Source: a virus
Reading direction: 5' to 3' (one strand)
Virus record (IMG/VR): IMGVR_UViG_3300042731_000710
Span: 1 to 34,345 of that record
DNA length: 34,345 bases
Shown here: positions 1-34,345 of the stretch, piece by piece
Layout: every line of letters starts with the position of its first letter
How positions within the stretch are numbered: the stretch's first letter is position 1
The notes under the pieces: model-generated
Told to the model about the DNA's origin: nothing
The model's database searches: none
What the model saw: only the letters and a program-made list of their open reading frames with translations
Translations under genes and position numbers: made by a program

Positions 1-91
1 GATAAATTGTATTCATGCGATGGGGGTCTAACCTCATCCACCATCTGCGGGTAACCACTCCGCAAGTAAATACAACAAAGGAAAAACAACA

Positions 92-469
92 ATGATCAAA
101 ACTGCTTTCGCTGCAACCGCTGCAGCTGCCGCTTTCGCTGCTCCTGGTGCTGCCCTTGCAGGACCCTACGTTAACGTAGAAACCAACGCAGGTTGGACGG
201 GTTCGGAATACAATGGTGCCGCGACAGATCTCCACGTAGGCTACGAGGGAACTTTTAGCGAAACTGGTTCCTTCTACGTTCAGGGTGGCGCTACCGTGCT
301 GACTCCTGACGGCGGTGACACTGACACCGTTCCCTCTGGTAAAGCAGGTGTCGGTCTGGGTCTGACCGAGGCACTTGGTGCATATGGTGAGGTCTCCTTC
401 GTCGGTTCAGGTGATGACGATCTGGACCGTGGATACGGAGCTAAGCTAGGACTCAAGTATTCCTTCTGA
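92..469 (+). CDS. Small secreted outer-membrane beta-barrel-like (porin-like) protein
   Basis: This 125-residue protein begins with a clear Sec signal peptide: a Lys at residue 3, an Ala-rich hydrophobic stretch (about 5-17), and an A-L-A cleavage site after residue 23. The mature part alternates polar and hydrophobic residues, is rich in Gly, Thr, Ser and Asp, and ends in Lys-Tyr-Ser-Phe. A C-terminal aromatic Phe is typical of outer-membrane beta-barrels. About 100 mature residues are enough for only a small barrel, perhaps six to eight strands. A ribosome-binding sequence (aaagg) lies upstream of the ATG and a strong terminator follows. Similar short porin-like proteins occur in cyanophages, but no function is known to me. 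It could act in the host envelope during infection or be a virion surface protein. The signal peptide is well supported; the barrel is inferred. Confidence 0.75.
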   Translation: MIKTAFAATAAAAAFAAPGAALAGPYVNVETNAGWTGSEYNGAATDLHVGYEGTFSETGSFYVQGGATVLTPDGGDTDTVPSGKAGVGLGLTEALGAYGEVSFVGSGDDDLDRGYGAKLGLKYSF

Positions 470-475
470 TAAATA
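468..475 (+). promoter_or_regulatory. Possible degenerate T4-type late promoter (GATAAATA)
   Basis: One mismatch from the T4-like late promoter consensus TATAAATA. It overlaps the stop codon of the secreted protein and lies upstream of the terminator, so any transcript from it would have to read through. Low-confidence site; chance matches are common in AT-rich DNA. Confidence 0.2.
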
Positions 476-523
476 ATGATGCGATCTTTCGTGCGGTCGC
501 TTCAAAAGTCGGAACACCAAATT

Positions 524-554
524 GGGGTGCCCTGTTTCAGGGTGCCCTTTTTTT
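524..554 (+). terminator. Rho-independent terminator
   Basis: A hairpin with the inner stem CCCTG/CAGGG around a TTT loop (530-542) is extended outward by two G-U wobbles and three G-C pairs (525-529 with 543-547). A run of seven T follows directly (548-554). It ends the transcript of the secreted beta-barrel gene. Confidence 0.85.
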
Positions 555-586
555 GTACCTCTAAATACATTGAATGATCTTTTATC

Positions 587-781
587 ATGAACTACAAACC
601 CTATTCACAGGAATGGCATAGGTACAGATACCTCAAAGAGGCAGTAGATAAGTACCTTGACGACTACGTTGATAACGATATAATCATGAGAGATATTCTC
701 GATATTGTGTGTGATCGCCAAGAGCGAGCACATGCTGAGTATCATCGACTTGAAGATCTAGAACTAAAATTGCGGGACTGA
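587..781 (+). CDS. Small hypothetical protein (64 aa), charged and helical
   Basis: I do not recognise a named family. The 64 residues are strongly charged (many Asp, Glu, Arg, Lys) and look alpha-helical throughout, with no signal peptide or membrane segment. The stretch around residues 17-24 (E-A-V-D-K-Y-L-D) resembles D-A-I-D-D-Y-L-S in the 93-residue protein encoded at 31523, so the two may be distant paralogues. It is the first gene after the terminator and is followed one base later by the next gene. A sequence resembling a late promoter (TCTAAATA, 560-567) lies just upstream. No strong Shine-Dalgarno sequence is visible. Confidence 0.65.
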   Translation: MNYKPYSQEWHRYRYLKEAVDKYLDDYVDNDIIMRDILDIVCDRQERAHAEYHRLEDLELKLRD

Positions 782-782
782 C

Positions 783-1097
783 ATGCTATCTACTCAATAC
801 AGACTACGCTTAGAATTCATCTGTAAGAAGATCGCTAACAAAGAGGATGTAAAACTAGAGGACATGATCTGGGCAGAAAAACTTGCCAAGGCACATACAA
901 CTGCTAGGGACTGGTTGAACAAAGCACGTCGTCAGGCGGCACAGGACATCCAGGAAGGCAGTATGGACGATTTCATGAATAAGATGGGTCTGGGCGATCC
1001 TGACCCTTCTAACTACCGTACAGGGTTCTCTGGTGCGGATGAGATTGTTGATTGGTTCAAACAAGACAAACCCGATGACTGGAGACAACGTGACTAA
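783..1097 (+). CDS. Hypothetical protein (104 aa), helical
   Basis: A 104-residue soluble protein whose first two thirds are Lys/Arg/Ala-rich and probably helical. The C-terminal third is richer in Gly, Pro and Asp (around residues 69-104) and contains the phrase D-E-I-V-D-W-F. It looks like one of the conserved small hypothetical proteins of cyanomyoviruses, but I cannot assign a function. The start codon is one base after the preceding stop, and the 3' end overlaps the next gene, so it is probably translated as part of one polycistronic message. Confidence 0.7.
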   Translation: MLSTQYRLRLEFICKKIANKEDVKLEDMIWAEKLAKAHTTARDWLNKARRQAAQDIQEGSMDDFMNKMGLGDPDPSNYRTGFSGADEIVDWFKQDKPDDWRQRD

Positions 1098-1290
1098 TGA
1101 CTTTTTAGATAATCTGGCAAACCACCAGTATCAGAAGATGCATAAAAGTGAGTTTGAAAAGATTACTCCTGAGACATATGAAAAAATGAATGAGGAGTTT
1201 GAAGAAGAAGGTCTTGCCTTCCGAATTATTGTCCCTACCCAAGAACAAATTGATGACTGGCAACAAAGAAACAAAACTGAATATCGCTAA
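1075..1290 (+). CDS. Small hypothetical protein (71 aa), acidic
   Basis: A 71-residue acidic protein starting M-T-G-D-N-V-T-N-D. I chose the internal ATG at 1075 over the upstream ATG at 1033. It shortens the overlap with the preceding gene from 65 to 23 bases, and the extra residues of the long form are a shadow of the upstream reading frame. The middle is very rich in Glu and Lys (residues 25-47) and a short hydrophobic strand follows (F-R-I-I-V-P). No domain is recognised. The 3' end overlaps the next small gene by 38 bases. Confidence 0.6.
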   Translation: MTGDNVTNDFLDNLANHQYQKMHKSEFEKITPETYEKMNEEFEEEGLAFRIIVPTQEQIDDWQQRNKTEYR

Positions 1291-1408
1291 GAATTTGGTA
1301 GAAAAAATTGAAGAACTCTTGGATGGTAAAGCAGTTTATGTTACATGCTGTGATAGAACTACTGAGCATCAAAAAATTGTAATTGAATATGACCACAGTA
1401 AAAAATGA
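1253..1408 (+). CDS. Small hypothetical protein (51 aa)
   Basis: A 51-residue protein beginning M-T-G-N-K-E-T-K. The ATG at 1253 was preferred to one at 1190 because the longer form lies almost wholly inside the previous gene. Residues 13-23 form a short amphipathic helix (A-K-N-L-V-E-K-I-E-E-L) and residues 28-45 look like a beta hairpin with two adjacent cysteines (T-C-C). No family is recognised. The stop TGA overlaps the start of the oxygenase gene at 1405 as ATGA, which suggests translational coupling. Confidence 0.55.
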   Translation: MTGNKETKLNIAKNLVEKIEELLDGKAVYVTCCDRTTEHQKIVIEYDHSKK

Positions 1409-2079
1409 GGTATATCACAACCCAACTTCTTACTGAGGACGAAGTATCTCAGATTAGATCGTGGGTGGGTGCTAGTAAGAATTGGATGAGTGGTACTAAC
1501 TCACAGCGTATTGCTAATGCAGAACGCAAGAACAATATCGAACTACATCCTAGTGCAGAGTCTCACAGGAGATCAGTAGAATTAATCAATGATGCCCTCT
1601 CAAGGAACAGAGACTTTGGAGATTTTGTTATTCCACTCAAGACGAGTTATATCACCATCTCCAGAACTCGTGTTGGTGGGTTCTATAAACCACACTTTGA
1701 TAACCACAGTCTAGGAGACTTTAGCAATACTCTTTTTCTCTCTGACCCATCAGAATATGATGGTGGAGAGTTGTGTCTATGGTCAGATGGCAAGGTAGAA
1801 AAAATTAAATTAAAACCTGGCATGATGATTACCTATGAGTGCGGCATAGCACATCAGGTAAATGAAGTTACCAGGGGAGTGCGAGATGTCGCTGTCTTCT
1901 GGGCAACATCTGAGTTCAAAAATGAGAAACTTAGATCTGCTATGACAGATCTCTTTAAATGCAAGGAGATTGTTGGGGCAACTCCAGTCCTAGACACAGT
2001 TGAGGAGTCTCAAACAAATCCTAGTTTTCTAATTTCACAAGTTATACATACAATTCGCAGATACAACCACGAACAATGA
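1405..2079 (+). CDS. 2-oxoglutarate/Fe(II)-dependent oxygenase, PKHD/PiuC type
   Basis: A 224-residue protein of the 2OG-Fe(II) dioxygenase superfamily, whose members couple oxidative decarboxylation of 2-oxoglutarate to hydroxylation of a substrate. The iron-binding triad is visible as H97-x-D99 (H-F-D-N-H) and distal H150 (G-I-A-H-Q-V). R160 (G-V-R-D-V-A-V-F-W) is placed to bind the 2OG carboxylate. The segment S-D-P-S-E-Y-D-G-G-E-L before the distal His is characteristic of the PKHD/PiuC group. It resembles the oxygenase encoded at 28202 closely enough to be a paralogue. It overlaps its neighbours by ATGA on both sides. The substrate is unknown; protein, peptide or nucleotide targets are all possible. 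Confidence 0.85.
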   Translation: MRYITTQLLTEDEVSQIRSWVGASKNWMSGTNSQRIANAERKNNIELHPSAESHRRSVELINDALSRNRDFGDFVIPLKTSYITISRTRVGGFYKPHFDNHSLGDFSNTLFLSDPSEYDGGELCLWSDGKVEKIKLKPGMMITYECGIAHQVNEVTRGVRDVAVFWATSEFKNEKLRSAMTDLFKCKEIVGATPVLDTVEESQTNPSFLISQVIHTIRRYNHEQ

Positions 2080-2315
2080 TACAGGCACTAGTTTATGGCA
2101 ACGGTGGTCAAGAATCAGAACGAGCAGTTATGGTTCTTGAAGCATGTGGTCAAGATGTAAAAGAGTTTATGCTCGGTATTCATTTTACCCATAAACAATT
2201 CAAGGCAGAGTTTGGAGAAGAAGCAGAGTATCCTCAGGTTTCAATTGGTTTAGATCACCGTGGCACACTGAAAGAAACCCTTAAATACATGAGTGATCAC
2301 GGTATGTTCTTATGA
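2076..2315 (+). CDS. Glutaredoxin-like protein without the redox cysteines
   Basis: This 79-residue protein has the outline of a glutaredoxin/NrdC fold. There is an N-terminal strand (A-L-V-Y-G-N), a helix with A-V-M-V-L-E-A, a second strand (D-V-K-E-F-M-L), a cis-Pro-like Y-P-Q-V (54-57), then D-H-R-G and a C-terminal helix. When aligned with the usual C-P-Y-C followed by x-x-A, the active-site tetrapeptide falls on G11-Q12-E13-S14, so both catalytic cysteines are missing. The only cysteine is C24. It could be a degenerate, non-redox relative serving as a binding protein. The gene overlaps both neighbours by four bases. The fold call rests on pattern recognition only. Confidence 0.55.
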   Translation: MIQALVYGNGGQESERAVMVLEACGQDVKEFMLGIHFTHKQFKAEFGEEAEYPQVSIGLDHRGTLKETLKYMSDHGMFL

Positions 2316-2416
2316 CAACAACTAGGCGAAAGAAGAAAGACGATAGCACATTCTTTTTGTATGTGTTCTTTCATAGTGTATTCACAAGCATCACAAATAT
2401 GTTTTCTGAAGACTGA
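2312..2416 (+). CDS. Very short predicted membrane-anchored protein (34 aa)
   Basis: The ATG overlaps the preceding stop as ATGA. The 34-residue product has a basic N-terminus (T-R-R-K-K-K-D-D) followed by a hydrophobic stretch (about residues 13-28: F-F-L-Y-V-F-F-H-S-V-F-T-S-I). This would suit a single membrane segment or an amphipathic membrane helix with a positive-inside orientation. No family is recognised. The coupled start and the sharp charge/hydrophobic layout argue that it is real despite its length. Its stop codon lies one base before the -35 box of the promoter at 2418. Confidence 0.5.
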   Translation: MTTTRRKKKDDSTFFLYVFFHSVFTSITNMFSED

Positions 2417-2417
2417 C

Positions 2418-2446
2418 TTGACAGATCCTTAGAAACTCAGTAGAAT
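2418..2446 (+). promoter_or_regulatory. Strong sigma70-type promoter
   Basis: TTGACA (2418-2423, perfect -35) is separated by exactly 17 bases from TAGAAT (2441-2446, five of six match to the -10 consensus). Transcription should start near 2453, about 20 bases before the gene at 2473, which has a GAGGAG ribosome-binding site (2465-2470). This is the pattern expected of a promoter used by unmodified host RNA polymerase, i.e. an early-type promoter. Confidence 0.85.
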
Positions 2447-2472
2447 AACACTGTTCAAGTTTCAGAGGAGTA

Positions 2473-2673
2473 ATGGCTTTAGGGAATCAAGTACAAGAGA
2501 GTTTGCAGGAAGCTTCTGCATCTCTACGCAACGCTCTAGCATTTGCTGCTAGACAGGAGAGACCCATCGTATGCAAACAGATTGCCAATCTTATTTCTGA
2601 GATTGAGAATATTGGTTCATTTGATGGTATAATGGATAAACTGGAGGAAATTTCTAATGAAGAAAACGTTTAA
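2473..2673 (+). CDS. Small hypothetical protein (66 aa), helical
   Basis: A 66-residue all-helical, soluble protein with an Ala/Ser/Gln-rich first half and an acidic C-terminus (E-E-I-S-N-E-E-N-V). It has the best translation signal in this part of the window (GAGGAG two bases before the ATG, with further purines upstream) and is the first gene behind the strong promoter at 2418, so it is probably made early and in quantity. Cyanophage early small proteins often target host functions, but nothing in this sequence identifies the target. Its end overlaps the following small gene by 17 bases. Confidence 0.7.
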   Translation: MALGNQVQESLQEASASLRNALAFAARQERPIVCKQIANLISEIENIGSFDGIMDKLEEISNEENV

Positions 2674-2794
2674 GCGCACAGATAGCAAAGGTCGCGAAGA
2701 GATCTGGGAATGGGATGAGACCCCTGAGCTCAGAGCATTTATTAAACAGCAATCAATTCTGAAACTGTCTGAACCTCCTACACGACCTCAGTGA
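2657..2794 (+). CDS. Very short conserved-looking hypothetical protein (45 aa)
   Basis: A 45-residue basic-to-amphipathic protein starting M-K-K-T-F-K-R-T-D-S-K-G-R and containing E-E-I-W-E-W-D-E-T-P-E-L. The combination of a Lys-rich start, paired Trp residues and the phrase W-D-E-T-P-E-L looks like the short conserved proteins common in cyanomyoviruses. It overlaps the preceding gene by 17 bases, has GGAGGAAA at 2643-2650 as a likely ribosome-binding site, and its TGA stop shares one base with the ATG of the next gene (TGATG). Function unknown. Confidence 0.6.
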   Translation: MKKTFKRTDSKGREEIWEWDETPELRAFIKQQSILKLSEPPTRPQ

Positions 2795-3282
2795 TGGAAG
2801 TTATTGATAACTTTCTTCCAGAAGAACAGTTTGACACACTTGCTAGTACCATGATGAATGCAAATTTCCCATGGTACTATGCAAATTCTGTAGTTTCAAA
2901 AGATCTTCTTTGTGAAGAGCAATACAATTATCAATTTGGGCACAGTTTTTATTACAACTACGGATTCAAGAGTGAGTATTCTAAACTCATCTTTCCTATC
3001 CTAGAAAAATTAAATCCGATTGCCATCCTCAGAATTAAGGGTATCTTGCTCCCTAGGACAGAGACCAATGTCGAGCATGGATTCCATCAGGATAACCAGC
3101 ACAATACAAAGGTTGCTATTTACTATGTTAATACCAATGACGGCTATACAAAATTTGCTGATGGTGGTATAATCAATAGTGTAGCAAACAGACTTGTACT
3201 GTTCAATTCTGAAGACTACCACACAGGTGCATCATGTACTGATGAAAAGATTAGAGTTGCAATTAACTTTAATTATTACTAG
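2794..3282 (+). CDS. 2-oxoglutarate/Fe(II)-dependent oxygenase family protein
   Basis: A 162-residue protein with the sparse signature of small viral 2OG-Fe(II) oxygenases: H98-Q-D100 (F-H-Q-D-N) as the first two iron ligands, H143 (D-Y-H-T-G-A) as the distal ligand, and R154 (I-R-V-A-I-N-F-N) for 2OG. The C-terminal I-N-F-N-Y-Y strand is typical of this family. The ATG at 2794 was chosen over the GTG one codon earlier because it makes the TGATG overlap with the previous gene. The final G of the stop codon TAG is the first base of tRNA-Leu, so tRNA processing would cut the stop codon. The substrate is unknown. Confidence 0.8.
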   Translation: MEVIDNFLPEEQFDTLASTMMNANFPWYYANSVVSKDLLCEEQYNYQFGHSFYYNYGFKSEYSKLIFPILEKLNPIAILRIKGILLPRTETNVEHGFHQDNQHNTKVAIYYVNTNDGYTKFADGGIINSVANRLVLFNSEDYHTGASCTDEKIRVAINFNYY

Positions 3283-3366
3283 CGAGTGTGGTGAAATTGG
3301 TAAACACACCAGACTTAAAATCTGTCGAACGTAACGTTCTTGCGGGTTCAAGTCCCGCCACTCGCA
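3282..3366 (+). tRNA. tRNA-Leu (anticodon TAA)
   Basis: The acceptor stem GCGAGTG (3282-3288) pairs perfectly with CACTCGC (3359-3365), and the discriminator is A3366. The D-arm region and a T-arm GCGGG-TTCAAGT-CCCGC are present. The anticodon loop CTTAAAA has TAA at 3316-3318 and is followed by a long variable arm containing GAACGT-AACGTTC, as required for class II tRNA-Leu. It reads UUA codons. CCA is not encoded. The first base is also the last base of the upstream stop codon. Confidence 0.95.
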
Positions 3367-3373
3367 CTTCCTG

Positions 3374-3381
3374 TGTAAATA
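3374..3381 (+). promoter_or_regulatory. Possible late promoter (TGTAAATA) within an inverted repeat
   Basis: One mismatch from TATAAATA, 28 bases before the gene at 3410. It sits in the loop of an inverted repeat TTCCTG (3368-3373)/CAGGAA (3389-3394). Weak evidence; listed because its position suits transcription of the 3410 gene and cpeT. Confidence 0.25.
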
Positions 3382-3409
3382 GTATTACCAGGAAACCCTG
3401 ACAAAACAG

Positions 3410-3688
3410 ATGGCACATAAGTACACTATCAGCAAGAAACATGTCTTCGTTGACAACGAACCCGTTCTAATGTATTATGTTGAGAACATGCCTTTTGCGT
3501 TTGATGTACTCGAAAGACATGAAAAAGAAGACAAGTGGATCTTGTCTGAAGCAGCAATCAATCCAGAATATAGTCTAGAAGATATCTTCAGATTTTCTGA
3601 TTATTTGATTGCTGAAGAATGCCACCCTGTATTGTTTGAATTAGATCTCGTTAATCCTGAAGTTTTACCTGATGAACACGTTTCTTGA
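3410..3688 (+). CDS. Hypothetical protein (92 aa), acidic
   Basis: A 92-residue acidic soluble protein. The N-terminal half suggests three beta strands (K-Y-T-I-S, H-V-F-V, V-L-M-Y-Y-V). The C-terminal half is helical with many Glu and Asp. No family is recognised. It lies between tRNA-Leu and cpeT and overlaps cpeT by 17 bases, so the two are probably translated from one message. The start at 3410 is the first ATG of the frame; the ribosome-binding site is weak. Confidence 0.65.
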   Translation: MAHKYTISKKHVFVDNEPVLMYYVENMPFAFDVLERHEKEDKWILSEAAINPEYSLEDIFRFSDYLIAEECHPVLFELDLVNPEVLPDEHVS

Positions 3689-4196
3689 ATTATTTGAAGG
3701 CACCTTTTCTAATAAGCGTCAAGCACAGTCTCATCCTACCCGTTATGCACACATTCGGGTAACACACAAAAAAATTTCAGACAATCGATTCTATGGTGAG
3801 CAGGCATACAACTACCTGCTCAACCGACCATACAGGCAATTTGTAATTGAAGTAGTTGATGAGGGCGAACATCTACGCCTGAAGAACTATGAGATCAAAG
3901 ATCCTACAGAATTCATCAACTGTGAGAATCTAGATAAACTCACTGATGATCGCTTGACATACCGACCATCATGTGATAATATTATGAAGCAAGAGGGACC
4001 AAGACTATTCAAAGGTAAGAATGATACCTGCGAATGCTGGGTCATGCGCCGCAACATCAAAACTTATGTTGCCAATGAAGTGCAGTTGTCTCAAGAATAC
4101 TACGAAGTTTTAGATCGTGGTCTTGATGCAACTACCAACCGTAAGGTTTGGGGATCTGATTGGGGAGCATTCAAGTTTAAACGAATGCCTTTGTAG
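3672..4196 (+). CDS. cpeT: CpeT/CpcT-like phycobiliprotein lyase
   Basis: A 174-residue protein of the CpeT/CpcT family, T-type lyases or chaperones that help attach bilin chromophores to phycobiliproteins. Seen in the sequence: F-L-E-L-F-E-G-T-F-S-N-K-R-Q-A-Q at the start, Y-G-E-Q-A-Y-N-Y (41-48), R-P-Y-R-Q (52-56), K-N-Y-E-I-K-D-P (71-78), and a W-G-S-D-W-G-A-F-K-F-K-R ending. The length fits viral CpeT. In infected cells it could keep phycoerythrin or other antenna proteins working, or bind bilins for another purpose; its role in phage is not settled. The last ten bases, including the whole stop codon, lie inside tRNA-Thr. It is a strong marker for a cyanobacterial host. Confidence 0.85.
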   Translation: MNTFLELFEGTFSNKRQAQSHPTRYAHIRVTHKKISDNRFYGEQAYNYLLNRPYRQFVIEVVDEGEHLRLKNYEIKDPTEFINCENLDKLTDDRLTYRPSCDNIMKQEGPRLFKGKNDTCECWVMRRNIKTYVANEVQLSQEYYEVLDRGLDATTNRKVWGSDWGAFKFKRMPL

Positions 4197-4258
4197 CTCA
4201 GTGGTAGAGCAGGGCTTTTGTAAAGCTCAGGTCGCAAGTTCAAATCTTGTCGAAGGCT
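4187..4258 (+). tRNA. tRNA-Thr (anticodon TGT)
   Basis: Acceptor GCCTTTG (4187-4193) pairs with CGAAGGC (4251-4257) with one G-U; the discriminator is T4258. Anticodon stem GGGCT/AGCTC encloses the loop TTTGTAA with anticodon TGT at 4219-4221. The T arm is GCAAG-TTCAAAT-CTTGT. It reads ACA codons. The 5' ten bases overlap the 3' end of cpeT. CCA is not encoded. Confidence 0.93.
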
Positions 4259-4260
4259 CT

Positions 4261-4333
4261 GGGGAATTAGCTCAGTTGGTAGAGCGCCTGCTTTGCACGC
4301 AGGAAGTCAGGAGTTCGAGTCTCCTATTCTCCA
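4261..4333 (+). tRNA. tRNA-Ala (anticodon TGC)
   Basis: Acceptor GGGGAAT (4261-4267) pairs with ATTCTCC with one G-U. Anticodon stem CCTGC/GCAGG encloses TTTGCAC with TGC at 4294-4296. The T arm is CAGGAG-TTCGAGT-CTCCT. It reads GCA and related Ala codons. It lies only two bases after tRNA-Thr, so the pair is probably processed from one transcript. Confidence 0.95.
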
Positions 4334-4335
4334 TA

Positions 4336-4450
4336 ACGGATTGGCGACATCCGTGCTCACATCTCCAGGAGAAAAAAGAACTGGAACATCAACCCATGTG
4401 AGAGAGGGGTGGGACCCCCCTTGGTGCCCCCGCTGCTGACGAGTAGCGGG
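4336..4450 (+). ncRNA. Unexplained structured RNA region: four consecutive hairpins between two tRNAs
   Basis: This non-coding stretch between tRNA-Ala and tRNA-Asn folds by eye into four successive elements. (1) ACGGAT (4336-4341) pairs with ATCCGT (4349-4354). (2) CTCACAT (4356-4362) pairs with ATGTGAG (4396-4402) and encloses an inner hairpin TCCAG (4364-4368)/CTGGA (4381-4385) with an A-rich loop. (3) GGGGT (4406-4410) pairs with ACCCC (4414-4418). (4) A nine-pair stem CCCGCTGCT (4429-4437)/AGTAGCGGG (4442-4450) has a GACG tetraloop and one G-U. I recognise no known RNA family, and it does not fold as a tRNA. The last hairpin lacks the T run of a terminator. It could be a small RNA processed together with the tRNAs. 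The structure is directly visible; function is unknown. Confidence 0.5.
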
Positions 4451-4459
4451 TATTCCCAA

Positions 4460-4533
4460 TCCTCTATAGCTCAATCAGGCAGAGCGGTTGACTGTTAATC
4501 AATAGGTTCCTGGTTCGAGTCCAGGTGGAGGAG
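4460..4533 (+). tRNA. tRNA-Asn (anticodon GTT)
   Basis: Acceptor TCCTCTA (4460-4466) pairs with TGGAGGA (4526-4532) with one wobble; the discriminator is G4533. Anticodon stem GTTGA/TCAAT encloses CTGTTAA with GTT at 4494-4496. The T arm is CCTGG-TTCGAGT-CCAGG. It reads AAC/AAU codons. Confidence 0.94.
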
Positions 4534-4535
4534 TT

Positions 4536-4640
4536 ATGTATAGAACAACATATCGCGAACAGTTTGGATACATTTACATGTGTTCAAAGGAGATAGTAAG
4601 AATGCTTATTCTAGGGGACAGGTACAGACCTCGTGTATAA
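4536..4640 (+). CDS. Possible very short protein (34 aa)
   Basis: An ATG three bases after tRNA-Asn opens a 34-codon frame, basic and with several Tyr, starting M-Y-R-T-T-Y-R-E-Q-F-G-Y. Any ribosome-binding site would have to lie inside the tRNA, and none is obvious, so translation is doubtful. A second in-frame ATG at 4578 would give a 20-residue product. The TAA stop lies inside the TATAAATA late promoter. It may simply be spacer. Confidence 0.22.
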   Translation: MYRTTYREQFGYIYMCSKEIVRMLILGDRYRPRV

Positions 4641-4643
4641 ATA
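4636..4643 (+). promoter_or_regulatory. T4-type late promoter (TATAAATA)
   Basis: A perfect match to the T4 late promoter consensus recognised by the phage sigma factor gp55 with the sliding clamp. It lies 40 bases upstream of the ATG of the giant structural gene at 4683, which suits late expression of virion proteins. No -35 box is needed for this promoter class. Confidence 0.8.
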
Positions 4644-4682
4644 AATCCGAGGATAAATTTATACTGCAGGGTCAGAATAATC

Positions 4683-7600
4683 ATGCCATTAACACGTCTG
4701 GATAACCTTATCAGCAGCAAAACTGGTAAGTATCTTTATGTTTCTCCTGATGATTTCAACGCGACAGATGCGTTATCTAATAGAGGTAATTCACCTGTAA
4801 CACCATTTAAGAGCATCCAGCGTGCTTTCCTAGAAATCGCAAGATATTCTTATCTGCCTGGTTTTGGCAATGATAGGTTTGACCAGTTCAGCATTATGCT
4901 GATGCCTGGTATTCACTACATTGATAACCGTCCTGGTGTAGCAGATACTAATCTAATTGATGTCTTTGGTTTCGACCAAGCAAATAATGAATGGACTGAT
5001 AACTCCATTCTAGACATCTCAAACCCTGATAACGTCCTCTATAAGTTCAACAACACTGAGGGTGGTGCAATCATCCCCAGAGGTTCTTCACTTGTCGGTT
5101 ATGATCTTCGCCGTACTGTTGTTCGTCCTCTATATGTTCCTGACCCTTCGTCGGTAACTGTTCCTCGCTCTGCTATCTTCAATGTTACTGGTGGTTGCTA
5201 CTTCTGGCAATTCACCATCAAAGATGGTCAGACCACTGCAGAATCTCCTCTCTACAATGCTGTAGATGGTACTGGTGAAGTTTATTACGACCCTAATGAC
5301 TTCACTAAACTAACTGCACCAAACTATTCTCACCACAAACTAACTGTATTTGAATATGCAGATACAGAAGAACTAGGTCTATTCTACAGAAAGATCGCTA
5401 AGGGATTCTCTGATTATCAACCAACCATTGATGATCCAGGCGAATTCGATTTTAGAATCCAAGAGAACAGAATTGTTGGACCTCTATCTGACTCCAGAGT
5501 TATTGAATCTCTGAAGTTCAATGATGCTACAACGATCCCATCTCTACCTGCATCTACATCTGAGATTGAAGTAACAACTAAAGTTGATCACGGATACTTT
5601 GCTGGTCAGTTTGTTGCTATCTCTAATACGGAAATTGATAGCGTACTTGAGGGTATCTTCCCCATTAAGTCTATCGATCAGAATGACCCACGTAAATTCA
5701 CTTACGAAGTTGCGGAAGTTGTTAGTGCAATTGGCACTGGTATCGCAGCAGGACAGACAATTAGCGTAGATACTACACCAGCACTAGGTGCTAATGCGCT
5801 AACTCTAGCGGAAGTTGATTCGGTTGAGTCTGCATCTCCGTATGTCTTTAACTGCTCCATCCGTTCTACCTGGGGTATTTGCGGCATCTGGGCAAACGGT
5901 CTTAAGGCGACAGGCTTTAAGTCGATGGTTATCGCGCAATACACGGGTGTTTCGCTGCAGAAGGACGACCGTGCATTCATCCGTTATGATGAATACTCCA
6001 ACACTTGGAACCAAGCATCACTAACTGACGCATTTGCTACAGTTCCTTACCACACCAAGGGTGATTCTTACTGGAAAGATGACTGGAGAAACTTCCACGT
6101 CCGTGCATCAGAAGATGCATTTATCCAGAACGTTTCGATCTTCGCTGTTGGTTTCGCTGATCACTTCCTGATGGAAAGTGGTGGTGATATGTCGATCACC
6201 AACTCGAACTCTAACTTCGGTAATACCTCACTACATGCAATCGGTTTCAAAGGATTTGCATTCAACCAGGATAAAGCAGGTTATATTACTGACATTATTC
6301 CTCCAAAGGTTATTGAGGAGTCTGAGGCAAATACTAAGAAAGTTCAATACTACACTATTGACATCCAAGGCACTATCCAAGAGCAGGACAACTTCACTAA
6401 GTTGTATCTTGGCAGTGAAGATATCATTCAACCAATTGATCGTCCCGCTGTAACCATCCAGGGTTATAGACTAGGTGCAAAGAGTGATGAAAAACTATAT
6501 GTAAAACTAGACCCAGCAACTGCTGGTGGTACAGAAGAGTTCAACGTATCACTAGAACCAACTGGTTTCGTTAAGTATATTGCTGCACCATCTATCCTGA
6601 ACCCATCTGGATTCAGCATTAACAGCACTTATGCAGACGCTGCTAATCTCATTGAGAGCAACCGTCGCATGATCCAGGAGGAAGTTTTCGGTTATATCCT
6701 AGAGAAGTATCCAAGACTCCAGAACATTTCTTATGTCAATCCTGGCAGAGATCCTCAAGCAAACAGATACTTTGATGCTCGCAACCTAATTGTTGATAAC
6801 AGACAGCAGATCGTTGCTACTGTCATGCAGTCTCTGCTTGACACCTATGGTGGCACATCAATCCAAGCAGATGAAATTGGATTCATTGTTGATGCTGTCG
6901 CAGAAGACCTTAGAGATGGTGGCAACTACAACATCATTGAGAAGGTTAGAGAATACTTCAATGGTGATGGAACTATTGATCAGACATATCTTGGTTCTGA
7001 AGATCAATATACGTGGGCACTTGCAAGAGCAAGAGACCTATGTAAGCAAGCAATTGCTAACCTATTGAATGTCAAGGCAGATCTTTATGATCCAAGCAAC
7101 ACAGCACCTGATCTTTCACTTAAATTAAACAATCCTTGTGGTCCTATTGTTAATGGATACACTGGTTCTGAAGCAGAAGAAGCAGGACTAACAACTAATG
7201 GTGTATCTTATGATCTTTCTAGCAAAGATGCTAACAGATATAAGACTACTTACAATCTAATTGAAAATAATAGAGACTTTATCCTTGACAATGCTCTATG
7301 TGAGATTGCTGTTTATGAAACTGAAGCACCATTCTTCTACTTCCCTGAAGATGATCAGGAGACATCCAGATCACGTTTCAAGTCAGCATATCGCTTTATC
7401 AGAAGAAACTCTGCTGATACTATTCAGTATGCTATTGACGCAATCAATGCTCAGTTCCCTACTTTTGTATATCCTAACAACAGCGACGAGAAGTGCCGTA
7501 GAGACCTAGGATACTTCATTGAAGCTGTCGGTATGGACATCTTCCTTGGTGGTAATAGATGGACTAGAGACTTCATCAGTCAGTATTTCAGCGGAACATA

Positions 7601-10600
7601 TGAGGGCACTCCTAACTGGGTCGTAGGTGGTCTGCAGGGAGAAGAAGCACAAAGCATCTGGGGATTCAATGCTGCTAGAGATCATATGATCCAAGCGGTA
7701 TCTAACCAACTAACTAGTGGTTATAATGAGCGTGAAGTTGGAGTAGATGGTGATCCTGGTTATGTCGCTGGCATTAGTCCAGGTGAAGCAATCTATGGCG
7801 ATGGTAATGGTGATGTAGCAAATACAGATCCTACAGCATGTACTGACGTACAGAATGCAATCGCATCACTAACATCTATTGTTACTCAGGTTATCAACCA
7901 AGGTAATGATGCAAGTCTCACCGATCCAAGTCATCCTAACTATGTTGTTCCTACAGGATCTTCATCACCTATTGGTGAATCCAAGTGCCGTAGAGACATT
8001 GGACACATCCTTGATGCTGTACAACAGGATCTCTGGTTTGGTGGTAATGAGTATTGTGTTGCTGCAGCAAGAGCATACTTCATGCGTGATGGTGCTCCAC
8101 GTCCAGACGGTCTAGTTGGAGAGCAGTCTCAATCAATCACCGCATTTAAGAGAGTTGCTGATGCTGTAAATCGTGCAATCAACAATCAACTACACTATAA
8201 AGATAACACCATTACTCTTGACAACTATGGTGATCCTGTAGTCCTTGGAGACATCTATGCTGATGGATATAATCAGTTGATTGCAAACAAGGAGTTTATT
8301 GCAGAGGAAGCATATCAGCGTATGCTTGCTGCATTCCCATCATATGAACCACAACCAACAAACACCAAGCAAGATTGTCTAGACGACGTTTATAACGTTC
8401 TAGATCAGGTTGCATGGAACCTTAAGTTTGGTGGAAACAGCAAGACTTATGATGCTGCAGAAGTATATGTTACTAACATCTTTGCTGGTCTAAATCCAGA
8501 GAGATTTACTCCAACTGATGTATCATATGATCCTGCAACTGGAGTATCAGTCTTCAACATCCCTGGTCATGGAATGACCACAGGTGATTACATTAAGATT
8601 GCTGACAACAGCATCACATTCACTTGTGAGTTGGACAACAATGCTACTCAGCATACCTATCCACGTCCTGGCAGTGATCCATATGCTGGTCAATGGATCG
8701 AGATCACTGCACATACACTCAACACTATCACTGTCAATGTAGGTGTCTCTTCTGATACATCTGCACATACATTTGTAAGTGCAGCAACTGATAGCATCCT
8801 GAAGGGTGTTCAGGTAGAGACATTCCTTGATCCTGAGCGTGATGAAGCAGCGAGAGTATTTGTCGAGGTTAATACAATTTCGAGGGATGTTATTAGAAAC
8901 AGACCAGTTTCTACATCTCCTAACAATGGCATTTCTCAGGTCTTTGATAACACTCTAGTAGAAGATTGGGATTCACCTCAATACGGTGCAAACGCTTGTG
9001 CTCCTGTTGTCAGTGCATTTGATACTCTAATGGGTATCATCATCCAATCAATCGGTACTGATGCTGGTGTTGGTGATATTAGTCTTATCACTAGAACAGA
9101 ACCAGCTCAACCAACTACTTATGCATTGCATAATTGCTCTGATGTTCTGCAGACTGTTGATACTCTAATCGGTATCATCACTGATATTATTACTACCAGC
9201 ACCTTTGATCCCCCACCAATTGATCATGGTGAGTGGGATTGTGCTAACGTCCGCTCTACAATTGAGGTTCTATTTGACATTGCACTCGATGCATTCACTG
9301 GATCAAACCTAGAAGGACTCCCTGTTGTTAATCGTGGATCCTTCATCACTGACGCAGAAGCATCCAAGTGTTTCCGTGATGTATCTTACATCGTTGATGC
9401 TGTTGTTAATGACCTCAGACTTGGTGGCAACATCAACTCTGTACAGGCAGGTGAAGCATACTATGTTGGCAACCAACTAGAGTATATCGACGGCGAGAAG
9501 ACAGAGACCATCGATGCATGGAACTATGTCGGACAGATGGCAACTGCTGCCATGAGAAACTTCGACTTCCTAGCATATAATTGTACCACAACTGCTGGTT
9601 CTGCAATCGTTGATATCGGTGATACTCGTGGTGTTCTAATTGGTATGAGTGTTGCTGAGTATGATGAGACTGATCCAGTCAATCCTGCATATGTTAATGG
9701 ATTGCTACAGGATGGTGCAACTAGAAACTTTGCAAACATTCCTGAAGAGACTTATGTCAAGAGAATCGTCAGCAATACTGAGATTGAACTTGGCATCAGA
9801 GGTTCTAAACTTGATCAAGGTGCATCTGTCCTAGCACAGGTCAATAGCACAACTACAAATCTATACTTTGTATTCCCACAAGGTTCATGGGCAGATACAG
9901 AACCAACTACGGTTACTGTTGGTCCTGAGTCTGAAGGTCCAGATGTTATTCAAGACACTCTTACATCTCCATCTCAGAGAGAGTGTGCTGGCACTGCTGA
10001 TGCAATTGAAACTCTGATTGGAAATATCACTACGATCATCAATAGTGGTCTTGGCAGTGTAACAAGAGTAGAACAGACTGCTAACATCTCACTGTTTGCA
10101 TCTAGAGCAACGGTATTCACTATCAATACTAGCGGCACTGGTGTATCCAACCCACACGACTTTGAAACTGGCACACCAGTCAGACTGGTTCCACGTCCTC
10201 GTTTTGATGTTGCACTAGGTAAGTTTGTTGATGTTGATAAGCGTCTTGTCAGACTACCTAACGGTTTTGACACCAATACAACATACTATGTAATTGCTCC
10301 TGGTAGAACAACAGCACCTAATGACTTCAGCAATACTACCTTCTTCAATGGTAGTGATCAGACTAAGTTGATGCTTGCAACTTCTAGAGAGAATGCTGCA
10401 GCAGGTATCTATCTCTATTCATCTGAATCAGAGAGCATCGATAAGGATGTTGAAATCGATATCTATCAGTTCGTTCTTGACGAGAAGTATGATCTACACA
10501 ACTACAAGGCAAAACTAACCAGTGCAGTTAATGCTGGTATTGAGACCGATGTTCCTCACATCTTCGATGTACCATTTGCTTCTGTAACACCTCATAAGGT

Positions 10601-13600
10601 GTTCTTTAGAGAGGTTGAGGGTGGAACACTACCTGAGATTTCTACAACGTATGCAGCAGATGCTGACGTTGCAGTACAAGATCCTAACGATGCAAACTTC
10701 GGTAAGATCAATCCCCAGATTGAATTCTTCGCACGCTATCAGAATGATAGAGTCTTCACAATCCACAAGACTCATGCAGATGCTATCAACAATGTAAATC
10801 CAATTACATTTGTTCCTGGTCAGACAATTACATTTAATGTATATGCTAACAAGCGCAGATCACCTGTTAAGTTTGACCCAGCATTCTCCAGATTAACTAA
10901 TAAGTCTGGTAAGTGGTATGTAAATTGTAAGGATGAAGGATCTAGCAACAACTTCTTAGCAGTAAGAGAGCAGAATATTTTCTGGAGAATCAAGCAGTCT
11001 GACCTAGCAGATAGAAACAGATCTACTGATACTTGGTTTACACGTCTCGAAGATGAGCGTGGTGCAGATGACAGAACTTACAAGATTCGTTATGTCATTC
11101 CTAAGTATATCGAGAATGCAAGAGATCCTATCAATGGATTTGTTATTAAGACAAGAACTGACGATACTCGTAAGTTAGTACCTCAGAAACTTCTACTCAA
11201 ACCAGTAGCAGGAACTGTATATGGTGCTCGTTTCGAGAACCCAAGACAGGCAGGTGAATTCATTGGTGTAAATCAAGCAAACTTTGATGCTAATTCACTA
11301 AACATCGATGCAGCGTATGATCCTTATCTGTCTCCTGCATTTGCTAGATTTAACTCTGGTATTCAGGCGACAATTCAATCAGCACGTTATGTTGAGGACA
11401 CTCTAGATCCTACCATTCAGTATCTAGAGATGACAGTGTTCGATCACACTGTTGATACTCTTAACTTCTCTGGTTTAAGGAACGAGTCATTCACTACAGT
11501 TAAGATCAACGCACCTCAGGGTGGTGAATGGACAGTTAATAAGACTGAAAGTGTTACTGCAAACCAGATTACATGGTCTGGAAACTCCACTGGTCTTGCT
11601 AACCTCCATGCTTACATGACTGTAAATGGTGAGCATTATCTCATCCTGAAGAACATTCGTGGTGGCAAACTAGAGTTCAGTGAGTATTATGAGACCAGAT
11701 TCCAGCAGGGCAGCACATTTGCTACCATGCTTGAGGATCAGGACATGGGCAAATCGCTACCTCTAAAAACACTAATCAGAAAAAATTATCCTGAGTATTT
11801 TTACAAGCAAAACGGCGCTAACGTTTATACTATTACTCCTGGTGATCGTATCCAAGACGACGCTGGTATTGAATACTATGTTGAGAGTGTTGAGGATGCA
11901 GGAATTATTGATGACACATTCTATGTCTTCAGTTATGAGACCCTACAGCGTAGAATCGCAGGTCAGCAAGATGGTGTCTATTATCTCTCTTGCCTACGTG
12001 GTAATATCTCACCATTCCCAACTGGTGCAGGTGCAGGCGGCAACTTCCGTAAGTTTAGATTCTCACAACCAGTCAGCAGACTGTATCCTCTAGACTACAA
12101 GAACGATCCTCTGTGGTTCCAGAAGAATGGTACTTCTGCAGAAGAACTAGCACTAGCAGTTCAGTCTATCGACCCACCTGCTACCTACTCTGCAGCAGAC
12201 AACTATATTCACGGTCTTGTAACAACTAACGACTATAAAAACTCTGTTACCAGAGAATTGGTTGAAGATTTCACCAATCAACCAGCATTCGTCATGAATG
12301 ATTATAGTGGTGATAATGCAATCCAAGCACAATCTGGTAATGCAACTTCTGGTTCAGAAGATCGTAAGATCAAGATTTCTGGTAATAGTACAGTTCTAGC
12401 AGATCAGAAGTATTACGTTGAACTCCGTCGTCCATCTATTGCTCGTGCTGGAAACCATACGTTTGAGTATCTTGGTTTCGGACCAGGCAACTACTCTACT
12501 GGTCTCCCAGCACGTCAGGAGATTGTTCTAACACCTACTGAGGACTTCTACGCCCAAAGTAAGAAACAGGACGCTGGTATCGTCTTCTACACAGGTCTCA
12601 ACTCTAATGGAGACCTCTATATCGGTAATAGAAAGATTAACGCTATTACTGGCGAAGAGACATTCCTAGAAGCAGCAGTTCTCGAATCTAGCGCAGATGA
12701 TGACGAGGATATCGGCAACCTAGTTACCACCTTCGACACACCTGTAACATTCAACCAGAATATTACAGTTGTTGGTGGTGATGGTTCGCAACAGAACGTA
12801 TTCCAGTCCCCAGTTGTTATCTCTGTTCAGGACAATGATCTAACAGAAGTTCGCGATACATTGATCATCCGTTCAAATGTATCCTCTGTTGATCCTGTCA
12901 CCAACCTAGAGCAAGACGAATCTCTTGATAGAACTGCATTCAAGGTTGTTAATGACGGTGATATCCGCATTAGTAAGAACAGAGTCCAAGCAGCAATCTT
13001 TGGATTCAATGCAAGAGGAACTGGTCAAGGATACCAGATTCAGACGCACATCACCAACGGTCTTCCTTCAAATATTACTCCTAACAACAACTCCATCCCT
13101 GTAGATGGTGGTGATAGAGTATATGCTAACCAGTTTGTATCTTACAACGGTGTTGCTGTTAAGGCAGGAGACATCCTACTCAAGGGTGTTGAGGTTGGTA
13201 AGACTGGATCCTGGGGTTGGATCTATGCAAACTACTATCAAACCATCCCACAAACCAACATCTTCTCTATTGAATTTGATGGCACTAACATTGTCAAACT
13301 TACATTTGTCGATGACAATGGTGTTGATGTTTCTAACAGTGCAATTGGTATTACCTCTGGATCACAGATCAGAGTTAATAACTATCCAGATAGCAGACTA
13401 AACTCTGTCTGGCAGGTCTATAGTCCTAACGGTGATGCATTTAACCCTGCAAACAACTATGTACATTTCCAAGTTACTGATGCTATCCCAGTAAATCTAC
13501 TGGCATGGCGTGGAACTGGTGGTGTAACTGATGTTCCTCAAGGTCAAGTTGCTCCAACTATTGACTTCTCTAACTCTAACTGGAAAGAGATGGGAGTTGT

Positions 13601-16600
13601 TGGTGCTGAAGCACTCAGAACTAACACTGAGACATATGGTGACTTCAAACTTGGTATCAACACTATTGCTCGTGCTGCACACATTGCAACACAGACTGCA
13701 TGGATCTCTGATGAGACTGATCCAAGAGCGAACCTAGATGTTGTTGGTAATGTATTCATCAGTGGTAAGACTGTTCCTAACTTCCTAACGGAGACTACAG
13801 TTGCTAGAACTGAGAATCCAATGGATAACGCTCTGCTAGTTGGCGGAGACAGCACTGATCCTGATGATGATGCAGTATTGAGAGTCATGACCACCAACGG
13901 TGGCAGACTTGGTATTAACACCTCAGTTAATGATGTTGTTAATCCACAGAACAACCTAGATCAGACTCTGGTTGTTGTTGGTACTGGTAGAATTACTGGA
14001 GACACTGAGTTCAGTTCTGACATCCAAGTTAATGGTGGTGATCTAACCACTACTAACAATACATTCAACTTCGTCCCACAGAATGCAAACATTCTAAACT
14101 GGGCAGGTGAAGGTCAGATCTTTAACTTCCTGAACAACACTAGCGTTGATCAGAGCATCAACATTGCTAACTCTTCTGATAATCAGACAATTCAGATTGG
14201 TAATGCTGCTACAGAAACATCGCTAAGAATTCATAGAAATTCTACCAACGCGATTGTTGATATTGCTAGCGTTAGTGATGATGTTGCTAACAACTGTGAA
14301 ATCACTCTTGGTGGTGCATGGGGCAACACTGCATCATTCACTGAGATTGGCACAAGACAGACACTAATCGCTGGCGAACTTGAGATTGGCACACGCTATG
14401 GCGCTGGAACCAGCACTTCTAGACTATTCACTCAGACTAGAGTTGTTGATATCTTCGACGGAGACCAAACAAATACAGTTAATTTTGCTATTAATGCTAC
14501 TCAACTGCAGATGGGTTCTACTGGTGGTTCTACCACTGTTAGAAACACACTAAATGTCCTTGCATCTGCTGTTGTTGAAGGTAATATCAGACTAGACGGT
14601 GGTCTAAATGCTGGTATTCTTGAGATCGGAAGAGGTAAGTTTGGAACAACAATTGTAGCACACAATGTTGGCGGACTAGAGAATCCAAACATTGACTTCT
14701 ACAAGTATCAAACTACTGGTAAGTTCATTGATACTGCAGGTGTTTCTACCTGGGGATCCAATGCATTCTTGCTTGCTGGTGGTCAGATTGCTTCTATCGA
14801 CACCATTGTCAATAACGGCGCTGAATTCAGACCATCTGCAACATATTCGTTCCTAACTGCAACCACCACAGGTGTTGGTGTTGGTGCAACATTCACAGTT
14901 CTTGTTCGTGCTGATAGCACAATCGACATCACTGTTGAATCTCCTGGTTCTGGATATGTCGCTGGTGATACACTTACAATTACTAATGATCAACTCGGTG
15001 GTGGAGTTGGTGGTGGAGATCTTACCTTCAATGTTGGTGCTACCAACGATGCTGGTCAGACATACTTCCTACCAATTACAACTCCAACAGTTACTGACTT
15101 CAGAGTTGGTGATCTTCTCTTAATTGATAGAGGTGATCCTGCATCTCCAGACACTGTTGGTGTTGCACCAAATGAATTAACTGGTCTAAGAGACGAATCA
15201 CAGAGTGAGATTGTTCGTGTTATCGGTCTTGCTAACGTCGCTAACCCTGCTGATCCTAACGGATACAGACTGATTGTTAGCAGAGGTCAAGAAGGCACTG
15301 GTGTATATGATAATCACCCTGATAACTGTGTAATTGCTAAACTAGTCAAGCAATCTAATGCTTCCTTCATTACTGGTTCTGACCTTGATCTAGATGGAAA
15401 CATTGATATTCCTGAAAGCGGTATTGGCAATGGCACTGGTAATGTAAGAATCGGTGTTGCAGAATTTGGTGGTACAATCTCCACCAGAGACCTACTCAGA
15501 CTAACTGGTACTGAATTTGTATCTATCGAATCTCTCATTACTACTTCACCTCAATCATTGAGTGTCAATGATGGTGGTGATCCTGCTGCTGAAGTATTCA
15601 AGGTTGAATCTACAACAGGTGATACTTACATCTTCGGTGATATCCTTGCTGGTACTGGATTCAACAGATTCACTGTTGATTCTGACACTGGTAATACTGT
15701 TACACAGGGAACTCTAACTACAAACAACACGATCACTCTCAGAGGATCTACGTTTGCTGCTAATGTTGGATCTGCGGACTTTGAAGTTGCTGGTGTTCTT
15801 ACACCATTTGGAAACAGTGAGATCTTCAAACTAACACCTCAGGGCAACACTGAGTTCCTAACTCTAACCAATGGTGGCAATTCAGAGGTTCAAGAAGCTG
15901 TCACTTTCCAAGTTGATACTGCAACTGGAAGCATCTTCAGTCTTGGAGACATGCGTTTCTATGGCAAGGATGAAAATGGTGTTGCAGATCAAACAGTTCC
16001 AAGACTTGAGTTTATCAATTCTTCTGGAGACTTCACCGTATATGGTTCTCTATCAGCACTAGGAAGCGGTCCTAGCACGTTTGGTGGATCTATCGTAGTC
16101 AATACTGGTGGTCTTGACATGACCTTCAGAGATGGCGCTGGCGAGGCACAGGATAGAAGAGTTGTTGTTAAGGATGAGAATGAAGGAGAGATGTTCTCCA
16201 TCGAAAGTGATGGTGCAATGCAGATCGCAGGCATCAACAACTACTTCACCAGAACTGGTGGTCCTAAGTGGGTAGCAACTAGTGAGACAGTTGTCAATGC
16301 TGAAGCAAACGTTAATTACTTCGTCAATGCAACAGGCAACACCCTGTTCAAACTACCTTCTAATCCTCTAATTGGCGATACTATTCGCATTATAGATATT
16401 AGTGGAGCACTAACTTATAACTTGTCTCTGGTTGTCAGAGCACCTGATGATGTTAAGGTTCAGAAAGAACTTTCAAATACTGGTTCTGCTGTATTGATTG
16501 GTGTTCCTCCTTCCGCATATGCTGGATACAACGGTGGTGAATTAGTTGTACAAACACCTAATGCAGCATTCGGACTTGTATATGCAGGTTCAGTTGATCC

Positions 16601-16661
16601 AGATGGTAATTCTTCTAACGTACCATCTGCTCTCACTGGTTGGTATCTAATGGACGTATAA
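4683..16661 (+). CDS. Giant cyanophage virion structural (tail-fibre-associated) protein, 3992 aa
   Basis: This 3992-residue protein takes up a third of the window. Its N-terminus (M-P-L-T-R-L-D-N-L-I-S-S-K-T-G-K) resembles very large structural proteins of cyanomyoviruses. Residues about 35-640 look like a beta-helix/baseplate-attachment region. Residues about 650-1790 hold three interleaved repeat families: A, [CA]-x-x-[DE]-[ILV]-x-x-[IV]-[ILV]-[DE]-A/Q-V with G-G-N (about 729, 938, 1102, 1232, 1563); B, C-x-x-V-x-x-x-[IVF]-x-x-L (about 1053, 1439, 1485, 1520, 1768); and C, L-I-x-x-N-[RK] and variants (about 650, 697, 853, 899, 1196). The rest is rich in Asn, Thr, Gly and Val like trimeric beta fibres, ending W-Y-L-M-D-V. 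It is transcribed from the late promoter at 4636. The exact place in the tail is inferred, not shown. Confidence 0.85.
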   Translation: MPLTRLDNLISSKTGKYLYVSPDDFNATDALSNRGNSPVTPFKSIQRAFLEIARYSYLPGFGNDRFDQFSIMLMPGIHYIDNRPGVADTNLIDVFGFDQANNEWTDNSILDISNPDNVLYKFNNTEGGAIIPRGSSLVGYDLRRTVVRPLYVPDPSSVTVPRSAIFNVTGGCYFWQFTIKDGQTTAESPLYNAVDGTGEVYYDPNDFTKLTAPNYSHHKLTVFEYADTEELGLFYRKIAKGFSDYQPTIDDPGEFDFRIQENRIVGPLSDSRVIESLKFNDATTIPSLPASTSEIEVTTKVDHGYFAGQFVAISNTEIDSVLEGIFPIKSIDQNDPRKFTYEVAEVVSAIGTGIAAGQTISVDTTPALGANALTLAEVDSVESASPYVFNCSIRSTWGICGIWANGLKATGFKSMVIAQYTGVSLQKDDRAFIRYDEYSNTWNQASLTDAFATVPYHTKGDSYWKDDWRNFHVRASEDAFIQNVSIFAVGFADHFLMESGGDMSITNSNSNFGNTSLHAIGFKGFAFNQDKAGYITDIIPPKVIEESEANTKKVQYYTIDIQGTIQEQDNFTKLYLGSEDIIQPIDRPAVTIQGYRLGAKSDEKLYVKLDPATAGGTEEFNVSLEPTGFVKYIAAPSILNPSGFSINSTYADAANLIESNRRMIQEEVFGYILEKYPRLQNISYVNPGRDPQANRYFDARNLIVDNRQQIVATVMQSLLDTYGGTSIQADEIGFIVDAVAEDLRDGGNYNIIEKVREYFNGDGTIDQTYLGSEDQYTWALARARDLCKQAIANLLNVKADLYDPSNTAPDLSLKLNNPCGPIVNGYTGSEAEEAGLTTNGVSYDLSSKDANRYKTTYNLIENNRDFILDNALCEIAVYETEAPFFYFPEDDQETSRSRFKSAYRFIRRNSADTIQYAIDAINAQFPTFVYPNNSDEKCRRDLGYFIEAVGMDIFLGGNRWTRDFISQYFSGTYEGTPNWVVGGLQGEEAQSIWGFNAARDHMIQAVSNQLTSGYNEREVGVDGDPGYVAGISPGEAIYGDGNGDVANTDPTACTDVQNAIASLTSIVTQVINQGNDASLTDPSHPNYVVPTGSSSPIGESKCRRDIGHILDAVQQDLWFGGNEYCVAAARAYFMRDGAPRPDGLVGEQSQSITAFKRVADAVNRAINNQLHYKDNTITLDNYGDPVVLGDIYADGYNQLIANKEFIAEEAYQRMLAAFPSYEPQPTNTKQDCLDDVYNVLDQVAWNLKFGGNSKTYDAAEVYVTNIFAGLNPERFTPTDVSYDPATGVSVFNIPGHGMTTGDYIKIADNSITFTCELDNNATQHTYPRPGSDPYAGQWIEITAHTLNTITVNVGVSSDTSAHTFVSAATDSILKGVQVETFLDPERDEAARVFVEVNTISRDVIRNRPVSTSPNNGISQVFDNTLVEDWDSPQYGANACAPVVSAFDTLMGIIIQSIGTDAGVGDISLITRTEPAQPTTYALHNCSDVLQTVDTLIGIITDIITTSTFDPPPIDHGEWDCANVRSTIEVLFDIALDAFTGSNLEGLPVVNRGSFITDAEASKCFRDVSYIVDAVVNDLRLGGNINSVQAGEAYYVGNQLEYIDGEKTETIDAWNYVGQMATAAMRNFDFLAYNCTTTAGSAIVDIGDTRGVLIGMSVAEYDETDPVNPAYVNGLLQDGATRNFANIPEETYVKRIVSNTEIELGIRGSKLDQGASVLAQVNSTTTNLYFVFPQGSWADTEPTTVTVGPESEGPDVIQDTLTSPSQRECAGTADAIETLIGNITTIINSGLGSVTRVEQTANISLFASRATVFTINTSGTGVSNPHDFETGTPVRLVPRPRFDVALGKFVDVDKRLVRLPNGFDTNTTYYVIAPGRTTAPNDFSNTTFFNGSDQTKLMLATSRENAAAGIYLYSSESESIDKDVEIDIYQFVLDEKYDLHNYKAKLTSAVNAGIETDVPHIFDVPFASVTPHKVFFREVEGGTLPEISTTYAADADVAVQDPNDANFGKINPQIEFFARYQNDRVFTIHKTHADAINNVNPITFVPGQTITFNVYANKRRSPVKFDPAFSRLTNKSGKWYVNCKDEGSSNNFLAVREQNIFWRIKQSDLADRNRSTDTWFTRLEDERGADDRTYKIRYVIPKYIENARDPINGFVIKTRTDDTRKLVPQKLLLKPVAGTVYGARFENPRQAGEFIGVNQANFDANSLNIDAAYDPYLSPAFARFNSGIQATIQSARYVEDTLDPTIQYLEMTVFDHTVDTLNFSGLRNESFTTVKINAPQGGEWTVNKTESVTANQITWSGNSTGLANLHAYMTVNGEHYLILKNIRGGKLEFSEYYETRFQQGSTFATMLEDQDMGKSLPLKTLIRKNYPEYFYKQNGANVYTITPGDRIQDDAGIEYYVESVEDAGIIDDTFYVFSYETLQRRIAGQQDGVYYLSCLRGNISPFPTGAGAGGNFRKFRFSQPVSRLYPLDYKNDPLWFQKNGTSAEELALAVQSIDPPATYSAADNYIHGLVTTNDYKNSVTRELVEDFTNQPAFVMNDYSGDNAIQAQSGNATSGSEDRKIKISGNSTVLADQKYYVELRRPSIARAGNHTFEYLGFGPGNYSTGLPARQEIVLTPTEDFYAQSKKQDAGIVFYTGLNSNGDLYIGNRKINAITGEETFLEAAVLESSADDDEDIGNLVTTFDTPVTFNQNITVVGGDGSQQNVFQSPVVISVQDNDLTEVRDTLIIRSNVSSVDPVTNLEQDESLDRTAFKVVNDGDIRISKNRVQAAIFGFNARGTGQGYQIQTHITNGLPSNITPNNNSIPVDGGDRVYANQFVSYNGVAVKAGDILLKGVEVGKTGSWGWIYANYYQTIPQTNIFSIEFDGTNIVKLTFVDDNGVDVSNSAIGITSGSQIRVNNYPDSRLNSVWQVYSPNGDAFNPANNYVHFQVTDAIPVNLLAWRGTGGVTDVPQGQVAPTIDFSNSNWKEMGVVGAEALRTNTETYGDFKLGINTIARAAHIATQTAWISDETDPRANLDVVGNVFISGKTVPNFLTETTVARTENPMDNALLVGGDSTDPDDDAVLRVMTTNGGRLGINTSVNDVVNPQNNLDQTLVVVGTGRITGDTEFSSDIQVNGGDLTTTNNTFNFVPQNANILNWAGEGQIFNFLNNTSVDQSINIANSSDNQTIQIGNAATETSLRIHRNSTNAIVDIASVSDDVANNCEITLGGAWGNTASFTEIGTRQTLIAGELEIGTRYGAGTSTSRLFTQTRVVDIFDGDQTNTVNFAINATQLQMGSTGGSTTVRNTLNVLASAVVEGNIRLDGGLNAGILEIGRGKFGTTIVAHNVGGLENPNIDFYKYQTTGKFIDTAGVSTWGSNAFLLAGGQIASIDTIVNNGAEFRPSATYSFLTATTTGVGVGATFTVLVRADSTIDITVESPGSGYVAGDTLTITNDQLGGGVGGGDLTFNVGATNDAGQTYFLPITTPTVTDFRVGDLLLIDRGDPASPDTVGVAPNELTGLRDESQSEIVRVIGLANVANPADPNGYRLIVSRGQEGTGVYDNHPDNCVIAKLVKQSNASFITGSDLDLDGNIDIPESGIGNGTGNVRIGVAEFGGTISTRDLLRLTGTEFVSIESLITTSPQSLSVNDGGDPAAEVFKVESTTGDTYIFGDILAGTGFNRFTVDSDTGNTVTQGTLTTNNTITLRGSTFAANVGSADFEVAGVLTPFGNSEIFKLTPQGNTEFLTLTNGGNSEVQEAVTFQVDTATGSIFSLGDMRFYGKDENGVADQTVPRLEFINSSGDFTVYGSLSALGSGPSTFGGSIVVNTGGLDMTFRDGAGEAQDRRVVVKDENEGEMFSIESDGAMQIAGINNYFTRTGGPKWVATSETVVNAEANVNYFVNATGNTLFKLPSNPLIGDTIRIIDISGALTYNLSLVVRAPDDVKVQKELSNTGSAVLIGVPPSAYAGYNGGELVVQTPNAAFGLVYAGSVDPDGNSSNVPSALTGWYLMDV

Positions 16662-16665
16662 AAAT

Positions 16666-17913
16666 ATGTTTTACCAGGGCACAAAATCTATGAAGGCTGC
16701 GGTCATCGGCACTATCATGCCGTGGTCTGGTGGTCTTAGTGAAATTCCAGATGGGTGGGTTATTTGTGATGGATCTAGTCAACCAGCAAGGGACTTTCCT
16801 TTGCTGGTCCAGGCTATTGGTGATACTTACAATCAAGATCCAAACACATCTAATTTAGGCGGTGCTTTTCCAAACTATCAGGGAGATTTTCTTCTCCCTA
16901 ACTTGAATGGTGGTCAGCACCTAATGGACATTGAGGAAGCATATTTTGATCAAGCAGTGAATGGTGGTACAGGAAAAACTCCTGACATTGATCCCGATGC
17001 GAGAACTATTATTTCTCCATACATTGGACCTAATACTAATCTAATCTCTAACGCGGTATTTACTGACGTTCGTACTGATGTTGAATTTACTCTTAATGAT
17101 AGATTAGGATATAGTGGAAATATTCGTGGCAACACTATTATTGATGGTGTTGGTGAAAAGATTATGTATATTGGTGGAAGAAAGTTGGGACACCAGCATA
17201 TCAGACCACATACACATAGTGGAACGTATGAAACATTAAATAATTTACCTAATACAAGATCTGGTAAAGGTGTCATTCCTTGGGATAACATTGAAATTGA
17301 CTGGACATATCAGGCATCTGATGACCAGGAAGATGGTCCAAATATTGATACTTTTTTCTTCAGATGGGAGCAGACTTATAAAAATATAAATCTAAATAAC
17401 AACCTTTGGGATACTGGAGCAGCTGATGCTTATTCTGGTGTTGGTGGTGGAAGAGAAGGTAGAACGATTGGTCAAGTAGGTTCTGAAGCACCACCAGTTA
17501 ACATCTATGCTAGAGAGATGTATCGTTCTCCAATCGCAGAACAGAGTCAATTTACATATCAAGCTATGAGTGGTGGAGATACCATTCCATATGGATTATA
17601 TGGAAGTGAACTTCAAATTCCATCAGGACAAAGTAATTACTATCCAGATACACCAGGCGATGGTTATTTTGGAACATTTTTGAGCAATGCTTCTAGCGAT
17701 TGGTTATCGGATAATTTATTTGCACATACACATGAACCATTTGAAATTATTTACGACCAAGGTAGTCTAAAACCACAGTCAAGTCTTATTGCAGATGTAA
17801 ATATTCCTATTACTACAACTTTGGATAATGTTTCTAACACTGGAGCATTACAAATAGACATGAACACAAGTCAACCATCAGTAACTTGTGTTTACATCAT
17901 CAGAGCATACTAA
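16666..17913 (+). CDS. Tail-collar-domain fibre protein (gp12-like), 415 aa
   Basis: Residues 15-82 form a phage tail-collar domain: G-T-I-M-P-W-S-G, then I-P-D-G-W-V-I-C-D-G-S and F-L-L-P-N-L, the same pattern as T4 short tail fibre gp12 and many receptor-binding fibres. Beyond it are three His-x-His motifs (H176-Q-H178, H182-T-H184, H354-T-H356), which in trimeric T4 fibres bind a central metal ion. The C-terminus Y-I-I-R-A-Y is shared with the other collar proteins here. The start at 16666 is four bases after the giant gene; an alternative ATG at 16690 (M-K-A-A-V-I-G) would shorten it by eight residues. It probably contacts the host surface. Confidence 0.82.
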   Translation: MFYQGTKSMKAAVIGTIMPWSGGLSEIPDGWVICDGSSQPARDFPLLVQAIGDTYNQDPNTSNLGGAFPNYQGDFLLPNLNGGQHLMDIEEAYFDQAVNGGTGKTPDIDPDARTIISPYIGPNTNLISNAVFTDVRTDVEFTLNDRLGYSGNIRGNTIIDGVGEKIMYIGGRKLGHQHIRPHTHSGTYETLNNLPNTRSGKGVIPWDNIEIDWTYQASDDQEDGPNIDTFFFRWEQTYKNINLNNNLWDTGAADAYSGVGGGREGRTIGQVGSEAPPVNIYAREMYRSPIAEQSQFTYQAMSGGDTIPYGLYGSELQIPSGQSNYYPDTPGDGYFGTFLSNASSDWLSDNLFAHTHEPFEIIYDQGSLKPQSSLIADVNIPITTTLDNVSNTGALQIDMNTSQPSVTCVYIIRAY

Positions 17914-17914
17914 G

Positions 17915-18802
17915 ATGGCAAATTACACACGAGAAAGATCAAGATACGGCGGTATTGTGGGCACAATTGTTGCTCATTCTACTCCTGGATTGGGTACAGT
18001 AAACGATCCAACCAGTGTAAATTTTAGGAAAGAATTGCCAGCAGGATATTTGCGATGTGATGGGTCCGTTTTAAATGTAAAAGATTACATTGCATTAGCA
18101 GAAGTATTAGGATCTGGTGATGAGTGTAGATTCAAGAAAGAACTTACAACTTTACTTAATCCAAATCCTGAGACTGGTGAGTTGGGACAGTTTCAATTAC
18201 CAGATTTGGGTTCTAAAGTTATTATTGGTGGTAGAGGAACAGGTTTGTATAACAACTTGACTGTTGATCGTGGAATTGTTGAAACTAATCCTCTTAATAG
18301 AGTTGGACCTCAAGTTACTATTACTAGTAATAGTGGATCTAGAATTACTTCATTTTATCAGGGTAATGTTCAGATTAGTCCAGTAACTGGTATTTCGATG
18401 TTAGGCAATCCAAGATATACTATTCAAAGAGCGACAACTGAAGAAACTCTTGGTATTGATAACTTCCAAGGTCATGCTCATAACTCTGCTCAGAAATATT
18501 TGAACTACACAGGAAACCATAAAGTTGGTGGAACTGGTGGTAAAGACTACGGTGAGTTTGGAGGAAATAGTGGTGCTGGACATGAATTAGCCTACACTAG
18601 AGAAGCAGGTTCAGAGTCAGTTCATTCACACAATATTGCCAGACCATTTAGTTATGCTCATAATTTTACATATTCATATGCACAGAAGCAAGTTGATATG
18701 ACTGGTGTTAGCGCATATGTTGATGTTGATCTTAGTGATGATGAGAAAATAGATCAATTAGTAACGCCTTTCATTCTTGTAGAGTATATCATTAAGATCT
18801 AA
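17915..18802 (+). CDS. Tail-collar-domain fibre protein, 295 aa
   Basis: A second, shorter collar protein. G-I-V-G-T-I-V-A-H-S opens the collar domain (about 13-105), with L-P-A-G-Y-L-R-C-D-G-S and F-Q-L-P-D-L-G marking its core. H187-A-H189 and H237-S-H239 are candidate metal-binding pairs, and the end V-E-Y-I-I-K-I matches the other collar proteins. The ATG at 17915 (M-A-N-Y-T-R-E-R) was chosen because it follows the preceding stop by one base; the longer frame from 17888 would overlap the upstream gene. It is probably a tail-fibre tip or short fibre subunit, and may form hetero-oligomers with its neighbours. Confidence 0.8.
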   Translation: MANYTRERSRYGGIVGTIVAHSTPGLGTVNDPTSVNFRKELPAGYLRCDGSVLNVKDYIALAEVLGSGDECRFKKELTTLLNPNPETGELGQFQLPDLGSKVIIGGRGTGLYNNLTVDRGIVETNPLNRVGPQVTITSNSGSRITSFYQGNVQISPVTGISMLGNPRYTIQRATTEETLGIDNFQGHAHNSAQKYLNYTGNHKVGGTGGKDYGEFGGNSGAGHELAYTREAGSESVHSHNIARPFSYAHNFTYSYAQKQVDMTGVSAYVDVDLSDDEKIDQLVTPFILVEYIIKI

Positions 18803-18804
18803 TC

Positions 18805-20502
18805 ATGCCACAGACATTTAATCTCGTAGATCAGAGTGTTTTTACAGTTCCTGAAGAGATTGCTGAGCTAGAAATTAAAATGTGGGGAGCAGGTGGCGGT
18901 GGCGAACAAGTTGCTGATGATTTAACTAAAACCGCAGGAGAAGATGGTGGAGATTCTGAGTTCTTTGGGTTAAAAGCAACTGGTGGCGCAGGTGGATCTT
19001 CACCAGGGGGTGGTACTGGAGGAGAGGGATCTTCTGTATTTGATTGGGCGAGCGTTGGAGTTTCCGTTGGTACTTTTAGTGGAAATAATGGTAGTATTCC
19101 AGATAAAGGAAATGGAGCATTAATTGGTAATACCAGATATGGTAATGGTGGTGGAGGAGATCCTGGTAATTTAACATATCAGTCTAGTGTAACTCACTTC
19201 TTTAACAACGATTCAAACACGCACACATTTTATCAAACCAGTCCCGATCTTAGTGTAACTTTTGTGGGTCAATATGCACCCGATGGTCTCTCATGTGCTC
19301 CAAACTATGGAACAAAGCATTATCTAATCAGTTTCTATCAACCATTTACGAATGCTAACTATAACTTAGTCATTAATAGTGTCACTCAAGCAGCAGCAGG
19401 TGGTGGTTCTAATACACCATACTTCAATTGTGGTATTTTAGGTAAAACTTCTTCTGGGTTCAGAATCTGGTTTGGTAATGGCAATTCTAAAAATACATAT
19501 GTCATGGGATTTGTTTTTACCTGTACTGGACTAAAGGCAGGCGGTCAAGGTATGGGCGGCGGTGGTGGTGGAGCAGTCACTGCTGCTTTTACTAGACAAG
19601 ACTTAATTGATTCTATCACCTATGCTCCTGGGACAACACATACAGCAACAGTTGGATCTGTTGGTGTTGGTTATAACAATGAAGGTGCAAATGGTTATCT
19701 TGAAGTCTCTATGATCATCAGACCAAAGGTGATTGTTGATGTAATAGACACTGTTTTAATTATCGGACAATGTACCACATTATCATGGGAGACTACTGGT
19801 GATGCTGATACTCTTATATGGTTATCTGGTAATATTGCTAATAGTTTGCTTACTAGTTCTGTACAAATTTGTCCTCAAATTACTACAACATATACTGCAC
19901 AAGCAAGTGGAATAGGTGGAACATCTGCACCTTCAGGAGTTACAGTTTATGTGGTTTATGTTCCTACAGCAACACTAACTGTTCCTGATCCAATTGATTA
20001 TGGTGATGCTTTGTTTGTCAATTTTGAGACACAATATGCAGATCTTGAGATTAGACTAGAACCATTCCACAGAATGACTGATGGAACTACGGTTATTGGA
20101 GACATTATTCAGATCACTCCTGCAATTACAGGAGAATCTGGAAGACCAGACTCGGAAACTGTTGTAAATTCTCCTACTGGTGGTGTAGAAATTCCAGTTC
20201 CTTGGGGAACTGTGGGACCACAGTCAATTGACGTAAAAATTACCGTTGTAGGTACAGGTGGTAGTTATACCGAAAGTAAAACCCTGCAAGTAAATATTGA
20301 TAGAACACCTGATAATGTTATTATTCCTGAAACTGATGATGCATTTAAGGATCAAGATCCCATCTATACACCAGATACTGATATCTTGACAAACTTAATT
20401 TTGATCGATGGTATTGATATTCCTGTTACTGTTAAATCTAATAGGGAAATCAAGATAGATATTAATCAGGGAGATAACTGGACAGACGTGGAGCAACTCT
20501 GA
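18805..20502 (+). CDS. Glycine-rich, Ig-like domain tail adhesin, 565 aa
   Basis: The N-terminus (F-T-V-P-E-E-I-A-E-L-E-I-K-M-W-G-A-G-G-G-G) is the start typical of phage glycine-rich fibre domains. Gly clusters recur at 59-73, 113-118 and 247-256, with a globular insert (about 123-240) between them. Residues 309-385 form an Ig-like domain with two cysteines (C323 and C356) in G-Q-C-T-T-L-S-W and V-Q-I-C-P-Q. Residues 388-565 are a beta-rich module ending I-D-G-I-D-I-P-V, then D-V-E-Q-L, that recurs twice in the next gene. Gly-rich domains of this type form receptor-binding polyglycine II bundles in T-even adhesins, so a receptor-binding role is likely but inferred. Confidence 0.72.
   Translation: MPQTFNLVDQSVFTVPEEIAELEIKMWGAGGGGEQVADDLTKTAGEDGGDSEFFGLKATGGAGGSSPGGGTGGEGSSVFDWASVGVSVGTFSGNNGSIPDKGNGALIGNTRYGNGGGGDPGNLTYQSSVTHFFNNDSNTHTFYQTSPDLSVTFVGQYAPDGLSCAPNYGTKHYLISFYQPFTNANYNLVINSVTQAAAGGGSNTPYFNCGILGKTSSGFRIWFGNGNSKNTYVMGFVFTCTGLKAGGQGMGGGGGGAVTAAFTRQDLIDSITYAPGTTHTATVGSVGVGYNNEGANGYLEVSMIIRPKVIVDVIDTVLIIGQCTTLSWETTGDADTLIWLSGNIANSLLTSSVQICPQITTTYTAQASGIGGTSAPSGVTVYVVYVPTATLTVPDPIDYGDALFVNFETQYADLEIRLEPFHRMTDGTTVIGDIIQITPAITGESGRPDSETVVNSPTGGVEIPVPWGTVGPQSIDVKITVVGTGGSYTESKTLQVNIDRTPDNVIIPETDDAFKDQDPIYTPDTDILTNLILIDGIDIPVTVKSNREIKIDINQGDNWTDVEQL
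19729..20499 (+). repeat. Ig-like plus C-module unit, copy 1 of 3
   Basis: It encodes residues 309-565 of the glycine-rich adhesin: an Ig-like domain (G-Q-C-T-T-L-S-W ... V-Q-I-C-P) followed by a module with V-P-D-P-I-D-Y-G-D, I-D-R-T-P-D, D-A-F-K-D-Q-D-P and I-D-G-I-D-I-P-V. A 21-base stretch from 20293 is identical in copy 3 (from 23253). Confidence 0.75.
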
Positions 20503-23474
20503 TGGCAATTATATACACTAGCAGAAACATACCTGGCGGCATTGGTGGTGATTATACCAATGGTGCATGGGGTTCTTTAATGAACTCATATTCTGTTAGA
20601 TTTACTGGTCCTAACAGCGGTCCTGGTAGTTCCTACAATGGTTCTACTTTTTATTTTTCTGGTAGCGTATATTTTCCATACTCTGGAAATTATACAGTTA
20701 GAGCATCTGCTGATAACAGTGGATCATTGAATGTTGGTGGTGTAGGTTGTTCTGTATCTGGATTTGGCGGACAATCAACAACAACATTTTACAGTACGCC
20801 AGGAAGTAAGAGTATAAGTGGTAGTGTTTATAATGCACCATCATCAGATAACTTTGCTACTAATCCATATGGTATTGCTTTTACAATTGATGCACCATCG
20901 AGACCTCCAGCACCATCTGTAAGTATTTCTGTAAGTCCTTCTGCAATTATTCAAGGAGAATGTGCTCAACTTTCCTGGAGTTCTTCTGGTGTTGGCATTT
21001 ACTACCGCAATATGTCAAATATCTCTAGTTCTGCTAGTGGTAGTACAACAGTTTGTCCTAGTATTACAACACAATACTTTTTTGATGTTCGTGGTGAAGG
21101 TGGTCAAACTGTTAGATATGCAACACTAACTGTTTATATCCCACCAGTATTAAATATACAGGTTGGTCAGACAACTCTTATTGCTGGTCAATGTACTACT
21201 ATATCATGGTCTGTCAGTGGTGATGGCGACACAGTTATATGGACAAGTGGAAATATCGCTAACCAACTTGTAACTAGTTCTGTACAAGTTTGTCCTGCTG
21301 TTACCACAACTTATAGTGGATATGCTACTGGCAACGGTGGAACCAGTCCAACAGCATCTGTCACAGTTTATGTTTATCAAGTACCTGTAATTAATGAGTT
21401 CAATGTTCCAGAATCTCTTAATTATGGTGAGAACGGAAATATTGACTATGATGTCAGTTATGCAAATCTTACTGTTGAGATACAAAAGATATTTAATTAC
21501 AACACATATACTTCTGACCAAGGAACTACATCGTATCCAGTTTGCGGAACTGCTGAGTTAGATGGTCCAAACCCAACAATTGATAATGTTATTGGCACTG
21601 GTGTTACTTACGATAACTTTGGACCAAGATCAGTAACTTATGTATTGAGTATTACTGGCAATGGTGGTTCTCAGATGCTTTCTAAGACTGTGCCCATCAT
21701 CATTGATGAAGAGATGGACAATTTTAATGTTCAGGAAACTGATGGTAAGTTTCAAAATGAAGAACCAGTCTATACAAAAGATGTTTTACCTGAAGACACT
21801 ACGCTGTCTGACATGTATTTGGTTGATGGCATCGATATTCCTGTCGAAATTAAATCTGACTATGCAATCTCAGTAAGGAAGAATGATGGCGAGTTTCAAA
21901 ATGTAAGGCAGATTGGTACTGGTTTCCCAGCTGGATCTTCTGAACCTGTAGAAGACTTGCAAGTTGCTAAAGTTGTTTCTAATGGAGGTTCATTACGAGC
22001 TGCATCACCTGTAGATGAAGAAGAATTTAATCTCGCTACTCAGGCATCATCATCACTTACTTTTAGTGATGGAACAACATCTAAAACTATCATACAGGGT
22101 CAATCAGTAACTTTTAGTTGGAGTGTCACTGGATATGCTAGCGCAAGTATTAGTCCTGCTCCTGGTACATTGACAATTACGTCAGGAAGTGCAGTGACTT
22201 ATAGTGTTCAAAATATTCCTAGGTGGTTTAGTACAACTCCTGCCCCAGGAGATCATATGTGCTCTCCAACTAATCCTGGTGGATATACTTCTGAAGGCAC
22301 TCTATTCAAATCATTTACCACACAGGCACCAGGAACGTTCTTGGGATATGATGCAGAAAGTAGTGTTAAACCAAGTGCAATTATTGGATACGTATATCCA
22401 TTTAATTCATCAGGTCATCCTGTAAGCGTATCAACAATTTACGAAAAAATTGACCCAAATGGTGGTCCTCCTAATGGTTTTGGAACTATTTGGACGACAA
22501 GTTCTAGTGGTGAAGGACCATACACTGGTACTGGACCTAATTCTGGTTTTAAAGCACCAACTAGTGGATATACTGATAATTCCAGCATTACTTTCAGTGG
22601 TAGTTCCACTCAAACACCATTAGGCACAACAACTTATACATTGAGCACAGGTGGATCTATTACAGTAACAGTATTAGTTCCTCCAACACTTGTTATTACT
22701 GCTACTGGTCTTGATGCAACTAATACTATTACTGCTGGTCAGCAATTTACAATTAGTTGGTACACTACAGGAACAACACCTGGAGTTACTTGGACTGCTG
22801 GACCTATTACCAATGGTCTCAATACTAGTAGTGAAACATTTACTGCTGCAGATACTATTACTTTCACTGGATATGCACAAGATGGAGGTGCTGGTGCATC
22901 ACCATCTGCAACTTTAACTGTACGAGTTGTACAAATTCCAACGTTTGAATGGAATGTTCCAGAGCAATTAGATTATGGTGATGATCTCTTTGTTGGTTTT
23001 GAATCAGAGTATTGCAATATTAGTATTAATATTGCACCAACATACATATACGCTGATGGTACTACAACAGTAGGTGATACATTAACATATGGTCCTGCTG
23101 AAAGTGCTGAGATAGGTGGTACAACTGAATTTGATGTAGAATCAACACAAATTCCAGTCCCATATAATTCACAAGGACCTGAGCAGGTTCAACTAGTAGC
23201 ACAAGCAACTGGTGAGGGGGGTAGTCAAACCTTTAGCGCACTTATCCCTGTTAATATTGATAGAACACCTGATGGTATTATCATTGAAGAAAAAGAGGAT
23301 GCTTTCAAAGATCAGGAACCAGTATTTACTCCAGATATTGCACCTGAAGACATCATTGAATCGCAGTTGTATGAGATTAATGGCATTGATGTCCCAGTAA
23401 AAGTAAAATCAAACTATCCAATCCAGATTCAAGTCAATCAAGACGGCGACTGGGATAATGTGGAACAGATCTAA
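20502..23474 (+). CDS. Multi-Ig-like domain tail fibre/adhesin protein, 990 aa
   Basis: The gene starts on the last base of the previous stop (TGATG). Residues 1-130 form a beta-sandwich (V-Y-F-P-Y-S-G-N-Y-T-V-R-A-S-A-D-N-S-G) reminiscent of PA14-type carbohydrate-binding domains, but this is a weak resemblance. Ig-like domains follow at about 137-212 and 216-292, each with a cysteine pair. A C-module lies at 296-472, then an Asp/Glu-containing linker, a longer Ig-like variant with an insertion (about 515-727), another Ig-like domain without cysteines (728-811) and a final C-module (813-990). Phage Ig-like domains usually sit on exposed virion surfaces and aid weak carbohydrate binding. The repeated plan suggests growth by duplication. 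Confidence 0.75.
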   Translation: MAIIYTSRNIPGGIGGDYTNGAWGSLMNSYSVRFTGPNSGPGSSYNGSTFYFSGSVYFPYSGNYTVRASADNSGSLNVGGVGCSVSGFGGQSTTTFYSTPGSKSISGSVYNAPSSDNFATNPYGIAFTIDAPSRPPAPSVSISVSPSAIIQGECAQLSWSSSGVGIYYRNMSNISSSASGSTTVCPSITTQYFFDVRGEGGQTVRYATLTVYIPPVLNIQVGQTTLIAGQCTTISWSVSGDGDTVIWTSGNIANQLVTSSVQVCPAVTTTYSGYATGNGGTSPTASVTVYVYQVPVINEFNVPESLNYGENGNIDYDVSYANLTVEIQKIFNYNTYTSDQGTTSYPVCGTAELDGPNPTIDNVIGTGVTYDNFGPRSVTYVLSITGNGGSQMLSKTVPIIIDEEMDNFNVQETDGKFQNEEPVYTKDVLPEDTTLSDMYLVDGIDIPVEIKSDYAISVRKNDGEFQNVRQIGTGFPAGSSEPVEDLQVAKVVSNGGSLRAASPVDEEEFNLATQASSSLTFSDGTTSKTIIQGQSVTFSWSVTGYASASISPAPGTLTITSGSAVTYSVQNIPRWFSTTPAPGDHMCSPTNPGGYTSEGTLFKSFTTQAPGTFLGYDAESSVKPSAIIGYVYPFNSSGHPVSVSTIYEKIDPNGGPPNGFGTIWTTSSSGEGPYTGTGPNSGFKAPTSGYTDNSSITFSGSSTQTPLGTTTYTLSTGGSITVTVLVPPTLVITATGLDATNTITAGQQFTISWYTTGTTPGVTWTAGPITNGLNTSSETFTAADTITFTGYAQDGGAGASPSATLTVRVVQIPTFEWNVPEQLDYGDDLFVGFESEYCNISINIAPTYIYADGTTTVGDTLTYGPAESAEIGGTTEFDVESTQIPVPYNSQGPEQVQLVAQATGEGGSQTFSALIPVNIDRTPDGIIIEEKEDAFKDQEPVFTPDIAPEDIIESQLYEINGIDVPVKVKSNYPIQIQVNQDGDWDNVEQI
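21147..21917 (+). repeat. Ig-like plus C-module unit, copy 2 of 3
   Basis: It encodes residues 216-472 of the 990-residue protein. Same order as copy 1: G-Q-C-T-T-I-S-W ... V-Q-V-C-P, V-P-E-S-L-N-Y-G-E, F-Q-N-E-E-P-V-Y-T, V-D-G-I-D-I-P-V and Q-N-V-R-Q-I. It is the most diverged in its middle, where an extra segment replaces the part found in copies 1 and 3. Confidence 0.72.
22683..23471 (+). repeat. Ig-like plus C-module unit, copy 3 of 3
   Basis: It encodes residues 728-990 of the 990-residue protein. The Ig-like part keeps A-G-Q-Q-F-T-I-S-W but has lost both cysteines. The C-module (V-P-E-Q-L-D-Y-G-D, I-D-R-T-P-D, D-A-F-K-D-Q-E-P, I-N-G-I-D-V-P-V, D-N-V-E-Q-I) is closest to copy 1. Confidence 0.75.
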
Positions 23475-23477
23475 ATA
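23470..23477 (+). promoter_or_regulatory. Possible late promoter (TCTAAATA)
   Basis: One mismatch from TATAAATA, overlapping the stop of the 990-residue gene, 28 bases before the next start. There is a real gap here (31 bases) while most genes in the block nearly touch, which would leave room for a promoter. Low confidence. Confidence 0.28.
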
Positions 23478-23505
23478 GTAAGACTGGAGATATTATCTAA
23501 ACGGA

Positions 23506-26500
23506 ATGACATATTCTTTTTCAAGCACACCAGTATATGTTTCTGAGGGTGATTACGTTCAGTTTAGATTTAAGGCACCCCCAACTTGGGATACTACCCA
23601 GACAGTTACCATTCAACTTGGTGATCTAACACAGTATTGGTTAATCACAACTGTACCTGAAGACTTTACACCAGATCCATTTCCTTTTCAAGAGGTTGAT
23701 CCAGCTGAACTGGACACACTATACACATATGGAGATGGATCTCGTCCTGGTGAGTCAATTCTCACTGTCAGTGGTTTAACACCAACAACACAAGCACCAG
23801 TTGCATTAGGTTCTACATTTGCTGGTGATATTACGTATTTCGCCATGCGTATTGATTATAATGGCGATGGAAATTGGGGTAGATTAGATGAATCAAACAA
23901 TCCAATGCCTGCATATGGCGTTGCCGCTGATGACTATTGGATCCAAGGAACAGGATCTGAAGCTGTACAGAATGGATCTCGAATTCAAATTCGAGCAAGA
24001 ACGCAAAATTTCAATAACCAAGATACAATTGTTACACTGGTAATTGGAACTGCGAATGAGCAATGGAAAATTAAAACCAAGACACAACCATTAAACATTC
24101 CAGAACCATTTCCAAACTTCACAAATTTAACTGGTTTAGATCTTGAAGAAGTTGCATATTCTGAGATTATCAGAATTCAAGGTTTGACTGAACCAGCACT
24201 TCTCTCGCTAACTAATGGTGGTGAGTGGGCAGCATCATCTACTAACAGTACAACTACAAATGGTGATGGATATGAGGTTCTTGATGGTGTAACATTCTCA
24301 TCCTCATCAGGAACAGTTAATAATGGTGATTACTTACAGTTAAAATTACAAGCATTAAACACTCCTCTTACTCCTAAAGAAACCAGTTTGACAATTGGTG
24401 ATGGCGCAGGTCTTTCTGCTTGGAGTGTAGAAACAGGCAATCCACCATCTACAGGAGTAAATTCATGGTCATTTGATGATCTAAATGGTGTTATTGAAGA
24501 TGCACTTATTCCATCTAATAAAATGCCCCCTGGTGGCATTACTGGATTAGGTCCTGGTGTTTCTGTCCCAGTTACTGTCATTGCAGCAAACACTACTGCT
24601 ACTGAAACCAAGATTAAGATTAATAATGGATCTGTTGGTGTGTTCCCTGTTAATGTTTCAAATGGTGATCAGATTACCATCTATGCTAAGTCAGATCCTA
24701 ATTTTGGTCAACCACGTACTATGCAAATTCAGGTTGGTGATACGCAAATTCCAACATGGACAATCATTACTAGTAGCGGACCAGATTATGATGCTGTCTT
24801 TACACCACCAAGTGATAAGTTCGGTCAAGTTCCTGAAACATATATCACGAGTTCGCCTGTTACAATAACTGATATCAATAGACCTATCACTATCACTGCA
24901 TCAAACGGTGCATTGATCTCTATTGATTTTGATACACCAGTTGTAGGTCCTAGGATCTTTGATCCAGCAATCAATACTTCATTTACTTTAACTGTACTAT
25001 CTGCAGATCAATTAGGAACACCAGAATTTACTGATGTTGTAGTTGGTACTGAAGCTTCTAATGTTGGTAATGTGTCTTTTAGATGGACGGTAGAAACATA
25101 TGCTGTAGCACCACCTCCAGCAGCGAACCTAGGGGTATGGTATAGTAATAAAGTTAAGAAGTTTGATGGATACTCTGTAGGAACTATTTGTGCTATTCTA
25201 AAAGAGAATGTTATTGTTGGTTATGGTGATTTGGATGGTGATCTGAACTCTAGATATCCTGGATTTATATCATGTGATGGTAGAGAACTAGACGCATCAT
25301 TATACAGAGAACTGTATGAGGTTATTGGAACTGAGTATGGTGGTAGTGTCAGTGAAACGTTTGATGCATATGGAGCACCAGTATATACTGGCACTTTCAA
25401 TGTTCCTGATTACAGAAACAGAAAACTTGCTGGCACTGGATTTGTTGATTCATCCCGTGGAAACTCTGCATTCTTACCTGTATCTACACCTGGCAAAGGT
25501 ATTTTTGATGTTGGTGCAGAGGGAGGATATTGGTACTTTGATACTGTAGATGCTGCTGGAGCATTGCCACTAGAACAGATTGAAGGCAGCGGACAAACAG
25601 GTTTGCAGAGTCAATTCTTCTCTCTTGGCACTGTAAGACTAGAAGGATTGGAAACTATTACAGATAGTATAACATTTACTATCACTGGTGCTGTTACTGC
25701 ACTAGTTGGACCTCTTGGTGAGGCATCTGTAAGAGTTCCTGAACATGAACACTTATATCTTAGTGCTGTTGTAGAAGGTGATGGTGGAGATCCTCTAATT
25801 CCATTTAACATGAATCCTGGTACATCACCTAGAGGTATGATGGGTCTTGGTGGTGAGACTGGTGGTATTCAGGGTATTGCGGAATATTCACCTGCGGCAG
25901 AAGTTCCATGGTCTCAGGACAGTGTAGTTGCTTTATGGGCTGCTTTCTTAGGAAATGACTTTGCTGAGGAACTTGAACGATACTATTCTGCCGATGCTTG
26001 GACTGACTTTAATACATGGATTGCTGATAATCTACCAACCAGTCAAACTGCTGATAGTGGAGCTCAAATTACTTTACAACAAAGTTATATGGTATGGTGG
26101 AGATCTCCTAGAGCTGATTCTGACGGTTTGCCGCTACAAAGTTATTCTGCCAGTGGTGCTAATCAAACTGCTTGTATTGATACAGAACCAAGTACATTTA
26201 CTATTTCGACATATAGTCCTACTAGTGGAACAACACAAACTCACAGTCATATGATTACTCAGAACATTGTAGGTAATCCACAGACAGACTTTACTGGCGG
26301 CGGTCTATCTGGTCCTGGTATTATTGGAGCTCCATATGGTTCTGGTCTTTCTACTAATCCTGAGGTAGAAGGTCAAAATAATCCTGTTTCCGATTCTTTG
26401 CAGGTTGCATTTGATCAATCAGAACTATTCATGGACATGACTGATGCAGAGTTTAAGTTCTCTAGTAGTTTCAAGAAACCAACTCCTGATGTTACTATGA

Positions 26501-26568
26501 GACCACAGAGAAAAGTTCCAATCATCAACCCATTCCACAAGACTAAATACATCATTAAAGCATTCTGA
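23506..26568 (+). CDS. Large tail-collar fibre protein with five N-terminal beta repeats, 1020 aa
   Basis: Residues 1-531 contain five diverged beta-sandwich repeats. Each has a strand after N/E-G-D-x-[IVL]-x-[IFL] and ends in a [ILV]-x-[ILV]-G ... W-x-[ILV]-x-T signature (ends near 49, 191, 310, 422 and 531). Residues 556-640 form a tail-collar domain: S-V-G-T-I-C-A-I-L, P-G-F-I-S-C-D-G-R-E-L and F-N-V-P-D-Y-R-N-R. His pairs H747-E-H749 and H913-S-H915 resemble the metal sites of T4 fibres, and the C-terminus K-Y-I-I-K-A-F matches the other collar proteins. The start has a gga sequence directly upstream. It is likely a major receptor-binding fibre; the repeats would form its shaft or attachment part. 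Confidence 0.78.
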   Translation: MTYSFSSTPVYVSEGDYVQFRFKAPPTWDTTQTVTIQLGDLTQYWLITTVPEDFTPDPFPFQEVDPAELDTLYTYGDGSRPGESILTVSGLTPTTQAPVALGSTFAGDITYFAMRIDYNGDGNWGRLDESNNPMPAYGVAADDYWIQGTGSEAVQNGSRIQIRARTQNFNNQDTIVTLVIGTANEQWKIKTKTQPLNIPEPFPNFTNLTGLDLEEVAYSEIIRIQGLTEPALLSLTNGGEWAASSTNSTTTNGDGYEVLDGVTFSSSSGTVNNGDYLQLKLQALNTPLTPKETSLTIGDGAGLSAWSVETGNPPSTGVNSWSFDDLNGVIEDALIPSNKMPPGGITGLGPGVSVPVTVIAANTTATETKIKINNGSVGVFPVNVSNGDQITIYAKSDPNFGQPRTMQIQVGDTQIPTWTIITSSGPDYDAVFTPPSDKFGQVPETYITSSPVTITDINRPITITASNGALISIDFDTPVVGPRIFDPAINTSFTLTVLSADQLGTPEFTDVVVGTEASNVGNVSFRWTVETYAVAPPPAANLGVWYSNKVKKFDGYSVGTICAILKENVIVGYGDLDGDLNSRYPGFISCDGRELDASLYRELYEVIGTEYGGSVSETFDAYGAPVYTGTFNVPDYRNRKLAGTGFVDSSRGNSAFLPVSTPGKGIFDVGAEGGYWYFDTVDAAGALPLEQIEGSGQTGLQSQFFSLGTVRLEGLETITDSITFTITGAVTALVGPLGEASVRVPEHEHLYLSAVVEGDGGDPLIPFNMNPGTSPRGMMGLGGETGGIQGIAEYSPAAEVPWSQDSVVALWAAFLGNDFAEELERYYSADAWTDFNTWIADNLPTSQTADSGAQITLQQSYMVWWRSPRADSDGLPLQSYSASGANQTACIDTEPSTFTISTYSPTSGTTQTHSHMITQNIVGNPQTDFTGGGLSGPGIIGAPYGSGLSTNPEVEGQNNPVSDSLQVAFDQSELFMDMTDAEFKFSSSFKKPTPDVTMRPQRKVPIINPFHKTKYIIKAF

Positions 26569-26578
26569 TTCCATTGTT

Positions 26579-27244
26579 ATGTCAGTTGAACCATATCGTC
26601 CTCTGGAGTTAATGCAGAGGAAAGACTTTACTAAGTCTGATTTTAATGATTTTATTGGTGTCTGGGAAAACTTCATGCCTAGACCCACATGTAAAAAGTT
26701 AATTCAATATTGTGAGCATGTTCTAGAGACTGGATCATATTATAATCAAGACTTCCAAGAGTTGCCTGGTGGATCTGAACAGAAAGTGCATAAGTCAGAG
26801 GACCAATACGGTGGTGCTCAGAATAGAAGAGACTTTGCATTTATGTTGGATTATTCTAACAAGAAACTGTGTGTAGATATACAGGCAATCTTGTCATCAT
26901 GTCTTAATCATTATATCTCTGAATATCCATCACTGAACATTGCTTCATTGATCTCAACAGATATTAAGATGCAAAAGACACCACCTGGAGGTGGTTATCA
27001 CCTTTGGCATTATGAAGATGTTGATCAAGCACATTCACTTAGAGAGATTGTTTGGATGATCTATCTAAATGATTTGCCAGAGGGTGAGGCAGAGACTGAA
27101 TTCTTATACCAAAAGAGAAGAATTCGTCCAACTGCTGGTACTGTTGTCATCTGGCCAGCGGGTTATACGCATACTCACAAGGGCAATACAGTTTTTAGTG
27201 AGGATAAATATATTTTGACAGGATGGTACATCAAATCTAGGTAG
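26579..27244 (+). CDS. 2-oxoglutarate/Fe(II)-dependent oxygenase family protein
   Basis: A 221-residue protein with a prolyl-hydroxylase-like layout. Y-H-L-W-H-Y-E-D (140-147) supplies H144 and E146 (H-x-E) as probable iron ligands. A-G-Y-T-H-T-H-K-G-N (195-203) contains the distal His, either H198 or H200. K210 or Y211 in D-K-Y-I-L-T-G-W-Y occupies the place where the usual 2OG-binding basic residue is found. The first acidic ligand being Glu rather than Asp is less common but known. The segment L-N-D-L-P-E-G-E-A-E-T-E-F resembles the G-G-E-T-x-F seen in prolyl 4-hydroxylases. It directly follows the fibre genes, so a virion protein is one possible substrate. Confidence 0.78.
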   Translation: MSVEPYRPLELMQRKDFTKSDFNDFIGVWENFMPRPTCKKLIQYCEHVLETGSYYNQDFQELPGGSEQKVHKSEDQYGGAQNRRDFAFMLDYSNKKLCVDIQAILSSCLNHYISEYPSLNIASLISTDIKMQKTPPGGGYHLWHYEDVDQAHSLREIVWMIYLNDLPEGEAETEFLYQKRRIRPTAGTVVIWPAGYTHTHKGNTVFSEDKYILTGWYIKSR

Positions 27245-27251
27245 GAGATCC

Positions 27252-28205
27252 ATGACAACCAGAGAAAGAATTTCTTTAATTGAGATTGATTTTGTCAATG
27301 ATATTATCTTGATTAATAATGACATCGAGGGAGACTTGATGTATCCTGGCAGAAAGACAAAAAAGGTTAAAATTAAAGGTGAGTTGAAGGAAAGATTTCT
27401 CGACAGAGCTGTCGATGACTTCTGGCACAACTCTAAGGACCAGTTAGATCACTTCCAGTATTTTAGCACTGGTACATATAGATGTCAGAGAAGAAAGTTA
27501 AAGCATGACTTCAAGACTAATGAAGATTACTGGGCAACCTATCAATTTACTAGTGCTACTGCTGAGCAAGCAGCTGAATTAAAAGAACAGACTCTTGCTT
27601 TTTATGAGTCTCTGCTAATTGTAAGAGAAGAAGCAGTCAATAAAGAGATCAGAAAAATTAATGATGAGACAATCTACTTTGAACAAAGATACATCAAAGC
27701 GAGAAGACAAAAGAATGAACTGTTAGCACGTTCAGACTGGAGAATTCTTCCTGATGTTGAGGATAGTTATGAAGGAGAAAAAGACCAGTGGATTGCTTGG
27801 AGGAGAGCATTGAGATCTCAGGTTTTGAAAAAACCAGAAGATTTTGAGAATGGTCTTGCATATTTCAAATACACATTTGATGTTAAGTATCCTGTAGATC
27901 CAAAGATTTATAGACAGTTGTATCCAGATGGTATGCAGGAAGATGGTGTAACTCCAGCACCAGCATTCATGGATCCAAATGATCCTGATCAATGGGTAAA
28001 ACATGATATTGCAGCAAGTTCTGACTTCCAGCAGAGCAGAGAGCAGAGCATGTACAACTTCTCTGGTCAATATGCACCATCACTCAAGAAAGTAAGGCAA
28101 GCAGTATATGATATCATGAAACTACTTGACGTAGATGATGTTGTACCAGTAAACTGGAGTCTATACTACACTGACGATTCTGAACTAGACGGACAAACAG
28201 GATGA
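27252..28205 (+). CDS. Protein with a tail-assembly-chaperone-like segment, 317 aa
   Basis: Residues about 148-195 contain L-L-A-R-S-D-W-R-I-L-P-D-V-E followed by W-I-A-W-R-R-A-L-R. This matches the signature of phage tail assembly chaperones (pattern: ARSDW, LPD, then WxxYRxxLR; the Phage_tail_APC-type domain). The rest is helical and highly charged, with a long coiled-coil-like helix at about 103-155 and an unfamiliar C-terminal part. Because it lies just downstream of the fibre cluster, a role in folding or trimerising the fibres is likely. A GGAG ribosome-binding site precedes the ATG, and the 3' end overlaps the next gene by four bases (ATGA). Confidence 0.65.
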   Translation: MTTRERISLIEIDFVNDIILINNDIEGDLMYPGRKTKKVKIKGELKERFLDRAVDDFWHNSKDQLDHFQYFSTGTYRCQRRKLKHDFKTNEDYWATYQFTSATAEQAAELKEQTLAFYESLLIVREEAVNKEIRKINDETIYFEQRYIKARRQKNELLARSDWRILPDVEDSYEGEKDQWIAWRRALRSQVLKKPEDFENGLAYFKYTFDVKYPVDPKIYRQLYPDGMQEDGVTPAPAFMDPNDPDQWVKHDIAASSDFQQSREQSMYNFSGQYAPSLKKVRQAVYDIMKLLDVDDVVPVNWSLYYTDDSELDGQTG

Positions 28206-28834
28206 TTTATGAAATTGATTTGCTCGACGGCGAGGCTTTATTATGGCTACAGGATAATCTAAAAAATCTAGAATATGTCGATGGCAATATATCTAATCCA
28301 TCTCCTAAGAAGAGATGTAAGATGTCATGTGATGGAAAATTATATGAGAAGATAAACCACCAGTTTTCTGGATATATTAATAAGCAGATCTATAGCATCT
28401 ATAATATCAGAAAAACATCACAGTTATACTTTCTTGAGTATAATGAGGGTGCTTACTATGATTACCACATTGACAACATTCCATGTGGTGGTGTCTTCCC
28501 TCACTATAGTATCACATGCTTCTTAAATGATCCATCAGAGTATGAGGGTGGAGAACTAGTCCTTAAAATTGGCAATAGAGAGGTAGAATACAAGTTAGAG
28601 GCAGGAAAAGCGATCATGTATCCTACTGGACTGTGGCACAAAGTCAATAAGGTTCAGTCTGGATCACGCAAGGTATTTGTTTGCTGGGCAGAATCTATCA
28701 TTCACGATTCTTTCATGAGAAACTATCTTTCAGAGTTTGCACAGTATATCTGTGAGGCAGACATAAGCAAAGATGTACAAGAGAAACTAGATCAGTTTAG
28801 AATCAACTTGATAAGAGAATATGGGAAGATCTGA
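28202..28834 (+). CDS. 2-oxoglutarate/Fe(II)-dependent oxygenase, PKHD/PiuC type
   Basis: A 210-residue oxygenase with H89-x-D91 (Y-H-I-D-N), H146 (L-W-H-K-V-N) and R156 (S-R-K-V-F-V-C-W). N-D-P-S-E-Y-E-G-G-E-L precedes the distal His, exactly as in the protein encoded at 1405. The two share length, motif spacing and C-terminal helix pattern, so they are paralogues or were acquired from related sources. Members of this group hydroxylate proteins or small molecules. It overlaps the upstream gene by ATGA and the downstream gene by 14 bases. Confidence 0.85.
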   Translation: MIYEIDLLDGEALLWLQDNLKNLEYVDGNISNPSPKKRCKMSCDGKLYEKINHQFSGYINKQIYSIYNIRKTSQLYFLEYNEGAYYDYHIDNIPCGGVFPHYSITCFLNDPSEYEGGELVLKIGNREVEYKLEAGKAIMYPTGLWHKVNKVQSGSRKVFVCWAESIIHDSFMRNYLSEFAQYICEADISKDVQEKLDQFRINLIREYGKI

Positions 28835-29345
28835 CATTCTAGAGTACAGTAATGTATTCTCACACGAGGACTGGGAAAAGATTCTAGATTTAGTTTCTGG
28901 TCCTAATTGGTATTTTGGTCATGGATCATATGTTGATGGGGACAAACGTCGTGGTATCCCCTTCTGGCGCATAGATCTAAAGGATAATGAGTTCTTTACA
29001 TCATATCTTCTAAATATCATTGAGGAGAAGACCAACCAACAATATGAATTGTTTGATGTGTATGCAAATGGTCATACATTTGGCACACAAGGGTCTTATC
29101 ATCAAGATTGGTATGATGACAGAGGAAGAACATTCTTACTCTATGCAAATGATATGTGGAAGTTAGACTGGGGCGGCAAGACAGCATTTCATTTTAACGA
29201 TGGAACTGATTACTTCCACGTCCCAAAACCAAACTCAGCAATATTATTTCCTGGCATGATTCCACATGCTGCTGAGATGACATCTAGATCATTCATTGGT
29301 TTGCGTATTACTATTGCTTGGAAACTACTACTTAAGGAACAATGA
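28821..29345 (+). CDS. 2-oxoglutarate/Fe(II)-dependent oxygenase family protein
   Basis: A 174-residue protein with H94-Q-D96 (Y-H-Q-D-W), distal H149 (I-P-H-A-A-E-M) and R162 (G-L-R-I-T-I-A-W), the full set of residues of a 2OG-Fe(II) oxygenase. The family resemblance is to the small viral type with H-Q-D, as at 2794, rather than the PKHD type. It overlaps the previous oxygenase by 14 bases and the next gene by ATGA, so two different oxygenases are made from adjacent cistrons. The substrate is unknown. Confidence 0.8.
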   Translation: MGRSDILEYSNVFSHEDWEKILDLVSGPNWYFGHGSYVDGDKRRGIPFWRIDLKDNEFFTSYLLNIIEEKTNQQYELFDVYANGHTFGTQGSYHQDWYDDRGRTFLLYANDMWKLDWGGKTAFHFNDGTDYFHVPKPNSAILFPGMIPHAAEMTSRSFIGLRITIAWKLLLKEQ

Positions 29346-29683
29346 ACAATTACGACGTATTTTATTTTGATAACTTCATTGAGCGTTATGTCGCTAGTAA
29401 TAACAAGTCGTTGATCTATTTCAGATCAACTGGTTGGAACAATAGTAGTGATGTTGATGCTATCAATGCATCATATGATTTGTATAGAGATCTGCTACCA
29501 TTAGATCTATTCACAGCACTACAAAACTCTGAGTTTGTATTTGTTGAGGTACATGATCTGGTAGAGACAGAGGAGTTTCTAACATCAAACTTCCCTGAAA
29601 ATCAGGCATCTTGTGCAAGACCAGAGGATTACATTCACTATACTCTGTTCAATGCAACAGGTCAAACTATCATGGCGAACTAA
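29342..29683 (+). CDS. Hypothetical protein (113 aa)
   Basis: A 113-residue acidic protein with many Asn, Asp, Phe and Tyr. I recognise no family. The N-terminal half has two aromatic-rich strands (V-F-Y-F-D-N-F, L-I-Y-F-R-S) and the C-terminal half looks mixed alpha/beta. It overlaps the upstream oxygenase by ATGA and is followed one base later by the next gene, so it belongs to the same operon. It may act together with the following 285-residue protein. Confidence 0.65.
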   Translation: MNNYDVFYFDNFIERYVASNNKSLIYFRSTGWNNSSDVDAINASYDLYRDLLPLDLFTALQNSEFVFVEVHDLVETEEFLTSNFPENQASCARPEDYIHYTLFNATGQTIMAN

Positions 29684-29684
29684 A

Positions 29685-30542
29685 ATGTTTTCTGAAATCT
29701 TTTTCAAACAGGACAGATACAATTTAGACAGTGGAGAGTATATCTCAACTCTTGAGAGAATGCCATGGAGATACACTGGTCTGGTTGATTCTGCCTATCT
29801 TCCCACCTTCAGTGGTGCATTGTCTGCTAAACTAAACAAAGTTTATCAATACAAATATCCACACCTGGACGTTGCAATCATGAGTGATTACAAGGTGGTG
29901 GGTATTGAGTATGTGGGTGATGAGATCAAATCATATTGTATGAACACCATGATGCATTGGTCTAATCTCACAGAAGTCAAACAGGTATGGGATACATTCT
30001 TATCATTCTGTGATTTAGGTGATCTTAGTCAAGTCAAAGAGACAGTTGATAAGATGACTGATGAGACTGATTACTTTGAAACTCTTGTACAAGGAATCCA
30101 CTATGATGCTGATGGAAATTGTACTGGTATTAGAATCTTTGACCCCACATATAATCTAGATGAGTATTCATCTAATGAGCTGCTTGTGAAAATGAATAAA
30201 CTCTGTAAAGAGAAAAGAGCTCTTAGAGGTACATTTGACATCTTCCTTGACGGCAGTTTTACATTTAACTTGGCAGTTGCACACCCACAGGTATCACTAG
30301 CACGGCAAGAGAGAGGCAATATGAAAGAAGCACATCACGAAGTAGAATATCGTGATGGTATTCTTCCTCTTCTAGTTGAAGCGGGATTGATTACTGAAGA
30401 TCATAAGTCTGTGATTGAAGCAAAATGCACAGGCACATCAGTATTTGACCTAGAGTATAAATTGTCAAGTGCTGGTGAGATTACTGAAACAATTCTTAAG
30501 CACATGACACACGTTGAATTCAGGGACTTGACAGCATCCTGA
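29685..30542 (+). CDS. Hypothetical protein (285 aa)
   Basis: I do not recognise this protein. The ATG at 29685 (M-F-S-E-I-F-F-K-Q) was preferred to an in-frame ATG at 29613 because it starts one base after the upstream stop and the extra residues read as a shadow of the previous gene. The 285 residues look like a soluble globular alpha/beta protein with paired strands (V-A-I-M-S-D-Y-K-V-V-G-I-E-Y-V) and repeated Asp/Glu-rich turns. There is no signal peptide or membrane segment. It is the last gene of the post-fibre operon; its 3' end contains the -35 box of the next promoter. Confidence 0.68.
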   Translation: MFSEIFFKQDRYNLDSGEYISTLERMPWRYTGLVDSAYLPTFSGALSAKLNKVYQYKYPHLDVAIMSDYKVVGIEYVGDEIKSYCMNTMMHWSNLTEVKQVWDTFLSFCDLGDLSQVKETVDKMTDETDYFETLVQGIHYDADGNCTGIRIFDPTYNLDEYSSNELLVKMNKLCKEKRALRGTFDIFLDGSFTFNLAVAHPQVSLARQERGNMKEAHHEVEYRDGILPLLVEAGLITEDHKSVIEAKCTGTSVFDLEYKLSSAGEITETILKHMTHVEFRDLTAS

Positions 30543-30556
30543 CGCCATGCTATGGT
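30528..30556 (+). promoter_or_regulatory. Sigma70-type promoter with an inverted repeat at the -10 box
   Basis: TTGACA (30528-30533, perfect) is followed after 17 bases by TATGGT (30551-30556, weaker -10). The -35 lies inside the end of the upstream gene. The -10 overlaps the inverted repeat CCAT-gct-ATGG (30545-30555), and a second one, CACCA-g-TGGTG (30563-30573), lies between promoter and start codon. Either could be an operator or leader hairpin. It should drive the DUF4385 gene and the small genes after it. Confidence 0.7.
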
Positions 30557-30578
30557 AGCGAAGCACCAGTGGTGATCC

Positions 30579-31130
30579 ATGCTCGAATTTTGTTATGAAC
30601 TCAATTATGAGGACCTTGACTTCACAGACGCAGAGACTCGCAAACTTTATCGTATTGGAAGGGGAGAGCAAGGAGTGCTACTGGTACGCCCTTACACTAA
30701 CGACATTTGCGCTCGCTGGCGTTTTGTAGATGAAGAAACTGCTATTAAATCTTCTAATGAGATTTACGAGATGTTCTGTTCTTACAGACGGAACAAGGAT
30801 TTTATTGGCATGGACATGGCACGGAAATTCCTTGAAATGGGTTTCACTCGCGCCAGAAGGTATGCCAATCATTCTTCGGGACGCAAATATGACAGCACAG
30901 GGCAAGTTCGTCCGCAAGAAACAGATTGGCGTGATAACGAAAAATCTAAAGCAGCGGCAGTATTTAAAGTAAAACGTGATCTGGCAGCATATGACCCTGA
31001 ATACCAACGACAACGTAAAGAATGGCGATCTAATGAAAGTACCTACGCAGATCGAGTTGCAGCACATGCAGCTACAAGCAATGTTAAAAGAGAACGATAT
31101 TCCAGAAAGCGAACTAATGTATTGCGGTGA
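30579..31130 (+). CDS. DUF4385 family protein
   Basis: A 183-residue protein with the hallmarks of DUF4385: Y-R-I-G-R-G-E-Q-G-V-L-L-V-R-P-Y (24-39), W-R-F (47-49) and the block D-F-I-G-M-D-M-A-R-K-F-L-E-M-G-F-T-R-A-R-R-Y-A-N-H, given here residue by residue, at 74-98. The family occurs in bacteria, fungi and cyanophages and has no established biochemical role that I know of. The C-terminal third is very basic (many Arg and Lys), which would suit nucleic-acid binding. It has its own promoter at 30528. The 3' end overlaps the next small gene by at least 50 bases. Confidence 0.85.
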   Translation: MLEFCYELNYEDLDFTDAETRKLYRIGRGEQGVLLVRPYTNDICARWRFVDEETAIKSSNEIYEMFCSYRRNKDFIGMDMARKFLEMGFTRARRYANHSSGRKYDSTGQVRPQETDWRDNEKSKAAAVFKVKRDLAAYDPEYQRQRKEWRSNESTYADRVAAHAATSNVKRERYSRKRTNVLR

Positions 31131-31266
31131 GCGTGAATATACTCACGAATACCAGGCACACCCCGAGTATCATGGACAGATGATGCACTGGTACATCATT
31201 GCAGGCGAGCATGAGGTGCCAGTCTGTGATATACTGTCTGTTGATCGTGTTGATGATGGTGAATAG
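31081..31266 (+). CDS. Small hypothetical protein (61 aa), His- and Glu-rich
   Basis: The product starts M-L-K-E-N-D-I-P-E-S-E-L and is rich in His, Glu and Tyr (Y-T-H-E-Y-Q-A-H-P-E-Y-H-G-Q-M-M-H-W), which could bind a metal. The start is uncertain: ATGs at 31033 and 31066 are in frame and would add 16 or 5 residues but lengthen the overlap with the DUF4385 gene. No good ribosome-binding site distinguishes them. No family is recognised. Confidence 0.5.
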   Translation: MLKENDIPESELMYCGEREYTHEYQAHPEYHGQMMHWYIIAGEHEVPVCDILSVDRVDDGE

Positions 31267-31338
31267 TTAAGAAAGTCTGAGTTTATACAGATTTCCTCAC
31301 ACAACCATCTAAAATACACTGTACCACGCTAAACTAAG

Positions 31339-31533
31339 ATGAACACGCCAGAGAAGCACGAGAAGCGCAGGGATGCACTGGGACTATTCTATGAGTCTGT
31401 TCTCAAACCAGATCATCAACTGCGCCAGTGTGCTCACAATCAGTCATGTTATCATGAGTTGATGGAATGGCGTGAGGACGTACTACGCTACCTTGATGAA
31501 CGACGCAACCAGGAATTTCACAATGGGTATTGA
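31339..31533 (+). CDS. Small hypothetical protein (64 aa)
   Basis: A 64-residue charged helical protein with a basic start (E-K-H-E-K-R-R-D) and the phrase H-E-L-M-E-W-R-E-D-V-L-R-Y-L-D-E-R-R. No domain is recognised. A 72-base gap before it contains TAAAAT (31310-31315), which could be a -10 box, but I see no convincing -35. The end overlaps the next gene by 11 bases. Confidence 0.6.
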   Translation: MNTPEKHEKRRDALGLFYESVLKPDHQLRQCAHNQSCYHELMEWREDVLRYLDERRNQEFHNGY

Positions 31534-31807
31534 ACTTGGACCTGACAACACCTATGAAAAGCAACGCAAATGTCGTATGCAAGATGCTATCGACGATTAC
31601 CTCTCGGATGACAAAGTATCAAGCAGACAAGCGTATGAAGAGATGCTATCTTGCATCAATGATGTGATAGAATACCACGAGAAAGCATACTGCCGTGCTC
31701 GTGGTCTCTACGATCTTATGATGGGCAATCGAGAGATCGATCCATTCCTTGATGATCCTGAACTTGTCAAGAAGTGGCAGTATGCTAAATTACCTAAGCG
31801 ATTCTGA
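31523..31807 (+). CDS. Small hypothetical protein (94 aa)
   Basis: The ATG at 31523 (M-G-I-E-L-G-P-D-N) was chosen over a GTG at 31472 and an ATG at 31496 because it has AGGAA seven bases upstream and only an 11-base overlap with the previous gene. The protein is acidic and helical. The region D-A-I-D-D-Y-L-S-D-D and the following helices resemble the 64-residue protein encoded at 587, suggesting distant paralogy. No function can be assigned. Confidence 0.62.
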   Translation: MGIELGPDNTYEKQRKCRMQDAIDDYLSDDKVSSRQAYEEMLSCINDVIEYHEKAYCRARGLYDLMMGNREIDPFLDDPELVKKWQYAKLPKRF

Positions 31808-31811
31808 TACA

Positions 31812-32009
31812 ATGAACGAAGAAGAGTTTAAGTCTGCCATCAACAACATTCTGATGATGCAGAACAACAACGATCACAACTTTCAAATTCTGCAGGCACA
31901 AATTGATAGACTGCAGCAAGAACTCACTGAGTTAAATGATTTGAAACAAATGTTCCGCCTACCCAAACCCGAGAACAAAGATCGTAAGTTGTTCGATGAA
32001 GAAGACTGA
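31812..32009 (+). CDS. Small coiled-coil hypothetical protein (65 aa)
   Basis: It starts at M-N-E-E-E-F-K, four bases after the preceding stop; the longer in-frame ATG at 31749 lies inside the upstream gene. Residues about 18-45 have a heptad-like spacing of I/L (I-L-Q-A-Q-I-D-R-L-Q-Q-E-L-T-E-L) that predicts a coiled coil, so it may form dimers or trimers. The C-terminus is acidic. The 3' end overlaps the next gene by 14 bases. Confidence 0.62.
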   Translation: MNEEEFKSAINNILMMQNNNDHNFQILQAQIDRLQQELTELNDLKQMFRLPKPENKDRKLFDEED

Positions 32010-32307
32010 TTTTGAACTACTCCAACCAGTGTGTTATCATAACACATGTGGTTATATCTCTTTCATAAGCGAAGAGTATATTACTATTTGCTTCAAGGAC
32101 ATCCCACTACCCACGAGTGCAAACTCACGGTGGGGTCGTCATTATGTTAACATTGTCGTTTATCCTGATTTTTGGCATGAAGTACGCAGTTGTGTGGATG
32201 AAGAACAAAAAGAAGGGCACTGCCCGCCAAGAAGCGATCTTCTACAATTTGGACGACGCCGCTCTGTGGGAACAGCACATCAACAAAACACAGCATTGTC
32301 GCACTGA
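31996..32307 (+). CDS. Hypothetical protein (103 aa), probably run-on at its C-terminus
   Basis: Residues 1-65 look like a compact domain: V-C-Y-H-N-T-C-G-Y-I-S-F-I, I-T-I-C-F-K-D-I-P-L-P, R-W-G-R-H-Y-V-N-I-V-V-Y and F-W-H-E-V-R. Residues 66-103 (Arg, Gln, His and Ser without hydrophobic pattern) read like translation of the overlapping gene in another frame. A stop codon near residue 65 has probably been lost, or the true product is shorter. It overlaps the 52-residue frame at 32177 by 131 bases. No family is recognised. Confidence 0.55.
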   Translation: MKKTDFELLQPVCYHNTCGYISFISEEYITICFKDIPLPTSANSRWGRHYVNIVVYPDFWHEVRSCVDEEQKEGHCPPRSDLLQFGRRRSVGTAHQQNTALSH

Positions 32308-32335
32308 CATCATCCCCATCTATGGGGACAGTTGA
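32177..32335 (+). CDS. Small hypothetical protein (52 aa)
   Basis: It starts M-K-Y-A-V-V-W-M-K-N-K-K-K-G-T-A-R-Q-E-A and has the pattern of a small alpha/beta protein, with L-D-D-A-A-L-W-E-Q-H-I as its helix. An upstream in-frame ATG at 32144 would add eleven hydrophobic residues (M-L-T-L-S-F-I-L-I-F-G), making a possible membrane anchor, so the start is open. It is the last gene before the terminator. Function unknown. Confidence 0.55.
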   Translation: MKYAVVWMKNKKKGTARQEAIFYNLDDAALWEQHINKTQHCRTDIIPIYGDS

Positions 32336-32345
32336 ATAACTGATT

Positions 32346-32371
32346 GGGGCACTTGACGGTGCCCCTTTTTT
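32346..32371 (+). terminator. Strong rho-independent terminator
   Basis: A perfect seven-pair stem GGGGCAC (32346-32352)/GTGCCCC (32359-32365) with loop TTGACG is followed by six T (32366-32371). It ends the DUF4385 operon. Confidence 0.93.
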
Positions 32372-32381
32372 ATGCCATACT
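32353..32381 (+). promoter_or_regulatory. Candidate promoter with its -35 box in the terminator loop
   Basis: The loop sequence TTGACG (32353-32358) matches five of six -35 bases, and 17 bases later CATACT (32376-32381) matches four of six -10 bases. Transcription would begin near 32388, sixteen bases before the ATG at 32404. Plausible because the nuclease-methyltransferase pair otherwise has no promoter, but the -10 is weak. Confidence 0.4.
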
Positions 32382-32403
32382 ATCTGTATCAAAGCAACGC
32401 ACC

Positions 32404-33006
32404 ATGTTCCCTGCCAAACTGCTTGAAGTTCTTCAGTATCTCAACAGTATTGCCATCGCTGTTAGTGAGAGTCATGAAGACGGTCGTGTGAATAGCATCG
32501 ATGATGAGGATACTATCATTGACCTGCTGATTGAGAAGTATGGTGAGGAGAACATCATCAAACCACCTCCGCGTTGCTGGTGGGATGTCAAGATCTTTGG
32601 ATACTATTTCAATATCAAGTCATCCAAGTATGGCAGTGCTGCTGATAACTTCTCATCCAAAGCAGCAATTCTGTATGCTCTGACTGACCTGCCTGAGGAC
32701 AAGTTGAATGTATCTTCATGGAAGAAGTTTCAAGATGCCCTGTCTATCTACGGCAGGAAGGAGAACAATCGTGACTATTATATTCTCTCCCTGAACAAGA
32801 CAAACAATGAGGTTCATCTTACCTCACTCAAGTCTCTCAGCAAACTCACTGCCAATGGCAACAACCTGCCCTTCCAAATCAAATGGAAGGACAACACCAA
32901 CCCTGTACAACGCACCTACAGCGAAGCGTATGATTTTCTGGTAGGATGCTACAAAGACTCTGTTCGTAAAAAGATTAGTGCTCATGACGGTTTCGATGCC
33001 CTTTGA
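32404..33006 (+). CDS. Putative PD-(D/E)XK-like restriction endonuclease, 200 aa
   Basis: The start M-F-P-A-K-L-L-E-V at 32404 was preferred over 32344, which lies inside the terminator. Residues 56-92 read P-R-C-W-W-D61-V-K-I-F-G-Y-Y-F-N70-I-K72-S-S-K-Y-G followed by A-A-D-N-F-S-S-K-A-A-I. An Asp, a hydrophobic strand and then x-I-K with a basic tail is the arrangement of PD-(D/E)XK nucleases, although the usual second acidic residue is Asn here. The K-S-S/A-D-N-x-x-S-K context is seen in some type II restriction enzymes. It directly precedes, and overlaps by 11 bases, a DNA methyltransferase gene, which strongly raises the chance that it is the restriction partner. It may be inactive or have altered chemistry. 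Confidence 0.5.
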   Translation: MFPAKLLEVLQYLNSIAIAVSESHEDGRVNSIDDEDTIIDLLIEKYGEENIIKPPPRCWWDVKIFGYYFNIKSSKYGSAADNFSSKAAILYALTDLPEDKLNVSSWKKFQDALSIYGRKENNRDYYILSLNKTNNEVHLTSLKSLSKLTANGNNLPFQIKWKDNTNPVQRTYSEAYDFLVGCYKDSVRKKISAHDGFDAL

Positions 33007-33790
33007 TCTACAACTAGGTGACTGCCTGGAACTCATGCGTGAGATTCCAGATGAATCAGTCGATTTTATTTGCTGTGACCCACCATACGGCACCACCAGC
33101 ATCAAATGGGATGAAGTATTGGATTATGATGCCATGTGGGAACAATATGGTCGCATCATTAAACCCAAGGGCATGATGTGTCTGTTTGGATCACAACCAT
33201 TCTCCGCACAGTTGATCTGTTCTAAGATCAAGTGGTTCAAATATGAGTTGGTGTGGAACAAGAACAAGTGTGGATCTCCTGGTCTTGCAAAGTATAGACC
33301 AATGAAGACACATGAGAATGTGTTGCTGTTCTCCAAAAAACCAGGCGGAGTGTATAATCCACAAATGGAGGTGGGAGAACCATATGCTCGCAAGAGTAAG
33401 AACCCTGAAGGATATGTGGGACGTAAGAATGACCATGGATATGGTATGAAACCACGCAAAGAGTTTGAGAACAAGGGAACACGCTATCCTAAATCTATTC
33501 TCAACATCTCACGCGACTTCAGTGCTCAACAGCAGGTGCATCCCACGCAGAAACCTGTGCCACTGATGGAGTGGTTGATCAAAACCTATTCTAATGAGGG
33601 TGACACTGTGCTGGACAACTGTATGGGATCTGGTTCTACTGGTGTTGCTGCGGTGGCACTGGGTCGTCATTTCATCGGCATGGAGTCCGATGCGGAGTAT
33701 TATCAGATCGCCACGGACAGAATCCGCGCTGCTGTGCCAGTTCAAGAACCTGCACACCCTACCGTGACGGACCACCTGGAGCGTGTATGA
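32996..33790 (+). CDS. DNA methyltransferase, N6-adenine/N4-cytosine, beta class
   Basis: A 264-residue DNA methyltransferase that transfers a methyl group from S-adenosylmethionine to an amino group of adenine or cytosine. The catalytic D-P-P-Y is at 28-31, followed by the target-recognition region (about 80-180). H-P-T-Q-K-P is at 182-187, and the AdoMet-binding motif D-N-C-M-G-S-G-S-T-G is at 207-216. The order DPPY, recognition region, SAM motif defines the beta class (Pfam N6_N4_Mtase type). D-P-P-Y favours adenine. The ATG at 32996 (M-P-F-D-L-Q-L-G-D-C) was chosen over 32978 because the family usually begins just before L-x-x-G-D-C. It is complete and should be active. Confidence 0.92.
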   Translation: MPFDLQLGDCLELMREIPDESVDFICCDPPYGTTSIKWDEVLDYDAMWEQYGRIIKPKGMMCLFGSQPFSAQLICSKIKWFKYELVWNKNKCGSPGLAKYRPMKTHENVLLFSKKPGGVYNPQMEVGEPYARKSKNPEGYVGRKNDHGYGMKPRKEFENKGTRYPKSILNISRDFSAQQQVHPTQKPVPLMEWLIKTYSNEGDTVLDNCMGSGSTGVAAVALGRHFIGMESDAEYYQIATDRIRAAVPVQEPAHPTVTDHLERV

Positions 33791-33814
33791 TTACAAAGTA
33801 ATCGAGAGACACCA
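33789..33814 (+). repeat. Repeated 5' leader with hairpin, copy 1
   Basis: The leader consists of GATTAC-AAA-GTAATC (33789-33803), a six-pair hairpin with an AAA loop, then GAGAG as a ribosome-binding site and ACACCA just before the ATG at 33815. The same 26 bases recur at 34281. The first two bases lie within the stop codon of the methyltransferase gene. Confidence 0.85.
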
Positions 33815-34051
33815 ATGCAACTCTTCACCTCCGCCACCAAGATCGACTACTATCCTGTTGGCACTGGCAAGCGTTTCGTTAAGAAAGTCGTCTGGCACCC
33901 TGGTTCTGAGTCTGAGATGACCTTCTTCGCTACCAAACTCAAGTCTGAGATGCGCTATGAGGTTGAGAACTACATTGCTAACGGTGCTGTGGTCACTGCC
34001 ATCAACACTGAAGAGTATCAGGGCAGCGACTATTCTCCTCTCGCCTGCTGA
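33815..34051 (+). CDS. Small hypothetical protein (78 aa)
   Basis: A 78-residue mixed alpha/beta protein (A-T-K-I-D-Y-Y-P-V-G, K-R-F-V-K-K-V-V-W, then E-M-R-Y-E-V-E-N-Y-I) ending in Cys. No family is recognised. Translation is helped by GAGAG in the repeated leader. Its base composition is visibly richer in C than the fibre genes. Its end overlaps a hairpin (34037-34055) that may stop or stabilise the transcript. Confidence 0.65.
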   Translation: MQLFTSATKIDYYPVGTGKRFVKKVVWHPGSESEMTFFATKLKSEMRYEVENYIANGAVVTAINTEEYQGSDYSPLAC

Positions 34052-34055
34052 GAGG
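34037..34055 (+). promoter_or_regulatory. Hairpin at the end of the 78-residue gene
   Basis: CCTCTC (34037-34042) pairs with GAGAGG (34050-34055) around a seven-base loop. A competing hairpin AGGCG/CGCCT (34053-34057 with 34066-34070) shares bases with it. There is no T run, so it is not a classical terminator. It may protect the 3' end or help termination. Confidence 0.45.
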
Positions 34056-34097
34056 CGTCTAGAAGCGCCTGTAACGCCCCTCTACCCCTTTCTACCT

Positions 34098-34280
34098 ATG
34101 GAGACCACTGAAGTATTCTTGACCGCTGCTCAGATCCGTTATCTGATGGACATGATGATGGGGTGCTCTCTTGGCATCAGCAAACACCATGCTTACCTGA
34201 ATGGTGTCGATGACAATGCTCTCTACAACCACTTGGAGAACTGTCTGCCTGATCCCCCAGACCCTACCGAGTGCTGGTAG
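34098..34280 (+). CDS. Small hypothetical protein (60 aa)
   Basis: It starts M-E-T-T-E-V-F-L-T-A-A-Q; the longer frame from 33957 lies inside the previous gene. Residues 10-27 are helical (A-A-Q-I-R-Y-L-M-D-M-M-M-G) and the end is Pro/Asp-rich (D-P-P-D-P-T-E-C-W). No family is recognised. Its stop codon is directly followed by the second copy of the hairpin leader. Confidence 0.6.
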   Translation: METTEVFLTAAQIRYLMDMMMGCSLGISKHHAYLNGVDDNALYNHLENCLPDPPDPTECW

Positions 34281-34306
34281 GATTACAAAGTAATCGAGAG
34301 ACACCA
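34281..34306 (+). repeat. Repeated 5' leader with hairpin, copy 2
   Basis: Identical over 26 bases to 33789-33814: GATTAC-AAA-GTAATC hairpin, GAGAG and ACACCA. Here the last A is the first base of the ATG at 34306, so the start is one base closer to the ribosome-binding site than in copy 1. Confidence 0.88.
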
Positions 34307-34345
34307 TGCTCAAAGGAAACTTACTCAAGGTCATCGGTGAGACTG
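34306..34345 (+). CDS. Start of a gene cut by the window edge
   Basis: Thirteen codons (M-L-K-G-N-L-L-K-V-I-G-E-T) follow the second leader and continue past the window. The ribosome-binding site GAGAG and the shared leader make a real start very likely. Too little is visible to name it. Confidence 0.6.
   Translation, partial: MLKGNLLKVIGET

Follow-up and report, generated by a model that had tools for sequence, protein, structure and literature searches.

A putative structured small RNA borne on a cassette among the tRNA genes of T4-like Synechococcus phages

What occupies the long spacer between the tRNA-Ala and tRNA-Asn genes of a T4-like cyanophage? The locus lies in a 34 kb virus contig (the window, meaning the whole 34,345-nucleotide stretch that was analysed), whose gene content is that of a T4-like cyanophage, with a CpeT-like antenna protein, DNA endonuclease V and a tail-fibre protein. 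Its four tRNAs are all on the plus strand, and according to ARAGORN tRNA-Thr (4187-4259) directly adjoins tRNA-Ala, in keeping with the remark of the first-pass annotation that spacing there is far shorter than between tRNA-Ala and tRNA-Asn. That annotation had described four consecutive hairpins in the spacer, saw neither a plausible gene nor a tRNA, tmRNA or terminator layout, and proposed a small RNA freed by tRNA processing. All of the stems exist, namely S1, the nested S2 and S2b, S3 and S4 (Table 1); ARAGORN and Rfam call the four tRNAs only, and S4 is followed by UAUUCCCAA, where a terminator scan makes no call. A protein gene was rejected, as no reading frame is kept across copies and indels that break the frame occur in S1, in the loop and between S3 and S4. 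As judged from sequence comparison, the spacer almost certainly encodes a structured non-coding RNA roughly 125 bases long, whose limits were set at the base past the tRNA-Ala discriminator and the base preceding tRNA-Asn.

Table 1. Predicted RNA, its structural elements and the flanking tRNA genes, in window coordinates
Feature	Position	Strand	Remarks
tRNA-Ala(TGC)	4261-4333 (ARAGORN: 4260-4334)	+	ARAGORN; upstream neighbour, whose 3' end sets the RNA 5' end
Predicted non-coding RNA, entire	4334-4459 (126 nt)	+	From tRNA ends and the 5' start common to 152 copies
S1 hairpin	4336-4354; stem 4336-4340/4350-4354	+	Covariation: CG/GU/GC/AU and AU/GC pairs
S2 outer stem, CTCACAT/ATGTGAG	4356-4362/4396-4402	+	Pairing in 100% of cells; AU replaced by GC
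S2b inner stem, TCCAG/CTGGA	4364-4368/4381-4385	+	Nested within S2
Purine-rich loop GAGAAAAAAGAA of S2b	4369-4380	+	Conserved; candidate contact site
CAACCC in S2 internal loop	4390-4395	+	CCC could pair with GGG 4411-4413 of the S3 loop
S3 hairpin, loop UGGGACC	4404-4422; stem 4404-4409/4417-4422	+	Strongest covariation, GC/AU/UA
S4 hairpin, 9 pairs, GACG tetraloop	4429-4450; stem 4429-4437/4442-4450	+	Tallied separately
tRNA-Asn(GTT)	4460-4533	+	ARAGORN; predicted 5' processing site would define the RNA 3' end

Folding by itself is insufficient to establish an RNA here, because the energy of the window copy lies merely 2.1 standard deviations below that of shuffled sequences (z -2.09; 8 of 200 shuffles are equally good). 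The decisive support for the predicted RNA is comparative rather than energetic. In a MAFFT alignment of 60 cores, 98.3% of cells pair and two-sided changes occupy 97 cells versus 21 in shuffles. Alignment of 100 members to a covariance model, a procedure that leans towards structure, gave 97 distinct rows in which 99.3% of cells pair, with 142 two-sided changes versus 27 shuffled; these changes fall in 13 of the 23 core pairs, and slid controls yield at most 14. Significance was assessed with a tree-based, phylogeny-aware null in the style of R-scape. Seven pairs reach E<0.05 within the structure (5-23 and 8-20 in S1, 31-68 in S2, 37-53 and 38-52 in S2b, 78-90 and 79-89 in S3), and two of the seven hold over all column pairs, whereas no off-structure pair is significant under the same null. 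The covariation check that the first-pass annotation had suggested thus places all four core helices significantly above phylogeny. Against the window, the covariance model, of which the window copy is itself a member, matches 4333-4429 with 112 bits (E 3e-24). G-U pairs are consistent with the plus strand only, and the minus strand was rejected as the RNA, since many of these pairs would turn into A-C mismatches.

The individual helices add further detail. In 14 of 97 copies, AG/CU replaces GA/UC in S2b, each of the two pairs having E 0.0024, and the covariation of S3 is significant even across all column pairs. The loop of S2b has the lowest mean minor-allele frequency among the regions measured (0.9%), a value partly biased by one of the two scan patterns, which demanded part of the loop; the conservation is also present in copies obtained by blastn and by the S3-side pattern. 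Its A-rich purine sequence GAGAGAAAAAAGAA is a candidate contact site. The CCC of the S2 internal loop and the GGG of the S3 loop form a possible pseudoknot: pairing could occur in 59-60 of 60 sequences, both segments being nearly invariant and hence giving no covariation signal. S4 with its invariant GACG loop is found in 107 of 157 copies and covaries as well, its 29 distinct stems using many kinds of pair at each position. In most of the other 50 copies a different hairpin takes its place, and in a few there is none or the sequence is cut off. The pattern suggests that the S4 position is an exchangeable 3' module. In L010, L012, L018, L029 and other loci, S4 is exchanged as a unit for GTCAGTGTTATTCTGCAGGATATCACTGAC or other hairpins.

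Three further structural candidates were discarded. A closing helix GGATTGG/CCAATCC round the whole element occurs in the window and is missing from most relatives; a second pseudoknot (CCAA/UUGG) does not, as judged by eye, pair consistently in the alignment; and a hammerhead core (CUGACGA) in S4 has no visible GAAA partner in a stem-loop that varies freely.

How widespread is the element? A blastn search with the spacer alone recovered 17 Synechococcus phage records representing 11 distinct phages (Sf-CH1b, Sf-CH11, Sf-CH1a, Sf-FR1, Bellamy, S-8S53, S-SCSM2R, S-CAM3, S-CREM2, S-SCSM1 and S-H34), in which the copies are nearly always unannotated sequence, and two pattern scans added more than 140 loci from IMG/VR. 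In total at least 157 copies, partly pattern-selected, were examined; all are cyanophage, and named carriers are exclusively Synechococcus phages, and a single true copy was present in all 16 of 16 carrier records. Weak blastn matches in Gordonia and Arthrobacter (E about 1-4) and one locus from the genome scan (L166) were dismissed as chance. The one apparent bacterial carrier, a contig of a Flavobacteriaceae MAG (L167; GTDB, NZAX01000079.1), encodes a phage ssDNA-binding protein and PhoH-like genes beside the RNA element, for which reason it was interpreted as phage sequence binned wrongly, the MAG being likely contaminated with cyanophage DNA. On this distribution, the element is a cassette that T4-like Synechococcus phages carry once per genome within their tRNA arrays, and its patchy carriage (17 records in the phage collection) implies that it is dispensable.

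Stems absent from close relatives with the same tRNA order were to count against a functional RNA. In Syn19, tRNA-Ala and tRNA-Asn lie side by side with 5 nt between them and no cassette, and in S-RIM8 and syn9 the space between the two tRNAs is taken up by different short hairpins; all three are without the whole cassette and none carries a decayed one, so these relatives do not count against the RNA. Elsewhere, the copy at L045:6221-6322 is broken past S3 (GTGGAATCCTTAAATAG), with the next gene directly after, and is probably decaying.

All 157 copies have the same orientation as neighbouring tRNAs, where any are in view. In 120 copies, the upstream tRNA ends, according to ARAGORN, 21-24 nt ahead of S2, which corresponds to 0-3 nt before the RNA, and this tRNA can be any of six types (Ala, Gly, Asn, Thr, Arg or Leu). 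Downstream, the next tRNA (Asn, Val, Leu, Thr, Ala or Pro) usually starts about 100-115 nt past the S2 start. Among the 152 of 157 copies with enough upstream sequence, 125 are preceded by a tRNA T-arm, 27 by a TATAAT box and none by neither. The TATAAT box ends 27-31 nt before S2 and is accompanied in 24 of the 27 copies by a TTGACA match (5-6 of 6 positions) at 17 nt; this promoter is of the sigma-70 type, and its predicted transcription start falls at the same UAACGG that would form the 5' end of tRNA-flanked copies. The 5' end is thus conserved whatever lies upstream, and the replacement of tRNA processing by a promoter at the same base is in effect an experiment of nature, one that suggests a need for a defined 5' end. 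Release of a small RNA through tRNA processing is favoured by the covarying stems, the lack of an Rfam match and the position 0-3 nt behind six tRNAs, but tRNA processing is not the sole route, given the 27 copies with a promoter and no upstream tRNA.

Could the element instead act in cis, as a leader or antiterminator similar to put, EAR or LoaP hairpins that helps polymerase to continue through the tRNA array and the long genes that follow? It sits inside stable-RNA transcription units, directly past a promoter in 27 copies, and in the window it precedes the 12 kb gene for the 3992-aa tail-fibre protein; furthermore, two carriers have the gene for a NusG-like protein no more than about 2.5 kb away. 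However, only two of ten carrier genomes have a NusG domain and the other eight have none, which makes NusG-dependent antitermination unlikely as a general role, although host NusG could be the partner instead of a phage one. The element also often lies at the distal end of its array, where the genes downstream vary among phages, and a cis element has no need of a 5' end 0-3 nt from a tRNA end or a transcription start. A constant position before one class of regulated genes, as for a leader or riboswitch, was not found, and the downstream tRNA varies. Overall, a cis-acting role is improbable.

It is conceivable, furthermore, that the cassette is an inert spacer or a selfish hairpin hitch-hiking in tRNA arrays. 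Other small hairpin modules do occupy the tRNA spacers of these phages, and among otherwise similar tRNA orders some have the cassette and others do not. Against this, every helix covaries, the loop is more conserved than the stems, each genome has a single copy and consensus promoters are kept, features that together indicate selection for an RNA product and leave the inert reading very improbable.

Taken as a whole, the likely explanation is that 4334-4459 is a gene of its own, whose product is a small, structured and stable RNA. In tRNA-flanked copies, the upstream end would be released by host tRNA 3' processing, through RNase Z or exonucleases, and the downstream end by RNase P. The S4 hairpin would protect the 3' end, and the product would build up as a stable RNA during infection. 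Action in trans is itself probable, and a host protein or ribonucleoprotein might serve as the partner, to which the compact S2/S3 core may offer the purine-rich loop as a decoy or cofactor. Whether the RNA contacts a protein rather than pairing with another RNA is an evenly balanced matter. Base pairing has in its favour that the exposed loop of 12-13 nt is the most conserved part of the element and could bind U-rich or pyrimidine-rich RNAs, as a regulator or as a sponge like those derived from 3'ETS sequences. In ten carrier genomes, however, antisense matches to the loop are no commoner than in the reversed control and fall at no conserved site, and the window likewise gives no enrichment, so that antisense targets in phages were rejected; the elaborate conserved core also exceeds what a seed would need. 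A base-pairing regulator is accordingly an unlikely reading. More tentatively, the element could represent a new family of trans-acting phage RNAs that block or divert some component of the host, such as a defence nuclease, RNase E or a protein of the translation machinery, each RNA lying on a mobile cassette and obtaining one 5' end by two routes.

How does the element compare with known RNAs? Small RNAs from tRNA spacers of the 3'ETS-leuZ type are short, weakly structured sponges cut from a tRNA precursor. Excision together with tRNAs is also proposed for the element, which differs in its conserved fold and in the alternative of its own promoter. GOLLD and ROOL are structured RNAs of phages and bacteria that often lie near tRNAs; they are far larger than the element, which has no Rfam match. 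Their structures have been described (PMC12286853). A comparison of 4334-4459 with Rfam 15, which the first-pass annotation had recommended, gave no family at the gathering threshold and none at E<=10. The cyanophage RNAs in Rfam (wcaG, manA, PhotoRC-II and glnA) are, as the element appears to be, structured and from marine cyanophages, but they are 5'-UTR cis-regulators and the element matches none of them.

The closest analogues are RNAC (species 1) and RNAD (species 2) of phage T4, stable, late-expressed RNAs of the tRNA operon whose role is not established (PMC9697503, PMC3014915). At 139 nt and 119 nt, they too are small non-coding genes in the tRNA operon of a T4-like phage and on the same strand, and RNAD begins 1 nt behind a tRNA just as the element directly abuts one. 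The folds differ, however, and RNAC has a T-arm-like 3' end that the element is without. With filters off, the best covariance-model score in the T4 tRNA region is 7.5 bits (E 0.37), and the whole T4 genome gives no match; homology was thus rejected for both sequence and structure, and the element may work alike without being a member of the same family. Published accounts of S-SCSM1 and S-CREM2 annotate tRNAs and Rfam cis-regulators, with the element absent (PMC9602691, PMC10665884), and it is likewise absent from the published annotations in the open-access papers covered. By these comparisons the element is a new RNA family, apparently undescribed, in an abundant group of marine viruses, and it was missed because annotation depends on Rfam and on programs that find tRNAs. 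It shows that T4, whose RNAC and RNAD have been the main examples, is not peculiar in having small RNAs within its tRNA operon, and the isolates Bellamy, S-CAM3, S-SCSM1 and S-CREM2 carry the element, which makes it testable.

The tRNA spacers of these phages hold additional recurrent modules. One consists of GGGGGAGUACAAAAGAUCU, a hairpin and AGCGCCCCC, with a conserved UACAAAAGAUC within, and occurs at L175:1672-1713 (syn9), at L005:2226-2271 (Sf-CH11) and downstream of the element in L067 and L079; it has no Rfam match and is possibly another small cyanophage RNA. A second module, TACCAGGACTTTGGTCCGAATTGCAGGTTGGTTCACCTGCA, forms two hairpins between the RNA element and the next tRNA, just downstream of the element in L020, L030, L034, L072, L099 and S-CREM2 (L009), and its GGUUGG could pair with CCAACC of the element. 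A short hairpin, TTCGCTATTTGCGAATAGCGAA, recurs in the tRNA spacers of syn9 (L175:1645-1667) and S-RIM8 (L174:1649-1673) and lies downstream of the element in L035. In Sf-CH11, the slot between tRNA-Ala and tRNA-Asn, which is the element's place in the window, is filled otherwise, by about 200 nt of unannotated sequence with several hairpins (L005:2226-2420), and the element follows tRNA-Asn.
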